Source: Streptomyces sp. H39-S7 (GTDB lineage: Bacteria; Actinomycetota; Actinomycetes; Streptomycetales; Streptomycetaceae). From it: DNA of 64,000 nt. The notes under the pieces were generated by a model. The model made no database searches, was not told the origin of the DNA, and saw nothing but the letters and a program-made list of their open reading frames with translations. The DNA lies in the NCBI RefSeq assembly GCF_027158205.1, contig NZ_JAPVLU010000034.1, positions 1 through 64,000 on the forward strand. The letters run 5' to 3'. The position numbers and the translations under genes were made by a program. Shown here one piece after another: positions 1 through 64,000 of this stretch. The number at the start of each line of letters is the position of its first letter. The stretch's first letter is position 1.

Positions 1-1057
1 CGCCCCGGGTGCCCGTGCGGAGCACTGGGTGCATGCGGGAGCGGGCCTCCGGCACTGCCTCCAGCAGACCCGCGCCGACCAGCGTTTCGAGGACTTCCTC
101 GGCGTCCTCGGCGTCCTCGGCGGGAAACGCCTTTCCGGACGCGAACGCCGGGGACAACGCCGGCGGCGGGGAGAGGCCGCGGCCGCGGCCCGCCGGCAGC
201 ATCGCGAGGCCGGGGGGGGCGGGCGGGGCGGACAGGTCGTCGCCGCGCAGCACCGCGAGCTCCAGCTGCTGCAGGGCGGGCCCGGGGTCGACGCCCAGCT
301 CGGTCTGCAGGTACTCCTTGACCACCCGGTACTCGCTCAGCGCCTCGGCCCGCCGACCGGTCCGGTGCAGCGCCTCGACGAGCTGCGCCCAGAAGTGCTC
401 GTGCGCCGGGTGGGAACGGGCCTCGGGCCACAGTTCGGCGAGCACCTGGCGACATCGGCCCAGCGCGAGCTCGATGTCGAAGACCCGTTCCAGGGTGCGC
501 AGCCGCTCCTCGGTCAGCCGCGGTACGACCTCGCGCCGCAGGGTGTCGGAGTCGATGTTGACGAGCAGGGGCCCGTGCCACAGGGACAGCGCGGCCCGCA
601 GGGTGCGCAGTTCACCGTCGGGATCCGGGTCCGCCTCCGCGCTCCTGAGCAGCTCGCGGAAGGCGATCAGGTCGAGCGTCATGGCGTCGGCGGCGATCCG
701 GTAGCCGCCGGGGACGGCCTCGATCAGGTTGCCCGCGATGCCGTACTTGGCGAAGAGCTGCCGCAGCCGCTGCACGCACGTGTGCAGGGCCGCCTTCGCG
801 GTGACGGGCCGCTCCTCGCCCCACACGACCCGCTGCAGGAAGTCCACCGACACCACGGAGTTCGGATGCAGGAGCAGCGCGGCCAGGAGATTGGCGGGTT
901 TGGACGGCTGCAGCACGATGACATCCCGGCCGTCGGTTATTCCGACAGGGCCCAGCAAGAGGAATCGCGGATAGGTCTCCCGAGAACTCGTTGCAGGGCT
1001 CGTTCCCAGTCTCCAGTCCTGTTCTTCCCCGATGTCGACAGATTGCTCTCTACGCAT
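1..1057 (-). CDS. SARP-family transcriptional activator, 3' end outside window
   Basis: The reading frame opens at ATG 1057 (preceded by GGAGCGGG) and runs off the left edge, giving at least 352 residues. After a short tail, an OmpR-like winged-helix domain starts near residue 37 (RFLLLGPVGI, then VSVDFLQRVVWGEE). It is followed by a bacterial transcriptional activation domain (BTAD) with the usual ...EALSEYRVVKEYLQTELG helix and the GVDPGPALQQLE end. SARPs bind direct heptad repeats and activate secondary-metabolism genes. There is no NB-ARC ATPase directly after the BTAD. Instead a proline/alanine linker leads to a stretch (EEVLETLVGAGLLEAVPEAR then MHPVLR) that resembles the winged-helix found after NB-ARC in AfsR proteins. 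Family is certain; target genes are unknown and probably lie left of the window. Confidence 0.9.
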   Translation of the reverse strand, partial: MRREQSVDIGEEQDWRLGTSPATSSRETYPRFLLLGPVGITDGRDVIVLQPSKPANLLAALLLHPNSVVSVDFLQRVVWGEERPVTAKAALHTCVQRLRQLFAKYGIAGNLIEAVPGGYRIAADAMTLDLIAFRELLRSAEADPDPDGELRTLRAALSLWHGPLLVNIDSDTLRREVVPRLTEERLRTLERVFDIELALGRCRQVLAELWPEARSHPAHEHFWAQLVEALHRTGRRAEALSEYRVVKEYLQTELGVDPGPALQQLELAVLRGDDLSAPPAPPGLAMLPAGRGRGLSPPPALSPAFASGKAFPAEDAEDAEEVLETLVGAGLLEAVPEARSRMHPVLRTGTRG

Positions 1058-1130
1058 TTCCGCCCGCTCCCAACTGATGCCCGAGAAAGTATCAGCGCCG
1101 AGAACAGGCCACAAGGGAGCAGGGATGCGG

Positions 1131-1165
1131 GTAGGGGGCCCCTATAAATAATCGGAGCCCCCTAC
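1131..1165. terminator. Inverted repeat between MDR gene and SARP gene
   Basis: A perfect 9-bp inverted repeat, GTAGGGGGC (1131-1139) and GCCCCCTAC (1157-1165), encloses a 17-nt AT-rich loop containing TATAAATAAT. It lies 66 nt after the stop of the leftward oxidoreductase gene and 74 nt before the SARP start. It could be a terminator for the first or an operator at the SARP promoter. No T-run follows, so the operator reading is equally possible. Confidence 0.5.
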
Positions 1166-1230
1166 TCACTTACCCTCGGAATTCCTAAGGGTTGACGTGC
1201 GACGTGAATGCGTTTCCGGCCGCTTACCCC

Positions 1231-2199
1231 TTATGCGAGGTGCAGGGTGAGCTTGCCCCGGGTGCGGCCCCGTTCGCCGCGGCGGTGCGCCTCGGCGGCC
1301 TCCGCCAGCGGGAGGACGGCCTCGACCTCGACGCCGATCCCGCCCTTGTCGATCAGTTCGGCGATCGTGGCCAGCGACTCCCCGTCGGGCTCGACGAGGT
1401 AGGCCGAGGCCCGCACCCCGCGCTCGCGCGCCTCCTCCACCAGTGCGGGCGAGACACCGGACGGGACGGCGACGAGGATGCCGCCGGGGCGCAGCGTGGC
1501 CAGCGAGCGGGTGCTCGTACGGTCGTGCTCGTCACCGATCAGGTCGAGGACGACATCGACGTCGCGCACCACGTCCTCGAAGCGGACCGCGGTGTAGTCG
1601 ACCACTTCGTCGGCCCCCAGTGCGCGCAGCCAGGCGTGCTTGGGGGCCGAGGCGGTGCCGATGACGTGCGCGCCCAGGTGCCGGGCGAACTGCACCGCGA
1701 AGTGTCCCACTCCGCCCGCCGCGCCGTGGATCAGCACCCGCTGACCTGCCCTGACGCCGGCGGTGACGGTCAGGGCCTGCCAGGCGGTCAGGGCGGCGAG
1801 GGGTACCGCGGCGGCGTGGTCGTGGTCGAGCGTGGCGGGCTTGCGGGCGAAGTGCCGGGCCGGGGCGGTCACGTACTCCGCGTACGCGCCCGCCTCACGG
1901 GGGAACAGCGGCATCCCGTACACCTCGTCGCCGACCTCCAGCGTGTGCACGCCGAAGCCCACCTGCTCCACCACGCCCGAGACGTCCCAGCCCAGGACGA
2001 ACGGCGGCGCGCCGAGCGCGCCGGCCATGCCGCCGCCCTCCCGGGTCTTCCAGTCCACCGGGTTGACCCCGGCGGCGTGCACCCGCACCAGCACCTCGTG
2101 CGGCACCGGCTCCGGGCGCGGCAGCTCGGTGAGCCGCAGCACCTCGGGGCCGCCGAAAGCGTCCTGGGTGATCGCGCGCATGGTCGGCTTCTCGTTCAT
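1231..2199 (-). CDS. NADP-dependent MDR-family quinone/alcohol oxidoreductase
   Basis: A 322-residue medium-chain dehydrogenase/reductase of the zinc-independent quinone oxidoreductase type. The N-terminal GroES-like domain has AGVNPVDWKTREG and a WDVSGVVEQVG turn. The nucleotide-binding loop HGAAGGVGHFAVQFA sits near residue 160, and the C-terminus is the typical ...RTRGKLTLHLA. The structural and catalytic zinc cysteines of true alcohol dehydrogenases are absent. The gene diverges from an HxlR regulator whose family usually responds to electrophiles or aldehydes and often controls exactly this sort of reductase, so a role in quinone or reactive-carbonyl detoxification is inferred. Substrate is unknown. 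Confidence 0.93.
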   Translation of the reverse strand: MNEKPTMRAITQDAFGGPEVLRLTELPRPEPVPHEVLVRVHAAGVNPVDWKTREGGGMAGALGAPPFVLGWDVSGVVEQVGFGVHTLEVGDEVYGMPLFPREAGAYAEYVTAPARHFARKPATLDHDHAAAVPLAALTAWQALTVTAGVRAGQRVLIHGAAGGVGHFAVQFARHLGAHVIGTASAPKHAWLRALGADEVVDYTAVRFEDVVRDVDVVLDLIGDEHDRTSTRSLATLRPGGILVAVPSGVSPALVEEARERGVRASAYLVEPDGESLATIAELIDKGGIGVEVEAVLPLAEAAEAHRRGERGRTRGKLTLHLA

Positions 2200-2279
2200 C
2201 TGGTGGCTCCTGGCGAGGGTGGTGGGCCGGCGCGCACAAGGCGCCGACCGGTGATCGTTATGCGGTGGACGCTACCCAC

Positions 2280-2312
2280 CAGGTAGTGGTTACCTGCAAG
2301 GGCCATTACTAT
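2280..2312. promoter_or_regulatory. Divergent promoter with palindromic operator (HxlR candidate site)
   Basis: CAGGTA (2280-2285) and TACCTG (2291-2296) form a perfect 6-bp inverted repeat around GTGGT. For the rightward gene a -10-like TACTAT lies at 2307-2312, putting the palindrome over its -35. For the leftward oxidoreductase a TTGCAG -35 (2293-2298 on the opposite strand) places the palindrome in the spacer. One repressor bound here could shut both promoters, the usual HxlR layout. Confidence 0.5.
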
Positions 2313-2399
2313 CTTTTGGAAAGCATCACAGGTGGGAGCCGTGCTGGGCAGTGCGCCCGGCGTGTCGCCCACGTCCCGCACCAGGAAAAGGCAGTCACC

Positions 2400-2780
2400 A
2401 TGACCATCGCGTGCACGACAGGCAACCACGCACAGCACGACGTCTACGCCGCGCTGTGCCCGTGCCGCGACGTGCTGGACCTGCTGGCCAACAAGTGGAC
2501 GGCGCTGGCGATCGGCGCGATGGAGGAGGGGCCGCAGCGCTTCGGCGCGCTGCAGCGCCGGCTGCAGGGCATCAGCCCCAAGGTCCTGACGAGCACCCTG
2601 CGGCGCCTGGAGGACGGCGGGTTCGTCGACCGCACCGTCTACCCGGCCGTTCCGCTGCACGTGGAGTACGAGCTGACGGAGCTGGGCCGCGGCGTCGCCG
2701 TACCGCTCGGCGTGCTGCGCGCGTGGGTGGAGACCCACCTGGACACCGTCAGGCCGGACGCACCGGCCGGCTGTTCCTGA
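2400..2780 (+). CDS. HxlR-family winged-helix transcriptional regulator
   Basis: A 126-residue HxlR regulator starting at ATG 2400 behind GGAAAAGG; longer readings upstream lack family similarity. The Cys-containing N-terminal CPCRDVLDLLANKW segment is the HxlR hallmark (a redox- or electrophile-sensing cysteine in characterised members). The winged helix follows (RFGALQRRLQGISPKVLTST then LRRLEDGGFVDRT), then the VEYELTELGRG wing. It probably represses itself and the divergent MDR oxidoreductase. Its 3' end overlaps the 3' end of the convergent AfsR-like gene by 32 bp, so the two transcripts share antisense sequence. Confidence 0.93.
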   Translation: MTIACTTGNHAQHDVYAALCPCRDVLDLLANKWTALAIGAMEEGPQRFGALQRRLQGISPKVLTSTLRRLEDGGFVDRTVYPAVPLHVEYELTELGRGVAVPLGVLRAWVETHLDTVRPDAPAGCS

Positions 2781-5700
2781 GCGCCGTGGACACCGGGCCT
2801 GCTCCCGCCGCCGGCCGCGGGTCCGGATCGGTCCGCAGGGCCGCCTCCGGACCCAGCTCCGCGCCCCGCCGGAACGCGCCGGTGAACGCCTCCTCGCCCA
2901 GCGCCGCCCGCGCCGACCTCGTGACGCGGTCCACGTCACCACGCTCGGCGGCGGGCAGCGGCGCACCCGCCGCCGTCCGGGCGGCGTCCGCCGCGCCGAG
3001 CAGCCGGGCCGCGTGACCGGGGCGGCCTGCCAGCGCCTCGGTTCCCGCCAGCCCCTCCAGCGCCAGCGCGACCGCCCGCGGATCACCGACGAGCCGGGCG
3101 ATGGCCAGCCCCTCGGTGTGCAGGGTCCGGGCGGCCGCCTCGTCGCCGCGCAGTTCCGCCACGAAGCCCAGTTCGGCGAGGACGAACGCGTTGCCCGCCT
3201 CCGAGGAGACCGCGGAGTACCACTCCCGGATCCGGCGGAACAGGGCCTCTGCGGTGGCCAGATCGCCCTGCCTGCGCGCGCCCAGGGCGAGACCCATCGA
3301 GGCGTGGACCTCGCCGAACTTGAAGCCGTGTTCGACGGCGAGCCGCCGCGCCCGCTCGTGCAGGTCCTGCGCCCGGTCCGCGTCACCCGTCAGCAGGGCG
3401 ATCCTGCCCAGTCCCGACAGCTGGTAGGAGATCTCCGCGGAGAGCCCCAGCTCCTCCGCCATCCGCAGGCCGTCCTCCAGCAGGCGGGCCGCCGCCGCGT
3501 AGTCGCCGTGGACCTCGGCGAGGGCGGCGAGCGGGGAGACGCCGCGCAACCGGCCCCACCGGTCGCCGAGTTCGCCGAACAGCGCCGCGCTCCGCTCCCC
3601 GTCGCGCCGCAGCCCCGCCATGTCGCCGCGGATCAGCCGGTGCGTCGCCCGCAGTCCGAGCGCCGCGGCGATGCCCCACCGGTCCTGCTCCGCGCGGAAT
3701 CCGGTCAGCGCCCGGTCGGTGAGTTCCTCGCTGGCGGCCAGGTCCCCGGCGTTGAAGAGGGCGTAGGCGTGGAACCACCGGGCTTCGGCCCGGCGGACCG
3801 GGTCGGTGATCCCCTCGTAGCCGGCGAGCGGTGTCCGCTCCCCCGTCAGCAGGGCGAACCCGGCGTGCAGGGCGCTGACTTCGGCCCGCAGCGCGGCCGA
3901 CCCGGAACCGGGACCCCCGGCCGAGAGCGCCGCGTGCAGCGATCGACGGGCCTCGCCGAGGCGGCCGCGCAGCAGCCAGTACCAGGACAGTGCGGCGGTC
4001 AGGCGCAGCGCCTCGTCGGCCGTCCCCTGCCGCAGCGCGGTGGCGAGGGCGGCTCGCAGGTTGCCGGTCTCCGCGTCGAGCCGGCGCAGCCAACGCCCCT
4101 GGTCGGGCCCGCGCAGGTGCGGCCGGGCCCGCTCGGCGAGGTCGGTGTGGTACGCCAGGTGCCGGTGCCGTACGGGATCGAGGTCGGCCATCTCTTGGAG
4201 GCGCTCGGTGCCGTAGGCGGCGATGGATTCGAGCAGCCGGTAGCGCGGACCGGCCGGTTCCCGCTCCGGAGACATGACGACGAGGGACCGTGCCACCAGC
4301 CGTACCAGCAGGTCGAGCACTTCCTCCGCCCGTACCCCGTCGCCGGAGCAGACCGCCTCGGCGGCCTGGAGCGTGCAGCCGTCGGTGTGCGCGGCCAGCC
4401 GGCGCAGCACGACGCGCTCGGGGGCGGTCAGCAGCTCCCAGCTCCACTCGATCACGGCCCGCAGCGTGCGCTGGCGCGGCGGGGCACCCCGGTGGCCACC
4501 GGTCAGGACGCGGAAGCGGTCGTCCAACCGGTCCGCCAGCTGGTGCACCCCGAGCGCCCGCACGCGGGTCGCCGCCAGCTCCAGGGCGAGCGGAATGCCG
4601 TCCAGCCGACGGCAGATGACCTCGACGGCGGCGGCGTTGGAGGCGTCGAGGGCGAAGCCGGGTGCCGCGGCCGCGGCGCGGGCGGTGAAGAGCCGTACCG
4701 CCTCGGTGGGACGGAGCGGTTCGACGCTCCGCAGCGTCTCGCCGGCCAGCCCCAGCGGCTCCTGGCTGGTGGCCAGCACGCGCAGGCCGGGCGCGGTGCG
4801 CAGCAGTCGTTCCGTCAGCTCGGCGACCGCCTCGATCACCGGCTCGCAGTTGTCCAGCACCAGCAGGACGGTGCGATCGCGCAGGGCCGCCGCGAGCCGG
4901 TCGGCGGGGCCGGCGTGCGGGACGGCGGGGCCGGGGCTGCCGGGCGGGGGGCCCGTGGCCGCGTCGTCGCGCAGGCCCAGCGTGGTGGCGATCGACTCGG
5001 CGAGCTCCGTGCCGGAAGCACTCCCGGCTCCCGGTGCGTGCCGCCCGGCGAGTTCGACGATCCACACACCGTCGGGAAAAGCGTCGGCGACGCGGGCGGC
5101 GGTCTCGACCGCGAGGCGCGTCTTGCCGACTCCGCCGGGCCCGGTGAGCGTCACCAGGCGCCCGGCCGTGAGCAGGGCGGCCGCGCCGGTCACCGACTCC
5201 TCCCTGCCGACGAGCTCGGTGAGCGGAGCGGGCAGGTTCGTGCGCGGGCCCGCGCCGAACGCGCTGACGGCCCGCGGCGCCGCGTCCAGCTCCGGGGCGC
5301 GGGTGAGGATCGACTGATGGAGCGCGACCAGGCCGGGCTCCGGGTCGAGACCGAGATCCACGGCGAGGCGGTCGCGCAGGTCGCGGTACGAGGCGAGGGC
5401 CTCGCCCTGCCGCCCCGCCCGGTACAGGGCCCGCAACTGCACCGCGCGCAGCCGCTCCCGCAGCGGATGCCGTCCGACGAGGGCGCCGAGTTCCGCGACG
5501 AGCGGACCGTGCTCGCCCAGGTCCAGCCGTGCCTCGGCCTGTTCCTCCAGCGCGGCCAGCCGCTGCTCCGCCAACTGCCCGGCCGTCGTACGGACGAACT
5601 CCTCGTCGGCGAAGTCCGCGTAGGCCGCAGGGCCACGCCACAGCCGCAGTGCCTCGGTCAGCAGGGCGGCCCGCGCCCGCGGATCGCCGGCGGCGGGCAC

Positions 5701-6018
5701 CCGCGCCAGGAGCGCCCGGAACCTGCCCGCGTCCACGTCGCTCTCGTCGACGCGCAGCAGATAGCCGGCCGGCTGGTGCACCACCAGGTCGCGGCCCACG
5801 ACGCGGCGCAGCTGGGAGACCTTCGCCTGGAGCGCGTTGGCGGGCCGGCCGGGCGGCCGGGCGCCCCACAGATCGTCGATGAGCCGGTCGGCGGAGACCG
5901 GCCGCCCCTCGTGCACCAGCAGGTCGGCCAGCAGCGCCCGGACCTTCAGCTCGGGCACCCGGACCGGATTCCCCTGGTCGTCCCATACGGCCAGTGGACC
6001 GAGCACCCCGAAACGCAT
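2749..6018 (-). CDS. Large AfsR-like SARP regulator with NB-ARC ATPase and TPR tail
   Basis: A 1089-residue regulator starting at ATG 6018. Domain order: OmpR-type winged helix (about 1-95, MRFGVLGPLAVWDDQG); BTAD (about 96-250, ending DLGLDPEPGLVALHQSIL); STAND/NB-ARC ATPase with Walker A GPGGVGKT near residue 291 and Walker B VLLVLDNCEPV near 385; winged helix; then a long TPR-like C-terminus rich in A/L/R helices. The shape is that of AfsR-type and other large SARP activators, which couple nucleotide binding to activation of secondary-metabolism or stress genes. It diverges from an SDR gene whose promoter carries four 11-bp-spaced repeats, so that gene is the likely direct target. The 3' end overlaps the HxlR gene. 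Confidence 0.93.
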   Translation of the reverse strand: MRFGVLGPLAVWDDQGNPVRVPELKVRALLADLLVHEGRPVSADRLIDDLWGARPPGRPANALQAKVSQLRRVVGRDLVVHQPAGYLLRVDESDVDAGRFRALLARVPAAGDPRARAALLTEALRLWRGPAAYADFADEEFVRTTAGQLAEQRLAALEEQAEARLDLGEHGPLVAELGALVGRHPLRERLRAVQLRALYRAGRQGEALASYRDLRDRLAVDLGLDPEPGLVALHQSILTRAPELDAAPRAVSAFGAGPRTNLPAPLTELVGREESVTGAAALLTAGRLVTLTGPGGVGKTRLAVETAARVADAFPDGVWIVELAGRHAPGAGSASGTELAESIATTLGLRDDAATGPPPGSPGPAVPHAGPADRLAAALRDRTVLLVLDNCEPVIEAVAELTERLLRTAPGLRVLATSQEPLGLAGETLRSVEPLRPTEAVRLFTARAAAAAPGFALDASNAAAVEVICRRLDGIPLALELAATRVRALGVHQLADRLDDRFRVLTGGHRGAPPRQRTLRAVIEWSWELLTAPERVVLRRLAAHTDGCTLQAAEAVCSGDGVRAEEVLDLLVRLVARSLVVMSPEREPAGPRYRLLESIAAYGTERLQEMADLDPVRHRHLAYHTDLAERARPHLRGPDQGRWLRRLDAETGNLRAALATALRQGTADEALRLTAALSWYWLLRGRLGEARRSLHAALSAGGPGSGSAALRAEVSALHAGFALLTGERTPLAGYEGITDPVRRAEARWFHAYALFNAGDLAASEELTDRALTGFRAEQDRWGIAAALGLRATHRLIRGDMAGLRRDGERSAALFGELGDRWGRLRGVSPLAALAEVHGDYAAAARLLEDGLRMAEELGLSAEISYQLSGLGRIALLTGDADRAQDLHERARRLAVEHGFKFGEVHASMGLALGARRQGDLATAEALFRRIREWYSAVSSEAGNAFVLAELGFVAELRGDEAAARTLHTEGLAIARLVGDPRAVALALEGLAGTEALAGRPGHAARLLGAADAARTAAGAPLPAAERGDVDRVTRSARAALGEEAFTGAFRRGAELGPEAALRTDPDPRPAAGAGPVSTALRNSRPVRPA

Positions 6019-6054
6019 GCCGCGACCCTAGCCCAGCGCCTCCGGGAACCGGCA

Positions 6055-6107
6055 TCAGCGGACCCGCAGCGAACCCTCAGCGGATCATCAGCGGCGCTCC
6101 GCACAGT
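6055..6107 (+). promoter_or_regulatory. SARP-type direct repeats in the SDR promoter
   Basis: Four heptad-like repeats recur at exact 11-bp spacing: TCAGCGGA at 6055, GCAGCGAA at 6066, TCAGCGGA at 6077, TCAGCGGC at 6088. The last is followed 7 nt later by a weak -10 (CACAGT, 6102-6107). SARP activators bind heptad direct repeats spaced one helical turn apart, about 8 bp upstream of the -10, so layout and orientation fit activation of the rightward SDR gene. Confidence 0.65.
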
Positions 6108-6158
6108 GGTCGTCACCAGCCCGACGGGCACCGGTAACACCCCAAGGAGCAGCACCAC

Positions 6159-6923
6159 ATGAGCACGTACGCGGGCAAGAAGGCCGTCATCACCGGTGGC
6201 AGCATGGGAATGGGTCTGGCCATCGCCAAGCGCCTCGTCGAGGGCAGCGCGGAGGTCCTGGTGACGGGGCGCAACGAACGCAATCTGGCGCAGGCGCGGA
6301 CCGAGCTCGGCCCGGGGGCGCACGTGGTGCGCTCCGACACGGCCGATGCCGCGGACATCGCCGCGCTGGCCGCGACCGTCGGGAAGACGCTCGGGCACGT
6401 CGACCATCTCTTCGTCAACGCGGGCATCGCGGAGCTGGCGCCGGTCGAGTCCACCACCGAGGAGTCCTACGACCGCCAGTTCGCCGTCAACACCCGGGGC
6501 GCGTTCTTCACGGTGCAGCGGCTGATCCCGCTGCTGCGCGAGGGCGGCTCGATCGTCTTCACCACCTCCGTCGCCGACTCCACCGGCTCTGCCGGCATGG
6601 CGGCCTACTCGGGTTCGAAGTCCGCCCTGTGGTCCTTCGCCCAGGTGCTCGCCACCGAACTCGTCGGGCGGGGCATCCGGGTCAACGCCGTCAGCCCCGG
6701 CTTCATCGACACCCCGACCGCCGGCAGCACCGGCCTGTCCGCCGAGGAGCGGGCGGCGTTCCACGCGCTCGGCGACGCCGTCACGCCGATGCGGCGGCAC
6801 GGCACCTCCGACGAAGTCGCCCGTGCGGCCCTGTTCCTGGCCGTCGACGCGACGTTCACCACCGGCGTGAAGCTGCCGGTCGACGGCGGTCTCGGCCAGC
6901 ACGTGGCCGTCCCGCAGGCGTAG
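6159..6923 (+). CDS. Short-chain dehydrogenase/reductase (SDR)
   Basis: A 254-residue classical SDR starting at ATG 6159 with AAGGAG upstream. The cofactor loop is [11 protein letters not shown] near residue 13 (TGxxxGxG type). NAG appears as VNAGIAE near residue 88, the catalytic Ser in [10 protein letters not shown], Tyr/Lys in [11 protein letters not shown], and the family PGFIDTPT and PVDGG ends are present. An Arg after the second strand (TGRNERN) suggests NADP(H). Its promoter carries SARP-type repeats, so it is probably controlled by the neighbouring AfsR-like activator. Substrate is not predictable. Confidence 0.93.
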
Positions 6924-6926
6924 CCC

Positions 6927-6971
6927 CCGCACCGCCGGACACCCGGGAAACCCGGGCGTCCGGCGGTGCGG
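6927..6971 (+). terminator. Strong hairpin terminator after the SDR gene
   Basis: Arms 6927-6947 and 6951-6971 pair over 21 bp with one mismatch (A41/C57 of the 6900s) and an AAA loop. It begins 3 nt after the SDR stop. No long T-run follows, as is common for actinobacterial terminators. Confidence 0.75.
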
Positions 6972-7041
6972 ATTGCGCCATCCGGAATGCCCTCACGGCG
7001 CGGGACACATCAGCGGCGTGGAACGGGACATACGTACAGGT

Positions 7042-7398
7042 ATGAGTCTTCCCAACGCAGAGCGACACGAGAAGGAAATGGTAGGCACCAGGTCACTGGC
7101 CGACGTCGAGCGGGCCCACCGCGCCCTGGAGCGTGTCGGGGCGGGGCCGGCCCAGCAGACGCAGCTCTCCCGGGGCGCGCTGACGGGCTACGTGTGGGCA
7201 CTGGGGCGAGGCGACCAGGCCCCGATCACCGGCGCCTCGTGCGAGGGCACGCCGGACCTGCCCCTGCTGACGGCCGAGGTGGACGCCGCGGTGGTGCAGC
7301 TGGCGGACGCCGCCCAGCGCACGACCCCGCGCGACTTCATCCAGGGGGTGCACGACGCGCTGGCGTGGATCTGCGGGCAGAGCGACATGCGGCCCTGA
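7042..7398 (+). CDS. Hypothetical protein, 118 aa
   Basis: An open frame with strong third-position GC. ATG 7042 is preferred; an upstream extension to 6973 would overlap the SDR terminator region, and ATG 7078 has a purine-rich GAGAAGGAA too close to it. The protein is helical and acidic-basic mixed (SLADVERAHRALERVGAG, then FIQGVHDALAWICGQSD), with no signal peptide, membrane segment or recognised motif. It stands alone between a terminator and leftward genes. Function unknown. Confidence 0.6.
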   Translation: MSLPNAERHEKEMVGTRSLADVERAHRALERVGAGPAQQTQLSRGALTGYVWALGRGDQAPITGASCEGTPDLPLLTAEVDAAVVQLADAAQRTTPRDFIQGVHDALAWICGQSDMRP

Positions 7399-7416
7399 CC
7401 CGGGCCCCTTCGTCCC

Positions 7417-7540
7417 TCAGGCGCGGGTGACCTCGACGGGCCGTTCCTTGATGCCGCTGACGAAGTCGGAGCGCACCGGTGGGACGTCGCCGGTGCGGCG
7501 GACGCTCGCGACACACGGCAGTCCGCGCTCCGCCTGGCGA
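7417..7540 (-). pseudogene. C-terminal remnant of an unidentified gene
   Basis: Directly after the stop of the chain-length-determinant-like gene, another leftward frame shows about 37 codons with almost perfect GC at third positions (GLPCVASVRRTGDVPP, then SDFVSGIKERPVEVTRA, then TGA at 7417). There is no start codon at its left end that would make a gene. It reads as the tail of a deleted or frameshifted gene. I do not recognise the family. Confidence 0.35.
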
Positions 7541-8191
7541 TCAGACCAGCGACCCGGCCGTCTCCGCCGCCCGGACCGGCTCGGGCACCGGCCGCGGGCG
7601 GCGCCGGGCATCGACGAACCAGGCGACCGAGACGCTCAGCGCCAGAGCGAGCAGCCCGGTGACGACCACGGGCTTCGTACTCCTCTTGGCCTGGGTCAGC
7701 GGGTCGTTGGGTGGCAGGATCGTCGTCATGCGGATCATCGCGTTCGGGGCCACCGCCTGCTCGACCTGGAACTGCTTCAGCCGGTTCGCCGCGTAGGCCG
7801 TCAGAGCCTGACTTGACGTCAGGACGTGGCCCGGGTCGGTACCGGTGACGGTGAGCAGCAGCAGCGGCCCCTGTGCGTTGTCCGCCAGCATCGCCTGATA
7901 GGGACCGTCCACTCCCTGCGCCGCGAGTTCGGCGGCGGAGCCGTCGGAGTTCAGGCTGCGGGCGAGGCTGTCGGCCACGTTGGTGAGCGAGGCCTGGGTG
8001 CTCAGGAACGGATTCCCGTCGAAGTCACGTGCCGCCTGCTGCGAATTGAGCAGGGCCACCATGCTCTGCGACTGGTACGTGACCGGCGACTTCCAATAAG
8101 CCCCGGCTGTCAGCGCCAGGGTGAGCAGCAGTCCCGGCAGCGTGATGTACCAGCGCCGGCGCACGACCCGGCAGAGCTCGGCTAAATCCAC
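7541..8191 (-). CDS. Wzz/chain-length-determinant-like polysaccharide membrane protein
   Basis: 216 residues from GTG 8191, with GAGGAAGGA upstream. A membrane helix follows a basic N-terminus (RRRWYITLPGLLLTLALTAG, residues 11-30). Then come an extracytoplasmic domain and a second helix (VVVTGLLALALSVSVAWFV, about 176-194) followed by a short basic, proline-rich tail. This two-helix layout with the early PxxY/TYQSQS motif is that of Wzz/YveK-type co-polymerases that set chain length or scaffold export of polysaccharide. The usual cytoplasmic tyrosine kinase domain is absent. A methyltransferase gene lies just upstream, and a gene remnant downstream suggests the locus has lost parts. Confidence 0.75.
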   Translation of the reverse strand: MDLAELCRVVRRRWYITLPGLLLTLALTAGAYWKSPVTYQSQSMVALLNSQQAARDFDGNPFLSTQASLTNVADSLARSLNSDGSAAELAAQGVDGPYQAMLADNAQGPLLLLTVTGTDPGHVLTSSQALTAYAANRLKQFQVEQAVAPNAMIRMTTILPPNDPLTQAKRSTKPVVVTGLLALALSVSVAWFVDARRRPRPVPEPVRAAETAGSLV

Positions 8192-8255
8192 GGACTTCCT
8201 TCCTCGTGTCCCATCCGGCGAGCGCCGCGTGCCGAGTGCCGCGGGTCTGCCGCGG

Positions 8256-8933
8256 TCATGACGTCTTGACCGCGATCAGGGACTTCACCAATCCCGCCAT
8301 GTGTTCACTGATCACCCGCGAGTCGGGAAAGTAGAATTTCATCTCCGACCGACTGATCAACTCCGTGCTCAGCACCGAGCGCAGCCCTTCCTCCGTACTC
8401 CCGGCCCGGCTGTGCGCCAGCGGCCAGTAACGCGCCAATTGCGCACGGGCGTTCACCGGCAGGATCTGGAATCCCGGGAACAGCCAGTGGGGCTCGATCG
8501 GGAAGTACCGGTACGGGGTCTGCACCCAGTGGCGGGGGGCCAGCGCGTGCACCGCGTCGGCGAAACGATTCCGCTGGGCGTGGCCGCCGACGTGCTCGAG
8601 CACCGAGTTCGAGTACACCAGGTCGTAGTCGCCGCAGTCGAGAAGGTCCTTCGGCAGGTCGCAGGCATCGCCGTACTCGGCGCGGATCCAGTCCGGGGAC
8701 TGCGGCGGATGCTCCTCCAGGTTGACCACATGGACGCGGGCGGGCCGCACCGGCGCCCGCAGCCATGTCTCGACCGTACCGCCGAGGTCGATCACGCTCA
8801 TCGAGCCGATGGTGGGAAAGACGGTCGTGAGCGTCTCCCACCGGCGCGCCCGCATACGTGCGCCCAGTGAATTCGGCGCGTCGACGAATCGATTCCGCAG
8901 GCTGTGCGCGTCCAATCGATACGGTTCGAGCAT
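8256..8933 (-). CDS. Class I SAM-dependent methyltransferase
   Basis: 225 residues from ATG 8933. A class I methyltransferase core is visible: motif I as MSVIDLGGTVETW near residue 46, an acidic residue ending strand 2 (HVVNLEEHP), motif II around GDACDLPKDL, and the DYDLVYSNSVLEHVGG motif IV/post-II of Methyltransf_11-like enzymes. The glycine loop is shorter than the usual DxGxGxG, which is common in sugar- or lipid-acting members. Placed 64 nt upstream of the Wzz-like gene, it may modify a polysaccharide unit; this is inference. Substrate unknown. Confidence 0.8.
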   Translation of the reverse strand: MLEPYRLDAHSLRNRFVDAPNSLGARMRARRWETLTTVFPTIGSMSVIDLGGTVETWLRAPVRPARVHVVNLEEHPPQSPDWIRAEYGDACDLPKDLLDCGDYDLVYSNSVLEHVGGHAQRNRFADAVHALAPRHWVQTPYRYFPIEPHWLFPGFQILPVNARAQLARYWPLAHSRAGSTEEGLRSVLSTELISRSEMKFYFPDSRVISEHMAGLVKSLIAVKTS

Positions 8934-9199
8934 TCCCGCCCCCCAGAGCAGTCCTCATCCGTCTCCGCGGCGGAACTCCCCGGTCCGCCGTTCCGTTCGC
9001 TCGCCACCTCGGACATCGCGTCGATGGACGCGGCAGTCGTGACCGCGTCCGGGCGCGCGAACGTCCGGCGGACCGAACATACCTCGGAATGCCTGCCATC
9101 GGGGTCACTCGCGGAATATGATCTCGGAATTCCGCGCACCGATCCGCCCGCGGGCCGAAACATCATTTTCGGCCACCCGCTGGTCAGCCCGTCAGAGCG

Positions 9200-9255
9200 C
9201 AACCAGGCCACCTGAGTTCGGCTCTCTGGTTGATCAAATGGAAAGCGTGTATAAG
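9200..9255 (+). promoter_or_regulatory. Candidate promoter and inverted repeat upstream of HAF gene
   Basis: The 423-bp gap 8934-9356 has a relatively AT-rich part. CAACCAG (9200-9206) and CTGGTTG (9226-9232) form a perfect 7-bp inverted repeat 26 bp centre to centre, and a -10-like TATAAG lies at 9250-9255. A regulator binding the repeat would sit over the -35 area. The rest of the gap, 8934-9199, shows no gene or strong signal. Confidence 0.4.
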
Positions 9256-9356
9256 AGGAGCGAAGCGGGGGTCGATCCGCCGGGAGCCACCGGGGGGCCG
9301 GAGGGAAGAATTCCGGGTGGTTCTGCTCCCTCGATCATTTCCTCCGGAGGGGCACC

Positions 9357-10556
9357 ATGAAAGTGAAGCGATTACCCGCATTCCTGCTCGCGTCCTTGGG
9401 CGCGCTCGCGCTGCTCGCACCGACCGCCGGACAGGCGCTCGCCGCCGGCTCCGGGACGGCGGGTCCGCCGCCGTCGGTGTGGTACTCGGCCGACGACCTC
9501 GGCACGCTCGGAGGCACCACCAGCTCCGCGTCCGCGCTCGACGGCGACACGGTCGTCGGGACCTCGCAGTTGGCCGGGGACGCGACCCGTCACGCGTTCG
9601 CCTACCAGTTGCACAGCCACACCATGACCGACCTCGGGACCCTCGGCACCTCCAGCCAGGCGGTGGACGTGCAGGGCGCCTACGTCGTCGGCACCTCCGC
9701 GCTCTCCGACGGCGGCCCGGTGCACGCGTTCGCGTACAGCCTGCCGAAGCACCGGATGGCCGACATCGGCACGCTGGGCGGCAGCAGCGCCGACGTCGCC
9801 GGTATCAGCGGTCGCACCGTCGTGGGCTCGTCATCGCTCCCCGGTGACACCGTGGCGCACGCGTACGCCTATGACCTGAACACGCGCACCATGACCGATC
9901 TGGGCAGCCTCGCCGGTCCGGCGGGCAGCAGCTCCGCGACCGCCATCAGCGGGTCCATCGTGGTCGGTACCTCCACAGTTCCCGGCGCACCCGGCGCCGC
10001 CAGGCACGGCTACGCCTACGACCTGACCACCCGCACCATGACCGATCTCGGCACTCTCGGCGGCACCTACAGCACCGCTCACGCCGTCAGCGGGCACACC
10101 GTCGTGGGCCAGTCACGGACGGCGGGCGACTCCGACGTCCACGGCTACGCGTACGACCTGGGCACCGGCATCCGGACCGACCTCGGGCCCGATCTCAAGA
10201 TCGGCCAGATCGTGGGCGGGCGGACCGCGGCGGGCTCGGACAGCCTCGTCGCCTTCACCTTCGACCTCGTGACGCACACGATCGTCACGATCCCCGGTCG
10301 CGGCGTCACCGAGGTCAACGCGATGACCGGCAATCTGCTGGTCGGCAACATCTTCGCCGTCAACTCCTTCGCGTACATCTACGACGTGCGGACCGCCGTC
10401 CGAACCGACCTCCCGTCCCTTGGCGGCCTCAACTCGCACGCGGTACAGCTGAACCGCGCCGGAGTCGTCGTCGGGAGCGCGGCCCTGCCGCCTCCCGACT
10501 CCCACACCGCGAACGGGCCCTACCACGCCACCGTCTGGCGCCCGCACACCGGCTGA
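9357..10556 (+). CDS. Secreted HAF-repeat protein
   Basis: 399 residues from ATG 9357 (GGAGGGG upstream). A Sec signal peptide ends near AGQALAAGSG (about residue 32). The mature protein is a chain of about eight 35-45-residue repeats of the pattern M-T-D-L-G-T-L-G-G...A-x-x-[IV]-S-G...V-V-G-x-S...H-A-[FY]-A-Y, the HAF repeat named for its His-Ala-Phe signature. Such repeats are predicted to fold as extracellular beta-propeller blades. No enzymatic motif is visible. A hairpin terminator follows. Role unknown; adhesion or binding outside the cell is the usual guess for the family. Confidence 0.88.
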   Translation: MKVKRLPAFLLASLGALALLAPTAGQALAAGSGTAGPPPSVWYSADDLGTLGGTTSSASALDGDTVVGTSQLAGDATRHAFAYQLHSHTMTDLGTLGTSSQAVDVQGAYVVGTSALSDGGPVHAFAYSLPKHRMADIGTLGGSSADVAGISGRTVVGSSSLPGDTVAHAYAYDLNTRTMTDLGSLAGPAGSSSATAISGSIVVGTSTVPGAPGAARHGYAYDLTTRTMTDLGTLGGTYSTAHAVSGHTVVGQSRTAGDSDVHGYAYDLGTGIRTDLGPDLKIGQIVGGRTAAGSDSLVAFTFDLVTHTIVTIPGRGVTEVNAMTGNLLVGNIFAVNSFAYIYDVRTAVRTDLPSLGGLNSHAVQLNRAGVVVGSAALPPPDSHTANGPYHATVWRPHTG

Positions 10557-10598
10557 CGTCCGCGCGTCCTCCCCTCGGGATGCCGGTGGCCGTCGCCG

Positions 10599-10635
10599 GG
10601 CCCCGGGCGAGCCGAAGTGCCGCCCGCCCGGGGCC
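10599..10635. terminator. Bidirectional hairpin between HAF and phosphoketolase genes
   Basis: GGCCCCGGGCG (10599-10609) and CGCCCGGGGCC (10625-10635) pair perfectly over 11 bp with a 15-nt loop, between two convergent genes. Confidence 0.65.
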
Positions 10636-10686
10636 TGGGCGCGGCCGGTGTCCCCGCCGCGGACGACCCCTCGATCCCGCGAGAGC

Positions 10687-13068
10687 TCACCCCTCCCAGC
10701 TCCACTCCTCGACCTCGGGCAGGTCCGTGCCGTGCTCCCGGATCCAGGCGTGGTGCCGGGTCCGGATGTCCTCCAGCAACTGGCGGACCGGCGCCGCGCG
10801 TACCGCGAGGCCCGGCACCCGGTCGATGACGTCCATCGCCAGGCGGTAGCGGTCCAGGTCGTTGCGGACCACCATGTCGAAGGGCGTCGTCGTGGTGCCG
10901 ATCTCCTTGTACCCGCGGACGTGCAGATTCGCGTGTCCGGTGCGGCGGTAGGCGAGCCGGTGGATCAGCCACGGGTAGCCGTGGTAGGCGAAGATGACGG
11001 GCTTGTCCTGGGTGAACAGCGCGTCGTAGTCGGGGTCGGACATGCCGTGCGGGTGCTCCTCCTTGGGCAGCAGCCGCGCGAGGTCGACGACGTTGACCAC
11101 CCGGACGGCGAGGTCCGGCAGGTGACGGCGGAGCAGCGCGGCGGCGGCCAGCACCTCCAGCGTCGGCACGTCGCCCGCGCAGGCCAGCACCACATCGGGG
11201 TCCCGTGCACTGTCCTCGGTGCCGGCCCACGACCAGATGCCAGCGCCGCGGGCGCAGTGCTGCCGGGCGTCGTCCAGGCCGAGCCAGTCGAAGGTGGGCT
11301 GCTTGCCGGCCACGACGACGTTGACGTAGTCGCGGGAGCGCAGGACGTGGTCGGCCACCGACAGCAGGGTGTTGGTGTCCGGCGGCAGGTAGACCCGCAC
11401 CACCTCGGGGGCCTTGTTCAGGACGTGGTCGATGAAGCCGGGGTCCTGGTGCGAGAAGCCGTTGTGGTCCTGCCGCCACACATGGGAGGTCAGCAGGTAG
11501 TTGAGCGAGGCGATCGGGTGGCGCCAGGGGAGTTTGCGGGTGACGCGCAGCCACTTGATGTGCTGGTTGACCATGGAGTCGACGATGTGGACGAACGCCT
11601 CGTAGCAGGAGAACAGTCCGTGCCGTCCGGTCAGCAGGTACCCCTCCAGCCAGCCCTGGCAGGTGTGTTCCGACAGGATCTCCATGACGCGGCCGTGCCG
11701 GTCGAGGTTCTCGTCGACATCCAGGGTCTCGGCCTGCCAGGCCTTGCCGGTGGCCCGGTAGAGGTCCTGGAGCCGGTTGGACGCCGTCTCGTCCGGGCCG
11801 ACGACGCGGAAATCGCGCCGGTCCGCCGTGTCGGCCATGATCTGGGCCAGCATGCCGCCGAGGACATGGGTGGGCTCGTGCTGGGTCGCACCGGGCTTGT
11901 CGACGGGGACGGCGTAGTGCTCCAGCGCCGGGACGGGCAGGTCGCGCAGGAGCACACCGCCGTTGGCATGCGGGGTGGCGCCGAGTCGGCGGGTGCCCTC
12001 CGGCACACACGCGAGGACCTGCCCGGTGGGGCGGCCCTCGGCGTCGAAGAGTTCTTCCGGCCGGTAGGAGCGCAGCCACGCCTCCAGTTGGCGCAGGTGC
12101 TCGGGGTTGTCCCGCACCCCGGACAGCGGCACCTGGTGGGCGCGCCACGTGCCCTCCACCGGCAGCCCGTCGACCTCTGCGGGACCCGTCCACCCCTTGG
12201 GGGTGCGCAGCACGATCATCGGCCAGGGCTCGCGCGCGGTGGCGCCGTCCTCGCGGGCGGCGCGCTGGATCGCGCCGATGCGGTCGAGGGCGGTGTCCAT
12301 CGCCGCGGCCATCGCCCGGTGGACGGTCATCGGGTCGTCGCCGGTGACGTACAGCGGATCGTGACCGTAGCCGCGCAGCAGCTCGTCGAGTTCGGACGCG
12401 GGCAGCCGGGCGAGGACCGCCGGATTGGCGATCTTGTAGCCGTTCAGGTGCAGAATGGGCAGCACCGCTCCGTCGTGCACCGGGTCGAGGAACTTGTTGG
12501 AGTGCCAGGACGTGGCCAGGGGTCCGGTCTCCGCCTCGCCGTCCCCGATCACGCACGCCACCAGCAGGCCGGGGTTGTCCAGCGCGGCACCGTACGCGTG
12601 GGACAGGGAGTAACCCAGCTCGCCGCCCTCGTGGATCGATCCGGGGGTCTCGGGCGCGACATGGCTGGGCACTCCCCCCGGGAAGGAGAACTGACGGAAC
12701 AGCCGCGCCATGCCGTCGGCGTCCCGCCCGATGTCCGGATACGTCTGCGAGTACGTCCCCTCCAGCCAGGAGTTGGCCAGCACCGCCGGTCCGCCGTGGC
12801 CGGGTCCCCACACGCACAGCGCGTCCTGCCCGCGGGCTTTGATCACCCGGTTGAGGTGGGTGTGGACCAGGTTCAGCCCGGGGGAAGTGCCCCAGTGGCC
12901 GAGCAGCCGGGGCTTGGTGTCCTCCGGCACCAGGGGCCGTCGCAGCAGGGCGTTGCCCATGAGGTAGATCTGCCCGGCCGCCAGGAAGTTGGCGGCCCGC
13001 CAGTGGGCATCCAGCGACTGGAGCTCCGCATCAGCGATATCCGGGGTCGGGGTCGGGACGTCGCGCAT
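10687..13068 (-). CDS. xfp: Phosphoketolase (xylulose-5-P/fructose-6-P)
   Basis: 793 residues. ATG 13068 is chosen because GGAGG sits 5 nt before it; the in-frame TTG at 13080 lies inside that ribosome-binding site. The enzyme is a thiamine-diphosphate phosphoketolase that splits xylulose-5-phosphate (and often fructose-6-phosphate) with phosphate to give acetyl-phosphate. Family signatures are present throughout: [20 protein letters not shown] near residue 60, WGPGHGGPA, the TPP motif [15 protein letters not shown] near 165, [13 protein letters not shown] and [12 protein letters not shown]. The acetate kinase partner often found beside it is not here; the DNA upstream is decayed. Confidence 0.97.
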
Positions 13069-13080
13069 GTCGTCCTCCAA

Positions 13081-13988
13081 AGCTCGTGGTGGTCCCCTTG
13101 AACCTTCCCCTGCCCCCTACCCGGCGGGCAGGGCCATACGGGTCGCGTCGGCGCGGGCCGGACTCGGCGGTCAGCTGGCGGGCAGCGTGATGCCCATCGG
13201 CGCCGCCTCCTCGGTGGCGGCGGCCAGTTCCAGCCGCGCGGTCGCGGGGTCGTCCGGGCGGCAGCGAAGCGACAGGGCCTGGGCTTACCGCGCCCTGAAC
13301 GTCCTCGCGGCCGGCCAGTGCGCCATCGCCAGGTTGCCGGAGAGCGCGGCCCGCAGGTCTGCGGTCGGGACGAACTGCCGGCCGCGAGCTGGCCGAGGCA
13401 CTGTCCCGCCACGCGGACACCGCGCGCGTCGCGGGCACCGCGCACGCACCGGCCGGTACGGTGCCGTACGACGAGCGCAGTACGGAAGCGCTGGTCATGG
13501 CGTATGTGGAGGCGGACGGTTCGAGCGACGACCCGGCCGAGGCGACCGCCTACGCGGCGGCCAGTGCCGCGGACCCCGAGCGGGTCCGCGCTCTGCACGA
13601 CCGGCGCGCCGACCGGCTGGAACGGAACGCAACCTGGGGAACCCGGGCCGGCGCCCTGCCCTATCACCGCGAGCGCGGAGCGGACCCCGGCGGCCGAGGC
13701 CGGACGGCGCTCAGCGAGGCGCTGCGACTCTGCACGGAGCAGGCGCAGGCGCAGGCGCAGGTCCACGGTCTCGGTGTCGGCGACGGTGCGGGCCTAACTG
13801 CCGTGGTGGCGCACCATCATCGGTTCGCCGGTGTCCAGGAAAGCGCCACCTCCCGACCGGGCGCTCCCGTCCCCCGGCGGCCCCGCCGGAACCGCCCGTA
13901 CGCGGACGAGGATCATGGACGCCGGCGAACCGCCATCCGGGGCCGCCCCCGGCCGGACCCGTCCGCGAACCCCCGGACCCGAGGACGC
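13081..13988. pseudogene. Decayed coding sequence between phosphoketolase and AEC transporter
   Basis: About 900 bp without an intact gene but with coding-like pieces. Leftward, 13171-13284 reads LELAAATEEAAPMGITLPAS at its end, and a TAA at 13285-13287 separates it from more in-frame, TPR-like sequence (LRAALSGNLAMAHWPAART). This looks like the tail of a regulator broken by a stop. Rightward, about 13381-13700 has strong third-position GC (ALVMAYVEADGSSDDPAEA then RVRALHDRRADRLERNATW) but no credible start or end of a known family. I interpret the stretch as two decayed genes. Confidence 0.4.
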
Positions 13989-14954
13989 ATGAACTCCCTG
14001 CTCGCCTGCTTCGCCCCGATCTGGATACTCACCGCGGCCGGCTACCTGGTCAGCCGCACGGGTCTGCTGGGCGAGCAGGCGGAACCCGTCCTCGGCCGGT
14101 TCGTCTTCCATGTGGCCATGCCCGCCGCGCTGTTCGTCATGATCTCCAAGGCACGCCTCGACACCTTCGCGAACACCTCGATGATCGCCTTCGCCGCCGG
14201 CACCGTCGCGGTCTGCGCGCTCGGCCTCCTGACCGCTCGCAGGCTCTTCCACCACCGGCTCGCCGACCAGGCGGTCAGCAGCATGGCGGCCGGGTACGTC
14301 AACTCGGCCAACCTCGGGATCCCGGTGGCCCTTCAGGTGCTCGGGGACGCCTCGTTCGTCGCCCAGATCCTGCTGTTCCAGGTGCTGCTGATCTCCCCGG
14401 TCATCCTGACCCTGCTCGACGCCGGCACCGGCGCCGGCAACGGCGTCGGCAACGGCGTCGGCGGGAAGAGCGGCGGCCTCACCCGGATGCTGCTGATGCC
14501 GGTCCGCAACCCGATCATCATGGCCTCGGCCCTGGGCGCCGTCGTCTCCGCCGCGGGCTGGCGGCTCCCGACAGCCCTCGGCCACTCCTGTGAACTCCTG
14601 GGCGCGGCCGCCGTCCCCACCGCCCTGCTCACCCTCGGCATGTCCCTGCACGGCCGCCCGGCGGCCACCGGCCCGGGGCAACGACTCGAGGTCGGGGTGA
14701 CCGTCGCTCTCAAGACCCTGGTGCAACCGCTCATCGCCCTGGCGGTCGGCGGCCTCCTCCTGCATCTGCCGCGCCACCAGCTGCTCGCCGTGGTGCTCTG
14801 CTCCGCGCTGCCCACCGCCCAGAACGCCTTCATCTACGCGCGCCAGTACGACCTGGACACCGGCCTCGCCCGCGACTCGGTGATGGTTTCCACCCTCGTC
14901 TCGATGGCCACCCTGTCCATCGTCTACTGGACCCTGGGTCCGTCCCACCCGTAG
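13989..14954 (+). CDS. AEC-family (auxin efflux carrier-like) transporter
   Basis: 321 residues from ATG 13989 (GAGG upstream); a longer in-frame reading through 13461 runs through decayed sequence and is not used. The protein has about ten hydrophobic helices in two halves. Typical AEC features are the PIWILTAAGYLVSRTG start, FVFHVAMPAALF, the YVNSANLGIPVA motif (Asn and Gly-Ile-Pro in helix 4/5), NPIIMASALG and the second-half LCSALPTAQNAFIYA. AEC permeases export small carboxylates or similar anions in bacteria. A Gly/Asn repeat loop (GAGNGVGNGVGGKSGG) forms the central cytoplasmic linker. Substrate unknown. Confidence 0.9.
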   Translation: MNSLLACFAPIWILTAAGYLVSRTGLLGEQAEPVLGRFVFHVAMPAALFVMISKARLDTFANTSMIAFAAGTVAVCALGLLTARRLFHHRLADQAVSSMAAGYVNSANLGIPVALQVLGDASFVAQILLFQVLLISPVILTLLDAGTGAGNGVGNGVGGKSGGLTRMLLMPVRNPIIMASALGAVVSAAGWRLPTALGHSCELLGAAAVPTALLTLGMSLHGRPAATGPGQRLEVGVTVALKTLVQPLIALAVGGLLLHLPRHQLLAVVLCSALPTAQNAFIYARQYDLDTGLARDSVMVSTLVSMATLSIVYWTLGPSHP

Positions 14955-14998
14955 AAACCGCTGGCGCTCCCCCGGGCGACGGCCGCACCCTGTATCCC

Positions 14999-15613
14999 GT
15001 GGAAGAACCGGAACACCCCCTCGACGAGCCGAAACGCCGGATCCGCGCCCGGCACACGGAGACCACCGTCACCGTCTACCAGGCCTACCCGCCCCACATC
15101 GGCCTCCCCGCGGCCGCCACCGGCCGCTTCCCGGCGGCCTGGCAGCGCGACCGCATGACGTGGATCAAGCCTTCGTTCCTGTGGATGATGTACCGCTGCG
15201 GCTGGGGCGCGAAGGAGGGGCAGGAGACCGTGCTCGCCGTCGAGATCACGCGGGAGGGGTTCGCGTGGGCGCTGCGGCACGCGTGCCTCTCGCACTACGA
15301 GCGCGGGCTCCATCCGGACCAGGCCGCCTGGAAGCGCGAGCTCAAGCGCTCCCCCGCCCGCGTGCAGTGGGACCCCGAACGCGATCTCCGGCTCCAGCCG
15401 CTGCCGTACCGCTCCCTCCAGCTCGGCCTGTCGGGCGGCGCGGCCGGCCGGTACGCGGACGAGTGGACGGTCGCCATCACGGACGTGACACCGCTCGCCC
15501 AGGAGATCCACGCCCTGGTCAGCGCCGGAGACCTGGACACCGCCGGCGGGCTCCTTCCCGGCGAACCTCCCTATCCGGTCGACCAGAGGCTCCTGGCGGC
15601 GCTCCTGCCGTAG
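14999..15613 (+). CDS. DUF4291 family protein
   Basis: 204 residues from GTG 14999, only 44 nt after the AEC gene. The conserved DUF4291 core is clear: RIRARHTETTVTVYQAY near residue 15, then RDRMTWIKPSFLWMMYRCGW, VEITREGFAWALRHACLSH and WDPERDLRLQPLPYRSLQ. The family is soluble, about 200 residues, widespread in actinobacteria and fungi and without a known biochemical role; the invariant Arg/Trp/Lys set suggests nucleotide or phosphate binding, which is only inference. It is followed by a strong terminator. Confidence 0.93.
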   Translation: MEEPEHPLDEPKRRIRARHTETTVTVYQAYPPHIGLPAAATGRFPAAWQRDRMTWIKPSFLWMMYRCGWGAKEGQETVLAVEITREGFAWALRHACLSHYERGLHPDQAAWKRELKRSPARVQWDPERDLRLQPLPYRSLQLGLSGGAAGRYADEWTVAITDVTPLAQEIHALVSAGDLDTAGGLLPGEPPYPVDQRLLAALLP

Positions 15614-15670
15614 GCGGGCAGCGGCCCGGGGGACGCCGTGCTCGGCCGGCGGGGCGTCCAACGTGACGGA

Positions 15671-15711
15671 CCCGATGCCCTCCGGGCCGCAACCGGCCCG
15701 AGGGCATCGGG
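15671..15711. terminator. Bidirectional terminator
   Basis: The arm 15671-15688 pairs with 15695-15711 over 17 bp with one bulged C and a 6-nt loop. It lies between convergent genes. Confidence 0.75.
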
Positions 15712-15760
15712 CTGGGAAGAACGGCAGATGGCGGCCGTCGTTCGCGGATCCGTGCGCAGG

Positions 15761-16291
15761 TCAGTGACGCCCTTCGCGCCGCCCGCGGGGTACCGCGAAG
15801 TCGGTCAGCAGGGCGGATCCCGGCAGGAGGGCCGACCATGGGCCGCTCCAGGTGAGCACGGCGGTGCCGGATGTGGGGAATTTGGTGCGGGCGCGGTCCA
15901 GGTGGTCGCCGTCCGCCTCTCCCGTGAGGCGCAGGGTCAGTTCCTGGAGACCGGGGTTGTGGCCGACCAGCAGCAACGTCCGGACGGCGGGGGGCGCTTC
16001 GCGGACGAAGGCGAGCAGGTCGTCCTCGTGGGCGCCGTAGAGGCGCGGGTCGTGGCGGACCGGTGGGGCCGTCGCCAGTTCGGCGGAGGCCAGTCCCCAT
16101 GTCTGGCGGGTGCGGCGCGCGGTGGAGCACAGGACGAGGTCGGGCAGCACGCCCGCCGCGGCCAGACCGCGGCCGGCGGCGGGGGCGTCGCGCAGGCCGC
16201 GGGCGTTCAGCGGACGGTCGTGGTCGGGGACGCCCTCGGGCCAGGCGGACTTGGCGTGCCGCAGGATCACCAGCCGCCGCGTCCCGCTCAC
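15761..16291 (-). CDS. SixA-like histidine phosphatase
   Basis: 176 residues of the histidine-phosphatase (phosphoglycerate-mutase-like) superfamily. The catalytic RHG-type motif is LVILRHAKSAWPEG at residues 7-20 (phospho-accepting His in RHAKS). The second catalytic His is in LLVGHNPGLQELTL, and LCSTARRTRQTW supplies the phosphate-pocket Arg. The LRHAKS variant is that of the SixA subgroup of small protein or metabolite phosphatases. Its start overlaps the stop of the upstream gene by four bases (ATGA), so the two are co-translated. Confidence 0.9.
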   Translation of the reverse strand: MSGTRRLVILRHAKSAWPEGVPDHDRPLNARGLRDAPAAGRGLAAAGVLPDLVLCSTARRTRQTWGLASAELATAPPVRHDPRLYGAHEDDLLAFVREAPPAVRTLLLVGHNPGLQELTLRLTGEADGDHLDRARTKFPTSGTAVLTWSGPWSALLPGSALLTDFAVPRGRREGRH

Positions 16292-17001
16292 GCCGGCGCC
16301 CCGGCGGAGCGGGGGCGGCCGATCTCGCGGACGACTTCCAGGCCGAGGACGCGGTCGAGGTGGGCGAAAGTCTCGAACTTGCCGCCGGCCGGCACGTCCT
16401 CGGCGGTCTCCAGCTCGCGCAGCAGCCGGAACACCTGCGGAGTGTCGAGGGAGTCCTCCAGGGCGGCCCGGGCCGTGCGCACCAGGTCGGCGGCCATCGG
16501 CTTCGACGGCTCCTCGGCCCAGTCCGCCACCGCGCCCCGCCAGCGGGCCAGCACGCGTCCGGCCTCGGTGATCTCCTCGGACGTGACGACGCGCGGCTCG
16601 TGGTGCGGGTGGCCGAGCAGGAGCGCCCGTACGGCGAGCACGTCCTGGTCCAGCGGTCCCGTGCCGCTCGCCTCGCCGACCCGGAGGGTGGCGCCGCCCG
16701 CACCCTCAAAGGCGCGCGGGGTGAGGTGCACGACCGGTGGACCGCCCAGCACCTCGGTGATCTCCTCGAGGGTGCCGGTGGCGTCGGCCGGGCGGATGCC
16801 CGCGGCGTCGGCCGACGGAACGGGCGGCCCGGTCCGTCCCAGGAGCACGGCCCGGCCGCGCAGCTCGACGACGCGCGCCAGCACGTCCGTGACGAGGAGC
16901 ACCCGCAGCCCGGTCAGATCGCCGGGTTCGCCGTCCTGCGGCGCATGGGCGCAGATCCGCAGCGGACCGGGGCCGGTCAGTTCATCCACGATGCTCAGCA
17001 C
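16288..17001 (-). CDS. Degenerate cysteinyl-tRNA-synthetase-like protein
   Basis: 237 residues. The C-terminal half matches the helical DALR region of cysteinyl-tRNA synthetase or MshC (AVRALLLGHPHHEP, LARWRGAVADWAEE, then RAALEDSLDTPQVFRLLREL and HLDRVLGLEVV). The N-terminal segment LRICAHAPQDGEPGDLTGLR with VLLVTDVLARVVELRGRAVL lines up with the synthetase beginning, but the HIGH box is replaced by a sequence like DLTG. The KMSKS loop and zinc cysteines are absent. It cannot activate cysteine by the usual chemistry and may be a regulatory or tRNA-binding paralogue. It is translationally coupled to the SixA-like phosphatase. Confidence 0.75.
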   Translation of the reverse strand: MLSIVDELTGPGPLRICAHAPQDGEPGDLTGLRVLLVTDVLARVVELRGRAVLLGRTGPPVPSADAAGIRPADATGTLEEITEVLGGPPVVHLTPRAFEGAGGATLRVGEASGTGPLDQDVLAVRALLLGHPHHEPRVVTSEEITEAGRVLARWRGAVADWAEEPSKPMAADLVRTARAALEDSLDTPQVFRLLRELETAEDVPAGGKFETFAHLDRVLGLEVVREIGRPRSAGAPA

Positions 17002-17051
17002 AGCACCGACCCTAGGCGCTCCGGCCCCGCCATGACACGTCGTCGGGACGG

Positions 17052-17396
17052 TCAGGCGTCCTGGGCCGGTGCGCCGGCCGTCCGGCGGCGCAGCTCGTCG
17101 TTGAGGCGCAGGGCCTCTTCGAGCTGGTCCTCCAGGATGACGATGCGGCAGGCCGTGTCGATGGCGGTGCCCTGGTCGACGAGTTCGCGGGCGCGGGCGG
17201 CGATGCGCAGCTGGTAGCGGGAGTAACGGCGGTGGCCGCCCTCCGAACGCAGGGGGGTGATCAGGCGTGCGTCACCCAGCGACCGCAGGAAGGCGGGCGT
17301 GGTGCCGATCATCGCCGCGGCACGGCCCATGGTGTAGGCGGGGTAGTCGTCGTCGTCGAACTTGTCGGTCGGATTCGTAGGGCTTCTGGGAGTCAT
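17052..17396 (-). CDS. MerR-family regulator
   Basis: 114 residues from ATG 17396 (AGAGGTG upstream). The MerR winged helix is AYTMGRAAAMIGTTPAFLRS then LRSEGGHRRYSRYQL at residues 19-62, followed by a dimerising coiled coil (VILEDQLEEALRLNDEL). There is no C-terminal ligand domain or metal cysteines. This short MerR type in streptomycetes commonly sits near cold-shock and DEAD-box helicase genes, as here. It diverges from the STAS gene across a 253-bp gap that contains a 34-bp palindrome, a plausible operator for it. Confidence 0.88.
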   Translation of the reverse strand: MTPRSPTNPTDKFDDDDYPAYTMGRAAAMIGTTPAFLRSLGDARLITPLRSEGGHRRYSRYQLRIAARARELVDQGTAIDTACRIVILEDQLEEALRLNDELRRRTAGAPAQDA

Positions 17397-17555
17397 TGCA
17401 CCTCTGCGGCGTACGGCCCACTCGGGGGAAGCGACAGCCGGAGATCACCGACGTCCATCCTTACGCCAGAAAACCTAACAACCCGATCGCGAAATGTCTA
17501 TTGCGGCCGAGATAGATTTACGATCGCCAGGAAGCCAGGTACGCTGCCATCGCCC

Positions 17556-17589
17556 CCCTCGCCGGAGGTCGGCCGACTTCCGGCGAGGG
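17556..17589. promoter_or_regulatory. 34-bp near-perfect palindrome between merR and STAS genes
   Basis: CCCTCGCCGGA (17556-17566) and TCCGGCGAGGG (17579-17589) pair perfectly, and the centre GTCGGCCGAC (17568-17577) is itself palindromic. Only one base pair, G67/T78 of the 17500s, breaks the symmetry. It could be an operator for the MerR protein or an RNA hairpin in the STAS leader. Confidence 0.6.
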
Positions 17590-17649
17590 AGGGGCGGGGG
17601 GCGGTACCGGCACACCCATATTCCGCGATCTTGATCTTCGGGAGAGACC

Positions 17650-18081
17650 ATGACTCGGCTGCAGGTGCGGCCCGTACGGCACGACCAGGGGGATGCCGAC
17701 GTGCTCGCTCTGGCCGGCGAGCTCGATCTGGACAGCGAGGCGGTCCTGGCGACCGCCGTGGCCGATATTCTCCGGGACCGGCAGGACGGCCGACCCCGGA
17801 ACGGCGATCTGCCGGCCCGGGGGAATGGCCCGTCCCGTCTGGTCCTGGACTGCGGCAGGCTCACTTTCTGCGACTCCCGCGGGCTGGGCCTGCTGCTCAC
17901 CATCCGGCAGAAGCTGCTGGACGTCGGGGATGTCCTGGTCCTGGCCGATGTCAGCCCGCAACTGCTGCGCACCCTGGAACTGACCGGTGCGGACCAGGTC
18001 CTGACGCTGGTCGACGGGGTGGACGAGGCACTGCTCCCGGTCGCACCGCGCGGGCCGCTCGCCGGTGGCGCCACCGCCTGA
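17650..18081 (+). CDS. STAS-domain anti-sigma factor antagonist
   Basis: 143 residues from ATG 17650 (GGGAGAG upstream). A single STAS fold spans the protein: VLALAGELDLDSEAVLATAV near residue 20, LVLDCGRLTFCDSRGLGLLL near residue 65-84, and a C-terminal VLTLVDGVDEALL helix. The phospho-acceptor site is the Ser in CDSRGL, where most antagonists have DSTG/DSSG. Inserted residues between the first helix and the core strand (RQDGRPRNGDLPARGNGP) lengthen it against BldG. Such proteins release sigma factors from RsbW-like kinases. Partner not identifiable; a MEDS-STAS/ATPase pair lies 5 kb away. Confidence 0.9.
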   Translation: MTRLQVRPVRHDQGDADVLALAGELDLDSEAVLATAVADILRDRQDGRPRNGDLPARGNGPSRLVLDCGRLTFCDSRGLGLLLTIRQKLLDVGDVLVLADVSPQLLRTLELTGADQVLTLVDGVDEALLPVAPRGPLAGGATA

Positions 18082-18090
18082 CGACGAAAA

Positions 18091-18120
18091 GCCGGGCCCC
18101 ACTCGTCAGTGGGACCCGGC
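18091..18120. terminator. Bidirectional terminator between STAS and helicase genes
   Basis: GCCGGGCCCCACT (18091-18103) pairs with AGTGGGACCCGGC (18108-18120), 13 bp with one C/A mismatch and a CGTC loop. AAAA precedes it and TCTTT follows nearby. Confidence 0.75.
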
Positions 18121-18167
18121 GGTCTTTCGGTGCTGCCCCGGCCGTGCTTACGGCTGACCGATGACGG

Positions 18168-19703
18168 TCAGACGGCGGTCGTACGCGGCCGGGAGGAACG
18201 ATCCGGCGCACCGGCGCGACGGGCCTGGGCCGTACGACTGCGGCGCCCACGGGTCGAGGCGGCACTGCGCTTCGCGGTCTCGGACACCGGGGCGGTGATG
18301 ACGACCGGAACGCCGGACGGGGCCTGCGCTCCGGTGATCCGCGTCAGCTCGGCCTCGCCGGAGCGGACCTGGGTCGTCTTCGGCGTGATGCCGGCGTCGG
18401 CCATCAGACGCGTCATGTCGCGGCGCTGGTTCGGCAGCACCAGCGTGACGACCACACCGGACTCCCCCGCGCGGGCGGTGCGGCCGCCGCGGTGCAGGTA
18501 GTCCTTGGGGTCGCTCGGCGGGTCGACGTTGACGACCAGGTCCAGGTTGTCCACGTGGATGCCGCGGGCGGCGACGTTGGTCGCCACCAGTACGGTCACG
18601 TGCCCGGTCTTGAACTGCTCCAGCGTCCGGTTGCGCTGCGGCTGGGACTTGCCGCCGTGCAGCGCGGCCGCCCGCACCCCGCTGGCCAGCAGCTCACGGG
18701 TGAGGATGTCCACGGCGTGCTTGGTGTCCAGGAACATCAGGACCCGGCCCTCACGGGCGGCGATCTCCGTGGTGGTGGCGCGCTTGTCGGCGCCGTGCAC
18801 GTGCAGCACGTGGTGCTCCATCGTGGTGACCGCACCGGCCGAGGGGTCCACGGAGTGGACCACCGGGTCGTGCAGGTACTGGCGCACCAGCTGGTCGACG
18901 TTGCGGTCCAGGGTGGCGGAGAACAGCATCCGCTGGCCGTCGGGGCGCACCTGGTCGAGCAGCGCGGTGACCTGCGGCATGAAGCCCATGTCGGCCATCT
19001 GGTCGGCCTCGTCGAGGACCGTGATGGCCACCCGGTCCAGCCGGCAGTCGCCCCGGTCGATGAGGTCCTTGAGGCGGCCGGGCGTCGCGACGACGACCTC
19101 GGCGCCGCCGCGCAGCACGCTGGCCTGGCGGCCGATCGACATGCCGCCGACGACGGTGGCCAGCCGCAGGTGCAGCGCGCGGGCGTACGGGGTGAGCGCG
19201 TCGGTGACCTGCTGCGCCAGCTCACGGGTGGGCACCAGGACCAGCGCGAGCGGCTGGCGGGGCTGGGCGCGCTGTTCGGCGGTGCGGCAGAGCATCGCCA
19301 GACCGAACGCGAGGGTCTTGCCGGAGCCGGTGCGGCCGCGGCCGAGGACGTCACGGCCCGCCAGCGAGTTCGGCAGTGTCGCGCCCTGGATGGGGAACGG
19401 CTCGTTCATGCCCAGGCTGGTGAGCATCTTGAGCACCTCGACCGGCATGTCCAGCGCGCCGAAGGCGGTGACGGCGGGCAGCGCCGGCGTGATGGTGACG
19501 GGCAGGGCGAACTCGCCCTGCAGCGCGGCAGGCCGGCGTCCGGAGCCGCCGGAGCGGTTCGCGGACTGCGAGCGGGAGCGGCCGGTGAACCCGGCGGTGT
19601 TCCCGGAGCCGCCGGAGGGCTTGCTGTAGGTGCCACCGTTGCCCGAGCCGCCGGTGCGGCTGCTGCGGGAGTAGGGGCTGTTCGAGCGCGTGGTGCGGTT
19701 CAT
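18168..19703 (-). CDS. DEAD-box ATP-dependent RNA helicase
   Basis: 511 residues from ATG 19703 (GAGGAAGG upstream); a longer reading to 19934 is arginine-rich and not helicase-like. After a Ser/Gly-rich basic tail (1-60), the core shows the Q motif (MNEPFPIQGATLP), motif I GRTGSGKT, Ia PTRELAQQ, Ib TPGRL, motif II DEAD, motif III SAT, then IV-VI (VLMFLDTK, ATNVAARGIHVDNL, HRGGRTARAG). The C-terminus is Arg/Ser/Ala-rich. It unwinds structured RNA, probably during cold adaptation, since a cold-shock protein gene lies directly upstream on the same strand with a terminator between. The 283-bp gap 19704-19986 contains that terminator and presumably the helicase promoter. Confidence 0.95.
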   Translation of the reverse strand: MNRTTRSNSPYSRSSRTGGSGNGGTYSKPSGGSGNTAGFTGRSRSQSANRSGGSGRRPAALQGEFALPVTITPALPAVTAFGALDMPVEVLKMLTSLGMNEPFPIQGATLPNSLAGRDVLGRGRTGSGKTLAFGLAMLCRTAEQRAQPRQPLALVLVPTRELAQQVTDALTPYARALHLRLATVVGGMSIGRQASVLRGGAEVVVATPGRLKDLIDRGDCRLDRVAITVLDEADQMADMGFMPQVTALLDQVRPDGQRMLFSATLDRNVDQLVRQYLHDPVVHSVDPSAGAVTTMEHHVLHVHGADKRATTTEIAAREGRVLMFLDTKHAVDILTRELLASGVRAAALHGGKSQPQRNRTLEQFKTGHVTVLVATNVAARGIHVDNLDLVVNVDPPSDPKDYLHRGGRTARAGESGVVVTLVLPNQRRDMTRLMADAGITPKTTQVRSGEAELTRITGAQAPSGVPVVITAPVSETAKRSAASTRGRRSRTAQARRAGAPDRSSRPRTTAV

Positions 19704-19935
19704 GCGGAACCTTCCTCGATGCGGCGCGTGTCGAGGAAGGCTCGGCGGCCGGCAGCCGCGCAAGGAATCGCAAGAACGAACCGAAGCAAATGGCGAATGC
19801 GGAGTCCGGCGCGGAATGCCGCGCGGCGAACTCCGGTGAGAACGGCGCCTACGGTGACGCGGCGGCCGGAATACCGGACCGATGAGGTCCGTGGGGTGCG
19901 AAGTGCCCGGCGCGTTTCGACGGCGTCCGGGCAAC

Positions 19936-19971
19936 AGCCAGGGCCCGCACCGTGAGGTGCGGGCCCTGGCT
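19936..19971 (-). terminator. Terminator of the cold-shock protein gene
   Basis: A perfect 16-bp stem, AGCCAGGGCCCGCACC (19936-19951) with 19956-19971, and a 4-nt loop, 15 nt after the csp stop. On the leftward transcript it is followed by TGTTGCC. Confidence 0.85.
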
Positions 19972-19986
19972 CAGCTCTTGTCAGCG

Positions 19987-20190
19987 TCAGGCGGGAACGA
20001 TGTTCTCGGCCTGCGGGCCCTTCTGGCCCTGCGTGACGTCGAAGGAGACCTTCTGGCCCTCCTGGAGCTCACGGAAACCCTGGGTGGCGATGTTCGAGTA
20101 GTGGGCGAAGACGTCAGCGCCGCCGCCGTCCTGCTCGATGAAGCCGAAGCCCTTTTCCGCGTTGAACCACTTCACGGTGCCAGTAGCCAT
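19987..20190 (-). CDS. Cold-shock protein (CspA family)
   Basis: 67 residues, a single cold-shock domain. It opens [18 protein letters not shown], containing the RNP1-type KGFGFI, and carries RNP2 as DVFAHY. GAGGAG precedes ATG 20190. The protein binds single-stranded RNA and DNA and acts as an RNA chaperone. The gene has its own strong terminator. Upstream lies an unusually AT-rich 260-bp gap with a Rho-independent-type hairpin at 20280-20318, which is either the end of the MFS transcript or part of the csp leader. Confidence 0.97.
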
Positions 20191-20279
20191 GTCAAATCTC
20201 CTCTGATAGGGGGCACAGCCGGAATACGCACTTCACGTGTTCCGCGTCGCCGCAATGAGCCCATCCGGAGATGACCGGA

Positions 20280-20318
20280 AAAACAAAATGCACCTGAGGG
20301 ATGTAACCGTCAGGTGCA
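20280..20318 (-). terminator. Hairpin plus T-run upstream of csp
   Basis: On the leftward strand TGCACCTGA (20310-20318) pairs with its 9-bp complement at 20289-20297 across a 12-nt loop and is followed at once by TTTTGTTTTT. This is a classical intrinsic terminator, rare in such GC-rich DNA. It lies about 135 nt past the MFS stop and 90 nt before the csp start, so it either ends the MFS message or attenuates csp. The rest of 20319-20451 is AT-rich with no gene. Confidence 0.75.
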
Positions 20319-20451
20319 CACAAAGTTTCATGGGTACCACAACTGCAACTGAGATCTACGATAGCACGTGACCCGCGTCCGTGTCGGACGCGGGCGTTCC
20401 GGCGGCGCGCCCGGGCGTGTGGCGCACCGCCGTGAAGGCCTGAATCCCGGG

Positions 20452-21924
20452 TCACGCCCGCCGGGCGCCGCGCAGGAACAGGGCCGCCAGGATCGCGCCG
20501 ACGAGCACGAGGGCCGCGTTCACCAGGACCGCGTTCCCGATGCCGTCCAGTACGGCGCCGGTCCCGGACGAGACGGTGATCCCGGCGGTGGCGATCGCGC
20601 TCATGATGGGGGCGCCCATGGTGATGCCGACCTGCTGGGTCATGGTGGCCAGGCCCGTCGCCATGCCCTGCTCGGCGTCGGGGATGCCGGAGGTGGCGGT
20701 CACCATGAAGCCGACGATCACCAGCATGTTGCCGATCCCGCCGAGGAAGGTGCCTGCCAGCAGCAGTGCCATCCAGCCGCGGTCGTCGCCCAGGGCGACC
20801 AGCGCCACCGTCGCGACGGCCTGGACGGCACCGCCGGTCACCAGGGTGGCCCGGGTGCCGATCCGGCCGATCACCCGGGCCGCGACCAGACCGCCGGCGA
20901 CGGTGCCCAGACCCAGCACGCCGAAGGACAGGCCTGCCGCCAGCGGGGAGAAGCCGAGCACCTTCTGCAGGTAGAGGGTCAGCAGGAAGACCAGCGAGGT
21001 CTCGGTGACGAAGGCGATGAGGCCCGCGACGTTGCCCCAGATCACGGTGGGGCGCCGCAGCATCGCCACCGGCACCAGGGGCGCGGACGCGCTCTTCTCG
21101 ACGACGTAGAACACGACGAGCAGCGCGGCTCCGGTCACGAGGGACGCCAGGGCCAGCGGATCCCCCCAGCCCTTCTCCCCCGCGGTGGTCAGGCCCAGGA
21201 CCAGGGCGAGCAGGCCGAGGGTGACCGCGATGGCGCCGGGTACGTCCAGCCGCGGGCGGACCGCGGGCCGGCTCTCCTTGATCACCAGCGGGGCCACGAT
21301 CAGCACGGCGGCCGCGACCGGCACGTTGACGAAGAACGCCCAGCGCCAGGAGAGCAGGTCGGTCAGCACACCGCCGAGGACCGCCCCGGCGGTGAAGCCG
21401 GCCGACATCAGGGCGCCGTTGAGGCCGAGCGCCTTGTCCCGCAGCGGGCCCTCGGGAAAGGACGAGGTCAGCAGCGACAGTCCGGCCGGGGTGACGGCCG
21501 CGGTCGCGAGACCCTGGGCGACCCGGGCGGCCAGCAGCATCGCCGGGTCGACCGCGAGCCCGCCCACGAGCGACGAGATCCCCAGCACCGCCAGTCCGGC
21601 GAGGAAGAGCCTGCGGCGGCCGACGATGTCGGCGATCCGGCCGAACAGCAGGGTGAACCCCGCGGCGGCCAGCGCGAACGACGTACCGATCCACTGCAGG
21701 TCCGCCAGCGGGAATCCGAGCCCCTGGCCGACCACCGGGAGGGCCACATTGAGGATCGAGAAGTCCACGGCCAGCATGAACTGCGCGACCAGCAGCACCA
21801 CCAGGACCAGCCGCAGCCGGCCCGTCATCCGCTCGGGCGCGGGCTCCCGCACGGACTCCCGCACGGTTGGCCCTTCGACGGCCGGCGCCTCAACGCCGGG
21901 CGGCACCCCTTCAACAATCGCCAT
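20452..21924 (-). CDS. DHA2-type MFS drug/H+ antiporter
   Basis: 490 residues from ATG 21924. Fourteen hydrophobic segments are visible. Motif A appears as FGRIADIVGRRRLFLAG, motif D1 as AVDFSILNVALPVVGQGLG, and motif C as GLNGALMSAGFTAGAVLGG, the antiporter signature. The N-terminal 35 residues are cytoplasmic and acidic/proline-rich. DHA2 pumps expel drugs or toxic metabolites using the proton gradient. No adjacent TetR or MarR gene is present to suggest the inducer. Substrate unknown. Confidence 0.93.
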   Translation of the reverse strand: MAIVEGVPPGVEAPAVEGPTVRESVREPAPERMTGRLRLVLVVLLVAQFMLAVDFSILNVALPVVGQGLGFPLADLQWIGTSFALAAAGFTLLFGRIADIVGRRRLFLAGLAVLGISSLVGGLAVDPAMLLAARVAQGLATAAVTPAGLSLLTSSFPEGPLRDKALGLNGALMSAGFTAGAVLGGVLTDLLSWRWAFFVNVPVAAAVLIVAPLVIKESRPAVRPRLDVPGAIAVTLGLLALVLGLTTAGEKGWGDPLALASLVTGAALLVVFYVVEKSASAPLVPVAMLRRPTVIWGNVAGLIAFVTETSLVFLLTLYLQKVLGFSPLAAGLSFGVLGLGTVAGGLVAARVIGRIGTRATLVTGGAVQAVATVALVALGDDRGWMALLLAGTFLGGIGNMLVIVGFMVTATSGIPDAEQGMATGLATMTQQVGITMGAPIMSAIATAGITVSSGTGAVLDGIGNAVLVNAALVLVGAILAALFLRGARRA

Positions 21925-22198
21925 CGTCCCGTTCCTTCCGGATACCGGACCCGCCGCGCCGATCGCGCCGCGGGCTCCCGGAAGGAATACTTCGCCTCCC
22001 TGCGGAGCCGACCCAGCCCCCTGTGCCGCGTACGCACCCGGCTCGTACCAGCGCCGTTCCTCCTACTGGCAGGGTCTGGATCGGCCACCCCGGATCCACC
22101 CCGGTCGCAGGATGCGCAAGGCCCGGGCGTGGGGCCTGCTGCGGTGGTAAGGCGTTCCGTGGCTGTACGGCGCGGTCAGCCTTCCCGCAGCGGTACGT

Positions 22199-22218
22199 CC
22201 CCCGAACGGGGGTATACG
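22199..22218 (+). promoter_or_regulatory. GC-tract palindrome next to a -10-like hexamer
   Basis: CCCCCG-AA-CGGGGG (22199-22212) is followed at once by TATACG (22213-22218). It lies 92 nt upstream of the 43-aa ORF, within the otherwise featureless gap 21925-22309. The G/C-tract form recalls CsoR-type metal-sensor operators, but that is only resemblance. Confidence 0.3.
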
Positions 22219-22309
22219 GCTCGAAGAGAAGCCCGGACCGCACGACCGGCGGTTAACCTGGCGCCTCCTGATGTACAGCGCACCTACGCCGACAGGGAGG
22301 ACGAAGATC

Positions 22310-22441
22310 ATGCCCGGCACCACCAGCGGCCCGAGCCAGTCCGCCGACAGTCCCCAGCAGAAGCCCGCGCCCGTGCCCGTCCAGCGCTCCGACTCCGCCC
22401 AGTCGGCGCACCGCCGCTTCATGCAGCGCTCGAAGTGGTAG
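22310..22441 (+). CDS. Small hypothetical protein, 43 aa
   Basis: ATG 22310 follows GGGAGG by 9-10 nt and opens a 43-codon frame ending at TAG 22441. The peptide is Ser/Gln/Pro-rich at first (PSQSADSPQQKPAPVPVQRS) and ends in a basic, aromatic tail (SAHRRFMQRSKW). Third positions are mostly G or C. No signal peptide or known motif. It sits alone between two promoters; the following 284 bp to 22725 hold no gene. Supported by the ribosome-binding site and codon bias only. Confidence 0.5.
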   Translation: MPGTTSGPSQSADSPQQKPAPVPVQRSDSAQSAHRRFMQRSKW

Positions 22442-22725
22442 TGCGCGACGGCAGGACAGGACGCAGGACTCCGCGCTGACCCGCGCCGTCCACCGGTGAC
22501 CGCTCACCGCTCGTTCGCCGGCATCTCGATCTCGACCATCTCGACGAACGGTCAGATCTGATCACGCGATGGCCTATCGCGAGCCTTCCTGACCTTGAGA
22601 AGGCAACTTTTGCACGCCATTGCCCAGTTCGGTCGGTCCATGCCGCGCCTGGATGCAGACTCGCTAGTTTTGGCACGACTCCGGCCCGCGGGAAGAGAGG
22701 ATCGGAGCGCAGAAAGCGAGGGCCG

Positions 22726-23613
22726 ATGCCTGCTTGGGATGACATCCATCCCGCCACAATCTCCGTGCAACGCACGAGATCCGGCGACCACTGCTTCGTC
22801 AGCTACGACGATGACGAGTCGAACTGGGATGTGCTCACCACCTTCGCCTGGACAGGTCTCGCCCGCGGCGAGAAGGTCATGGTCTTCGCCGCCCCCCAGG
22901 TGAGTGAGGACGAGCTGCTGTCCCGACTGGAGGCCGACAGCCCCTTGACGGCCGGCGTCAGTGCCCGCGGCCAGCTGGTGCTGACCAGCATGCGGTCGCT
23001 GATCCGCCCCCACCGAGCTTTCACCCCCGAGCGGCAGTGGCAGCGGATCTGCGAGGAGACCGCCCTCGCCGGCCGGCAGGGGTACACCGGGTTGCGCACC
23101 TTCATCGACATGCACTGGGTACGGGACCTGGGCGCCGATCTGAACGTGATGATGCAGCGGGAGTGCCACGCCGAGCACCTGTTCACGGGTGGCTCCTACA
23201 GCGAGATCTGCGCCTACGACCGGCGTTGGTTCGACGACGACGTGCTGGCGCAGATGTGCCGGGCACACCCCGTCAACCTGCTCACCCGGCTCGGCGAACT
23301 GCGGGCGGTGCACGGCGACGGCTCGCTGCGGCTGATCGGCGAGGCGGATCTCGCCACCGGCGCGCAGTTCGGGGCAGCCGTCGGCGGCGCGCTCGCGCGC
23401 ACCGCGGGCTCCCGGGAACTCGTGCTGGATCTGACGGAGTTGAGCTTCCTCAGCGTCCGGTGCGCCGACGACCTTCTGCGCCTGGTCGGCGCCGCCGACG
23501 GCCACGACCGTGTCGAGGTCCGCTGCGAGGCCGGCCAGCTCCGCGTACTGCGCGCCCTGGGCGAGTACGCCCCGGGCCGGCTGGTGCTGACCGGGGCGGG
23601 GCGCCGATGCTGA
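22726..23613 (+). CDS. MEDS-domain / STAS-domain regulator
   Basis: 295 residues. The N-terminal about 190 residues are a MEDS (DcmR-type sensory) domain: HCFVSYDDDESNWDVLTTFA, GLARGEKVMVFAA, FTPERQWQRICEETALAGRQ, LRTFIDMHWVRD and a conserved CAYDRRWF. The last about 95 residues are a STAS domain (SLRLIGEADLATGAQFG, LVLDLTELSFLSVRCADDLL) in which the usual phospho-Ser position is SVRCAD. Combined MEDS-STAS proteins are anti-sigma antagonists that may respond to small molecules. The stop overlaps the start of an RsbW-like ATPase gene by seven bases, making a two-gene partner-switching unit. Confidence 0.9.
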   Translation: MPAWDDIHPATISVQRTRSGDHCFVSYDDDESNWDVLTTFAWTGLARGEKVMVFAAPQVSEDELLSRLEADSPLTAGVSARGQLVLTSMRSLIRPHRAFTPERQWQRICEETALAGRQGYTGLRTFIDMHWVRDLGADLNVMMQRECHAEHLFTGGSYSEICAYDRRWFDDDVLAQMCRAHPVNLLTRLGELRAVHGDGSLRLIGEADLATGAQFGAAVGGALARTAGSRELVLDLTELSFLSVRCADDLLRLVGAADGHDRVEVRCEAGQLRVLRALGEYAPGRLVLTGAGRRC

Positions 23614-24032
23614 CCGACCCGGCCGGCAGCCGCGCCGGCGAACCGGCGGAGTGCCTGCTGCAGGTCGCGTTCACCGGCGAGGACCTGCCGCGGCTGCGGG
23701 TCCTCATCGACCAGCGCGCCTCCCTGGCGGGACTGTCGGGACCGCGCCGCGGCGAGTTCGTCCTCGTCATGGACGCGCTCGCCTCGAACGTGGTGGAGCA
23801 CGCCGGCGGGGACGGGGCCCTGGCGCTGACCAGGGTCGGCGACGAACTGGAGTGCCGCATCAGCGATTCCGGCCCCGGCTTCTCCGCGGACGTCATCCCC
23901 GAGCTGGCGCCCGGGATCGACGGCGGCCCGGCCGGACGCGGACTGTGGCTCACCCGCCTGCTCTGCGACCGGCTGGTGATCGCCGCGGCCTCCCCGGGCG
24001 CCGTCGTGACCTTCGCGATGCGATTGACCTGA
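23607..24032 (+). CDS. RsbW-like anti-sigma factor / HATPase_c_2 protein
   Basis: 141 residues from ATG 23607, inside the end of the MEDS-STAS gene. The GHKL ATPase fold is recognisable: the N box FVLVMDALASNVVEHAGGDG (Glu and Asn for Mg-ATP), G1 as CRISDSGPGFS, and G2 as GGPAGRGLWLTRLLCD. These serine kinases bind a sigma factor or phosphorylate a STAS partner; here the partner is almost certainly the overlapping upstream gene. The expected sigma factor gene is not adjacent. Confidence 0.9.
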   Translation: MLTDPAGSRAGEPAECLLQVAFTGEDLPRLRVLIDQRASLAGLSGPRRGEFVLVMDALASNVVEHAGGDGALALTRVGDELECRISDSGPGFSADVIPELAPGIDGGPAGRGLWLTRLLCDRLVIAAASPGAVVTFAMRLT

Positions 24033-24071
24033 GGAGGACGGCCCGTCGCACCGCGGCACGGCCGACGGGGT

Positions 24072-25562
24072 CTACAGGGCCACAGCGGCCGGCTCCAGGG
24101 CCAGCTCACGGACCACGGCCATGTCACTGAACGGGAGCAGTTCGTCCCCGACGATCTGGAACGGCTCGCTGCCCTTGCCCGCAACGAGCACGACGTCCTC
24201 GGGACCCGCGACCGACAGGGCGTAGCGGATCGCGTCCCGGCGGTCGGTGATGCGCTGGAACGGGATCCCGCTGTGCACCAGGCCCGGGGCGATCTGGTCC
24301 AGGATCTGTTCGGGGTCCTCGTAGCGGGGGTTGTCCGAGGTGAGGACGCACAGGTCGGAGAGTTCGCCGGCGATGGTGCCCATGGCGACGCGCTTGGTGA
24401 TGTCCCGGTCTCCGCCGCAGCCGAAGACGGTGATGACCCGGCCGGTGGCGAAGGAGCGGATGGTGCTGAGGACCTTCTCCAGCGAATCCGGGGAGTGTGC
24501 GTAGTCCACGATCACGCAGGAGCCCTGCGGGGTGTCGTAGCGCTCGAAGCGGCCGGGGGTCGGCGGCATCCGGTCGAGAGCGTCGACGAGTCCTTGCAGT
24601 TCGTGGCCGAGCAGGTGGCACGCTGCCACGGTGGCCAGCGCGTTCGCCACCGAGAAGCGGCCGGGCACCGGGATCGAGGCCGGGTACTCGCGGCCGGCGT
24701 GGTGCAGCGTGAAGCGGCTGCCCGCCGCGTCCACGACCAGGTCGGTGGCGCGGTAGTCCGCCGGCACGTCCAGGGCGTACGTCGTCACCGCGTCCGGCAT
24801 CAGCGCGATGATCTCCGCGCTGACCGGGTCGTCGGCGTTGACGACCGCACGCCGGCACAGGCCGCGGAACAGCCGCATCTTGGCGTTCTTGTAGTGCTCC
24901 ATCGTCCCGTGGTCGTCCAGGTGGTCCTGGGTCAGGTTGGTGAAGACACCGACGTCGATGAAGACGCCCTCGACCCGGCTCTGCAGCAGACCCATCGAGG
25001 TCGCTTCCAGCACGACACTGGGCGTCCCGCGGTCTCGCATGTGGCCGAGCAGGTACTGCAGGTCAGGCGCCTCCGGGGTGCTCAGCACCGACCTCGGCAT
25101 CGGGATCTTCTCGGCGCCGATGCGGCTGCCCGAGGTGCCGATGACACCGACCTTCACGCCCTCGGCGATCCGCAGGACCGCCTCGACCATGTACGAGACC
25201 GACGTCTTGCCGTTGGTTCCGGTGATGGCCACGACGTCCATCCCGCGGCCCGGCTCGCCGTAGTAGCGGGACGCGACGGCCGCGGCCACCGCCCGGATGT
25301 CGGTCACCCGGACCACGCTGACCTCTTCGGGCAGGCCCGTGAGGTGCGGGGCGTCCCCCTCGGCCAGTACCGCGACAGCGCCCAGCTCCACGGCCTTCCC
25401 GATCAGCTCGGGGCCGCCGTCCTCGTGGCCCGGTACGGCGATGTACAGCGAGCCGGGCACCACGCGGTGGGCGTCGAAGCTCATTCCCGCGGTGATCGGC
25501 GTGGCCAGGTCGCCCTGGAGTACGCGGTGGTCGTGCCCGTCGAGCAGTGCACTGAGTTTCAC
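24072..25562 (-). CDS. murE: UDP-MurNAc-tripeptide synthetase (MurE), isolated copy
   Basis: 496 residues. The start is GTG 25562 with GAGGGG 6 nt upstream (MKLSALLDGHDHR); longer readings are proline/arginine-rich. MurE adds diaminopimelate to UDP-MurNAc-L-Ala-D-Glu in the cytoplasm. Seen: ATP loop TGTNGKTS near residue 115, STPEAPDL, FTNLTQDHLDDHGTMEHY with the carbamylated-Lys segment NAKMRLF, YAHSPDSLEKVL, and the DAP-selective SDNPRYEDP near 410. It stands outside any division/cell-wall cluster, beside anti-sigma and GNAT genes, so it is probably a second MurE or a specialised paralogue rather than the housekeeping copy. Confidence 0.9.
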   Translation of the reverse strand: MKLSALLDGHDHRVLQGDLATPITAGMSFDAHRVVPGSLYIAVPGHEDGGPELIGKAVELGAVAVLAEGDAPHLTGLPEEVSVVRVTDIRAVAAAVASRYYGEPGRGMDVVAITGTNGKTSVSYMVEAVLRIAEGVKVGVIGTSGSRIGAEKIPMPRSVLSTPEAPDLQYLLGHMRDRGTPSVVLEATSMGLLQSRVEGVFIDVGVFTNLTQDHLDDHGTMEHYKNAKMRLFRGLCRRAVVNADDPVSAEIIALMPDAVTTYALDVPADYRATDLVVDAAGSRFTLHHAGREYPASIPVPGRFSVANALATVAACHLLGHELQGLVDALDRMPPTPGRFERYDTPQGSCVIVDYAHSPDSLEKVLSTIRSFATGRVITVFGCGGDRDITKRVAMGTIAGELSDLCVLTSDNPRYEDPEQILDQIAPGLVHSGIPFQRITDRRDAIRYALSVAGPEDVVLVAGKGSEPFQIVGDELLPFSDMAVVRELALEPAAVAL

Positions 25563-26139
25563 AACTATCCCCTCGGAAGCGGCCGGTGGTGCACTGCGGT
25601 GGCCCGGCCTGGCGGCAGGGGTGAGGGCAGACCGGGTACCGCGCTGTTGACCATGGCCCGGCGGCCCGGCACCGGTCGTCCGGTGCCCGGCTGTCGGGGA
25701 TCGTGCTGTCGGCCGGGTGCGGTCCCGTCGGCGCAGTGCGGTGCACAGGCGACGCGGAGGCCGGGGCACCGGCGGTGGGGCGCGTGAAGGCGGGCGGTCC
25801 CCACAGGGGGAGATCTGCGTGCGGACCGAAGGGCCGGATCGGCCGAGGACCGCTACCTGTCACTGCGCAACGACTGCGGCGTGCGTCCGGACCGGCTCAG
25901 GACCCGTGCGGGTCGGCCGAGATCCGGGCGGCAGCACTCTCTGGTCCGGCCGCGGACAGTCGGTTACAGGTGATGCGTACAGGTGGTCGGGCGGAGCAGG
26001 GACCTGCCCGACACCACTTCAGTGTACGTCCGACCCCGATGTAGACCACCACGGTGCCTAAAGGGGACATTTCACACCAGGTATGGCGCGGCGAAGCGGC
26101 CCGGCAGGGCGCCCGAGGGGCGTCACGCGGCGCGGTCCC
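25563..26139. other. 577-bp gap upstream of murE with one hairpin
   Basis: No convincing gene is seen on either strand. GGTCGGGC (25985-25992) can pair with GCCCGA plus CC (26006-26015), a likely terminator for the leftward GNAT gene. The segment 26010-26090 is more AT-rich than its surroundings (CCTAAAGGGGACATTTC) and is the probable murE promoter area, which would give murE a long leader of several hundred bases. Confidence 0.4.
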
Positions 26140-26682
26140 CTACCGGTCGGCCGCCGTCAGGTCCACCCGCCAGTCGTTGCACCGGATGGGATTCCCGGGC
26201 GGGTACTCGAAGTCGCAGGCGGAGACCAGGGTGAAACCGGCCTTGCGGCAGATCGCGTTCGACGCGGGGTGGTCGACGGACGGGTAGGCGTGCAGGGACG
26301 CGTGCGTGTGCCGGGCCGCGGCGTCGGCGATGACCGCGGTGGCCGCGGCCACCGCGATCCCCCGGCCCTGGTACCGCGGCAGCACGCCCCAGCCGGCCTC
26401 GTACACCGTCCCGCCCTGCCAGACCCGGTCCCAGTACCCGATGGTGCCGACCGTCTCGCCCTCCGGAAGCAGCACGACGCTGAACATCCGCCCGGTTCCG
26501 GCGCCTTCGATGTCCAGGTAGCGCCGGTGGCGCGCGAGCAGCTGCTCCTCGGTCTCGGGGCCGCCCAGGTGCGCCATCATCTCCGGGGAGTTCGCCAGCC
26601 GCAGCAGCGCCAGGTCCCGCTCCGCCCAGCTCTCGAGGCGCACCCCGTCCGTGGCCGCCGCGTCGCGCTGTTCCGTCGTCAT
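26140..26682 (-). CDS. GNAT-family N-acetyltransferase
   Basis: 180 residues from ATG 26682 with GAGGAGAG upstream. A GNAT fold of the RimJ/RimL-like kind: LESWAERDLALLRLANSPEM at the start, the MFSVVLLPEGETVGTIGYWD strands, and the acetyl-CoA loop as VLPRYQGRGIAVAAATAVI (Q/R-x-x-G-x-G/A). Near the end are PSVDHPASNAICRKAGF and the closing strand. Substrate unknown; amino-group acetylation of a small molecule or protein terminus is expected. It is 29 nt downstream of the AraC-type gene on the same strand and may be co-transcribed with it. Confidence 0.9.
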   Translation of the reverse strand: MTTEQRDAAATDGVRLESWAERDLALLRLANSPEMMAHLGGPETEEQLLARHRRYLDIEGAGTGRMFSVVLLPEGETVGTIGYWDRVWQGGTVYEAGWGVLPRYQGRGIAVAAATAVIADAAARHTHASLHAYPSVDHPASNAICRKAGFTLVSACDFEYPPGNPIRCNDWRVDLTAADR

Positions 26683-26711
26683 GTCCGTCTCTCTCCTCGG
26701 GTTCAGGGCCG

Positions 26712-27644
26712 TCACACGCCCGCCCGGTGCTCCTGCGGCCGGATGCCGCGGACCCGCTTGAAGGCGGTGCTCAGGGCGAACGCGCTGCCGTAGCCCACCT
26801 TTCCTGCCACCGAGCCGACCGTGGCCTCGGGCTCGCGCAGCAGGTCGGCGGCGAGGGACAGCCGCCACCCGGTGAGGTACGCCATCGGCGGCTCACCCAC
26901 GAGATCGGTGAACCGCCGGGCCAGCGCGGCGCGCGACACCCCGGTCTTCGCCGCGATCGTGGCCACCGACCACGGGTGTGCCGGGTGGTCGTGGAGCAGG
27001 CGCAGCGCCTGGCCCACCACGGGATCGGCCAACGCCAGGTACCAGGTGGGCGCTTCTGCCTCCGGCCGGGAGAACCACGCCCTGACGATGGCGATCAGCA
27101 GCAGGTCCAGCAGCCGGTCGAGGAAGACCTCCTGGCCCGGCTCGTCCCTGACGATCTCCTCGCTGAGCAGGGCGACGAGTGGGCAGTCCCAGGAGTCGGC
27201 GGTGAGCACCAGGAGCGTGGGCAGCGCTTCGAGCAGCCGCCGGCTGACCTCGCCGTCCATCGAGTAGGTGCCGGTGAACATCACCGTCGCGCCGTCCGGC
27301 CGGTCGCCCCAGGTGCGCACGCCCAAGTCCATCGTCTCGCACAGCTCTTCGCCGTCCGGGGTGGTGGAGCGCTGTCCGGGGTGGATCACGATCTGCGGCG
27401 GTGTGTCCGGCGCGTCGGCGACGAGGTACGGGGCCGGACCGCGGACGACGGCGACGTCCCCGGCGCGCAGGCACACCGCGGCGCCGTCCTGGGGCAGCAC
27501 CCACGCCTCGCCGCGCACCAGGGAGATCAGCGTCAGCGGGGCCCGGTCCTCGATCCGCAGCGACCACGGCGGGTCGAGGACCGAGCGCAGAAGGAAGGCG
27601 CCCCGGGCCCGGGGCCCGTCCAGGAGACCGGCGAGTGCGTCCAT
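26712..27644 (-). CDS. AraC-family regulator with cupin sensor
   Basis: 310 residues from ATG 27644; upstream in-frame sequence to 28010 lies inside the divergent gene and is rejected. The N-terminal half is a cupin-like sensor (PLTLISLVRGEAWVLPQDGA, RAGDVAVVRGPAPYLVAD). The C-terminal 100 residues are two helix-turn-helix motifs: WSVATIAAKTGVSRAALARR, FTDLVGEPPMAYLTGWRLSL, then VGSVAGKVGYGSAFALSTAF ending in RPQEHR. This subfamily usually controls an adjacent divergent gene, here the DUF1772 membrane protein. Confidence 0.93.
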   Translation of the reverse strand: MDALAGLLDGPRARGAFLLRSVLDPPWSLRIEDRAPLTLISLVRGEAWVLPQDGAAVCLRAGDVAVVRGPAPYLVADAPDTPPQIVIHPGQRSTTPDGEELCETMDLGVRTWGDRPDGATVMFTGTYSMDGEVSRRLLEALPTLLVLTADSWDCPLVALLSEEIVRDEPGQEVFLDRLLDLLLIAIVRAWFSRPEAEAPTWYLALADPVVGQALRLLHDHPAHPWSVATIAAKTGVSRAALARRFTDLVGEPPMAYLTGWRLSLAADLLREPEATVGSVAGKVGYGSAFALSTAFKRVRGIRPQEHRAGV

Positions 27645-27782
27645 GGCGCTCAGCCTAGACGCCGGCGTGGACGCACGCGTATGGAGTTGAGGCTCTGAAC
27701 CATGGCCCGGCCGGGTGCCGGCGGCTTGACTGTCCCCATGACCGCTCAGCCGCACGGCGGTCCGCCGAGGGAGGTATCGACG

Positions 27783-28292
27783 ATGGACGAGTTCCGCACG
27801 GTCGCACTGGTGGCCGCCACACTCACCACCGGGTTGATCGCGGGCCTGTACTACGGCTTCGCCTGCGCCGTCATGCCGGGTCTGCGCCGGGCCGACGACC
27901 GGACGTTCGTCGACGCCATGCAGTGGATCAACGTGAAAATCCTGAACGGCTGGTTCGCCCTCGGATTCGGCGGGTCGCTGGTGCTCACCGTCCTGGCGGG
28001 CGCGCTGCACCTGGCCGGGGACGCCCCGGACGGGCCGCTGCCCTGGATCGGCGCCGCGGCCGCGCTGTACGTGCTGACGCTGGTCTCCACGTTCGCCGTC
28101 AACGTCCCGCTCAACGACGGGCTCGGCGCGCCCGGCGACGCGGGTTCCGCCGGTGCCTCGGCTCTCGCGGCTGTCCGCGAGCGCTTCGAGACGCGGTGGG
28201 TCCGCTGGAACCTCTTCCGGGCCGTGGCCGCCACCGGCGCGCTCGGCTGCCTGGTGTGGTGCCTGGTGCTCTACGGGCGGGCCACGGCGTAG
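27783..28292 (+). CDS. DUF1772 (anthrone-oxygenase-like) membrane protein
   Basis: 169 residues from ATG 27783 (GGGAGG upstream). Four membrane helices are visible. Family features are GLIAGLYYGFACAVMPGLRR, the AMQWINVKILNGWF segment, FAVNVPLNDGL and FETRWVRWNLFRAVAA. DUF1772 includes fungal anthrone oxygenases with no metal or flavin site, but bacterial members are mostly uncharacterised. Paired with the divergent AraC regulator across a 138-bp gap (27645-27782). Followed by the strongest terminator in the window. Confidence 0.9.
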   Translation: MDEFRTVALVAATLTTGLIAGLYYGFACAVMPGLRRADDRTFVDAMQWINVKILNGWFALGFGGSLVLTVLAGALHLAGDAPDGPLPWIGAAAALYVLTLVSTFAVNVPLNDGLGAPGDAGSAGASALAAVRERFETRWVRWNLFRAVAATGALGCLVWCLVLYGRATA

Positions 28293-28305
28293 CGGCCGAA
28301 GCCCC

Positions 28306-28350
28306 CGGTGGGGGCACCTCCCGACCGGTGGCCGGGAGGTGCCCCCACCG
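28306..28350 (+). terminator. Strong Rho-independent terminator
   Basis: An 18-bp perfect stem (28306-28323 with 28333-28350) with a 9-nt loop, followed by CTTTTG. It ends the DUF1772 transcript and faces the convergent GH8 gene. Confidence 0.92.
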
Positions 28351-28356
28351 CTTTTG

Positions 28357-30009
28357 TCAGGGGACCCAGTAGTTGCCGGAGACGACGATCATGGACTGGA
28401 GCTGCACGCTGCCGCCGTAGTAGAGCGAGGCGTTGATGGGCGTGCCGGCCAGCTTGTTCCACAGGGCGTCGAGCCAGGCCTGGGAGCCCGGGTCGGTCAG
28501 GGCGGCGACGGCGAACGGCGCGGTGAAGGCCATGTCCTGACCGCTGTCGAACGTCGATCCGTTCAGGTGGTAGCCGGTGACGATACCGGCGGGGTTGCCG
28601 CCGGTCTTGGTCTTGATCCACGCGTTGAGCTTGCGGGCCGAGGCGAGGGACGCCGGGTCGCCGCTGGTGACGGCGTCGGTGGCCAGCCGCCAGGGGTCGC
28701 GGCAGGCGTTCCATCCGAAGTCCCCGTCGTTGGGGCTTTCGAGCACCTCGCCCGCGGCGGGCTTGGGGGTGGTGTTGGTGTTGACCACGAAGTCGGCGAG
28801 CAGCCCGGTGGTGGGCGCGTAGCTCGCCTGCTGCTGGGTGATCAGGCTCTGGTGAGCGGTGCGGATGGTGTCCCAGGCGCTGTCACCGGTCGCGGTCCTG
28901 AAGGCCCGGAAGTGGTCGATCAGCCAGTCGGAGGACCGGGTGATGAAGTGGTGGGACTCCCCGGAACCGCTCCAGTCGCCGAGCAGCATCAGGTGGGTGG
29001 TGGAGTTGACCTCACTGGCCTTGATGGCGTTGATGTGCTGGATCGCGAGGCTCTTGTAGTTGTAGGTGCCGGCGCTGCCCCACTGCCGGTCGGCGAGGAG
29101 CAGGCCGTAGGCGACGTCGAGGTCGCCGTCGGTCGCGGAGTCCGAACCGTTGACGCTCTTGCAGGAGGCGTCCTGTTCCGCGGCGAGCAGGTGGGGGTTG
29201 TTCACCGACGGGTGGGCGAGCACGAACTTCACCATGCCGTCGAAGGCGGTCTTGGCGTTGGTGTCGGCGCCCGCCATCAGAGCGGTGACGACCATGCCGT
29301 AGCCCTGGCCCTCGGCGACGTACGGGTGGTCGGCGTCGGGCGAGATGGTCTCGTACCAGCCGTTGCCGCAGTTGTGCTTGACGAAGGCGGCCTTCCACTG
29401 GTTGTAGGCGGTGACGACCGCCTGGTCGATGGTGCTCTGCGCGCCGGAGGGCTTGAGCGTGCCGGCGGCGTACGGGAACTGGTGGCTGCCGAACGGCACG
29501 GCGGGACCGCCGCCGCCTCCGCCCGGGGAACCGGCGTCGAGGTAGTCGAGGTTGGGACCGCCGTTGGCGGTGGTCGCGGTGGCACGGACCTTGTTGGTGC
29601 CCGCCACGAGCGTGGCGGTGAGGCTCTTGGTCTGCCAGGTGTCCCAGGAGCCGGTGCCCGCGAAGGAGACGCCGGACGCGACGGTGGTGCCGTTCACCGC
29701 GATGTCCATGGGGCGGTTTACGGTGGTGCCGTTGGCGAATCCGAGCACGAGCGTGCCGCTTCCCGCGGCCGCCGCGGTCACGGTGAACTCCACGGAGGAG
29801 CCGGCGACGTTGGTGTAGTCGACGAAGCCGGTGCCGGAGAACCCGGTGTGGTTGGTGGCGGCAGCCGCCTGCGACAGCGTCGCGTTCTCGGCCTCGTAGC
29901 GGGTGGTGGCCGCCTGGGCCTGCGGTGCCAGAGCGGCCAGCGGCAGCAGCAGGCCGAGCGACGCGGTCAGGGTCAGACCGAGGAGTCTTCGGGGGATGGG
30001 AATGCGCAC
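28357..30009 (-). CDS. Secreted glycoside hydrolase family 8 with CBM35-like module
   Basis: 550 residues from GTG 30009. Sec signal peptide (RRLLGLTLTASLGLLLPLAA, cleavage near AQAATT). Residues about 34-160 are a CBM35/CBM6-type beta-sandwich (RYEAENATLSQ at its start, NGGPNLDYLDAG at its end). A poly-Gly linker follows, then a GH8 catalytic domain: VAEGQGYGMVVTALM with the acid Glu, the DSATDGDLDVAYGLLLADRQ signature, FGWNACRDPWRLATDAV, and GYHLNGST. GH8 covers endoglucanases, chitosanases, licheninases and xylanases. The palindrome 46-64 bp upstream resembles operators described for chitosanase genes, hinting at chitosan, but the neighbours degrade plant-type glycans. Confidence 0.93.
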   Translation of the reverse strand: MRIPIPRRLLGLTLTASLGLLLPLAALAPQAQAATTRYEAENATLSQAAAATNHTGFSGTGFVDYTNVAGSSVEFTVTAAAAGSGTLVLGFANGTTVNRPMDIAVNGTTVASGVSFAGTGSWDTWQTKSLTATLVAGTNKVRATATTANGGPNLDYLDAGSPGGGGGGPAVPFGSHQFPYAAGTLKPSGAQSTIDQAVVTAYNQWKAAFVKHNCGNGWYETISPDADHPYVAEGQGYGMVVTALMAGADTNAKTAFDGMVKFVLAHPSVNNPHLLAAEQDASCKSVNGSDSATDGDLDVAYGLLLADRQWGSAGTYNYKSLAIQHINAIKASEVNSTTHLMLLGDWSGSGESHHFITRSSDWLIDHFRAFRTATGDSAWDTIRTAHQSLITQQQASYAPTTGLLADFVVNTNTTPKPAAGEVLESPNDGDFGWNACRDPWRLATDAVTSGDPASLASARKLNAWIKTKTGGNPAGIVTGYHLNGSTFDSGQDMAFTAPFAVAALTDPGSQAWLDALWNKLAGTPINASLYYGGSVQLQSMIVVSGNYWVP

Positions 30010-30054
30010 GTGGGGGGACCTTCCCTCAGGACGGCGGAACGGGATGGAAGCAAT

Positions 30055-30073
30055 GTTAGGAAAGTTTCCTAAC
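30055..30073. promoter_or_regulatory. Perfect 19-bp palindromic operator of the GH8 gene
   Basis: GTTAGGAAA-G-TTTCCTAAC is perfectly symmetric. It begins 46 bp upstream of the GH8 start and overlaps a leftward -10-like TAACAT. Palindromes of the AGGAAA-N-TTTCCT type are, as I recall, targets of the ROK-family regulator CsnR in Streptomyces chitosanase promoters. Confidence 0.75.
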
Positions 30074-30107
30074 TAGTGATGCATGGGAGCGCCATTCGGG
30101 GATCCTG

Positions 30108-31910
30108 TCAAGACCCGGCGGCCGAGGTGGCATAATTTGACCCGAGCCACGTCTCGTCGATCCGCAGCCGCTTGTAGCGCGCGGTGTCGGTCGGGGCCGC
30201 GTAGGTGCTGGTCACTTCGAGGCGCACATGACGGGTGGTGACCGCCGGCAGGTCGATGGTCGCGAACCCGCGCGCACTGGGCAGCGTGCCGGACTTGACC
30301 GGGCTCCCCCAAGAGGCGCCGTCGTTGCTGACGTACACCTTGTAGCCCTTGATGCGCGCCGACTGCTCGGTGGCGGAGCGGGCGTAGCTCACCGAGTCCT
30401 CCCGCTGGTTGATGCCGAGGTAGCGCACCGGCTTCGAGGACTTGAGGTCGAAGTCGAGCCGGACGGGCAGGGTCCGCGCGCTGTCCCAGTACGTCAGATA
30501 GCTGCCGTCGGCGGCCGCCGGGGCGCCGTGACCGCTCGCCGCGGCACTGGCACTCATCGTGTACGAGGAGGCCGGATAGATGCCCGTACGCCCGCTGGTG
30601 GTCACCTTGAAGACCGTGTCGTACGGGTCCCAGCCGCCGAGACCGCGCAGGGTGAGACTGCCGCCCGACTGGCTGAAGGACACGGGCGCGCCGGTACGCA
30701 GATCGGTGACGGCGGCGACGCGGTACCCGTTGTCGCGCAGGCGCAGGGTGGTCGTCGACGGCGGGGTGACCACGTGGAGGTACTGCCGGTCGGGGTCGGA
30801 GGTGCTGACGGTCGTGACACCGCGGGCGCCGTCGTTCCAGGCTCCGGGCTGCAGGCCGCCGTACAGGTAGCCGCCGCCCTCGGTACCCCGCAGCGACTCC
30901 CGGATCGCTTGCAGATAGCCGTCCGCGAAGGTGTTGAAGGCCTCCTGGTTGGACGGGAACCTGCCGTTGACCTGAGCGGTCTCGGCCATCAGCGCCTTCA
31001 CGGACGAGCCGGCGTTGGTGACCAGCCGGCCCAGGGTGAGGGCGCGGTCGACGGAGGGGTTCGAACCGTCGTACCACCAGGCCCCGGTCGAGGGCAGTTT
31101 GAAGTCGGCCTCGGTCAGCCGGGGGCCGGCGGTGTAGAGCGCCTGCGGGTAGTCGTACGCCGGGGACATGCCGGTCTTCTGCTCATTGCTGATCATGTCC
31201 AGGGCGGGCGTGTCCTCGTTGTTGTTGCTGATCGTGTAGTCGGGGCGCTGCTGGTAGATCTGGGCGTAGAGGTCGTGGCTCTCCCAGTACGCGTTGTCGT
31301 TGTCGATCCAGAACCCGCCCAGCGTGGGATAGCGGCGCATGACCTCGAAGAAGTTGTCGTAGGAGAACTCGCCGAAACCATCACGGGTGGTGAGGTCGAC
31401 GGTCCTGCCCTTGGAGGAGGAGTACGCGCCCGAGTCGAGCCACTCATGGCCGCCCTGGTCGTGCCACTGCGGATCGTCGGTCATGTAGAGGATGACCTTG
31501 ACGTTCTTCGCGCTCGCGGCGGCGATCAGCTCACCGACGAAATCACGATGGGTGCTGCAGCTGCCGGGGATCGCCGACGGCCACGGCCGGGCGTAGCCGA
31601 GCCGGCTGTGGAACGTGGCGAGTACCAGGTACTGCGCGTGCAGCTTCCGGGCCTCGTCGACCCAGTACTGCGGCGTCCAGCCGCCGTTGGTGACGTCGGA
31701 CTCCCATTGCGCGCAGTCGGTGTGGGCCGGGGCCGTGCGCTCGCCCCAGTGCAGGAACAGCCCGCTGGTGGAGCCGCGCAGGAAGTCCTGGCGCGGGTTC
31801 TGCAGATCGGCGCGCGCGGGGGTGCCCGGCAGCAGCAGGGCACCGAGGAGCAGCGCGACGACGGCAAGCAGCCGCAGGGGAAGCCCGGTCACCACGGCGA
31901 TTCGTCCCAT
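30108..31910 (-). CDS. Secreted alpha-L-fucosidase-like (GH29-type) protein with F5/8 type C domain
   Basis: 600 residues from ATG 31910 (GTG 31913 is possible; GGGGAG serves both). Signal peptide ends near PGTPARADL. The barrel begins with GLFLHWGERTAPAHTD, the GLFxHWG signature of GH29 fucosidases. YLVLATFHSRLGYARPWP, KVILYMTDDPQWHDQGGHEW and GGFWIDNDNAYWES follow, where the Asp of WID is the candidate nucleophile. A discoidin/F5-8C carbohydrate-binding domain forms the last 150 residues (YLTYWDSARTLPVRLDFDL to RLRIDETWLGS). It starts 1-4 nt after the stop of the GH105 gene and is therefore coupled to it. Sugar specificity is uncertain. Confidence 0.8.
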   Translation of the reverse strand: MGRIAVVTGLPLRLLAVVALLLGALLLPGTPARADLQNPRQDFLRGSTSGLFLHWGERTAPAHTDCAQWESDVTNGGWTPQYWVDEARKLHAQYLVLATFHSRLGYARPWPSAIPGSCSTHRDFVGELIAAASAKNVKVILYMTDDPQWHDQGGHEWLDSGAYSSSKGRTVDLTTRDGFGEFSYDNFFEVMRRYPTLGGFWIDNDNAYWESHDLYAQIYQQRPDYTISNNNEDTPALDMISNEQKTGMSPAYDYPQALYTAGPRLTEADFKLPSTGAWWYDGSNPSVDRALTLGRLVTNAGSSVKALMAETAQVNGRFPSNQEAFNTFADGYLQAIRESLRGTEGGGYLYGGLQPGAWNDGARGVTTVSTSDPDRQYLHVVTPPSTTTLRLRDNGYRVAAVTDLRTGAPVSFSQSGGSLTLRGLGGWDPYDTVFKVTTSGRTGIYPASSYTMSASAAASGHGAPAAADGSYLTYWDSARTLPVRLDFDLKSSKPVRYLGINQREDSVSYARSATEQSARIKGYKVYVSNDGASWGSPVKSGTLPSARGFATIDLPAVTTRHVRLEVTSTYAAPTDTARYKRLRIDETWLGSNYATSAAGS

Positions 31911-31914
31911 CACG

Positions 31915-33150
31915 TCACTCCCCTGCCTTCGGCGGACCGCCGTTGACGGTCCGCCGCAGCTGCTCGTTCATGATCAGGAAGGCGCCGAGGCCGTGGAAGT
32001 CGTTCACGGCCCGGGTGCGCCCGATGTAGTAGGCGTAGTCGCCGACGTTCGTTCCGATCGAGATGTCGGAGAGTTCGGTCCTGCCGTCGGCGCCGAGTGA
32101 GACTCTGGCGAGCACACCCTGGTAGCCGCGTTGGGCCACCGCCGCGTAGTGCGGGTCGACATAGCCCCGCTCGACCGCGCGGGACAGTGTGAAGGTGAAC
32201 ATGCTGGAGCAGGACGTCTCGGTCCAGTCGTCGGAGCGCGAGCCCTTGTCGACGACCTGGAACCAGCGGCCGGTGGCCGGGTCCTGTGCGCGCTCGATAC
32301 CGGCCGCCAGGTTGCGCAGGATGGTCAGCAGCCGGGCCCGCCGCGGCTGGTTCGCCGGAACGGCGTCGAGTACGCCGACGGCCGCCATGCCGTACCAGCC
32401 GACCGCCCGGCACCAGTGCTCCGGGGCCAGGCCGGTGGACGGATCGGCCCAGCTCACGGCCTTCGACTCGTCGTAGGCGTGCTTGAGCAGGCCGTTCGGC
32501 CGCTGGAGGTGGGTTCCGTAGACCACCAGCTGCTTGGTCGCCTCGTCGTCGGTGTAGGCGGCGTCGTCGAACTCCCGCCCGTACTCGACGAGGAACGGGT
32601 TGACCATGAACACGCCGTCGGACCAGAGCTGGTGTGCGCGGCTGTCCGCGGTGGCGTGCCAGAAGCCGCCGTCGGAGGTCCTGGGGTAGGTGGCCAGCCG
32701 GTCGCGGATCCGGGTGGCGGCGGTCCGGTACTTCGCCTGGCCGGTCTCGTGGTGCATGATCACCAGCAGCCGCCCGGCGAGCATGCTGTCCAGGCTGTTG
32801 AAGCTCTGGCCGATGGCGCCCTTGCTGTCGACGAACCGGTCGACCCAGCTCTTGATGTACGCCAGGTCCTTCGGGTCGCGGGTGCGCTGATAGACGAGGT
32901 ACTGGCCGTAGAGGTAGAGGCCGACGGGGTAGGACCAGCCGCCGATCCGGGCGGGAGTGAAGCGCGCCATCGTCGAGTCGGTCATCGCCACCGACCAGTC
33001 GGTGGCGGCCGGGTCGTTGGTGGCGGCAGCGGCGGACGCAGGAGCCTGGGCCTGCCCCGCCGGGGGCACGCCCGCCGCCGGTGGACCGTTCGGCGCGGCG
33101 AGCGCCGCACAGGCCGCGAGCGCGGCCGTCAGAGCACGTAATCCGTTCAT
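31915..33150 (-). CDS. Secreted GH105/GH88 unsaturated glycuronyl hydrolase
   Basis: 411 residues from ATG 33150 with GAGGGG upstream. Signal peptide (RALTAALAACAALAA), then an Ala/Pro linker and an (alpha/alpha)6 barrel. Matching GH105 (YteR-type unsaturated rhamnogalacturonyl hydrolase): QSFNSLDSMLAGRLLVIMHH, GGFWHATADSRAHQLWSDG with the general-acid Asp in LWSDGVFMVNPFL, EHWCRAVGWYGMAAVGVLD and TETSCSSMFTFTLSRA. The enzyme removes the 4,5-unsaturated uronic acid left by polysaccharide lyases. Secretion is unusual, since YteR is cytoplasmic. It is the first gene of an operon with the fucosidase-like gene. Confidence 0.92.
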   Translation of the reverse strand: MNGLRALTAALAACAALAAPNGPPAAGVPPAGQAQAPASAAAATNDPAATDWSVAMTDSTMARFTPARIGGWSYPVGLYLYGQYLVYQRTRDPKDLAYIKSWVDRFVDSKGAIGQSFNSLDSMLAGRLLVIMHHETGQAKYRTAATRIRDRLATYPRTSDGGFWHATADSRAHQLWSDGVFMVNPFLVEYGREFDDAAYTDDEATKQLVVYGTHLQRPNGLLKHAYDESKAVSWADPSTGLAPEHWCRAVGWYGMAAVGVLDAVPANQPRRARLLTILRNLAAGIERAQDPATGRWFQVVDKGSRSDDWTETSCSSMFTFTLSRAVERGYVDPHYAAVAQRGYQGVLARVSLGADGRTELSDISIGTNVGDYAYYIGRTRAVNDFHGLGAFLIMNEQLRRTVNGGPPKAGE

Positions 33151-33193
33151 GATCCCCTCACCCGGTATGCGTGCGTTGGGGCCAATCGGACAC

Positions 33194-33210
33194 CAAAGGT
33201 TGGACCTTTG
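33194..33210. promoter_or_regulatory. Palindromic operator of the GH105 operon
   Basis: CAAAGGT-TGG-ACCTTTG is a perfect 7-3-7 palindrome 44 bp upstream of the GH105 start. The core GGT-N3-ACC is the form bound by FadR-type GntR regulators, many of which respond to uronates. The rest of the gap to 33487 is AT-rich (33215-33400) with no gene and probably holds promoters in both directions. Confidence 0.65.
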
Positions 33211-33487
33211 AGCGGAATCTAGCAGGGGTGAGATTTCTGTCAAGAACCCTAACAATCATCGATGGACCAAGCCCTGACTGGATCTCTGACCCACGAGGCA
33301 AGCTGGAACCCGTCAGCGATCCCGACATGTCAGACATAAGATATCGGATGTATTGGGAAGAACTACAAGTCGCCGGAAATACGTCGTGCGGGGACGATGA
33401 GTTCTGCGGCAGCGCGTCGTCTACCCCACAGACAGCCGCGCCCCGCCGTGCCGGGCACGCACCGAGAACAGCTGGAAGGAACCCCTC

Positions 33488-34288
33488 ATGCTCTCCACCG
33501 ACTACGTCCCGGGCGCCCCGAACTGGCTCGACCTCGCGAGCCGCGACATCCCGGCGTCCGCCGCGTTCTACAACGCGGTCTTCGGCTGGACGTTCCAGTC
33601 CGCCGGCCCCGACGCCGGCGGGTACGGGATGTTCGTGCTCGACGAGAAGACCGTCGCCGGCATCGGCCCGATCATGGCCGACGGTGTGCAGCCGTGTTGG
33701 ACGCCGTACTTCAAGACGCCCGACGCGGAAGCCACCGCCAAGGCCGTGGAGCAGGCCGGCGGCACCGTCGCCTTCCCGCCGATGGACGTCTTCACCATGG
33801 GCCGGATGGCCGTCTTCACCGACCCCGCCGGCGCCGGGTTCAACGTCTGGCAGCCCGGCGACAACAAGGGCCTGGACGTGGTGACCGCCGACAACGCGCT
33901 GTGCTGGGTCGAACTGCACACCACCGACGCGGCCGCGGCGAAAGCCTTCTACCACCAGGTCTTCGACTGGGAGTACACGGACGCCCCGATGCCCGGCATG
34001 ACTTACACCCTCATCCGCCCCGCGGGCACCGACGCCGCGGCGGAGGCGGAGCACGGCGGCCTCATGGACCTGCCCCCGGGCGCCACCGGACCGGGCAGCG
34101 CCCCGAACTGGCACCCGTACTTCGGGACGGCCGACTGCGACGCCACCTTCGCCACCGCCGTCGCGCACGGAGCCACCGTCATCATGCCGCCGGACGACGC
34201 GCCCGGGGTCGGCCGGCTGGCCATGCTCCTGGACCCGGCGGGCGCCCAGTTCGCCCTGCTCACCGGGGTGGCGGCGGACGCCGGCTGA
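33488..34288 (+). CDS. VOC-family protein with two glyoxalase-like domains
   Basis: 266 residues from ATG 33488 (GGAAGGAA upstream). Two tandem vicinal-oxygen-chelate modules, residues about 8-125 and 135-262. Each has the PNWLDL/LCWVEL first strand, an AFYNAVFGWTF / AFYHQVFDWEY helix, a central TPYFKT / WHPYFGT strand and a FTDPAGAGFNVWQP / LLDPAGAQFALLTG closing strand. Such paired VOC proteins in streptomycetes resemble CFP-30B-like hydroxylase-annotated proteins with no proven reaction. A second, truncated VOC gene lies at 44.4 kb. Followed by a long terminator hairpin. Confidence 0.9.
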   Translation: MLSTDYVPGAPNWLDLASRDIPASAAFYNAVFGWTFQSAGPDAGGYGMFVLDEKTVAGIGPIMADGVQPCWTPYFKTPDAEATAKAVEQAGGTVAFPPMDVFTMGRMAVFTDPAGAGFNVWQPGDNKGLDVVTADNALCWVELHTTDAAAAKAFYHQVFDWEYTDAPMPGMTYTLIRPAGTDAAAEAEHGGLMDLPPGATGPGSAPNWHPYFGTADCDATFATAVAHGATVIMPPDDAPGVGRLAMLLDPAGAQFALLTGVAADAG

Positions 34289-34320
34289 CCGCGCGGGGTC
34301 GCCGCCCGTCCGTGCGGCGA

Positions 34321-34379
34321 CACGAGCGCTCGCCGGAACCCGCTCTCACGGGGGGAGGGGGTTCCGGCGGGCGTTCGTG
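34321..34379. terminator. Bidirectional terminator between VOC and thiolase genes
   Basis: 34321-34341 pairs with 34359-34379 over 21 bp (two G-U pairs as RNA) with a 17-nt loop. It lies between convergent genes. Confidence 0.8.
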
Positions 34380-34431
34380 CCGCCGCACGGACCTGCCGGG
34401 CGTGCCCGCCCTGCCCGTTCCGGGGTGCGCG

Positions 34432-35646
34432 TCAGCGCTCCAGGACCAGCGCCAGCCCCTGCCCCACGCCGATGCACAGCGCCGCGAGTCCGGTGCCGCC
34501 ACCGGCGGCCTTCAACTGGTGGGCGACGGCACCGGCGAGACGGGCACCGGACGCGCCGAGCGGGTGGCCGATGGCGATGGCGCCGCCGCGCGGGTTGACG
34601 ACCGCCGGATCGAGGCCCGGCCATTCCGCGAAGCACCCGAGTGCCTGGGCGGCGAACGCTTCGTTGAGCTCGAAGGTGCGCAGATCCCCGAAGCCCCGGC
34701 CGACCCGCGCCAGCGCGCGGTTGACGGCCTCCACCGGGCCGAGCCCGAAGTACTGCGGTTCGATGCCGGACACCGCGCTCGCCCGGATGCGGGCCAGCGG
34801 TTCGCGGCCGGTGGCCGCCAGGCCCTCCTCATCGGTGATCAGGAGGGCGGCCGCGCCGTCGTTGAGCGGCGAGGCGTTGCCCGCGGTGACCGTGCCACCC
34901 TCACGGAAGACCGTCTTGAGCTTCGCCAGCGACTCCACTGAGGTGTTGTCGCGGATCGTCTCGTCCCGCACCAGGGTGGTGCCCTCGACCGGGACGACCT
35001 CGGCGTCGTACAGGCCGTCCTTCCAGGCGCGCGCCGCCTTCTCATGGCTCGCGACGGCGAAGGCGTCCTGCTGCTCGCGGGTGATGCCGTGCTTGTCGGC
35101 GATCAGTTCCGCGCCCTCGCCGAGCGGAATCGTCCACGCGGGCTCGTGGCGCCGGTTGACCATGCGCCAGCCGATGGTCGTGGAGAACATCTCCTGATGG
35201 CCGGCCGGGAAGGCGCGGTCCGGCTTGGGCAGCACCCAGGGGGCGCGGCTCATCGACTCGACGCCACCGGCGACGGCGATCGACACGTCCCCGAGCGCGA
35301 CCGCCCGGTACGCCTGGACCACCGCCTCCAGCCCCGACGCGCACAGCCGGTTGACGGTCACACCCGGTACCGAGACCGGCAGGCCCGCCAGCAGGACGGC
35401 CATCCGCGCGACGTCCCGGTTCTCCTCCCCCGCGCCATTGGCGTTGCCGAAGAAGACATCGCCGATCCTGGCCGGGTCCAGTTCCGGCGTCCGGTCCACC
35501 AGAGCCTTCAGGACGTGCGCGGCCAGGTCGTCGGGGCGTACGGCGGACAGCGCGCCGCCGTACTTCCCCACGGGGGTGCGGACGGCGTCGACGATGTAGA
35601 CGTCACGGGTGTTCGGCACGTTCGGCGCGCTCGCCATAGGAGTCAC
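34432..35646 (-). CDS. Thiolase (acetyl-CoA acyltransferase, PcaF/FadA-like)
   Basis: 404 residues. GTG 35646 is chosen because GGAAGG lies 5 nt upstream; the ATG at 35637 has no ribosome-binding site. Thiolase signatures: acylated Cys in TVNRLCASGLEAVVQAY, substrate loop GGVESMSRAPWVLPKP, NASPLNDGAAALLITDE, catalytic His in NPRGGAIAIGHPLGASGAR, and the second Cys in LCIGVGQGLALVLER. The closing CIGVGQG segment and overall pattern are closest to 3-oxoadipyl-CoA thiolases of aromatic degradation, but degradative and biosynthetic thiolases are hard to separate by eye. It is monocistronic here, without other pca or paa genes. Confidence 0.93.
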   Translation of the reverse strand: MTPMASAPNVPNTRDVYIVDAVRTPVGKYGGALSAVRPDDLAAHVLKALVDRTPELDPARIGDVFFGNANGAGEENRDVARMAVLLAGLPVSVPGVTVNRLCASGLEAVVQAYRAVALGDVSIAVAGGVESMSRAPWVLPKPDRAFPAGHQEMFSTTIGWRMVNRRHEPAWTIPLGEGAELIADKHGITREQQDAFAVASHEKAARAWKDGLYDAEVVPVEGTTLVRDETIRDNTSVESLAKLKTVFREGGTVTAGNASPLNDGAAALLITDEEGLAATGREPLARIRASAVSGIEPQYFGLGPVEAVNRALARVGRGFGDLRTFELNEAFAAQALGCFAEWPGLDPAVVNPRGGAIAIGHPLGASGARLAGAVAHQLKAAGGGTGLAALCIGVGQGLALVLER

Positions 35647-35830
35647 CGGTCCCTTCCTGCGGCCTTCGGGGCGCGGCGCGGAGAGTTCGTCGCCGGCGTC
35701 GGGGTGCAGGATACCGAGACGGGAGATCACCGCGGCAGGCGCCCGTCCCGGCCGGCCACCGCAGGGCCACCGGCGGGCTCCCCGGCCCGCCCGGACGGGG
35801 CCACGGGCCCGCCATCGGTCGTGCGGCGCC

Positions 35831-36202
35831 TCAGTTCAGCGGGCGGAGCACTTCGGCGACCTGCTGGATTCCGGTCCTGTGGGTCTTGACCTGTTCCACC
35901 AGGTCGCCGAGGGCGACCGTGTCCGGCAGGGTCTTCCAGCCCGCCGCTGCGCAGTAGGAGCGGGTCATGGCCATCGCGTAGAACTCGTTCATGGGCGATT
36001 CGAGCGGCGGGCACACGGTCAGGGTGTGCAGCAGCGCGGCCGCCCGCCAGGCGGTGTCGTGGCCGGGGCTGTCCGGCGCCATGACCAGGTCGGAGGCATG
36101 ACGGGCTATGGCGGCCTCGATGCCCGAAGGGTCCCAGACCGTGGGGTCGGAGGGCAGGTGATGGGCGAGGACGTTCCAGGCCCAGGTCAGATCGATCTTC
36201 AC
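35831..36202 (-). CDS. Fic/Doc-like toxin component with altered Fic motif
   Basis: 123 residues. It is the second gene of a toxin-antitoxin-like pair; its ATG overlaps the antitoxin stop (ATGA). Doc-like landmarks are the early LTWAWNVLAHHLPSD and HDTAWRAAALLHTLTVCPPL then SPMNEFYAMAMTRSYCAAAG, which align with the Doc core. The catalytic Fic motif HPFxxGNxR is absent: the His position lies in HTLTVCPPLE and only the Asn of MNEF remains. In streptomycetes this divergent group is annotated as the Fic-family toxin component. With the motif gone, AMP- or phospho-transfer is doubtful and activity needs proof. Confidence 0.7.
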   Translation of the reverse strand: MKIDLTWAWNVLAHHLPSDPTVWDPSGIEAAIARHASDLVMAPDSPGHDTAWRAAALLHTLTVCPPLESPMNEFYAMAMTRSYCAAAGWKTLPDTVALGDLVEQVKTHRTGIQQVAEVLRPLN

Positions 36203-36414
36203 GAGCGAGGGCCGAACCTCTCCTGGACGTACGCCCAGTTCTCCTCGTTGTTGAAGTCCGCGGCCGCGGCCAGGAACCGGTCACGGTTCTCGTCCAGCTC
36301 GCGCTTGGCGGCCTCGGTGATCAGAGCGGTGACCGTGGTCCCCCGCTCAGCAGCGCGGACCTTGAGTCTCTCGAGGAATTCCTCGTCAAGGCGGATCGTC
36401 ACATGCTTCGACAT
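36199..36414 (-). CDS. Ribbon-helix-helix antitoxin
   Basis: 71 residues from ATG 36414. The N-terminus is a ribbon-helix-helix DNA-binding fold: SKHVTIRLDEEFLERLKVRA (beta strand and helix 1) with RGTTVTALITEAAKREL (turn and helix 2). The C-terminal tail FLAAAADFNNEENWAYVQER would wrap the toxin. It overlaps the toxin gene by four bases. A perfect 24-bp palindrome lies 8 nt upstream of its start, the expected autoregulatory operator. Confidence 0.85.
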   Translation of the reverse strand: MSKHVTIRLDEEFLERLKVRAAERGTTVTALITEAAKRELDENRDRFLAAAADFNNEENWAYVQERFGPRS

Positions 36415-36421
36415 TCCACCA

Positions 36422-36445
36422 GCGTACAGCGAGAGCGCTGTACGC
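36422..36445. promoter_or_regulatory. Palindromic operator of the toxin-antitoxin pair
   Basis: GCGTACAGCG-AGAG-CGCTGTACGC, perfect 10-bp arms around 4 bp, lies 8 nt from the antitoxin start within a 44-bp gap. Each arm contains GTAC-like half sites suited to two ribbon-helix-helix dimers. The closeness to the ATG implies a very short or no leader. Confidence 0.75.
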
Positions 36446-36458
36446 GGCGAGTGCGCCG

Positions 36459-37088
36459 TCACGCGCGACGCGGAGAGGCCAGCAGATAGCGGCCTCGCGC
36501 GACATCCGGATGCTCGGTGACCTGCCAGCCGGCCCGTTCCAGAGCGGCCGCGCAATCGGGCATCTCAGCGGCTCCCGCTTCCACGCGCACCGCCTCGGGC
36601 TGCGGCGCGGGACCGACCCGGTACCCGTCCGCGGCGTCCCCGCCGGCGACCGCCGGGCGGCAGCCGGCCGCCTCCAGCGCCAGCGCGGCACCGGGGACGA
36701 GGTGGGCGCGTTCCCACGGGCAGGGCTGGTCGGTGACCCCCCGGTTGGTGACGCGCCTCAGCTCCAGGAGCCCTTCCCAGGCGACGGCGACCTCACGGAC
36801 CCGGCGCGGATCGCCGACGGGCGCCGTCTCGTGGCCGGTCCGCGCGGCGAAGGTCTCCACCTCGGGCGGCGGGGCGGCGGGGAGCTCCGGCGGAGGGGCG
36901 AGCAGTTCGGCGCGCAGCGCGAGTCCGGCAGGGGTCAGGTAGCAGCGGTGGGGAGGCCGCGGGTGCTTCAGGGCGAGTCCCTGGGCACAGAGTGCGTCCA
37001 GCAGCGCCTGCGAGCCGCGGAGCAGACCGGTGTTCGCGTCGGCGGCGAGGACCACTCGGCGCTGGGCCACGGTCGGCTGCTTGCTCAT
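36459..37088 (-). CDS. Hypothetical protein with winged-helix-like N-terminus
   Basis: 209 residues from ATG 37088 (GGAGG upstream). The first about 65 residues (TVAQRRVVLAADANTGLLRG, LLDALCAQGLALKHPRPPHR, CYLTPAGLALRAEL) have the helix-helix-wing pattern of MarR/PadR-like folds. A proline linker follows, then an alpha/beta segment containing two related pieces (ALALEAAGCRPAVAG and CAAALERAGWQVTEHPD). No signal peptide or catalytic motif. I cannot name a family; a DNA-binding or ligand-binding regulator is possible. It diverges from the DUF2277 gene. Confidence 0.7.
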   Translation of the reverse strand: MSKQPTVAQRRVVLAADANTGLLRGSQALLDALCAQGLALKHPRPPHRCYLTPAGLALRAELLAPPPELPAAPPPEVETFAARTGHETAPVGDPRRVREVAVAWEGLLELRRVTNRGVTDQPCPWERAHLVPGAALALEAAGCRPAVAGGDAADGYRVGPAPQPEAVRVEAGAAEMPDCAAALERAGWQVTEHPDVARGRYLLASPRRA

Positions 37089-37247
37089 GTCCGCCTCCGT
37101 CCGTCGGTGTCGTGCGGCGGCGTGGGTCCGTCGTCTCCGTGCGACGAGTATCCACCGGTTGTCCCGGCCGGCCGCGCCCGCCGGCTGTCCGTCCCCGCCG
37201 GCGAACCGTCCCCGCCGACTGTCCGAGGTGCGTAGCACACTGGAGTC

Positions 37248-37499
37248 ATGTGCCGAAGCATCAAGACTCTCCGACCCCCGATGACTCCCGACGTCGATGA
37301 GGACGACATCAGGGCCGCGGCGTTGCAGTACGTCCGCAAGGTCTCCGGATTCCGCGCCCCGGCCGCCCACAACCGCGAAGCCTTCGATCAGGCGGTGGAC
37401 GCGGTGGCCGAGGCCACCCGGCAGCTCCTCGCCGAGCTGACCGTACGCGGCGCCCCGACGCCTGCCGTCACGGTCTCGACTGCTTCCTCACAGGGGTAG
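37248..37499 (+). CDS. DUF2277 family protein
   Basis: 83 residues from ATG 37248. The start MCRSIKTLRPP and the core RAAALQYVRKVSGFRAPAAH with AFDQAVDAVAEATRQLL match DUF2277, a small helical family with the MCRNI/MCRSI start that is widespread in actinobacteria, with no known function. The invariant N-terminal Cys-Arg may be functional. The C-terminal 18 residues (TPAVTVSTASSQG end) extend past the usual family length. Confidence 0.88.
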   Translation: MCRSIKTLRPPMTPDVDEDDIRAAALQYVRKVSGFRAPAAHNREAFDQAVDAVAEATRQLLAELTVRGAPTPAVTVSTASSQG

Positions 37500-37512
37500 T
37501 GCAGCTCGAACG

Positions 37513-37683
37513 TCACCAGGTCGAGGGCGACTTCCTCGACACCGTCAGCTCATCGGCCAGAGCTTCCAGCTCGACGGGGCCACCATCGAGGGGGTGCTCA
37601 CGCACAACGATGCGGACGAGCTGGCTGTCGTTGTCCACCGTCTTGCCGGTGAGGTCGGAGAAGCGGATGAGTTTCTGCCCCAT
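37513..37683 (-). CDS. Hypothetical protein, 56 aa, possibly truncated
   Basis: ATG 37683 (AGGTGA upstream) gives 56 residues: GQKLIRFSDLTGKTVDNDSQ and LVRIVVREHPLDGGPVELEA, then LADELTVSRKSPSTW. The first part is a compact beta-rich segment that I have seen as a short conserved actinobacterial protein, but I cannot name it. The last ten residues look out of character, so a 3' frameshift or deletion is possible. It ends 13 bp from the convergent DUF2277 stop. It marks the left edge of the lower-GC island. Confidence 0.5.
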   Translation of the reverse strand: MGQKLIRFSDLTGKTVDNDSQLVRIVVREHPLDGGPVELEALADELTVSRKSPSTW

Positions 37684-37757
37684 GAGGTCACCTGTCGTTG
37701 CTGAGTGAGCGTCGAAGGTGAATTTCATCAGAGGTCGTGGCGCCGTTACCTGGACAG

Positions 37758-38522
37758 TCAGTCATTCGTAAGGCGGGCATCCCCCCAGGTTGCCCGCACG
37801 AAGGATTCCCTCGGCGTAGTGTTGGCGGTGTACAGCTTGATTTTGCTGGCACCTGATATCGGGACCTTGATGTCCTGGCTTTCGAACATCTTGAGCGTGT
37901 ATTCAGCGACGGGCGCAGCATCATCATCGAGATATATCTGGAATGACATGCCTGTCACGCTGTACTTACTATTGATGTCAATGCCGATGGTGGCGCGGAA
38001 ATACTTCCAATCGGCTGGGACTTTGTACGCGAAAGTGTACTCCGTGAACGGGTTCACACTCCGCAGGCTGTGCATATAGGTCGTATGATTCCCCCGAGAG
38101 TTCAGCTCTGCGGTTTTGACGCTGTTATCCCCCGTGAGCGCTTGCGAGTTCGAGAGGTACTCACTCGACGCAGTGGCACGTGGGCCTGATCCACCTTTGG
38201 GGCCGTTGGTGGCGCTGGTGGGAGGCGGGGAGGTTTCTTCACCGGTACTAGGGGCTGCCGTCGTGGGAAATTCCGTTGTTGGAGTAGGTGAAGTCGATTC
38301 CAACCCAGACGGGCTTGAGGATAAAGGCGTTGCGCTTGGGGCAATGGGAGTCGAGATCGATGGCTCAGCAGGTTTCGCGTCAGAAGAACTGTCTGACTTT
38401 AGGCCATCTTGCACAAGCCCGCCAATGAGTGTACCCAACGCCCCCAGGACCACCAGAAGGATGGCGAGTTTAGCCTTATTGCTACGGAACCAATGCGGAT
38501 CGTCTGGACTTACCGTGCTCAT
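37758..38522 (-). CDS. Membrane-anchored NPCBM-like protein
   Basis: 254 residues from ATG 38522 (GGGGGAAG upstream). One membrane helix (KLAILLVVLGALGTLIGGLV, about residues 17-36) is followed by a long Ser/Thr/Pro linker (about 40-115), suggesting an extracytoplasmic domain. The C-terminal 130 residues (KTAELNSRGNHTTYMHSLRS, FTYKV-type strands, KYFRATIGIDINSKYSVTGM, VPISGASKIKLYTANTT) have the pattern of NPCBM/NEW2 carbohydrate-binding domains seen in Streptomyces accessory regions. GC and codon bias are visibly weaker than in neighbouring core genes, a sign of recent acquisition. Confidence 0.75.
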   Translation of the reverse strand: MSTVSPDDPHWFRSNKAKLAILLVVLGALGTLIGGLVQDGLKSDSSSDAKPAEPSISTPIAPSATPLSSSPSGLESTSPTPTTEFPTTAAPSTGEETSPPPTSATNGPKGGSGPRATASSEYLSNSQALTGDNSVKTAELNSRGNHTTYMHSLRSVNPFTEYTFAYKVPADWKYFRATIGIDINSKYSVTGMSFQIYLDDDAAPVAEYTLKMFESQDIKVPISGASKIKLYTANTTPRESFVRATWGDARLTND

Positions 38523-38573
38523 AGCTTCCCCCACCTACACCCCGATACGGCACCGGTTCGCGAGACAGTACAT

Positions 38574-38601
38574 GACCCCAGGACTAGCTAGTCCCGGGGT
38601 C
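38574..38601. promoter_or_regulatory. 28-bp palindrome upstream of the NPCBM gene
   Basis: GACCCCAGGACTAG (38574-38587) faces CTAGTCCCGGGGTC (38588-38601); all pairs match except A80/C95 of the 38500s. It could be a terminator after the 39-aa gene or an operator 52 bp before the NPCBM gene. Confidence 0.55.
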
Positions 38602-38724
38602 GAGAATGGTTGCGCTGTTGTTACCCATGACCACAGCAGACGACGAGATGTCTTGGCTGGAGGCCGTCGCAGCTAATTGATCATCGTCGCCTACTGGCCA
38701 CGACATTCATCACCATGAGACTCA

Positions 38725-38844
38725 TCAGCCCGAACAGGCATCCGAGTGCGTCAGGGAGAGGCCGTTGCGCATCATGTCCGCCAGGGTGCACATAATGCCC
38801 GTTACGACCAGTAGAAGGATTGCTAGAAAGCCATCCTCATTCAC
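38725..38844 (-). CDS. Small membrane peptide, 39 aa
   Basis: GTG 38844 is preceded by AAGGAGAAC and opens a 39-codon frame. Residues 4-20 are one hydrophobic helix (GFLAILLLVVTGIMCTLADM); the tail is polar (RNGLSLTHSDACSG). A good ribosome-binding site and a membrane helix make it plausible, but small hydrophobic frames also arise by chance. It lies 202 bp upstream of the NPCBM membrane protein on the same strand. Confidence 0.4.
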   Translation of the reverse strand: MNEDGFLAILLLVVTGIMCTLADMMRNGLSLTHSDACSG

Positions 38845-39161
38845 AACGTTCTCCTTCAAAGTAATCGCTGATGCGTCCCTGCTGTGGGAAGTCCAGCGAC
38901 ACGTACAGATCAGCGCGGACACTGGGCGGCACTTCCGTTCTACCTCTCAGTCCGCGACCGAGAGAACGTCCGATTTCTCGGCTCACCGCAACTCAAAATA
39001 GGTCTCGGCCATCAAGCGGGCGTGGTTTTTGACGTTGGAGGAGAGGCGCCCTTCGATGTCCAGGAGCAGCCGCCCTGCGCGTCCGAGTTGGTACACGAAC
39101 GCCCCTGCCCCGCCCTTACATGGGCAGCAACAACTCGTTCGCGGTGGGCAGACAACCCCAC
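38845..39161. other. Gap without recognisable gene
   Basis: About 317 bp of mixed composition. Several short frames exist, but none has a ribosome-binding site together with codon bias. No repeats or hairpins of note. Confidence 0.4.
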
Positions 39162-39372
39162 ATGAACGTCATCACCCTGGCGGAATTCAGCGACGGCCGG
39201 ATTACCGCTGACGAACTCCGGCGGCCTCACCTTCAAGCTGCGCGAACCGCAGGGAGACTGCGTGGCCAGTCTGTGGACCTTCGCCACGACGTGCGACGAC
39301 AAGTACTTGGCCGAGGTGGCCAACGAAGGCGCCGCCATCATCGCCGAGTGTGACGCCGTCCTCAACCGCTGA
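39162..39372 (+). pseudogene. Frameshifted small gene
   Basis: From ATG 39162 the frame reads NVITLAEFSDGRITADEL, then loses coding character near 39215. From there a different frame takes over with strong third-position GC (SGGLTFKLREPQGDCVASLW, TFATTCDDKYLAEVANEG, then AAIIAECDAVLNR and TGA 39372). That second frame has no start of its own. A single indel around 39200-39225 would join them into a protein of about 70 residues. The family is unknown; a programmed shift cannot be excluded. Confidence 0.4.
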
Positions 39373-39403
39373 CTCCTGACCGCATTGGTCCACACACCCC
39401 GTT

Positions 39404-39454
39404 CCACAACGAAGAACGCCCCGCGTTCGTTGTGGCTGCGGGGTGTTCTTCGTT
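39404..39454 (+). promoter_or_regulatory. Two mutually exclusive hairpins (attenuator- or terminator-like)
   Basis: Hairpin A pairs CCACAACGAA (39404-39413) with TTCGTTGTGG (39426-39435). Hairpin B pairs 39408-39424 with 39438-39454, 17 bp with one G-U, and is followed by TCTC. They share 39408-39413, so only one can form. They lie between the frameshifted gene and the 190-aa gene. Confidence 0.6.
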
Positions 39455-39593
39455 TCTCAGGCGTGCATGCGCTGACTCGCTCTTGCTGACCTCTCAGGTC
39501 AAGGTTCAGCATCCGATCACTAGATTCACTCCCTCGCTGCCTTCATCCGCAGTAGCGTGCGTAGCGATGAGAGCGACAAAGCAGGGGGTAGTA

Positions 39594-40166
39594 ATGGAGG
39601 ATTTCGCTGATCAGGTTCGCAAGGCCCAGGAGGCCACAGCTAGGAAGAATCAGGAACGGCAGGCAGCGAACGCTAAATTGCGCGAGGAGCAGGAAGCAAC
39701 CAGGGCCGAGGTCACCAAGGCGGCCGGTCTGCTTTCCCGGGCACTGCATGGTCGAGTGATTCCCACAGACATCCTCGTAGAACACTATGAGTCGCGCCTC
39801 AGAAGGAAGCGGTTCGGGGGGACAGTACGCGAAGCGGCCACACACCATGTGCTCGACGGATGGGTATTCGGCGAAACCCGTCATACCTTTCATGACCTCG
39901 ACTCTATGTCTGGCCGAACTGAGAGGCGTGTGGTGGGCTTCATCCTGGCCGAAGATGGCAGCGTTCACCAATGCAATGCCAATTACATTGAGGCTTCGGG
40001 GAGCGGCCACATCTCCGTGACGGTGAGCGACTCGTGGGGTAGTAGCATCCACAACGGACCGATGGATGCGACCGCGATGCACGTGCACCGTAGCGGCGTT
40101 CTGGAGGGGATGGTGCAGCTCGCAGTGAAGCACCACATCAACCCATCCAGCCTGGCACCCTCCTAG
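39594..40166 (+). CDS. Hypothetical protein with coiled-coil N-terminus
   Basis: 190 residues from ATG 39594, which follows GGGGGTAGTA. Residues about 5-45 are a charged coiled coil (QVRKAQEATARKNQERQAAN, KLREEQEATRAEVTKAAGLL). The rest is alpha/beta (RRKRFGGTVREAATHHVLDG, WVFGETRHTF, then VGFILAEDGSVHQCNANYIE). No signal peptide or membrane helix. Codon use is weaker than in core genes. A terminator follows at 40256. It resembles hypothetical proteins of actinobacterial mobile regions but I cannot name a family. Confidence 0.7.
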   Translation: MEDFADQVRKAQEATARKNQERQAANAKLREEQEATRAEVTKAAGLLSRALHGRVIPTDILVEHYESRLRRKRFGGTVREAATHHVLDGWVFGETRHTFHDLDSMSGRTERRVVGFILAEDGSVHQCNANYIEASGSGHISVTVSDSWGSSIHNGPMDATAMHVHRSGVLEGMVQLAVKHHINPSSLAPS

Positions 40167-40255
40167 CGTTCTTCATATCCAGACCTACCCTCTCCGCCGG
40201 CGCGGGCTTGGTCGCCTGGTTCTACCGCGCACGCCTGTTCCGTACAGACCCAGAG

Positions 40256-40285
40256 CACCCCTGACGCAACTGCACGTCAGGGGTG
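40256..40285 (+). terminator. Hairpin terminator
   Basis: CACCCCTGACG (40256-40266) pairs with CGTCAGGGGTG (40275-40285) perfectly over 11 bp with an 8-nt loop, 90 nt after the 190-aa gene. Confidence 0.8.
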
Positions 40286-40343
40286 TCGTGCCGCCCACAG
40301 GGGGATCCTGTGTCTACAGGCGGCAGCTCTGGAGGTATGACGC

Positions 40344-40613
40344 CTACAGCTTCTGGAGCGGGAGGGACGAAACCTTGGCATCAAGCGCCAATTCCGCCCA
40401 CACCACCTTGCCCCCGACCTTCGGGTAGAAGTGGCCGACCTTGCGCGCCAGGGTGTCCACGATGAACAGCCCTCTTCCGCCTTCGGCCTCATCGTCGGCG
40501 CCGGCCGTTGGTTGATCGAGCGGTTCTTCTCCCACATCCCACACCTGGAGGCAGATGCAGTCCTCGCAACCGAAGATGCCTCGGTCGTGGTCAGAAAAGG
40601 GACGGAGCTTCAT
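40344..40613 (-). pseudogene. 5'-truncated HATPase_c_2 anti-sigma-like ATPase
   Basis: The frame retains the C-terminal half of an RsbW-like GHKL ATPase: ICLQVWDVGEEPLDQPTAGA (G1 region, degenerate), EAEGGRGLFIVDTLA (G2) and KVGGKVVWAELAL (closing strand). The N box with the Mg-binding Asn/Glu is missing; upstream the frame runs into the end of the exonuclease gene. AbaA-like ATPases of this kind belong to whiJ-type loci together with XRE/DUF5753 regulators, so this is probably a decayed member of the neighbouring locus. Confidence 0.65.
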
Positions 40614-41172
40614 CGACCCTCCCGCCGGGTGGCGTGCCGCGCAGTTCTTCCAGCGAGCCGGCTACGGTGGCGAGCCGGACGAAGAGACGCGCTGCAACCA
40701 AGGCGTCGTACGTGGCGCGGTGAGGACGCAAGCCTTCCGGCAGATCAACGTCCAGGTTGAACGCTTGCACCAGCGATCCCAGCCGGAAACTGACCTGCCC
40801 CGGCAGGAAGCGGCGCGCGAGCTTGAGCGTGTCGAACACCTCGGGACTCGCCCAATCGGGCAGCTTGCGTCGGAGGACGTTGGTGTCAACGTAGGCGTTG
40901 TGCGCCACGAAGGCCGAGACGTCCAACGCCTGCAGTACGTCGTTCTCGATGTCCGCAAACATGGGGGCGTCGGCCACGTCCTTGTTGCTGATGCCATGCA
41001 GACGCTGAGCCATCGGGGTGATCGCGTAGTTGGGACGCATCAACCACGACACCGGCTCCCCGATGACACCCCCGACGATCGGGACGACGGCCAGTTCCAC
41101 CAACTCGGGCGGCTGCTGGCCGTTGCCTTCCACGTCGACGACCGCGTACGTAAGTTCCGTCCAGTCAGCCAT
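40591..41172 (-). CDS. DEDDh 3'-5' exonuclease (DnaQ-like)
   Basis: 193 residues from ATG 41172, overlapping the end of the radical SAM gene by 8 bp. Exonuclease motifs: ExoI AVVDVEGNG (Asp, Glu), ExoII FVAHNAYVDTNVL (Asp), ExoIII HRATYDALVAARLF (His, Asp) - a complete DEDDh set. LHGISNKDVADAP is the usual loop after motif I. Standing alone rather than fused to a polymerase, it would degrade or trim single-stranded DNA or RNA. It is the last gene of a five-gene leftward cassette; coupling to the radical SAM gene suggests a shared substrate. Confidence 0.92.
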   Translation of the reverse strand: MADWTELTYAVVDVEGNGQQPPELVELAVVPIVGGVIGEPVSWLMRPNYAITPMAQRLHGISNKDVADAPMFADIENDVLQALDVSAFVAHNAYVDTNVLRRKLPDWASPEVFDTLKLARRFLPGQVSFRLGSLVQAFNLDVDLPEGLRPHRATYDALVAARLFVRLATVAGSLEELRGTPPGGRVDEAPSLF

Positions 41173-42337
41173 TGTCTGTGCCGTCCTTCCATCCGATGTC
41201 CGCCCGACCATGTCGTCGGTTGAGGTGGGGGTGGCGAACGTCGTGCACCTGGAAGCCGAGCGCGTGCTGTAGGTAATAGCGCGGCTGCTCCTCGATCAGC
41301 CCAGACACGACGGCTGCGCCCTCTGTAATGTCAACGACCACGAGGTCACTGGCGTCAGGCAAAGTGCTCGCCACCTGGTGGATCTGTTGCCGCGTCGGCA
41401 CGCGGTGAGCGCCCCGGCAGAGATCAAGCTGAGCCAACAGGCAGATGTCGCAGAGATCAGGGATGCCGTAGTGGCCGTTGTAGTCCGGGTCGCCATGCGC
41501 GAAGGACACCGCACACGAGGTCTTGCGGAACAACGAGTCGCTGCCGGCAAAGGTTGAAAGGATCCGTCTCTCCAGCGTCTCTGGCACGATCTTGCGCCGG
41601 GCGGTTTCGCCGTACGGCTCCGGCAGTCCGTTCGCCTGGTAGTACTCGGCGATCTGGTCGCGGTAGAAGAGGCCGGTAAAGACGGTGGTGTCGGCGTGCT
41701 TGCTCAGTTCGTATGCCGCATCAAGGTGCTCGGGCGAGTCGTTGAGACCTGGCACCAGCGGACGCCAGTAGAGAACCGTCCGATAGCGGCGGTTAAGCGG
41801 GTTGCTCATGAGCTTGAGCGACTCGGCGGCCACCCTCGACGGGTAGGGCTCGATCTGCCGGTTGTCGATGCCCGAGTAGGTGAACAGCAGCGTCACCTTG
41901 ATGTGCCGGAGCCGTTCGAGCCGGTCGACGTCCGCAGCCTTCATCTGGTGCCTGGTGATGACGAGCACGTGGTTCGTCAGGTTCCGTGCGTCCAGGTCTT
42001 CCAGGACGGCGAAGGTGTGCGGCCGAACCACTGGCAAGAACGGGTCGGTAGCGCGGTTGAACACCTGTACCGGCGTGACATGCGGTTGGAAGTACCGGTG
42101 ATTGACCAGTGCTTCCACTGCCTCGGCGTCGCTCATGAGGGCGCGTGGCACCCGCTGATCCCACAGGCCGTAGGTGTGGCGGATGCAGTAGGCGCAGTCG
42201 AGCGGGCACCCTTGGATGTGGTTGAGGCTGAGTCCGCTCTTGCGGTACTCGACGACTTCGCGGGCGCGTTCCGGCATGCGCTCGATCTGATCGCGCGTTA
42301 AAAGCTGCACTGAGAAAGGCGCCTGACGGCCTCCCAT
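41165..42337 (-). CDS. Radical SAM protein with extra C-terminal cysteines
   Basis: 390 residues from ATG 42337. The [4Fe-4S]/SAM site is LNHIQGCPLDCAYC (Cys 44, 48, 51; Cx3Cx2C). Strands typical of the barrel follow (PVQVFNRATDPFLPVVRPHT, NHVLVITRHQMKAADVDRL, IKVTLLFTYSGIDNRQIEPY, YWRPLVPGLNDSPEHLDAAY). It resembles spore-photoproduct-lyase-like radical SAM proteins that begin directly with the cluster. A second cysteine group near residues 270-310 (KTSCAVSFAHG, PDLCDICLLAQLDLCRGAH) could bind an auxiliary cluster or zinc. Partner gene is an exonuclease, so a nucleic-acid substrate is inferred. The start has only a weak ribosome-binding site; a hairpin lies in the leader at 42364-42381. Confidence 0.9.
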   Translation of the reverse strand: MGGRQAPFSVQLLTRDQIERMPERAREVVEYRKSGLSLNHIQGCPLDCAYCIRHTYGLWDQRVPRALMSDAEAVEALVNHRYFQPHVTPVQVFNRATDPFLPVVRPHTFAVLEDLDARNLTNHVLVITRHQMKAADVDRLERLRHIKVTLLFTYSGIDNRQIEPYPSRVAAESLKLMSNPLNRRYRTVLYWRPLVPGLNDSPEHLDAAYELSKHADTTVFTGLFYRDQIAEYYQANGLPEPYGETARRKIVPETLERRILSTFAGSDSLFRKTSCAVSFAHGDPDYNGHYGIPDLCDICLLAQLDLCRGAHRVPTRQQIHQVASTLPDASDLVVVDITEGAAVVSGLIEEQPRYYLQHALGFQVHDVRHPHLNRRHGRADIGWKDGTDNG

Positions 42338-42402
42338 GTCCGAAAACGGAGTGCGCAGTCACGCGCTCCTTTTGAGGAGCGTAGGGGCGTCAGTTGTGCC
42401 TG

Positions 42403-42431
42403 AATAGAAAGTTTCTCAGAGTTTCTAGCAA
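42403..42431 (-). promoter_or_regulatory. Promoter with direct repeats for the radical SAM-exonuclease genes
   Basis: Leftward: -35 TTGCTA (42431-42426), 17-bp spacer, -10 TCTATT (42408-42403). The spacer holds two AGAAACT repeats (plus strand AGTTTCT at 42410-42416 and 42420-42426) 10 bp apart, a likely regulator site. A 7-bp hairpin CGCTCCT/AGGAGCG at 42364-42381 lies in the resulting leader. Confidence 0.55.
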
Positions 42432-42459
42432 TACACTTGGAGGAGTAACGCCCGCGAAA

Positions 42460-43347
42460 TTAGGCGCCATCTTCCGCTGAGTCGGGGGCGAGATCTTCCA
42501 TGACCCGATTGATGATCGCGCGTGCCGACCGGCCATAGCTGGCGACGGCGGCGAGCTGTTCGAAGGCGCTGCCGTACAGCTCGATTTCCTGCGGCTGGCG
42601 GAGGTCGAGTTCGGCCGACAAGGTCTCAATGAGTACCCGGTCGTTGTCGTAGAGCCAGAAGCCGTGCCATGGCGAAGTAGCGTACTGCGTTTCAAAGCCG
42701 ACGATTCCGAGGCGTACGTTGGGCAGTTGAGAGAGGGAGATCAGCCGGTCAAGTTGGCCGAGCATGACATCTGGTGCACAGAGGCGGAACCGAAGCGCCG
42801 CTTCTGTGAGTACGAAGTGGAACCGCTTGTCTGGCCGATACAGAGTATCTTGCCGCTGCACTCGTCCGGCTACGGCCTCGTTGATGTCATTGGGCAACTT
42901 GAAACGGCGGATACCTTCGGCGAAGCGGGCGCGGGCGTACTCCGGCGTTTGAAGCAGACCAGGAATCACCGTCGCCTCGAAGGCACGGAAGAGCCGCGTC
43001 TTCTGATCCCACGAGACCAGCTCTTGCTGATGGGGTCTCAAGCCGGTTCGCAGGATGCGTTGCCACTCAGCGTGCTGCACTTCAAGCGTGTGCAGCGACG
43101 CGAGCAGGGCTTCCGTCTCATCCAAACTGTCTGTTGCTGCCGTCCAACCACGGAGGTCGTCGTCAGTGGGTGTCTGACGGCCGTTTTCTAGCTTGGACAC
43201 TTTGGAAGGAGGCCACGACAAAGATTCCGCGAGCTGCCTGCCGCTTTGTCCAGACGAAAGGCGAAGCTCACGAAGTCGTTTGCCCAGGATGCTCCTGGCC
43301 TCGTGGACGTTAGACGAGCCCGAGGTGTTGTTCGGTGGCAAAGTCAT
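42460..43347 (-). CDS. XRE regulator with DUF5753 (Scr1/WhiJ-type)
   Basis: 295 residues from ATG 43347. N-terminal helix-turn-helix: ILGKRLRELRLSSGQSGRQL and AESLSWPPSKVSKLENGRQT (residues about 18-57). The C-terminal 200 residues are DUF5753: LVSWDQKTRLFRAFEATVIP, GLLQTPEYARARF, RVQRQDTLYRPDKRFHFVLT, EAALRF, PNVRLGIVGFET and DNDRVLIETLSAELDL. WhiJ-type regulators act with small partner proteins in development and in accessory loci. It overlaps the DUF6879 gene by 38 bp, so the two are translated together, and lies 122 bp upstream of the radical SAM gene that has its own promoter. Confidence 0.92.
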   Translation of the reverse strand: MTLPPNNTSGSSNVHEARSILGKRLRELRLSSGQSGRQLAESLSWPPSKVSKLENGRQTPTDDDLRGWTAATDSLDETEALLASLHTLEVQHAEWQRILRTGLRPHQQELVSWDQKTRLFRAFEATVIPGLLQTPEYARARFAEGIRRFKLPNDINEAVAGRVQRQDTLYRPDKRFHFVLTEAALRFRLCAPDVMLGQLDRLISLSQLPNVRLGIVGFETQYATSPWHGFWLYDNDRVLIETLSAELDLRQPQEIELYGSAFEQLAAVASYGRSARAIINRVMEDLAPDSAEDGA

Positions 43348-43846
43348 CCCGCCTGTTAGCGCGATGCCACGCGGCATCTCGCCAGTAGTTGTGCTTCACG
43401 ATCTCGACGGCATCATCGATGATTTCCCCGCCGAGGAAGGCATCGGAATCATCGAAGTGCATCCGTACCAGCTTGCGCGAGTCGAACAGCCAGAAATCGT
43501 GATCGGGTAGGTTCTCGGCTTCGGCCTGGTCACGCGTGAGGTAGCGGATATCTTCCCCTGCCCCATTGGTGAACTGAGCACACCACACGCCGAAGCGGCT
43601 GTAGTCGGTGAGCGGCAAGCCGACCACCCGCACGCGGGCGAAGCGGCGCCCCTTCGACGTCGCTTCCCGGATCATGGTCAACCAGTCCTGCATCCACGGC
43701 AGTTTGTCCTTCGCCTGCGCGAGGAACTTCCGCACCGACTCGTTCTCGTAGTCGGCGTCGTAGCGGTCGCGTACCTCAAGGCGAAAGGCCGTGTGCTCGA
43801 ACGACTTGAAGAGCTGGCCGAACTCGTCACCGCCCAGAAGTCTCAG
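43310..43846 (-). CDS. DUF6879 family protein with apparent CTG start
   Basis: 178 residues. The conserved family N-terminus (LRLLGGDEFGQLFKSFEHTA, FRLEVRDRYDADYENESV) begins at CTG 43846; no ATG, GTG or TTG is available before residue 45. AAGGAGG lies 7 nt upstream, and the CTG overlaps the stop of the previous gene as CTGA, mirroring the common ATGA coupling. The rest (FTNGAGEDIRYLTRDQAEAE, HDFWLFDSRKLVRMHFDD, EIVKHNYWRDAAWHRANRR) is typical of DUF6879, which accompanies XRE/DUF5753 regulators in streptomycetes. Biochemical function unknown; the fixed pairing suggests it is a partner of the regulator. Confidence 0.85.
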   Translation of the reverse strand: MRLLGGDEFGQLFKSFEHTAFRLEVRDRYDADYENESVRKFLAQAKDKLPWMQDWLTMIREATSKGRRFARVRVVGLPLTDYSRFGVWCAQFTNGAGEDIRYLTRDQAEAENLPDHDFWLFDSRKLVRMHFDDSDAFLGGEIIDDAVEIVKHNYWRDAAWHRANRRDDFATEQHLGLV

Positions 43847-44079
43847 CGCCCTTCCTCCTTGTTCAAGTAGCGGAGGGCGTACATCTTGAGGACGTCTTCC
43901 GGGATCTCGATGAGAGCTTCGTGGTCAGGTACATCGCCGGCGTCGGCCAGCACCTGGGGGTCTGTCACCTTCCACCCTTGTGCAATGTAGGTGACACGGT
44001 CGGTGCGATCGGTAGCGAAGAGAGTGGGCGAGTTGCCCACTCGAGACTCAGGATCCTTGCCGAGGAACTGGGCACGCAT
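43843..44079 (-). CDS. Small protein of the XRE-DUF6879 locus, 78 aa
   Basis: ATG 44079 follows GGAGG by 5 nt. The 78 residues (MRAQFLGKDPESRVGNSPTL, TDRTDRVTYIAQGWKVTDPQ, HEALIEIPEDVLKMYALRYL) form a small alpha/beta protein. Very similar short proteins precede DUF6879-XRE pairs in many Streptomyces genomes, so it is a regular member of the set, but no function is known. It is the first gene of the leftward cassette, and its stop overlaps the next start. Confidence 0.85.
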   Translation of the reverse strand: MRAQFLGKDPESRVGNSPTLFATDRTDRVTYIAQGWKVTDPQVLADAGDVPDHEALIEIPEDVLKMYALRYLNKEEGR

Positions 44080-44101
44080 AGCGCCTCCATGCTCGAACCA
44101 T

Positions 44102-44150
44102 CGAGAAATGTTCTCGTAGCACGGTGGTTGCTGAAGGCGACCCGTGTCAA
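44102..44150 (-). promoter_or_regulatory. Promoter region of the five-gene cassette
   Basis: Leftward, a perfect -35 TTGACA (44150-44145) and an 18-bp spacer lead to CACCGT (44126-44121). CGAGAA-ATG-TTCTCG, a perfect 6-3-6 palindrome, lies at 44102-44116 around the predicted transcript start and 23 nt before the ATG. Confidence 0.5.
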
Positions 44151-44372
44151 GACGGTGGCGAGGCGTGCACCTGCTGTCAGAGACACTGCGGCGCATGGAT
44201 TGGCTGGTCGGCGGCCCATCGTGAGACGTCCGTTATTGCCTCTGGCCAACCTTGACGGCACGGCGGGTCGCCTGGGCGACGTCGAGCTCGCCGACACCTA
44301 TACGCCGGGACGGTCCGTAGATCACGGCAAAGGCGTCGAAGAACCCGAGGATGCATTGCCACGCAGTCGACT

Positions 44373-44531
44373 GGGCGACGACTTTCGAGGTCGACGGCAC
44401 CGACGCCGCGGTGGAGCGGGCCACCGCGGCCGGCGGCACGGCGGGGGTCCCCGAGGACATGGTCTACGGAAGGATCGCGACCATCACCGACCCGTTCGGC
44501 ACGGAGTTCTCCGTCATCACCAGGGCGTGAT
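44373..44531 (+). pseudogene. 3' fragment of a VOC-family gene
   Basis: The frame reads VDWATTFEVDGTDAAVERAT, AAGGTAGVPEDMVYGRIATI, TDPFGTEFSVITRA and stops at 44531. This is the last 50-odd residues of a VOC (glyoxalase-like) protein. Upstream the frame loses similarity at about 44370, exactly where the lower-GC island ends. It is most simply a host gene cut by the arrival or rearrangement of the island. The 5' part was not found in the window. Confidence 0.75.
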
Positions 44532-44630
44532 GACCGCGCCCTCACGGCGGGTTCGACGCCAGGGCACCGGCGCCGGCACTTCCCCTCCCGGTGCCGGGGC
44601 CGGTGTCCTCGTCCGGCCGCTGAGGTCAGG

Positions 44631-45689
44631 TCAGCGGCCGGTCCTGACGAAGCGTTCGAGCCGCCCGGCCTCGCGGCCCTCGAACGTCCGGTCAGGAGTG
44701 ATGGGGGTGACGGTGACGTTCCCCTGCTGCAGCAGCCGGTAGTCGGCGTCGCGCTTGGTCTCGGGGCGGCACTTGGGGTTGCCCGCGGCGCAGAGGGCAC
44801 CGCCCACCGTGAACGTGTCGCTGTTCGGGTCGGCCTGGGCGTAGCCGGGCTGGATCAGCTTCTGGGTGCCCACCGACGACCAGACCGTGCCGCGCGGCTG
44901 CCGACCCTCGGCGAGGTGGGGGTAGTTGACGTTGACGACGTAGTCGGTGGTCAGCAGCCGCCGGTCACGCAGGGACGCGATGAAGGCGGCACCGAACGCG
45001 GCCGTCTGGCGGTAGGTGCGGTCGGCGACCTCGAACGAGGCGGTGACCGTCGGATCGTAGGAGCTGTTGAGGGCCACCGCCGGTGTGCCCTCCTCGATCG
45101 CGGCGAGAGCGGCGCCGACGGTGCCGGAGTCGTTCACGACCGAGGCGACGTTGGGCCCGTAGTTGCTGCCCGTGACCACGAGGTCGGGGCCCTTCGTCCA
45201 GCCCGCCTTCGCGGCGAGACCGCCGTTCAGGGCGAGTCGGACGGTGTCGACCGGGGTGGCGCTCACGCTCCCGGCGTCGCAGGCGACCGCGCCCTTGCAC
45301 ACGCCGTAGACGGCGCCGCCGGTGGGCGCGTCCGCGCAGTCCCGGCCGTACTCCGCGGGCAGGACCGTACGGCGTCGCACGGTGAGCGTTCCGCTGCCGG
45401 CGGCGCTCGTGCCGGCGCCGCTCTGGTTGGCCCAGGGCGCCATGACGACGACATCGGCTCCGGCGGAGCACAGCGCGCGGCGGACCTCGTAGAGGCCCTT
45501 GCCGTCGGAGGCGTTGGGGCGGGCCATCTGCATGGAGTCGTCGTTGCTCAGCAGGATCCGCATCCCGGCGAGCGGCCTGTCCTCGTGGTGGTTCCCGGTT
45601 GCGGCGCCGGCGCCGGCGCTCAGTGGCAGGACCAGGGTTCCGGCGGCGAGCAGCGCCGTGACGGTGGCGCGGTGGTGACGAGGTCTCAT
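44631..45689 (-). CDS. Secreted SurE-family 5'/3'-nucleotidase
   Basis: 352 residues with a Sec signal peptide (TVTALLAAGTLVLPLSAGAG). SurE fold: RILLSNDDSMQM with the metal-binding double Asp near residue 50, ADVVVMAPWANQSGAGTS, then DLVVTGSNYGPNVASVVNDS, GTVGAALAAIEEGTPAVALN and VNVNYPHL. Cytoplasmic SurE dephosphorylates nucleotides; exported versions like this presumably release phosphate and nucleosides outside. Two disulfide-prone Cys pairs sit in an insertion (GRDCADAPTGGAVYGVCKGA). Its start overlaps the stop of the MFS gene (ATGA), suggesting that the product of the enzyme is what the transporter takes up. Confidence 0.92.
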   Translation of the reverse strand: MRPRHHRATVTALLAAGTLVLPLSAGAGAATGNHHEDRPLAGMRILLSNDDSMQMARPNASDGKGLYEVRRALCSAGADVVVMAPWANQSGAGTSAAGSGTLTVRRRTVLPAEYGRDCADAPTGGAVYGVCKGAVACDAGSVSATPVDTVRLALNGGLAAKAGWTKGPDLVVTGSNYGPNVASVVNDSGTVGAALAAIEEGTPAVALNSSYDPTVTASFEVADRTYRQTAAFGAAFIASLRDRRLLTTDYVVNVNYPHLAEGRQPRGTVWSSVGTQKLIQPGYAQADPNSDTFTVGGALCAAGNPKCRPETKRDADYRLLQQGNVTVTPITPDRTFEGREAGRLERFVRTGR

Positions 45690-47020
45690 CGCACACCCCG
45701 CACGCGCAGCACGAGGACGGCTCCCGCGAGGGAGACCACGGCGGCCACCGGGAACAGCGCGTCGTATCCGGCGGCGCTGACGATCCAGCCGGCGACGGTC
45801 GGGGCGAGGATCTGGGGGCCCGCGTTGGCGATGTTGATCAGGCCCATGTCCTTGCCCGCGTCCGCCGTGGCCGGCAGGACCTTGGTGATGAGTGCCATGT
45901 CGACGGCCATGTAGACGCCGAAGGCGACCCCGCCCGCGACGTTGTAGGCGACCATGCCGCCCTCGGTCGGCGAGATCATCGGCAGGGTCAGCGCCAGTGC
46001 CGCTCCGATGCCGGACGCCAGCACGAAGGGCTTCATCCTGCCGACGCGGTCGACGATCGGCCCGATCAGCACCACGGCGGCGATCGTGCAGACCGCGTTG
46101 ACGATCATCAGGAACCCGACTGTCGGAAGCAGGTCCTGCGGCGGGATCTTGATGTAGTCGGCCAGCAGGTACATGTTGTAGGTCAGGACGACGAAATAGC
46201 CGAGCATGACCCCCAGTCGGGACAGGAAGGCCCAGATGAAGTCGGGGTGTTCCTTGGGGTTGACCCAGAAGTTGGACAGGAACGCCCGCAGGTCGAACTT
46301 CTGCCGGGGCAGGTCACGGGCGGAGGCGTCGGGCGACCCGACGGTGAAGAGCAGTGCGGCGACGACGACACAGGCCGCGATCAGGTAGTAGCCCTGCTCC
46401 CCCGCGAACCGGCCGCCGAAGCCGCCGATGACGCCGTCGAGACCGAACTTTCCACCCGGCACACCGCCGATGACCAGGGCCGCGACGATGGTGCCGAGCG
46501 GCACGCCGAGCCCGACGAGGGCCGAGAACGTGCCGTACTTGGACTGCGGGACCCGGTCCGGCATACAGGCGGTGAGCGCCGCCTGGTAGCCGTTCATGAT
46601 GAACTGCACGACGCCCCAGCTCAGGCCGAGCATGGCGATCGAGTTCGCGTGCGCCTGGCCGATCAGCGCCAGCGCGCCCAGTCCCGCGCAGAGCAGGATC
46701 CATGGGGCGCGGCGGCCGAAGCGCGAGCGGGTGCGGTCCGAGAGCTGGCCGAATATCGGGTTGCCGACGGTCGCCAGGATGGCGCCGGTGGTGCTCGCCG
46801 TGGACAGCGCCCCCGTGTCGTTCGTGCCGGTGATCTGCGCGACCTGGATCGGCAGCAGGAAGCTGCCCACCCCCAGCCACAGCAGGTAGAGGGCGATGTT
46901 CGCGAGCGGGAGCGTGACGTACAGGGGGCCCAGGCGGTAGCGGTTGACGGGGAGCATGACCTCGTCAGGGCCTCCGGCTGCGAGGACCGGAGACCTTTCT
47001 TCAGGAAGCAGTGTGCTCAT
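45686..47020 (-). CDS. MFS transporter coupled to SurE
   Basis: 444 residues from ATG 47020. About twelve membrane helices. The GNPIFGQLSDRTRSRFGRRA loop between helices 2 and 3 is the MFS motif A of sugar/GPH-like carriers, and GPIVDRVGRMKPFVLAS its second-half copy. A long central loop (GSPDASARDLPRQKFDLRAF) separates the halves. Because it precedes and overlaps an exported nucleotidase gene, a nucleoside or related substrate is a reasonable inference. The promoter region contains a perfect TGACACGTGTCA palindrome. Confidence 0.88.
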   Translation of the reverse strand: MSTLLPEERSPVLAAGGPDEVMLPVNRYRLGPLYVTLPLANIALYLLWLGVGSFLLPIQVAQITGTNDTGALSTASTTGAILATVGNPIFGQLSDRTRSRFGRRAPWILLCAGLGALALIGQAHANSIAMLGLSWGVVQFIMNGYQAALTACMPDRVPQSKYGTFSALVGLGVPLGTIVAALVIGGVPGGKFGLDGVIGGFGGRFAGEQGYYLIAACVVVAALLFTVGSPDASARDLPRQKFDLRAFLSNFWVNPKEHPDFIWAFLSRLGVMLGYFVVLTYNMYLLADYIKIPPQDLLPTVGFLMIVNAVCTIAAVVLIGPIVDRVGRMKPFVLASGIGAALALTLPMISPTEGGMVAYNVAGGVAFGVYMAVDMALITKVLPATADAGKDMGLINIANAGPQILAPTVAGWIVSAAGYDALFPVAAVVSLAGAVLVLRVRGVR

Positions 47021-47137
47021 CGGTGGACCCTTCGACGGAAGAGACAGCGGAACGGGGGCAGAGCGAGGAGAACGCGCGCCAGTAGTCGAACCGACCGGCT
47101 CCGGAGGCCGCGGCGGGGCGTTGTCGGTGAGCGTAGA

Positions 47138-47221
47138 TGACACGTGTCAGCAATGTAAGAGGTCGGTTCACGAAGCAATTGATCCGTGATGCACGACGGT
47201 GTGTTCAAGAGGTGAACACAC
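47138..47221. promoter_or_regulatory. Palindromes upstream of the MFS-surE operon
   Basis: TGACACGTGTCA (47138-47149) is a perfect 12-bp palindrome with central CG, the general shape of LacI-family sites, just downstream of a -10-like TACATT (leftward). Further upstream GTGTGTTCA (47199-47207) and TGAACACAC (47213-47221) form a 9-bp hairpin that may end the DUF1990 transcript. Confidence 0.5.
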
Positions 47222-47275
47222 GATGCCGACAGCGCTTCCGCGGCCGGGCTGCCCCGGCTCCCGTTCGGGCCGCGA

Positions 47276-47872
47276 CTACCCGGCCTGGTCCGTCTCAGGA
47301 TCCGCGTCCGCGGGCGGCTCGGCGGCCAGCCGCCGCAGGGTGCGGCCGCAGTGACGGGCGTAGAGACGCTGGAAGAGAGGGACGAGCGGCCCGGCCAGCC
47401 GGGTGTACCAGAGGGACGGGCGACTGAAGGCGGTGACGGTGAAGCGCACGGAGTCGTCGTCGAGGAGCTCCACGACGAACGACTCCTCGCCGCACTCCGG
47501 ATGGCCGGCCAGGGTGCCGTACGCGAAGCCGATCCGTCGGGGCTCGTAGACGGTCCACATCACGCGGCAGGGGGCGGTGATCCGCAACGGCCCGACGCCG
47601 ATCGCGCACTCCACCCGGACCCCGGGCTCGGCACGTAGCGCTCCGGCCCGGATCCGGAGACCGGCCGCACGGTGCATCCGCCAGGTGGTGACGGCGGCCC
47701 CGGCCGCCTCGAAGACATCCCGGCCCCGTCCGATCCGGGCCTGGTGACGCAGGTGGCGGTAGCCCTCGGGCAGCTCGTCGCGCCGGGTGGCGCAGACCTC
47801 GGGATAGCTCGGGACCGGATCGCGGTCGGGGCGGGGGCCGGCGGCGGGCTTGCGTCCGGGGTCCGACGTCAT
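47276..47872 (-). CDS. DUF1990 family protein
   Basis: 198 residues from ATG 47872, which overlaps the stop of the YndJ-like gene by four bases. DUF1990 landmarks: YRHLRHQARIGRGRDVFEAA, RMHRAAGLRIRAGALRAEPG, then APCRVMWTVYEPRRIGFAYG, LAGHPECGEESFVVELLDDD and RFTVTAFSRPSLWYTRLAGP. It is a single beta-barrel-like soluble domain, about 160 residues in most members, often fused to or beside YndJ-like membrane proteins. Function unknown; lipid-like ligand binding is a common guess. Confidence 0.92.
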   Translation of the reverse strand: MTSDPGRKPAAGPRPDRDPVPSYPEVCATRRDELPEGYRHLRHQARIGRGRDVFEAAGAAVTTWRMHRAAGLRIRAGALRAEPGVRVECAIGVGPLRITAPCRVMWTVYEPRRIGFAYGTLAGHPECGEESFVVELLDDDSVRFTVTAFSRPSLWYTRLAGPLVPLFQRLYARHCGRTLRRLAAEPPADADPETDQAG

Positions 47873-48876
47873 GAGGGGGTACCTGCCGTCAGGATGCGCG
47901 GCGCGGCTTCGCCGCAGGCCGGTTCCGGCCGGTGGACGGGGACCGGGTGGCCGCCCGGTTGCTCGCCCCGCGGTTCGTCCCGCTGCCCGTCCGGCTGTTC
48001 GTCCCGTTGTCCGTCCCGCTGTTCGTCCAGCCGTACGTCCCGCTGTTCGTCCGGCCGTTCCTCGGCTTGCCGCAGCCGGCGCCAGGCGAGCACCGAGCAG
48101 AGCGCGAACCCGAGGGCGTTGCCGAGACCGTGCGTTGCCGCCATCCACGCCAGCGTGGGATGCGGGACACCGGTGGCCTCGCCGAGCGCCCAGCTCAGGG
48201 CGAGCAGCATCGTCGCCACCAGGACGGCCGCCGACGTGCCGAGCAGAGCTCGGGTGAGGCGGTCGGGGGCGCCGGGGCGGAGGTCGCGCCAGGTGAGCAG
48301 GCCGACCAGCCACATACCCGCGGTGAGGACGACCGCTCCGGCGAGTTCGGCCCAGTCGTCGATGAAGTAGCCGGCCAGGACGAGCAGCGTCCCGACCGGC
48401 ACGCTCAGCGCGGCGAGCCGTCCCGTGGTCCGGCCGGGAGTGGCGCGGCAGACGAGTCCGGCCATCAGCGCGGCAGCGAAGCCGGCGAAGTGGAAGTGCG
48501 GCACGGTGAGTTCCAGGATCCTCAGGTCGAACCCGAGGAGCCGATGGCCGGAACGCTCCGCGACCAGCGCCACGCCGGCCACCGCCGGGGTCACGAGCGC
48601 GGTCAGCACGCCGATCTCACGCGGCGCGAGCGACCGTGTGCGAGCCAGCCGCAGCGGAGCGGACGCGGCGAGGACCACGGTGGCGAGGGCGTAGACGGCG
48701 GCGAACGCGGCTGCCGGGCCACCGCGCGGCAGCCACAGCGCCACGCTCCCGGGTACGGCGCCGACCAGCCAGAACGTTCGGATCGTGCGGATATCCGGCC
48801 CGTCGATCAGTGTGAGTCCGCACGGGACCACGACGAGCATGCCCAGCATGACGATCAGGTTCACCAGAGTCGTCAC
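47869..48876 (-). CDS. YndJ-like multi-pass membrane protein with charged repeat tail
   Basis: 335 residues from GTG 48876. Eight or nine hydrophobic helices (LVNLIVMLGMLVVVPCGLTL at the start; AVVLTAGMWLVGLLTW; then TLAWMAATHGLGNALGFALC near residue 260). The HFHFAG segment after TVPHFHFAGFAAALMAG is a His cluster typical of YndJ. The last about 60 residues are a low-complexity Asp/Glu/Gln/Arg repeat (DEQRDVRLDEQRDGQRDEQP), encoded by tandem near-12-bp units at 47975-48060. Co-translated with DUF1990. Function unknown. Confidence 0.85.
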   Translation of the reverse strand: MTTLVNLIVMLGMLVVVPCGLTLIDGPDIRTIRTFWLVGAVPGSVALWLPRGGPAAAFAAVYALATVVLAASAPLRLARTRSLAPREIGVLTALVTPAVAGVALVAERSGHRLLGFDLRILELTVPHFHFAGFAAALMAGLVCRATPGRTTGRLAALSVPVGTLLVLAGYFIDDWAELAGAVVLTAGMWLVGLLTWRDLRPGAPDRLTRALLGTSAAVLVATMLLALSWALGEATGVPHPTLAWMAATHGLGNALGFALCSVLAWRRLRQAEERPDEQRDVRLDEQRDGQRDEQPDGQRDEPRGEQPGGHPVPVHRPEPACGEAAPRILTAGTPS

Positions 48877-48893
48877 GACGCCCCATCCCCATG

Positions 48894-48953
48894 TTGAACG
48901 CGTTCAATTTATCGGCACAGAGTGACTGTACGCCGATAACTGAACACGTTCAA
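48894..48953. promoter_or_regulatory. Nested symmetric operator of the YndJ-DUF1990 operon
   Basis: TTGAACGCGTTCAA (48894-48907) is a perfect palindrome. A near copy, TGAACACGTTCA, lies at 48941-48952 with one mismatch at its centre. Between them TTATCGGC (48909-48916) and GCCGATAA (48932-48939) form an 8-bp inverted repeat. The whole 60 bp is roughly symmetric. The GAAC-N2-GTTC form is typical of TetR-family sites. Confidence 0.7.
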
Positions 48954-49366
48954 CGTGGCGTGAGGCCGTCCCGCAGCGAGGTATGGGCGAGCCAGGCGAC
49001 CAGGGCGCCGACGAGGTACCAGAACAGATCGGGCGCGTTGAAGGTGGAACCGAGGATCAGGCGCGCGAGCGTGCTGCGTGCGGACAGCTCGCCGGGTACC
49101 GGGCTGAGCTGCGAGAACTCGACGGCCCAACTCGTGGCGAGGGCGACCCCGGCGGCTACCAGGGGCTTTACCCGGGGCGCGGCGAGGACGACCAGGGTGT
49201 GGAGCAGCACGGTGTACAGCGCGTCGCCGGCGTACTTCTCGACCGCTCCGGGCACCCCCGTCGCGCCCGCCCTGACGCCCAGCGCCACGGCGACCGTCAG
49301 CGCGGCGGCCCCGGCCGCGAGCAGCCGGGTGCGCAGGGGTTCGCCGGATCTCCAGGTGTCGTTCAT
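48950..49366 (-). CDS. DUF2809 membrane protein
   Basis: 138 residues from ATG 49366 (AAGG upstream). Four membrane helices. DUF2809 features: KYAGDALYTVLLHTLVVLAA, ATSWAVEFSQLSPVPGELSA and STFNAPDLFWYLVGALVAWL. These small membrane proteins occur widely near sensor and regulatory genes without known function. Its stop codon overlaps the distal palindrome of the YndJ operator. Upstream gap 49367-49460 shows only the end region of the sulfur operon and no gene. Confidence 0.85.
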   Translation of the reverse strand: MNDTWRSGEPLRTRLLAAGAAALTVAVALGVRAGATGVPGAVEKYAGDALYTVLLHTLVVLAAPRVKPLVAAGVALATSWAVEFSQLSPVPGELSARSTLARLILGSTFNAPDLFWYLVGALVAWLAHTSLRDGLTPR

Positions 49367-49460
49367 GCCGCAGACCTTATGCGGCGGCGGAACGGCGCCG
49401 GCCGGCGCCGCCTCAGGGGCGGCGCCGGACCGGGCCGGGCCGGCCGGACGGGCGGACCGG

Positions 49461-49979
49461 CTACAGCGACGCGGTCGCGGCGAAGACCCCGTCGTGGTGC
49501 ACCAGGCCCGGGCCGGTGGCCGGCCCGCCGCCGGTCTCGACCTCACCGACGACCTGCAGGTGGTCGCCGATGCGCTGGCGCAGCGTCACCCGGGCGGTCA
49601 GCCAGGCCGGGACGCCGTCGAGAATCGGGAGCCTGTCCGGGGACCGCGTCCAGGGAACACCCGCGAACCGGTCCGTACCGCTGCGCGCGAACTGCTGCGC
49701 CAGAGCCGCGTTCCCGGGGCCGAGGACATGCACCGCGAAGTGCTCGGCCTCCTGGACGGCACGGGCGGTGGAGGCAGTGAGCCCCAGGTAGAAGGTGACC
49801 AGCGCCGGATCCAGCGAGACCGAGGTGAACGAGGTCGCGGTGAATCCGGCGGGCCCCGGGACGGTGATCACCGTGACTCCTGCGGCGTGCCTCCGCAGCG
49901 TACGGCGCAGCAGTGCGGAGGCGTCCGTCGCGCCGGCGGTGTCGACGGGCGGGGCGGCGCGTTCACTGGTGACGGTCAT
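49461..49979 (-). CDS. Flavin reductase (NADH:FMN, SsuE/HpaC-like)
   Basis: 172 residues from ATG 49979, overlapping the hydrolase stop (ATGA). Flavin-reductase-like fold: LRRTLRRHAAGVTVITVPGP, FTATSFTSVSLDPALVTFYL, EHFAVHVLGPGNAALAQQFA, RFAGVPWTRSPDRLPILDGV and the LQVVGEVETG strand with a final DGVFAATASL. It supplies reduced FMN to two-component monooxygenases. As the last gene of the operon it is the natural partner of the SsuD-like enzyme two genes upstream. Confidence 0.92.
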   Translation of the reverse strand: MTVTSERAAPPVDTAGATDASALLRRTLRRHAAGVTVITVPGPAGFTATSFTSVSLDPALVTFYLGLTASTARAVQEAEHFAVHVLGPGNAALAQQFARSGTDRFAGVPWTRSPDRLPILDGVPAWLTARVTLRQRIGDHLQVVGEVETGGGPATGPGLVHHDGVFAATASL

Positions 49980-50830
49980 TGCGGAATCCTTCCGAGGACA
50001 TGGTGCGGGTCGGTCTCGACGGTGAGCACGGGGCTCAACTCCACTCCCCCGCGCAGCCGTTCGAGCCATTGGACGACGGTCGCGGCCACGGTGCGGTGCG
50101 AGGCGTCGTTCAGTACGTCGTGCAGTCCCCCGTGGACGATCCCGACGACGGCCCGCGGGAATCCCTCGGCCCGCCCCCTGGCCTCGTCGGCGGGGGTGAC
50201 CGGGTCGGCGTCGCCGTGCAGGACGAGCACCGGCAGGCCGCGGGCCGTCAGCGCTGTGGGTTCGAGCAGCGCCGCGGGGACCGGAGCGGACAGCGAGCCC
50301 CGGATGAACTCCGGGTCCGAGCACAGTCGTTGGCGGTGCGCCGGACAGGCCGTCCGGGCGCCGAGTTCGTCCTGCCAGCCGGGGCCGTCGCCCGGCCGGT
50401 AGCCGGCGGAGTCCGCGCTGGACACGATGCCGGACACGGCGGCCTCCGCGATCCGGCCGGGGGCGGCGGGCTCGGCGGAGGCGACGCCCGCGAGGACGAT
50501 CCCGTCGACCGACAGCCGCGGATCGCCTGCCGCCCGCAGTGCCAGCAGCGCCCCGGTGTCGGCGCCGACCAGGACCAGCGGGGTGACGGGATCCGGCCCG
50601 GCCGCGTCCAGCAGTGCCCCGCCGATGCTGTCCGGTGCGTCCTCCAGACCCGGGCCCGTCGTGTGGACGGCGTACCCGTCGGCCGCGAGGCGGCGGCCGA
50701 AACGCTCGTAGACGCCGCCGTGTTCACCGCGTCCGGGCAGCACCAGGAGGGTGCCGCGGGTGGTGACGCCCCCCGGTGGGTGCCAGCTGTGGGTGAGTGA
50801 GGTCGCGGTGTTGGTGAGGACGTCGGTCAT
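49976..50830 (-). CDS. Alpha/beta hydrolase
   Basis: 284 residues from ATG 50830, overlapping the LLM monooxygenase stop. Alpha/beta hydrolase core: LLVLPGRGEHGGVYERFGRR, LVLVGADTGALLALRA in the nucleophile-elbow position, LPVLVLHGDADPVTPADEA (acid Asp) and VHGGLHDVLND (His). The elbow reads GADTG rather than GxSxG, so Asp may be the nucleophile as in haloalkane-dehalogenase or epoxide-hydrolase types. The CXXXXXXXC-containing cap (ARTACPAHRQRLCSDPEF) is variable. In this operon it may hydrolyse an ester or thioester of the sulfur substrate. Confidence 0.88.
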   Translation of the reverse strand: MTDVLTNTATSLTHSWHPPGGVTTRGTLLVLPGRGEHGGVYERFGRRLAADGYAVHTTGPGLEDAPDSIGGALLDAAGPDPVTPLVLVGADTGALLALRAAGDPRLSVDGIVLAGVASAEPAAPGRIAEAAVSGIVSSADSAGYRPGDGPGWQDELGARTACPAHRQRLCSDPEFIRGSLSAPVPAALLEPTALTARGLPVLVLHGDADPVTPADEARGRAEGFPRAVVGIVHGGLHDVLNDASHRTVAATVVQWLERLRGGVELSPVLTVETDPHHVLGRIPQ

Positions 50831-51975
50831 CGCGCGCTGCCCGCGAGCGCGGCCGGCCCGGCTTCGGTCGCGGGGGTCCCGGCGGCTTCACGGCGGGCCA
50901 GCTCCTGGCGGACCAGCGGGATGAGGTGGCGTCCGTAGTCGATGGCGTCGTCGAGCGGGTCGTAGCCGCGGATGAGGATGGTCGTGACGCCGATGTCGAT
51001 GTAGTCGAGCAGGGCCTGCGCCACGGTCTCGGGGGTGCCGACCAGCGCGGTGGAGTTGCCGCCCGCGCCGGTGGCCTTGGCCGGGGCCGTCCACAGCGCC
51101 CGGTCGTGGCGGTCGGACTTGGCGGCGGCCGCCAGCAGCCGCTGGGAGCCGACGTTCTGCGGTCCCTCGTTGCCGGTGAAGCGCCGGAGCTTGCCCACGA
51201 ACGAGCCGCCGTTGCCGCCCTTGATGGTGTCGAGGATCCGGTGCGCGCGGTCCCAGGCGAGCTCCTCGGTCGGGCCGAGGATCGGACGGAACGAGACGCT
51301 GATGCCGGGGACGTCGGTGCGCCCCGCCGCGACGGCCGCCGCGCGCACGGACGCGATCTGCTCGGCGGTCTCGGCCAGCGGCTCGCCCCACAGCGCGAAC
51401 GTGTCGGCGTGCCGGCCGCCGACCCGGTACGCCGCCTCGGAGGAGCCGCCGAAGAACAGCGGTATGCCGGACGCGCGGGCCGGAAGGACGTCGCTGCGGT
51501 AGTCCTCGAACCGGTAGTGCTCGCCCTCGTGGCTGAAGGCCTCACCGGAGGTCCAGGCGCGGCGCAGGATCCCGAGGTATTCGTCGGTGCGCGCGTAGCG
51601 GTCCTCCTTGCCGAGGTAGTCGCCGTCCCGGCGCTGCTCGGTGTCGTGGCCGCCGGTGATGGTGTGGACGGCGACCCGCCCGCCGGAGAAGTGGTCCAGC
51701 GTCGCGAAACTGCGGGCTGCGAGGGTCGGCGCGATGAAGCCCGGGCGGTGCGCGATGAGCAGGCCGAGGCGGTCGGTGCGGGCGGCGACGTGCGCGGCGA
51801 CCTGGGTGCCGTCGGGGCTGCCGGAGCTGTAGCCGATGAGGATGCGGTCGAACCCGGCGTCCTCGTGGGCGCGGGCGAAGCGGACCGTGTAGTCCGGGTC
51901 GATGGCCGGGCCGTGCGGGGGCCGGGTCTCGGAGACGTCCTGGGTGCCGATCATGCCGATGAACTCGACGGACAT
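50827..51975 (-). CDS. LLM-class FMN-dependent monooxygenase (SsuD-like)
   Basis: 382 residues from ATG 51975. A bacterial-luciferase-like TIM barrel of the alkanesulfonate monooxygenase kind: DYTVRFARAHEDAGFDRILI, RTDRLGLLIAHRPGFIAPTL, GGRVAVHTITGGHDTEQRRD, YLGKEDRYARTDEYLGILRR, PLFFGGSSEAAYRVGGRHAD and GTPETVAQALLDYIDIGVTT. The AHRPGF and SSEAA segments are close to SsuD and related organosulfur monooxygenases, which use FMNH2 and O2 to release sulfite. FMNH2 would come from the reductase at the end of the operon. Confidence 0.93.
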   Translation of the reverse strand: MSVEFIGMIGTQDVSETRPPHGPAIDPDYTVRFARAHEDAGFDRILIGYSSGSPDGTQVAAHVAARTDRLGLLIAHRPGFIAPTLAARSFATLDHFSGGRVAVHTITGGHDTEQRRDGDYLGKEDRYARTDEYLGILRRAWTSGEAFSHEGEHYRFEDYRSDVLPARASGIPLFFGGSSEAAYRVGGRHADTFALWGEPLAETAEQIASVRAAAVAAGRTDVPGISVSFRPILGPTEELAWDRAHRILDTIKGGNGGSFVGKLRRFTGNEGPQNVGSQRLLAAAAKSDRHDRALWTAPAKATGAGGNSTALVGTPETVAQALLDYIDIGVTTILIRGYDPLDDAIDYGRHLIPLVRQELARREAAGTPATEAGPAALAGSAR

Positions 51976-51980
51976 GGTGA

Positions 51981-53204
51981 TCAGTTGCCTTTCGGTGCGG
52001 AAGGTGAGTCGGGGGAAGTGGCGGAAGGTGTGGGATCCGGGTGGTGGCGGGCGAGTGCGGTGCGGCCGGCGGCCAGGAGGACGGAGTCGTCCTGAGGGGT
52101 GTGCACCCGGCCGCAGAGCACGTCGCGGAGGTGGCGTTGCAGGGGGTTGTCGAGGGTCAGGCCGTGGTTGCCGATCAGGGCGACGGCCTGTTCCACCGCG
52201 CCGATCGCGGCCCGGACACCGAGGAGTTTGGCGATCCCCGCCCGGCCGGTCGCCTCGGTGTCGCCCGCGTCGACGCGGGCGGCGAGCGCGTCGACCAGCG
52301 TGTCGGCGCCGACGAGCGAGGCCTCGATCTCGCCGACCGCGCTCTGGAAGCGCGGCAGGGTCGCCAGCGGTGCGCCGAGCGCGGTGGGGACCCGTTCGTG
52401 GAGGAAGCCGGTCAGCCAGTCGCGGGCGGCGCCCGCGATGCCGAGGTAGAGGGCGGCGAGTCCGAGCGCGCCCCAGGCACCGGCCACCGGATCGGGGGCA
52501 GCGGACCCGGGTTCCGACAGCACGACGACGTCGTCGAGCGGGACGCGGACGGAGTCGAGGACGACGTCGTCACTGCGGCTGGCGCGCAGCCCGAGGTGGT
52601 TCCAGGTGCGGTCGACGGTCAGGCCGGGGCTTCCCGCGCGGACCAGGAAGGAGCCGACGCGGACCGGGTCCTCGTCCGTGCGCGCCCAGACCAGCATCCG
52701 GCTGAGTCCCACCGCCCCGGTGGAGTAGATCTTGTGCCCGGTGAGCAGCCAGTCGGCGCCGTCCCGCCGGGCGGTGGTGGCGGGCAGCCCGCCGCGCACC
52801 GGGCTGCCCAGTTCCGGCTCCACCCGCAGGGCGTTGAGCAGGGCGGGTCCGGCGGCGGCCTCGGCCAGCAACTCCCGGTACCGGTCCGCCGGCCAGTTCG
52901 CGGAGCGCGCCTCGGCGGCATGGGTGAACAGCGTCATCGCGGTCACCAGGGCGACGGCGGGATCGCCGGCGCCCAGCGCGCGCAGGATCCGCACGGTGTC
53001 GGCCAGGCCCGCGCCGGGGCCGCCGTGCCGGGTGGCCACAGTGGCGGTCAGCAGGCCCGCGCCGTGGGCGAGCGCGAAGCCCTCGGTGGGGAAGGAGGCG
53101 TCCCGGTCGTGCTCCGCGGCCCGCAGGGCGAGTCGGGCGCGGATGGCGGGCAGCCGGTCGAGGTCCAGGGGCGGCAGGGCGGTCGGTGCTGCGGTGGTGG
53201 GCAC
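51981..53204 (-). CDS. Acyl-CoA-dehydrogenase-like flavoenzyme
   Basis: 407 residues from GTG 53204 (GGAGA upstream). ACAD fold: FALAHGAGLLTATVATRHGG, GGLPATTARRDGADWLLTGH, KIYSTGAVGLSRMLVWARTD, WNHLGLRASRSDDVVLDSVR and the C-terminal VEQAVALIGNHGLTLDNPLQ helix pair. The catalytic Glu of true dehydrogenases is not evident, and the family placement (DszC/SfnC-like, in sulfur operons with LLM enzymes) suggests an FMNH2-dependent monooxygenase or sulfur-compound oxidising enzyme. It lies 5 nt upstream of the LLM gene. Confidence 0.9.
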   Translation of the reverse strand: MPTTAAPTALPPLDLDRLPAIRARLALRAAEHDRDASFPTEGFALAHGAGLLTATVATRHGGPGAGLADTVRILRALGAGDPAVALVTAMTLFTHAAEARSANWPADRYRELLAEAAAGPALLNALRVEPELGSPVRGGLPATTARRDGADWLLTGHKIYSTGAVGLSRMLVWARTDEDPVRVGSFLVRAGSPGLTVDRTWNHLGLRASRSDDVVLDSVRVPLDDVVVLSEPGSAAPDPVAGAWGALGLAALYLGIAGAARDWLTGFLHERVPTALGAPLATLPRFQSAVGEIEASLVGADTLVDALAARVDAGDTEATGRAGIAKLLGVRAAIGAVEQAVALIGNHGLTLDNPLQRHLRDVLCGRVHTPQDDSVLLAAGRTALARHHPDPTPSATSPDSPSAPKGN

Positions 53205-53259
53205 GGCGTCTCCGGCCGGTCGGGGCGGGTGGAGGTGCGGGGCTGAGCGGGGAGGTGAC

Positions 53260-54279
53260 TCAGCCGAGGTCGCGGCGCCAGGTCGTGGCGTGGTGGCAGG
53301 CGACGGAGCGCGCGCCGGGACCGTCGGACAGCACGGTGGCGGGCCGTTCCCGGCACCCCGGTCCGGCGAAGCGGCAGCGCGGCGCGAACGCGCAGCCCAC
53401 CCCGTCCGGCCACGGCTCCCCGTCCCCCGTGGCACGCAACTGCGCGGGCAGCAGCCGGTGTTCGCGTCGCACGCTGGGGGCCGACGCGGTCAGCAGTGCC
53501 GTGTACGGGTGGCGCGGGTGCTCCAGGACCTCGCTGATCGGCCCCTGTTCGACGAGTTGGCCCCGGTACAGGACCGCGACCCGGTCGGCGATCCCGGCGA
53601 GTGAGCTGAGGTCGTGCGAGATGACGATGATCGCGAGGTCGAGTTCCCGGCGCAGCCGGTCGAGCAGGTGCAGGACGAGGTTGCGGTTGGAGGCGTCCAG
53701 TGCGCTGACGGGCTCGTCGGTGATCAGCAGCCGCGGACGGGTGACGATGGCGCGGGCGACGCAGACCCGCTGCCGCTGGCCGCCGGAGAGCTGTCCCGGG
53801 GTGCGCGCTCCCAGCGCGGCGGGGTCGAGTCCGACGCGGGTGAGGGCTTCGGCCACGCGCGCGGCACGCCGGTCGCGCGGGACGCCGGCCACGGCGAGCG
53901 GTTCGCCGACGATACGGTCGACGGTCAGCTCGGGATCGAGCGAGCGCAATGAGTCCTGGAAGGTGAACTGGACCTGCCCGGTGCGGCGGAAGGCCCGCAG
54001 GGCGTGCCCGCGCAGCGCGGTCAGATCCTGGCCGTCGAAACCGATCCGTCCGGCTTCTGGGCGCACCAGGCCGACGGTGGCGCGGGCCAGTGTGGTCTTG
54101 CCGGAGCCGGTCTCACCGATGATGCCGAGGATCTCGCCGGAGCGGGCACCGAGGTCGACGGTGTCCAGGACCCGGGTGTGGGCGCCGCGTCGGCCGTACG
54201 ACACGCTCAGTCCGCGGATGTCGAGCAGCGGCGCGGCGGCGGGAAGGGCGTGACACGTGCGGTCCGTTGCGGTGGTCAT
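53260..54279 (-). CDS. Peptide-type ABC importer ATPase 2 (DppF/OppF-like)
   Basis: 339 residues from ATG 54279, overlapping the preceding ATPase gene (ATGA). Walker A GETGSGKTT near residue 57, signature LSGGQRQRVCVARAIV, Walker B RLLITDEPVSALDAS, switch His in VISHDLSSL. The C-terminal oligopeptide-ABC extension has CAFAPRCRFAGPGCRERPAT with its four cysteines. The Q loop is QVQFTFQDSLRSLDPELTV. It pairs with the other ATPase to energise import. Confidence 0.95.
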   Translation of the reverse strand: MTTATDRTCHALPAAAPLLDIRGLSVSYGRRGAHTRVLDTVDLGARSGEILGIIGETGSGKTTLARATVGLVRPEAGRIGFDGQDLTALRGHALRAFRRTGQVQFTFQDSLRSLDPELTVDRIVGEPLAVAGVPRDRRAARVAEALTRVGLDPAALGARTPGQLSGGQRQRVCVARAIVTRPRLLITDEPVSALDASNRNLVLHLLDRLRRELDLAIIVISHDLSSLAGIADRVAVLYRGQLVEQGPISEVLEHPRHPYTALLTASAPSVRREHRLLPAQLRATGDGEPWPDGVGCAFAPRCRFAGPGCRERPATVLSDGPGARSVACHHATTWRRDLG

Positions 54280-55373
54280 ACGGTGGCTCCTTCCTTGTGC
54301 GTCGTGACGGTCGCGTTCGGACCGGATCCGGCCTCCGCCACGCGCAGGCAGCGGGACCGGTGGCTGTTGCCCGCGCTGTGCAGGGGCACCGGCGCCGCCG
54401 TGCAGGCGGCGGTGGCGTAGTCGCAGCGGTCGGCGAACCGGCAGCCGGGCAGTTCCGCACCGGCCTCGGGCGGCCGACCGGCGATGACGTCGAGTTCACG
54501 GCGTCCCCAGGCGCCGAGCGAGGCGACCCGCAGCAGCGCTTCGGTGTACCGGTGTGAGGGCGCGGCGAGGACCTCCGCGGTGGGTCCGTCCTCGACGATC
54601 TCGCCCGCGTACATCACCAGGACGCGGTCGCAGACCTCGGCGACGACGGCCAGGTCATGGGTGACCAGGAGCAGGGCGAGTCCGTGCTCGGTGCGCAGCC
54701 GCTGCAGGAGTTCCAGGATCTCCGCCTGCACCACGACGTCGAGCGCGGTCGTGGCCTCGTCCGCGATGAGCAGTTCGGGGTCGCAGGAGATCGCGATGGC
54801 GATGAGGACGCGCTGCAGCATGCCGCCGGAGAGCTCGTGCGGGTACTGGTGGTAGACGTCCTCGGGTCGGTGCAGCCCGACGTCGGTGAAGAGCGCGACG
54901 GCACGTGCGTGCGCGGCGGTACGGGACAGCCGCAGGGTGACCCGCAGTTGCTCGGCGAGCTGGCGGCCGACGGTGAGCGTCGGATTGAGGTACGAGGCCG
55001 GGTCCTGGAAGACCGCCCCGAGGCGGCTGCCGCGCACGCCGCCCCACTGGCGGCGGGTCAGCGCGGTGAGTTCGGCGCCTTCGGCGCCTTCCGCACCGTC
55101 AGCCGTGGTGCCGGACAGGACGGCCGATCCTGCGGCGACCTCGCAGCCGGGCGGCAGGACGCCCAGCACCGAGCGGCAGGTGAGGCTCTTGCCGCTGCCG
55201 GACTCCCCCACCAGCCCGACGGATTCGCCGCGCGCCACCGAGAAGGAGACGTCGCGCACGGCCCGCGCGCGTCCGCCGGCGACCGTGACGGTGAGCCCTT
55301 CGACGGACAGGGCGGTCGCGCCCCGCGATACGGCATGCGCAGTGACGTTCTCAGGCGACGGGGACTGCGGCAT
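54276..55373 (-). CDS. Peptide-type ABC importer ATPase 1 (DppD/OppD-like)
   Basis: 365 residues from ATG 55373, starting inside the permease gene (23-bp overlap). Walker A GESGSGKSLT near residue 55, Q loop GAVFQDPASYLNPTLTVGRQ, signature LSGGMLQRVLIAIAIS, Walker B ELLIADEATTALD, His loop LVTHDLAVV, and the C-terminal Cys region ELPGCRFADRCDYATAACTA that binds an iron-sulfur cluster in some dipeptide transporters. A short repeat (GAEGAEGAE) sits between strands. Confidence 0.95.
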   Translation of the reverse strand: MPQSPSPENVTAHAVSRGATALSVEGLTVTVAGGRARAVRDVSFSVARGESVGLVGESGSGKSLTCRSVLGVLPPGCEVAAGSAVLSGTTADGAEGAEGAELTALTRRQWGGVRGSRLGAVFQDPASYLNPTLTVGRQLAEQLRVTLRLSRTAAHARAVALFTDVGLHRPEDVYHQYPHELSGGMLQRVLIAIAISCDPELLIADEATTALDVVVQAEILELLQRLRTEHGLALLLVTHDLAVVAEVCDRVLVMYAGEIVEDGPTAEVLAAPSHRYTEALLRVASLGAWGRRELDVIAGRPPEAGAELPGCRFADRCDYATAACTAAPVPLHSAGNSHRSRCLRVAEAGSGPNATVTTHKEGATV

Positions 55374-56298
55374 CGGCCTGCTCCTTCCGGCTGGTGCGGG
55401 GCTCCTGGACGGAAGCGCGGGCAACGGACGCCGACTCGTCGCGGTCGGCCGGGGCGCTCGCCAGCACGTCCCGCGGCAGCTCGGTCGAGGCGCCGCTGTC
55501 GCGGATCGCGTCCGCGAGGATGTTGAGCGCGCCGACGGTGATCATGATCACCGCGGCGGGGATCAGCGGGGCCCAGGGCTGCTGGGCGAGGAATCCCAGG
55601 TCGGCGGCGAGCATGCCGCCCCAGGTCGGGGCGGGCGGCTGGACCCCGAGGCCGAGGAACGTGAGGGACGCGACGACGAGGAGCGCCTGACCGATGGCAT
55701 GGGCGGTGGTGACGGCGACCGTCGGCAGGATCTTGCCCCAGATGTGCACGCGCAGGATCCACCACCGCGACGCGCCCACGAGTTCGGCGGCCTCGACGTA
55801 CTGGGCCTGCTTCAGGCCGAGTGCGGCGGCCCGGGTGACCCGGAAGAACAGGGGCGCGAACAGCACGCCCAGCGCCAGCATCGCCTGGTGCATCCCGTTG
55901 CCGAGCGCGCCGACGACCGCGATCGCGAAGACCGTGAACGGCAGGGTCATCAGGGCGTCGACCGCCCGCAGCGCCGACCACTCGACCCCGCGGCCGAGCC
56001 ACACCGACGCCAGGCCGGGCAGGACGCCCAGTGCCATCGCGGCGCCGACCGCCTCCAGCGCCCCCGCGACCGACAGTGCGGTGCCGGACAGCAGCCGGCT
56101 CAGCACGTCGCGTCCGAGGTAGTCGGTGCCGAGCCAGTGCGCGGCGCCGGGACCGTGCAGCATGTTCGCGGTGTCCTGGGCCAGCGGGTCGTCGGGGCTC
56201 AGTGCCCCGCCCGCGACGGCCAGGACGGCGACGGCGGCCAGGACCAGCAGGGCCGCACGGGCCGCTCGCACCCGCCACACCCGGCGCAGGGACCTCAT
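55351..56298 (-). CDS. Peptide-type ABC permease 2 (DppC-like)
   Basis: 315 residues from ATG 56298, overlapping the DppB-like stop (ATGA). Six membrane helices. LLHGPGAAHWLGTDYLGRDV-like opening (HWLGTDYLGRDVLSRLLSGT) and the EAA loop EAAELVGASRWWILRVHIW identify a DppC/OppC permease. The C-terminal 40 residues are cytoplasmic and charged. It forms the channel with the next permease. Confidence 0.95.
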   Translation of the reverse strand: MRSLRRVWRVRAARAALLVLAAVAVLAVAGGALSPDDPLAQDTANMLHGPGAAHWLGTDYLGRDVLSRLLSGTALSVAGALEAVGAAMALGVLPGLASVWLGRGVEWSALRAVDALMTLPFTVFAIAVVGALGNGMHQAMLALGVLFAPLFFRVTRAAALGLKQAQYVEAAELVGASRWWILRVHIWGKILPTVAVTTAHAIGQALLVVASLTFLGLGVQPPAPTWGGMLAADLGFLAQQPWAPLIPAAVIMITVGALNILADAIRDSGASTELPRDVLASAPADRDESASVARASVQEPRTSRKEQADAAVPVA

Positions 56299-57329
56299 GA
56301 CCCGCTCCCTTCGACGGCCGGTGCGGCGCGCCGGGCCGCCGGGTTGAGGGCGGCCAGTGCCGCGTTCACGGCGACGTTGGCGATCAGCACCACGGTGACG
56401 GTGACGAGCAGGGTGCCCTGGATGACGGGGATGTCGTGCTGCTGGGCGGATTGCAGGGAGAGTTGTGCGATCCCCGGCAGGTTGAAGATCCGCTCGGTGA
56501 CCACCGCGCCGCCGAGGATCACCGGCACGCTCATTCCCAGGACGGTGAGCGCCGGGCCGGCCGCGTTGCGCAGGACGTGCCCGAACAGCACCCGCCGTCC
56601 GGAGAATCCGCGCATCACCGCGCCGGTCACGTAGTTCTCCTGCAGTGCGCCGACGAGTGAGGTCCGCAACTGGCGGGCGATGGAGGCGGCGGCGTCGACG
56701 CTCAGCGCGAACGCGGGCAGGATCGCGTAGCGCAGCCACCCGGCCGGATCTGCCGAGAAGGCGACATAGCCACCGCTGGGCAGCGCGCCCAGTTGGACCG
56801 AGAAGACGACGATCAGGGCGATCGCCACCACGAACGCGGGCAGGGTGCCCAGGACCGAGCAGACCAGGGTGACCCAGCGGTCGATCCGGCCGCCGGCGTG
56901 GAGCGCGGCGGTGATTCCGGCGGCGCCGCCGAGCAGCACCGCGATCAGCAGGGCGAGCCCGGCGATCGACAGGTCCACCGGCAGCGCCTGTCCGATGCTG
57001 TCGGACACCGGGAGGGTGGTGAACCAGGAGCGTCCCAGGTCGCCGGTGAGGGCGTGGCCCAGCCAGCTCAGGTACTGGACGATCAGCGGGCGGTCCAGCC
57101 CGAACTGGTGCTGCATGCGGCTGATGTCGGCGGGGGTGGCGGTCTCCCCCAGGACGGCGGCCGCCGGGTTGGCCTCGGACAGCGCGCCCAGCCCGAAGGT
57201 GAGGAACGAGGAGAGCAGGAAGACGGTGCCGCTGACGGCCAGCAGCCGGCCGAGCGGCCGTGGGGCGGCGGCGGCCCGGCGCGCGAGCCGTGGCAGCGAT
57301 GCCCGGAAGGCAGGCGCGGAGGCGCTCAT
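56295..57329 (-). CDS. Peptide-type ABC permease 1 (DppB-like)
   Basis: 344 residues from ATG 57329, overlapping the binding-protein stop (ATGA). Six helices. Family features: QFGLDRPLIVQYLSWLGHAL, GDLGRSWFTTLPVSDSIGQA, and an EAA-type loop near SLVGALQENYVTGAVMRGFS. The C-terminus RRAAPAVEGSGS is short. It probably transports a sulfur-containing organic compound or peptide-like ligand delivered by the binding protein. Confidence 0.95.
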   Translation of the reverse strand: MSASAPAFRASLPRLARRAAAAPRPLGRLLAVSGTVFLLSSFLTFGLGALSEANPAAAVLGETATPADISRMQHQFGLDRPLIVQYLSWLGHALTGDLGRSWFTTLPVSDSIGQALPVDLSIAGLALLIAVLLGGAAGITAALHAGGRIDRWVTLVCSVLGTLPAFVVAIALIVVFSVQLGALPSGGYVAFSADPAGWLRYAILPAFALSVDAAASIARQLRTSLVGALQENYVTGAVMRGFSGRRVLFGHVLRNAAGPALTVLGMSVPVILGGAVVTERIFNLPGIAQLSLQSAQQHDIPVIQGTLLVTVTVVLIANVAVNAALAALNPAARRAAPAVEGSGS

Positions 57330-58915
57330 GACGCGGTGACCCCCTCGAAGCGCTGCACGACGGTGAACGCGGGGATCTCGGAGACTTTCGGGCTGCGGGC
57401 CAGGATGCGCGGAACGGTGTAGAGGAACACGTTGGGCATCGACCGGACGGCGATCGACGTGGCCTCCTGCAGCAGCTTCGGGTAGTCCGGGGACTCCAGC
57501 GGGGTGCGCCGCACGACGTCGAGGGCCGCGGTGAGTTGCGGGTCGACGGTGCGGCCGGGGTTCATCAGCCCCTGCTCGCCGAAGAGCACCTGGAAGGCCT
57601 GGACGGCGGAGTCACGTCCGGCGAACTGGTCGGTGAACAGTGCCCGGGAGTGCTGGATGTAGATGATCTGAGTGGCCTGGGCCGCCGGGATGACCTCGAT
57701 CTTCGCGGTGACGCCGACCTTCTTCAGCTGCGCCTGGATGAGTTCGGGCACCCCTTGCGCGGCCGAGGTGGTGAGGGTGAGTTCGAGGCCGTCGGCGTGC
57801 CCCGCCTTGGCAAGGAGTTCCCTGGCCTTCTGCGGGTTGTACGGGTACAGGTCGTCCAGGGCGTCGTTGTGGCCGACGTATCCCTTGGGGAAGGGCTGGT
57901 AGCTGACCTCCCCGTGGCCGAACGCGGCCGCCTTGAGGAGTTCCTGCCGGTCGATGGCGTACTTCAGCGCGAGGGCGACGTCCGGGTCGGTGAAGGGCGC
58001 CTTCTTGATGTTGACGTCGAGGGTCGCCACCACCAGCGACGGAATGACCTGCACCTGCAGTCCGGCGGCCTTGGCCGCCTCGACCTGGCTGCCGGGGATC
58101 TGCGCGACGTTGTACTGCCCGGACTGCAGGGCCGCCACGACGGTGGAGGCTTCGGGAAGCGGATAGACCTCGAAGTTCTCGGTCTTGATCCGGGCGGCGT
58201 CCCAGTACGCCGGGTTGCGGCGCAGCACGGCACGGGAGTTCTGCACGTACGAGGTCAGGGTGAACGGTCCGGCGCCGGCCGGCTTGGTGGCGAGCGCGGT
58301 GGCGTCGGCCCCAGCTTCGAAGGCCTTGGGGTTGACGACCATGCCGGTCTTGCCCGCGAACAGGGCGGGGAGTTGGAAGTCGGGCTTCGCCAAGGCGATG
58401 GTGACGGTTCCCGCGTCTGGTGCGGTGACCGTCTTGACGTTGCTGAGTTGGGCGGCGATGAGCGACTTGGGGTGGTCCCGGCCGCGTTCGATGCTCTTCT
58501 TGACGGCGGTGGCGTCGAGCGGGGTGCCGTCGCTGAACGTCGCCCCCTTGCGCAGCGTGAAGGTGACCGAGGTGCCGTCCGTGGCGTACTTCCACGACTC
58601 GGCGAGCGCGGGAACGGGGTCGCCCTTCTCGTTCTCCTTGGTGAGGCCCGCGTAGACGAGCGACAGGACGTGCACGTCCCAGCCCGCCGAGGACGTCACC
58701 GGGTCCCACGAAGTGGGCAGCGCCCAGCCCCACTTGAGGGTTCCTCCGGTACCGCCGGCGGTGGCCGGGGCGGCGTCCGAGCCGCAGGCGGCCAGGGTGA
58801 GGGCGGCGCCCGCGCCGAGCGCGAGGCCGAGGAAGGAACGTCTGCCGAGGCCCGCGGGAAGCGCGGCGGGCCGGTCGGCGTCAGCGGTGGTGGAGGGGGT
58901 GCGGAAGGTCTGCAT
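57326..58915 (-). CDS. Extracellular solute-binding lipoprotein, family 5
   Basis: 529 residues from ATG 58915 (GAAAGGTGG upstream). A twin-arginine-like start (LGRRSFLGLALG) and a lipobox LAAC with Cys 44 predict an exported lipoprotein. The mature part is a family-5 binding protein: LKWGWALPTSWDPVTSSAGW, SLVYAGLTKENEKGDPVPAL, FTLRKGATFSDGTPLDATAV, LKYAIDRQELLKAA, and LTTSAAQGVPELIQAQLKKV. It captures the substrate of the ABC importer. First full gene of the nine-gene operon; a 366-nt leader separates its start from the leader-peptide stop. A 7-bp hairpin (58949-58967) lies 34 nt before the start. Confidence 0.95.
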   Translation of the reverse strand: MQTFRTPSTTADADRPAALPAGLGRRSFLGLALGAGAALTLAACGSDAAPATAGGTGGTLKWGWALPTSWDPVTSSAGWDVHVLSLVYAGLTKENEKGDPVPALAESWKYATDGTSVTFTLRKGATFSDGTPLDATAVKKSIERGRDHPKSLIAAQLSNVKTVTAPDAGTVTIALAKPDFQLPALFAGKTGMVVNPKAFEAGADATALATKPAGAGPFTLTSYVQNSRAVLRRNPAYWDAARIKTENFEVYPLPEASTVVAALQSGQYNVAQIPGSQVEAAKAAGLQVQVIPSLVVATLDVNIKKAPFTDPDVALALKYAIDRQELLKAAAFGHGEVSYQPFPKGYVGHNDALDDLYPYNPQKARELLAKAGHADGLELTLTTSAAQGVPELIQAQLKKVGVTAKIEVIPAAQATQIIYIQHSRALFTDQFAGRDSAVQAFQVLFGEQGLMNPGRTVDPQLTAALDVVRRTPLESPDYPKLLQEATSIAVRSMPNVFLYTVPRILARSPKVSEIPAFTVVQRFEGVTAS

Positions 58916-59280
58916 GGGCGTGCGCCACCTTTCTCGGCCGTGCGTGGTCATGCCGGGCGGCGGCATGGGTGCAGGGCCGTACGGCGCCTCGTCGGGAACC
59001 GAGGGCGCGGAGGGATTCGGAGATGAGTCAGGTGCGGGACGTGACGAGGTGCGGGACGCGCGGTGTCGGCGGAGGACGCGCGGGAGCACGTGCGGCGGTA
59101 CGGCGACGCGGGAGTGGGCCTGCGAAAGGCGGCAGCGGCGGCGCCGTCGACAGGGGGAACGGGACGCCACGGAACTCGCACGGACGGCCGTCCGGCGGCC
59201 GGTGGGCGACCGGACCGCGTCAGCGGGTCAGGTGCCTGTCGGGTGTCGCCGGGGCTGGTGGCCGGGTGGAGAGGGCGGGG

Positions 59281-59355
59281 TCAGCGACAGAGTGCGCTGG
59301 AGGTACGCCGGTAGTCCACGTATCGGCACACCACACCGGGGTGCGTCGGGTTCAT
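59281..59355 (-). CDS. Cysteine-containing leader peptide (uORF) of the sulfur operon
   Basis: ATG 59355 opens 24 codons ending YVDYRRTSSALCR at TGA 59281, with Cys at positions 10 and 23. The R-x-V-D-x-x-R-x-S-S-A-x-C pattern is that of short proteins annotated as putative leader peptides upstream of sulfur genes in streptomycetes. Promoter placement puts the transcript start at or within a few bases of the ATG, so it is probably leaderless. Cysteine-dependent translation of such peptides attenuates downstream genes in mycobacteria. Between it and the binding-protein gene lie 365 bases with GC hairpins, including GGACGG/CCGTCC near 59183-59194. Confidence 0.7.
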   Translation of the reverse strand: MNPTHPGVVCRYVDYRRTSSALCR

Positions 59356-59361
59356 GCGCAC

Positions 59362-59413
59362 ATACTGGCGGCGGGGCCGACGCGCTGTCAATGGACACCT
59401 ATCGGTGTCTCAT
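59362..59413 (-). promoter_or_regulatory. Promoter and candidate Rrf2 operator of the sulfur operon
   Basis: Leftward: perfect -35 TTGACA (59391-59386), 18-bp spacer, -10 CAGTAT (59367-59362). Overlapping the -35 is AATGGA-N12-TCTCAT (59390-59413), with inner arms GACACC/GGTGTC (59394-59399, 59404-59409). The first nine bases AATGGACAC recur in the site upstream of rrf2 and the cupin gene. Confidence 0.65.
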
Positions 59414-59440
59414 GGGCCGAGATCTCGCCAACCGCCCACG

Positions 59441-60355
59441 TCACGCGACGTGCGACAGCGCCGGGTGCGTACGCGCCTCGTCCGGGTGCAGCCACAGCGG
59501 CCCGTTGCCCGTCTCGATCCGCACGGCGTCCCCGGGCGCCTCCTGACCACCGGTGAGCAGGCGCAACTCCACGCCGGTCAGGGTGCGGTAGCGCTCCAGC
59601 GCCTCGTCTGCGGGCAGCAGGTCCGAGGAGGGCGACACCCCGGGCGCGGCCCGCAGAACCGCCTCCGCGTACTCCTCGTACGGCCGCCACCCGGGCACGT
59701 GGACGGTGCCGCCGGGACCGGTCAGCCGCAGGGTCGGAAGGGCGTAGCGGTGCCGGCCGTTGACGAACTTCGCCCGGCCGCCGTGCGGCCCCGGGCCGTC
59801 GGCCTCCAGCACGCAGCGCGCCGGGGTCCGGGTCTCGCGCCAGTCCCGGCGCACCGCCCGCTCGGTGGCCGGATCCCGCAGGTCGCGCACCAGTTGCTCC
59901 CGGTCGAGCCCGGGGACGCCGGAGACGGTGTCCCGCACACCGCGCTCACTGTCGGCGGGTGTCCCGACCACGAAGGTGGACTCGCGCAGACGTCGCAGCA
60001 CCCGCTCCGCGACCAGCGCGCCCTGCGCCTCGGCGGCCTTCGCCGCGAGCGACGCCGGCCAACTGCTGACGGCGACGCGCTCCAGCCGGTGCGCGAAGGG
60101 CGCGGCGGTGTGCTCGGCGATCCCCGCGACGAACTCCTGGTACCAGAGCGCCTCCGCCGCGGGGTCGGGGGCCGGGTCGTCGTCCTCGTCGAAGAGGATT
60201 CCGCAGACCCTGCGCCAGGAGACATCCCCGGCCTGCTCAGCGCCGCGCAGCGCGTGCCGCAGCTTGCGGAAGGTGGGCTCGGAGCCCCACGCCCAGGGGC
60301 AGGCCGGATCGGTGAACTCCACGATCTCCAGGGTCGTTCCGGTCCCCCGCGTCAC
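59441..60355 (-). CDS. DsbA-family (thioredoxin-fold) protein
   Basis: 304 residues from GTG 60355, overlapping the rrf2 stop as GTGA. Thioredoxin fold of the FrnE/DsbA kind: LEIVEFTDPACPWAWGSEPT near residue 8-27, and a central helical insertion with ALWYQEFVAGIAEHTAAPFA and AKAAEAQGALVAERVLRRLR. TFVVGTPADSERGVRDT and a C-terminal fold (RYALPTLRLTGPGGTVHVPG) follow. The active site reads CPWA, so the second resolving Cys of CPWC is missing; a monothiol or mycothiol-dependent function is possible. No signal peptide: it is cytoplasmic. Co-translated with the Rrf2 regulator. Confidence 0.85.
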   Translation of the reverse strand: MTRGTGTTLEIVEFTDPACPWAWGSEPTFRKLRHALRGAEQAGDVSWRRVCGILFDEDDDPAPDPAAEALWYQEFVAGIAEHTAAPFAHRLERVAVSSWPASLAAKAAEAQGALVAERVLRRLRESTFVVGTPADSERGVRDTVSGVPGLDREQLVRDLRDPATERAVRRDWRETRTPARCVLEADGPGPHGGRAKFVNGRHRYALPTLRLTGPGGTVHVPGWRPYEEYAEAVLRAAPGVSPSSDLLPADEALERYRTLTGVELRLLTGGQEAPGDAVRIETGNGPLWLHPDEARTHPALSHVA

Positions 60356-60816
60356 GCCCGTGCCACCGCACCCGCCCGCGGCGTGAACAGGTCCACCGGG
60401 CCCGGCCCCGCCGCCACTCCCCCGTCCGCCAGCTCGGCGACGGTGATCCGCCCGAGCAGTTCCTCCGCCGCCGCCTGCACGGCGCGCCACACCGAGGGCA
60501 GCTGCCGGGCCGCGCCCGGATAGTCCAGTTCGTCCAGGCGTTCGCCGCGCAGGGTCATGAAGTCGCCGTCGACCGCGACCATCACTTCGGCGAGGGTGAT
60601 CAGCCCCGCGTCGCGGCCGAGCCAGTAACCGCCCTCGCAGCCGCGCTGGCTGCGGACGAGTCCGGCCCGGCGGAGATCGCCGAAGACGGACTTGAGGAAG
60701 CGGAACGGAATCTCCTGCGAGGAGGCGATGCCCTCACAGGTCAGCGGCCTTCCGCCGTCGGCGGCGAGTTCCACGAGCGCCCGCACCGCGTAGTCCGTCT
60801 TGGCCGAGATGTGCAT
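60352..60816 (-). CDS. Rrf2-family transcriptional regulator
   Basis: 154 residues from ATG 60816 (GAGGAAG upstream). Rrf2 winged helix: MHISAKTDYAVRALVELAAD, CEGIASSQEIPFRFLKSVFG, DLRRAGLVRSQRGCEGGYWL and ITLAEVMVAVDG. The three C-terminal cysteines that hold the iron-sulfur cluster in IscR/NsrR are absent; only Cys in LTCEGI and RGCEGG remain, so it is nearer to CymR-like cysteine-metabolism regulators. Location beside a sulfur operon, with matching palindromes in both promoter regions, makes it the likely regulator of that operon and of itself. Confidence 0.92.
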   Translation of the reverse strand: MHISAKTDYAVRALVELAADGGRPLTCEGIASSQEIPFRFLKSVFGDLRRAGLVRSQRGCEGGYWLGRDAGLITLAEVMVAVDGDFMTLRGERLDELDYPGAARQLPSVWRAVQAAAEELLGRITVAELADGGVAAGPGPVDLFTPRAGAVARA

Positions 60817-60894
60817 GGCTACCGTCTTCCTCGTGAGGGTGCGTCCCTGAGATCAAAGGGGCCCTGGCGAACGGCGGACAGCCGGGCCGACACT

Positions 60895-60936
60895 AATGGA
60901 CACATCTTGACATCCATTCAACCCGCTCTCTACGGT
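60895..60936 (+). promoter_or_regulatory. Cupin/rrf2 divergent promoter with candidate Rrf2 operator
   Basis: AATGGA-N12-TCCATT (60895-60918), a perfect 6-bp inverted repeat beginning AATGGACAC as in the sulfur-operon promoter. Rightward promoter: -35 TTGACA (60907-60912), 18-bp spacer, -10 TACGGT (60931-60936), with the site over the -35. A leftward TTGAAT (60921-60916) may serve rrf2. The remaining 60943-61105 is a leader with no gene. Confidence 0.6.
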
Positions 60937-61105
60937 CTGGGCCAGGGCCGCAGTGGCCCCGTGCCGCCGGCTCCACTGTTCGCCCACCGCTGCCGCCTCG
61001 TGGAATGTCGGCAACACCGGTCGCGGCGCCCGCATTCCTGGACGGCGGCGCGACCGCGCGGCACCGTCCGCATCCGAGCCGTCGAGCCCCCGGGCAGGAA
61101 CCGCC

Positions 61106-61657
61106 ATGACCTCGCACACGCACCACGCTCCGCAGCCGGACCCGTCCGCACGCGACGGCTTCCACCCCGATCTGCCCGACCCCGCTCCCGGTGCGGAAAC
61201 CGCCGGCTCGCTGCCGCTGCACGCCCGGCTGCACCACATCCGCGCGGACTCCCTCGACGGCGACACCGCGCAGACCGGCGGCATGCGCCGCTTCGCCGCC
61301 ATCAGCGGGCGCACGGTCGGCTCGGAACGCATCTGGATGGGGCAGACGCATGTCGCGCCGGCCACCGCGTCCTCCGACCACCACCACGGTGCCTCGGAGA
61401 CCGCGATCCATGTCGTCAGCGGTCACCCGGAGTTCGTCTTCCTGGACGAGTCGAACGGCGTCAGGGAAGAGGTCAGGCTGCGCACCTCGCCCGGCGACTA
61501 CATCTTCGTGCCGCCCTTCGTCCCGCACCGCGAGGAGAACCCGAGTGAGGACGAGGAGGCCGTCGTCGTGATCGCGCGCAGTACCCAGGAGGCGGTCGTC
61601 GTCAATCTCCCGGGACTGTACGTCCTGGGTGACGCCGGTACCGACGCGGCGGAGTAG
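61106..61657 (+). CDS. Cupin-domain protein
   Basis: 183 residues from ATG 61106; upstream extension lacks cupin character. After a His/Pro-rich tail, the core holds the metal-site motif 1 as APATASSDHHHGASETAIHV (three His and Glu) and motif 2 as SPGDYIFVPPFVPHREENPS (Gly-Asp...Pro...His). A single-cupin dioxygenase or isomerase-like fold with a bound metal is expected. It shares a promoter region with rrf2 and carries the candidate Rrf2 site, so it may belong to the same sulfur or redox response. Its reaction is unknown; it ends 7 bp from the convergent MreB-like gene. Confidence 0.85.
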   Translation: MTSHTHHAPQPDPSARDGFHPDLPDPAPGAETAGSLPLHARLHHIRADSLDGDTAQTGGMRRFAAISGRTVGSERIWMGQTHVAPATASSDHHHGASETAIHVVSGHPEFVFLDESNGVREEVRLRTSPGDYIFVPPFVPHREENPSEDEEAVVVIARSTQEAVVVNLPGLYVLGDAGTDAAE

Positions 61658-61663
61658 ACGGAA

Positions 61664-62737
61664 TCAGACCGGGAGCATCTGCTGCGGAAGGAACCTCGCC
61701 TCGGTGAGGTACCTGCGGGCACCGAGGATCGCCGAGGACATCGGATCGGCCGCCCGGTGGACGGGCATGTCGGTCAGTTCGGCGAGCAGTTCGCGCAGCC
61801 CGCCCATGAGCGAACCGCCGCCGGTCAGCACCAGACCCCGCCGCGTGATGTCGTCGGCGACGCTGGCCGGGCTCCCCTCGAGCACCGCTTCGACCGTCTC
61901 GGCGATGACCCTGACATACGGCGCCACGACGTCGGCGAGCTCGGCCAGGGTCACCGGCACCGTGCGGGGCCGGCCGGTGGCGGCGTCGCGGCCGGTCACC
62001 GACAGCGCGGCCGGTCCCGGGGCGCCGGGCGTACCACTCAGCCCGGTCTTGACGTCCTGCCCCCACCGGACCCCGAGTGCCAGCCCGTACCGGCTCTCCA
62101 AGTACGCGGTGATCACCTCGTCGAAGGTGTCACCGGCGGCCGCCGTGGACGCGGACGCGACCATGCTGCCGAACGCGAACCCGGCCACGTCGGTGGTGCC
62201 CGCCCCGACGTCGACGATCATGCACCCGTCGCCGTCCCGCACCGGCAGGCCCGCGCCGATCGCGGCGGCCAGCGGCTTGGGCAGCATCCGCACCTGGCGG
62301 GCGCCGGCGGCGTGCAACGCGTCCTGCAGGGCCCGGCGCTCCACCGAGGTGGCCAGGACCGGGACGGTGACCATCACCCGGGGCGGCGCGAACGCCGTCC
62401 ACTGCCGCCGCCGTCCCAGGGCGTGCCACAGCAGCCGCGAGGCCGGTTCGAACTCGGTGATCGCGCCGTGCCGCAGCGGGGCGGTGGCCACGATGTCGGG
62501 CGGAGTGCGGCCGAGCATCCGCCGGGCGTCCTCGCCGATCGCCAGCACCTTGTTGGTCCCGGTGCGCACGGCCACCACCGAGGCGCCCTCACTCACCGGG
62601 CCGGTCCTGCCGTGCACCCGGGTGTTCGCCGTTCCCAGGTCCACCACCAGGTCGAGGGCGCCGGACGCCCCGCCCGGGTCGGGCGAGTCGGTCCGCTGCC
62701 GGCCGGTGAAGGTGTTCAGCAGCTGAGGGAGCGTCAT
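61664..62737 (-). CDS. MreB/Mbl-like actin-family protein
   Basis: 357 residues from ATG 62737 (AGGAG upstream). Actin-like ATPase: phosphate-1 loop VVDLGTANTRVHGRTG near residue 30, GASVVAVRTGTNKVLAIGED, APPRVMVTVPVLATSVERRA, phosphate-2 MIVDVGAGTTDVAGFAFGSM, and adenosine motif LVLTGGGSLMGGLRELLAEL. It would form membrane-associated filaments. Streptomyces carry MreB plus shorter homologues that act in spore-wall formation; this lone gene without mreC/mreD belongs to those. Its neighbour encodes a wall-cleaving Rpf-M23 protein, consistent with a spore-wall or germination setting. Confidence 0.9.
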   Translation of the reverse strand: MTLPQLLNTFTGRQRTDSPDPGGASGALDLVVDLGTANTRVHGRTGPVSEGASVVAVRTGTNKVLAIGEDARRMLGRTPPDIVATAPLRHGAITEFEPASRLLWHALGRRRQWTAFAPPRVMVTVPVLATSVERRALQDALHAAGARQVRMLPKPLAAAIGAGLPVRDGDGCMIVDVGAGTTDVAGFAFGSMVASASTAAAGDTFDEVITAYLESRYGLALGVRWGQDVKTGLSGTPGAPGPAALSVTGRDAATGRPRTVPVTLAELADVVAPYVRVIAETVEAVLEGSPASVADDITRRGLVLTGGGSLMGGLRELLAELTDMPVHRAADPMSSAILGARRYLTEARFLPQQMLPV

Positions 62738-62763
62738 GGTGACTCCTGGGAGGGGTGCCTGGG

Positions 62764-62901
62764 CCGGGGACGGCCTGTCGTCAAGAAGGCATGCCCGTCC
62801 CCGGGCACGCGGCGGTGCCCGCCGCGTGTTGTCCCTCGAAAGAGTGAAGTCCATCGTTCCGGGCGGCCGATGGCCGCGTTGAGGCGCCGGCCACCGGCCG
62901 G
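62764..62901 (-). terminator. Cluster of hairpins between the M23 and MreB-like genes
   Basis: Three perfect inverted repeats: CCGGCC/GGCCGG at 62887-62901; CACGCGGCGG/CCGCCGCGTG at 62806-62828 (10 bp, 3-nt loop); and CCGGGGACGG/CCGTCCCCGG at 62764-62804 (10 bp, 21-nt loop). The first two probably end the leftward M23 transcript. The third may lie in the mreB-like leader. Confidence 0.6.
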
Positions 62902-62903
62902 TG

Positions 62904-64000
62904 TCAGATGTTGACGCCGTGTGCCCGCAGGTAGGCGAGCGGGTTGATGTCCGAGCCGTACCCGGGCCCGGTGCGGATCTCGAAGTGCAGGTGCGGTCCG
63001 GTGGCGTTGCCGGTGGATCCGGAACGGCCGATCTGCTGGCCCCGGTTGACGGGCTGCCCGGACCGTACGGACAGTTGCGACAGGTGCCCGTACTGGCTGT
63101 ACCTGCCATCGGGGTGGCGGATGACGACCTGGTAGCCGTAGGCGCCGCCCCATCCGGCGGAGACGACCGTCCCGTTGCCGACGGACTTCACCGAGGTGCC
63201 CGTGGAGACCGGAAAGTCGACACCGGTGTGGTAGCCGCTCGACCAGCTGGCGCCGGAGGCGTGGTACGCGGTGCTGGGGCTGACGCCGCTGACCGGCGCC
63301 ATGAAGGACGATCCGGACGCTGCCGGCTTGTGCACGACCTGCTGGGCCGGCTTCTGGGCCGGCTTCTGGGCCGGCTTCTGTACTGGCTTCTGGGCCGGTT
63401 TCTGCACGGCGGCCTTGTGGACCGCCGCCGGTTTGGCGGGCGCCGCCTTCTCGCGCGGCTGCGGCTTCGCGGCGGGCGGCTGCGTCCTGGCGGCGGGCGC
63501 GGTACCGGTGAGGCTGAGGTGCTGGCCGGGGAAGATCAGGTCCGGGTCACCGCCGACGGTCTGCCGGTTGGCCGCGTAGAGCTGGGGCCATCCGCCCCTG
63601 GTGTGGTGGTCCGACGCGATACCGGACAGCGTGTCGCCGCTGACGACGACGTACGCGTCGGCGGTGGTCCTGCCCGGCGTCGCGGGCGAGGAGGGCTTGG
63701 CGGCCGGTGCGGCCTGGGCGGGCGCGGCCTTCGCGGCGACCTTCACCGGTGCCCGCTGTGCTTGGGGTTGCTGTGCGGGGACGGCCTTCTTCGCGTGGGC
63801 CGGAGCCTGCTTCGGGGCCGCGCTGTCGCGGCTGAGCCCCGCTTTGGGCCCGCACACCGGCCAGGCCTGCGGACCTTGGCCGCGCAGTACCTTCTCCGCG
63901 ATGGCGATCTGCTGGGACTTCGTCGCGAGGTCGGCGCGGGAGGCGTACACCGTGCCGCCGTAGGCCTTCCAGGTGCTCGCGGCGAACTGCAGTCCGCCGT
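62904..64000 (-). CDS. Rpf-LysM-M23 cell-wall enzyme, 5' end outside window
   Basis: The frame enters from the right edge and ends at 62904, giving 365 visible residues. Order: end of an Rpf/transglycosylase domain (GGLQFAASTWKAYGGTVYAS, KSQQIAIAEKVLRGQGPQAW, then PVCGPKAGL); an Ala/Pro/Lys linker; LysM (AYVVVSGDTLSGIASDHHTR, DPDLIFPGQHLSLTG); a second linker with KPAQKP repeats (63330-63420, 12-bp units); and an M23 peptidase (HTGVDFPVSTGTSV with the zinc His/Asp, GPHLHFEIRTG). Such proteins cut peptidoglycan glycan and, if M23 is active, cross-links, during germination or growth resumption. Confidence 0.93.
   Translation of the reverse strand, partial: GGLQFAASTWKAYGGTVYASRADLATKSQQIAIAEKVLRGQGPQAWPVCGPKAGLSRDSAAPKQAPAHAKKAVPAQQPQAQRAPVKVAAKAAPAQAAPAAKPSSPATPGRTTADAYVVVSGDTLSGIASDHHTRGGWPQLYAANRQTVGGDPDLIFPGQHLSLTGTAPAARTQPPAAKPQPREKAAPAKPAAVHKAAVQKPAQKPVQKPAQKPAQKPAQQVVHKPAASGSSFMAPVSGVSPSTAYHASGASWSSGYHTGVDFPVSTGTSVKSVGNGTVVSAGWGGAYGYQVVIRHPDGRYSQYGHLSQLSVRSGQPVNRGQQIGRSGSTGNATGPHLHFEIRTGPGYGSDINPLAYLRAHGVNI

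Follow-up and report, generated by a model that had tools for sequence, protein, structure and literature searches.

We analyzed a window of 64,000 nucleotides from Streptomyces sp. H39-S7 (positions 1 to 64,000 of contig NZ_JAPVLU010000034.1, assembly GCF_027158205.1), in which five genes on the reverse strand form a run. The first three comprise a regulatory trio, namely, a small protein of 78 amino acids (P0004; 43843-44079), which has no Pfam or NCBIfam match at E 1 but has homologs upstream of the radical SAM gene in type-A loci, the Actinobacterial type of the window; a DUF6879 protein with a CTG start (P0001; 43310-43846; PF21806, E 2e-54); and an XRE/DUF5753 regulator (P0005; 42460-43347; PF19054, E 2.8e-34; HTH_31, E 3.1e-11), which also matches an Sco1979-type model at E 4e-34 but reaches only 117.9 bits against a cut-off of 350. 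These are followed by a radical SAM protein of 390 amino acids (P0002; 41165-42337; PF04055, E 0.0013, below the Pfam cut-off) and a DEDDh 3'-5' exonuclease of 193 amino acids (P0003; 40591-41172; PF00929, E 5.4e-18), for which the closest PDB sequence is ExoX (4fzx, E 4.8e-20) and in which the catalytic D, E, D, H, D residues are present in the motifs DVEG, AHNAYVD and HRATYD. The small gene and the DUF6879 gene overlap by 4 bp, the DUF6879 and XRE genes by 38 bp, and the radical SAM and exonuclease genes by 8 bp. The observation underlying the original prediction, that is, five leftward genes with these overlaps, a Cx3Cx2C site with extra C-terminal cysteines, a complete exonuclease and a location in a low-GC island, is thus confirmed: the GC content is 61.3% over 37463-44561, against about 68-77% in 2-kb windows outside the island. 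A search for repeats at the island ends yielded only weak pairs and no long direct pair at both ends.

The original prediction also included a second promoter ahead of the radical SAM gene. A scan for the sigma-70 consensus and for terminators detected 0 promoter-like and 2 terminator-like sites, no more than in shuffled sequences. However, the gap between the XRE and radical SAM genes contains a TAnnnT block in 14 of 14 aligned loci and a perfect palindrome in 8 of 14 (AGAAA/TTTCT in 6 and AGCAA/TTGCT in 2); in the window, this is the inverted repeat AGAAA-n-TTTCT at 42406-42416 (reverse strand), a candidate operator at a second promoter. Another candidate operator, the inverted repeat CGAGAA-n3-TTCTCG at 44102-44116 (reverse strand), lies between a TTGACA box (44145-44150) and the small gene; TTGAC is present in 13 of 14 aligned loci, and a perfect GAGAA-n3-TTCTC in 4 of 14 (with six-base arms in 3).

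A sixth reading frame on the same strand (40344-40613), which overlaps the exonuclease gene by 23 bp, escaped the initial reading of the sequence. This frame is the scar of a deleted gene: its first 14 codons (40572-40613) derive from a thymidylate-kinase-like gene and are fused to the C-terminal part of a HATPase_c_2 protein (PF13581, E 5.1e-5, 23.7 bits, under the Pfam cut-off of 27.4). The first 12 residues (MKLRPFSDHDRG) are the same as those of the kinase in the related locus L020 of Streptomyces sp. PTY087I2, which has a complete type-A set, and the blastn match to L020 ends at about 40557. In the relatives, a P-loop nucleotide kinase follows the exonuclease; in the window, only the stub is left, so that this copy is probably not functional as a complete system, as inferred from the kinase deletion.

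The radical SAM protein, the exonuclease and the kinase form a conserved, co-inherited unit. Among 53 loci in which the radical SAM gene is at least 80% covered, 51 contain the exonuclease and 50 contain the kinase. Pairwise distances agree for the radical SAM protein and the exonuclease (r 0.94 over 51 loci; 0.81 in 13 loci of type A, the Actinobacterial type of the window, and 0.95 in 36 loci of types B/C), as well as for the radical SAM protein and the kinase (0.84 and 0.88), with none of 2000 permutations reaching these values in each case, but not for the XRE regulator (r 0.08, 11 loci). For these counts, L033 (a copy of L029), L092 (same locus as L081) and L048 (a 28% relative) were excluded, stops in broken genes were read as X, and L031, L032, L049 and L091 fell out because no single match covers 80% of the radical SAM gene; L039 (frame broken) and L100 (shortened) are counted among the 53. 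The same gene order recurs in three phyla, with the exception that Nostoc lacks the exonuclease, so the latter is not indispensable. Had the pair been found only here, or always with unrelated partners, the original prediction would have failed by its own criterion; neither is the case.

Several loci are degraded. In 6 loci with a broken radical SAM gene and one in which none was detected, the exonuclease has no stop in 7 of 7, and each time, its nearest relative in the set compared comes from an intact cassette. The dN/dS values of these persisting exonucleases are not decisive, and a motif pattern missed one element in 3 of the 7, as it did in 8 of 17 from intact loci; exonuclease matches also exist in L031, L032, L039 and L091, which were not part of this integrity check. 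Conversely, L136 retains the regulators and a radical SAM fragment but no exonuclease, the exonuclease match of L049 is split between frames, L100 (a near copy of L036) has a shortened radical SAM gene, no exonuclease or kinase, and an IS30 transposase, and L084 has an exonuclease but a HAD-like protein in the kinase slot.

The distribution of the cassette is patchy: it was detected in 33 of 297 genomes of the family, partial genes included. A survey of the phylum at E 1e-60 found only the window's own genome among 396, but at most 4 candidates per genome were scored in the rows examined, so we consider the family survey more trustworthy. There was no match among 50,697 phage records. A search of IMG/VR with P0002 alone returned nothing, whereas a search with an alignment (A1) returned 7 loci, of which 5 (L092-L096) have the type-B gene order of Streptomyces, so phage carriage is not claimed.

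In the radical SAM protein, the cluster motif (C44, C48, C51) and four C-terminal cysteines (C275, C296, C299 and C307) are invariant in 26 aligned sequences. The structural model (pLDDT 82.0; an earlier one with pLDDT 68.5, for which the fold list was led by NifB and SuiB, was replaced) has the partial TIM-barrel radical SAM fold, and the 13 best Foldseek rows are radical SAM enzymes. Spore photoproduct lyase (SPL) ranks first in both structure searches (4fhc; Foldseek E 7.3e-6; Z 13.6, rmsd 3.8, 252 residues), although PFL-activating enzyme and lipoyl synthase are within 1 Z unit. At the sequence level, P0002 falls below the curated cut-offs of the NCBIfam models rSAM_PA0069 (23.3 of 360 bits), Rv2578c (18.2 of 430) and mob_pairB (16.4 of 410) and has no match at E 1 among the PADLOC models of anti-phage defense systems; the exonuclease matches only the DEDDh (CRISPR-associated) and PDC-S48 models.

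The partners of the radical SAM protein are nucleotide enzymes. The kinase is of the thymidylate-kinase type in the lineage of the window and of the AAA_28 type elsewhere; the two types fill the same slot although they are only 15-22% identical. The L020 kinase passes the NCBIfam dTMP kinase cut-off (TIGR00041; 113.6 against 83.25 bits), whereas comparison of the AAA_28 kinase with PDB sequences gave no informative hit. In many Streptomycetaceae, type-B loci, but not those of the window's type, encode a 'thymidylate synthase' that is closest to the MilA CMP 5-hydroxymethylase (5jnh, E 7.1e-73, against 7.7e-14 for the best thymidylate synthase). In L037, the positions of Cys155, Lys133, Ala176 and Asp186 are all retained, as counted along the alignment; by motif, Ala is present in 23 of 23 copies, Asp in 22 of 22 examined (L092 was not among these) and Lys in 22 of 23 (L040 unresolved). 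A176 and D186 are the positions tied to ribose and cytosine preference (PMC5175136). Other partners are NDK and a SAMHD1-like HD protein. A MazG-type clearing enzyme was considered but dropped: the protein of L041 that bears this name reaches Pfam MazG only at E 0.0033, under the cut-off, and its relatives in L042, L043 and L086 do not match it.

The original prediction also called for examining proximity to defense genes. Of the 7 Alphaproteobacterial plasmid stretches, 5 carry a named anti-phage or restriction product, compared to 0 of 7 control stretches of the same plasmids (1 of 7 if an AbiEi antitoxin is counted), and neighbors match Gabija, CBASS, Shedu and Lamassu models at E 7e-52 to 5e-242. 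The controls were 17 kb located roughly half a turn away, against neighbors within 8-9 kb; the counts were made by hand from product names, with L100 and the viral contigs L097 and L098 left out, and the neighbors scanned against the models were chosen by name. Defense-island enrichment was not scored blindly over all genomes. In contrast, none of the 7 Actinobacterial plasmid stretches (L037-L043) has a named anti-phage product, although toxin-antitoxin genes are present in 2.

We tentatively interpret the window as carrying a decayed member of a mobile nucleotide-chemistry cassette, a reading to which we assign a probability of roughly 0.4. In this view, in complete members, an SPL-like radical SAM enzyme with an extra Fe-S-type cysteine site would modify a pyrimidine nucleotide; the P-loop NMP kinase and, in many Streptomycetaceae, the MilA-type hydroxymethylase and NDK would supply the precursor and raise it to the triphosphate; and the resulting false nucleotide would stop a polymerase. 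The DEDDh exonuclease would remove it from the host's own 3' ends as self-protection, and the SAMHD1-like HD protein, where present, would clear it from the pool. In type-A loci, the XRE/DUF5753 regulator probably controls its own promoter and a second promoter before the radical SAM gene through similar AGAA/TTCT-type operators. The use would be, more likely, anti-phage in Alphaproteobacteria, and anti-phage or antibiotic in Streptomyces, with the choice between the two left undecided. The analysis demonstrates the gene content, the co-inheritance, the kinase deletion in the window, the fold class (from the predicted structure) and the defense neighbors in Alphaproteobacteria, whereas the substrate, the product, the protective role of the exonuclease, the binding of the regulator and the biological use are inferences; no activity, substrate or product is shown, and the CMP-type hydroxymethylase and thymidylate-type kinase point to different pyrimidines. 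The proposal that the locus is a nucleic-acid repair, modification or anti-phage module under the regulator is thus supported in part: the radical SAM-exonuclease pair holds, and the Alphaproteobacterial neighborhoods favor defense, but the five-gene unit is not the core, because the regulatory trio was seen only in the window's Actinobacterial type and the third enzymatic member, the kinase, went unnoticed.

Among the alternatives, a secreted nucleoside antibiotic cluster of the thmABC or mildiomycin kind, with the same chemistry but an exported product directed against competitors and with the exonuclease or a hydrolase conferring self-resistance, is the closest competitor, although we consider it less likely. 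It is supported by the MilA-type enzyme, by the lack of named anti-phage neighbors around the Actinobacterial plasmid copies and by thmABC, a radical SAM-kinase-triphosphatase cluster in which the triphosphatase gives resistance. However, in the 6 annotated Streptomyces plasmid tables, no transporter gene lies in the run from the hydroxymethylase to the aldo-keto reductase (other neighbors were not surveyed for export genes), and the Alphaproteobacterial copies lie near defense genes. Nucleic-acid repair, in which the SPL-like enzyme would reverse a pyrimidine lesion, the exonuclease would trim and the kinase would recycle nucleotides, draws on the SPL-like predicted fold and the ExoX-like exonuclease, but is unlikely given the patchy distribution and the poor fit of the CMP hydroxymethylase, NDK and dNTPase-like partners; the partner genes, including the kinase, act on small nucleotides. 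Furthermore, C140 of SPL serves as a hydrogen donor, and P0002, with no cysteine in residues 52-274, has no counterpart in its core, although the type-B copies in the alignment and L030 have a Cys aligned near residue 137.

Hypermodification, whereby a modified nucleotide would be built into host or plasmid DNA or RNA as protection, appears still less likely. Some phages make modified pyrimidine nucleotides with thymidylate-synthase relatives (PMC5175136), and kinases and NDK are present, but the cassette itself encodes no polymerase or sugar transferase, the hydroxymethylase signature favors ribo-CMP, and a 3'-5' exonuclease would work against incorporation. A chance neighborhood is refuted for the radical SAM, exonuclease and kinase genes by the shared order in three phyla, the overlapping reading frames and the matching distances, but stays possible for the regulatory trio, given that XRE, DUF6879 and HATPase genes are common in Streptomyces and that the XRE distances do not follow the radical SAM gene. 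A more far-reaching possibility, which we regard as unlikely but not excluded, is an undescribed immune module in which the SPL-like enzyme uses a sacrificial auxiliary Fe-S cluster to make a sulfur- or otherwise radical-altered pyrimidine nucleotide that poisons phage replication, while the dedicated exonuclease proofreads it out of host DNA and the SAMHD1-like enzyme clears the pool, in logic, a bacterial counterpart of viperin, CMPK2, ISG20 and SAMHD1 in one gene run.

Radical SAM enzymes that make false nucleotides link antiviral immunity (viperin) with antibiotics (4'-thiothymidine, albomycin), and a conserved radical SAM, exonuclease and kinase unit with a built-in candidate self-protection enzyme would be a new source of nucleotide analogs. 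Literature searches, in which only listings were examined apart from the papers cited here, found no description of the cassette; PMC10853773 concerns Dnd systems and is not the same. The decayed copy in the window also shows how a reading of a single genome can miss the gene that completes a cassette.

The closest worked-out logic is that of thmABC and of viperin with CMPK2, although membership in neither is shown. The thmABC cluster of Photorhabdus (PMC12691670), which makes 4'-thiothymidine, a compound that is built into DNA and inhibits replication, combines a radical SAM enzyme, a nucleoside/nucleotide kinase and a nucleotide-clearing self-resistance enzyme, and its genes cluster together while their surroundings vary. 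ThmB is an AbmG-type nucleoside kinase and ThmC a triphosphatase, and the three-gene cluster includes no exonuclease; a radical SAM gene next to a kinase is found in 50 of our 53 loci, though not in the window itself, and homology with ThmA was not tested, nor was the family compared with AbmM. In viperin/SAND immunity, a radical SAM enzyme is linked to the pyrimidine NMP kinase CMPK2, and viperin structures are among the fold matches of P0002 (5vsl, Foldseek E 8.9e-3; 5vsm, Z 11.1). However, SPL ranks higher, and P0002 has the extra C-terminal Cys4 region and an exonuclease in its operon; PADLOC and NCBIfam include viperin models, and none was matched at E 1, which does not settle the relationship at the sequence level, and formation of a didehydro NTP was not assayed. 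SPL itself is the closest solved fold, over model residues 7-273, and shares the Cx3Cx2C site, but P0002 differs in the absence of cysteines between C51 and C275, in the invariant C-terminal cysteines and in the association of the family with nucleotide enzymes in 50 of 53 loci. MilA of the mildiomycin pathway is the closest PDB relative of the type-B hydroxymethylase, with the ribo-CMP residues kept, but this enzyme was seen only in type B. Finally, the exonuclease is a sequence relative of Escherichia coli ExoX with DEDDh motifs, but differs in being operon-bound and co-inherited with the radical SAM enzyme.

The five leftward genes of the original prediction (small protein, DUF6879, XRE/DUF5753, radical SAM and exonuclease) are present at 40591-44079 and overlap by 4, 38 and 8 bp; the observation thus held. 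The genes lie within a 7.1 kb stretch (37463-44561) with a GC content of 61.3%. This stretch also encodes an NPCBM-domain protein (37758-38534; PF08305, E 1.5e-9) and a 244-aa protein without a convincing family (39432-40166), as well as a 59-aa reading frame that resembles a fragment of a VOC/glyoxalase-type protein (44351-44530). In two genomes of the same genus (G019 and G007), the flanks match at about 86-94% identity, but the stretch is absent: in G019, the flanks are separated by 2.2 kb of other sequence with a 624-aa reading frame that looks like a glycoside hydrolase, and in G007, by 2.9 kb, of which 160 bp match window positions 44371-44530 at 92%. The cassette thus sits at a variable spot.

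Comparison with the related locus L020 revealed a gene that is missing from the window. In L020, the exonuclease gene overlaps by 23 bp a gene for a third enzyme, a 213-aa thymidylate-kinase-like protein (PF02223, E 1.1e-28; NCBIfam dTMP kinase model, 113.6 bits against a cut-off of 83.25). In the window, the reading frame at 40344-40613 starts with the same 12 residues and then becomes the end of a HATPase_c_2-like protein of the kind that lies further downstream in L020; the blastn match to L020 stops at about position 40557. A deletion has removed the kinase. The only PF02223 match in this genome is on another contig (C58) and, by inference, is a housekeeping enzyme. A second cassette, on contig C66 (L072), consists of radical SAM, exonuclease, AAA_28 kinase and aldo-keto reductase genes.

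Restriction of the radical SAM-exonuclease pair to this locus had been named in advance as an outcome that would count against the original prediction, and this is not what we found. Searches of genome contigs yielded 14 loci at 70-85% identity, in Streptomyces, Actinomadura, Saccharopolyspora, Amycolatopsis, Frankia and others. Among 72,556 plasmid records, 40 matched, 28 of these over at least 80% of the query, including plasmids of Mesorhizobium, Agrobacterium, Sinorhizobium, Labrenzia, Gluconobacter and Nostoc. The gene was found in 33 of 297 genomes of the same family and in 15 of 35 of the same genus, partial genes included, but in none of 50,697 phage records and, in a draw of 396 genomes across the phylum, only in the window's own genome. 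More distant radical SAM relatives (25-28% identity) include L048, with no exonuclease or kinase match nearby, and two plasmid hits (H46 and H47) in which the match also overlaps a helix-turn-helix gene.

The loci fall into several types. Type A, to which the window belongs, comprises the small protein, DUF6879, XRE/DUF5753, radical SAM, exonuclease, in some cases aldo-keto reductase, and thymidylate-kinase-like genes; one type-A locus, L030, lacks the first three. Type B, from Streptomycetaceae, comprises a MilA-type hydroxymethylase, NDK, radical SAM, exonuclease, AAA_28 kinase and aldo-keto reductase; L072, L079, L083, L089 and L090 lack the first two, and some loci lack the reductase. The NDK of the type-B plasmid locus L037 (7885-8937) is a tandem of two NDK domains, whereas that of L038 has one. 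In type C, from Alphaproteobacteria, radical SAM, exonuclease and AAA_28 kinase are followed by a SAMHD1-like HD protein (L036, L044, L047 and L099; the L044 protein matches PDB 2o6i at E 2.4e-44 and SAMHD1 at E 7.5e-19), by an aldo-keto reductase (L045 and L098), or by neither (L034, L035 and L097). The Nostoc locus (L046) has only radical SAM and kinase.

Of the 53 loci with at least 80% coverage of the radical SAM gene, the exonuclease is absent in L046 and L100, and the kinase in the window, L084 and L100; in L084 (contig C6 of genome G001), the kinase slot is occupied by a 234-aa HAD-like protein. The distance matrices agree for radical SAM and exonuclease (r 0.94, 51 loci; 0.81 within 13 type-A and 0.95 within 36 type-B/C loci) and for radical SAM and kinase (0.84 and 0.88), with none of 2000 permutations reaching these values. 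In contrast, for radical SAM and XRE, r is 0.08 (reached by 623 of 2000 permutations; 11 loci), and for radical SAM and the small protein, 0.29 (85 of 2000).

No NCBIfam model reaches its cut-off with the radical SAM protein, the nearest being PA0069, Rv2578c and mob_pairB. The second of our AlphaFold2 models (pLDDT 82.0, pTM 0.84, 19 sequences) matches spore photoproduct lyase (SPL) best, both in a Foldseek search (E 7.3e-6) and in a structure comparison ranked by Z (13.6 for 4fhc, rmsd 3.8, 252 residues, model residues 7-273), followed by PFL-activating enzyme and lipoyl synthase (Z 13.1 and 13.0) and viperin (11.1). Because Z values less than 1 apart are tied, SPL leads but does not stand alone. 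The C-terminal third contains the invariant C275, C296, C299 and C307, a candidate auxiliary cluster.

A clue to the chemistry comes from the type-B partner annotated as thymidylate synthase, which is closest to MilA, CMP 5-hydroxymethylase (5jnh, E 7.1e-73; best thymidylate synthase, E 7.7e-14). In MilA, K133, A176 and D186 are the determinants of ribose and cytosine preference, and C155 is the nucleophile (PMC5175136). As counted along the alignment, L037 keeps all four; by motif, A176 is kept in 23 of 23 copies, D186 in 22 of 22 examined, and K133 in 22 of 23. The partner thus points to nucleotide-level, pyrimidine chemistry.

Among 14 type-A loci, TTGAC lies before the small gene in 13 and is followed by a perfect GAGAA-n3-TTCTC repeat in 4. 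An AGAAA-n-TTTCT (6 loci) or AGCAA-n-TTGCT (2 loci) palindrome is located in the gap between the XRE and radical SAM genes, upstream of a TAnnnT block present in 14. Although binding is not shown, the change on both arms of the palindrome in loci L026 and L029 suggests a selected operator.

Proximity to defence genes had likewise been proposed beforehand as a test. Of 7 alphaproteobacterial stretches (L034-L036, L044, L045, L047 and L099), 5 carry a named anti-phage or restriction product, compared to 0 of 7 control stretches of the same plasmids; one control (L104) has an AbiEi-type antitoxin, here counted as toxin-antitoxin, which otherwise would make it 1 of 7. Toxin-antitoxin names occur in 4 against 2; these tallies were made by hand. 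By profile, L035 encodes GajA and GajB (E 4.6e-242 and 1.8e-225) and dGTPase, L044 a CBASS cyclase, E1-E2 and phospholipase effector, L047 Shedu, and L099 LmuA. All 10 proteins scanned matched at E 1e-10 or better, but these were picked by name; of 10 control proteins, one gave a weak hit (E 6.7e-11). The 7 actinobacterial plasmid stretches (L037-L043) show no named anti-phage product.

Several radical SAM copies (L031, L032, L039, L132-L134, L137, L138 and L140) are broken at different places, which suggests repeated loss. Six loci with a broken radical SAM gene (L132-L134, L137, L138 and L140) and one without any detected (L135) keep an exonuclease without stops, 7 of 7. In each case, the nearest relative among the 17 intact and 6 other broken loci compared comes from an intact one, so that the losses look independent. 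This pattern fits a protective role of the exonuclease but does not prove it, and there are counter-examples (L136, L100 and L049).

Taken together, these observations are most likely explained by a nucleotide-analogue pathway with self-protection, a tentative reading to which we assign a probability of about 0.40; an antibiotic cluster comes next but is less likely. The interpretation in the original prediction, a nucleic-acid repair, modification or anti-phage module, is only partly supported. The gene content, the matching distances and the kinase deletion follow directly from the sequences compared, whereas the auxiliary cluster, the operators and the protective role of the exonuclease are inferred. 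Among known systems, homology to ThmA, of the thmABC 4'-thiothymidine cluster, was not examined. The parallel with viperin and CMPK2, a protein linked to thymidylate kinases, is one of logic, as is that with ISG20, although ISG20 did appear as a weak sequence match of the exonuclease (E 0.65).
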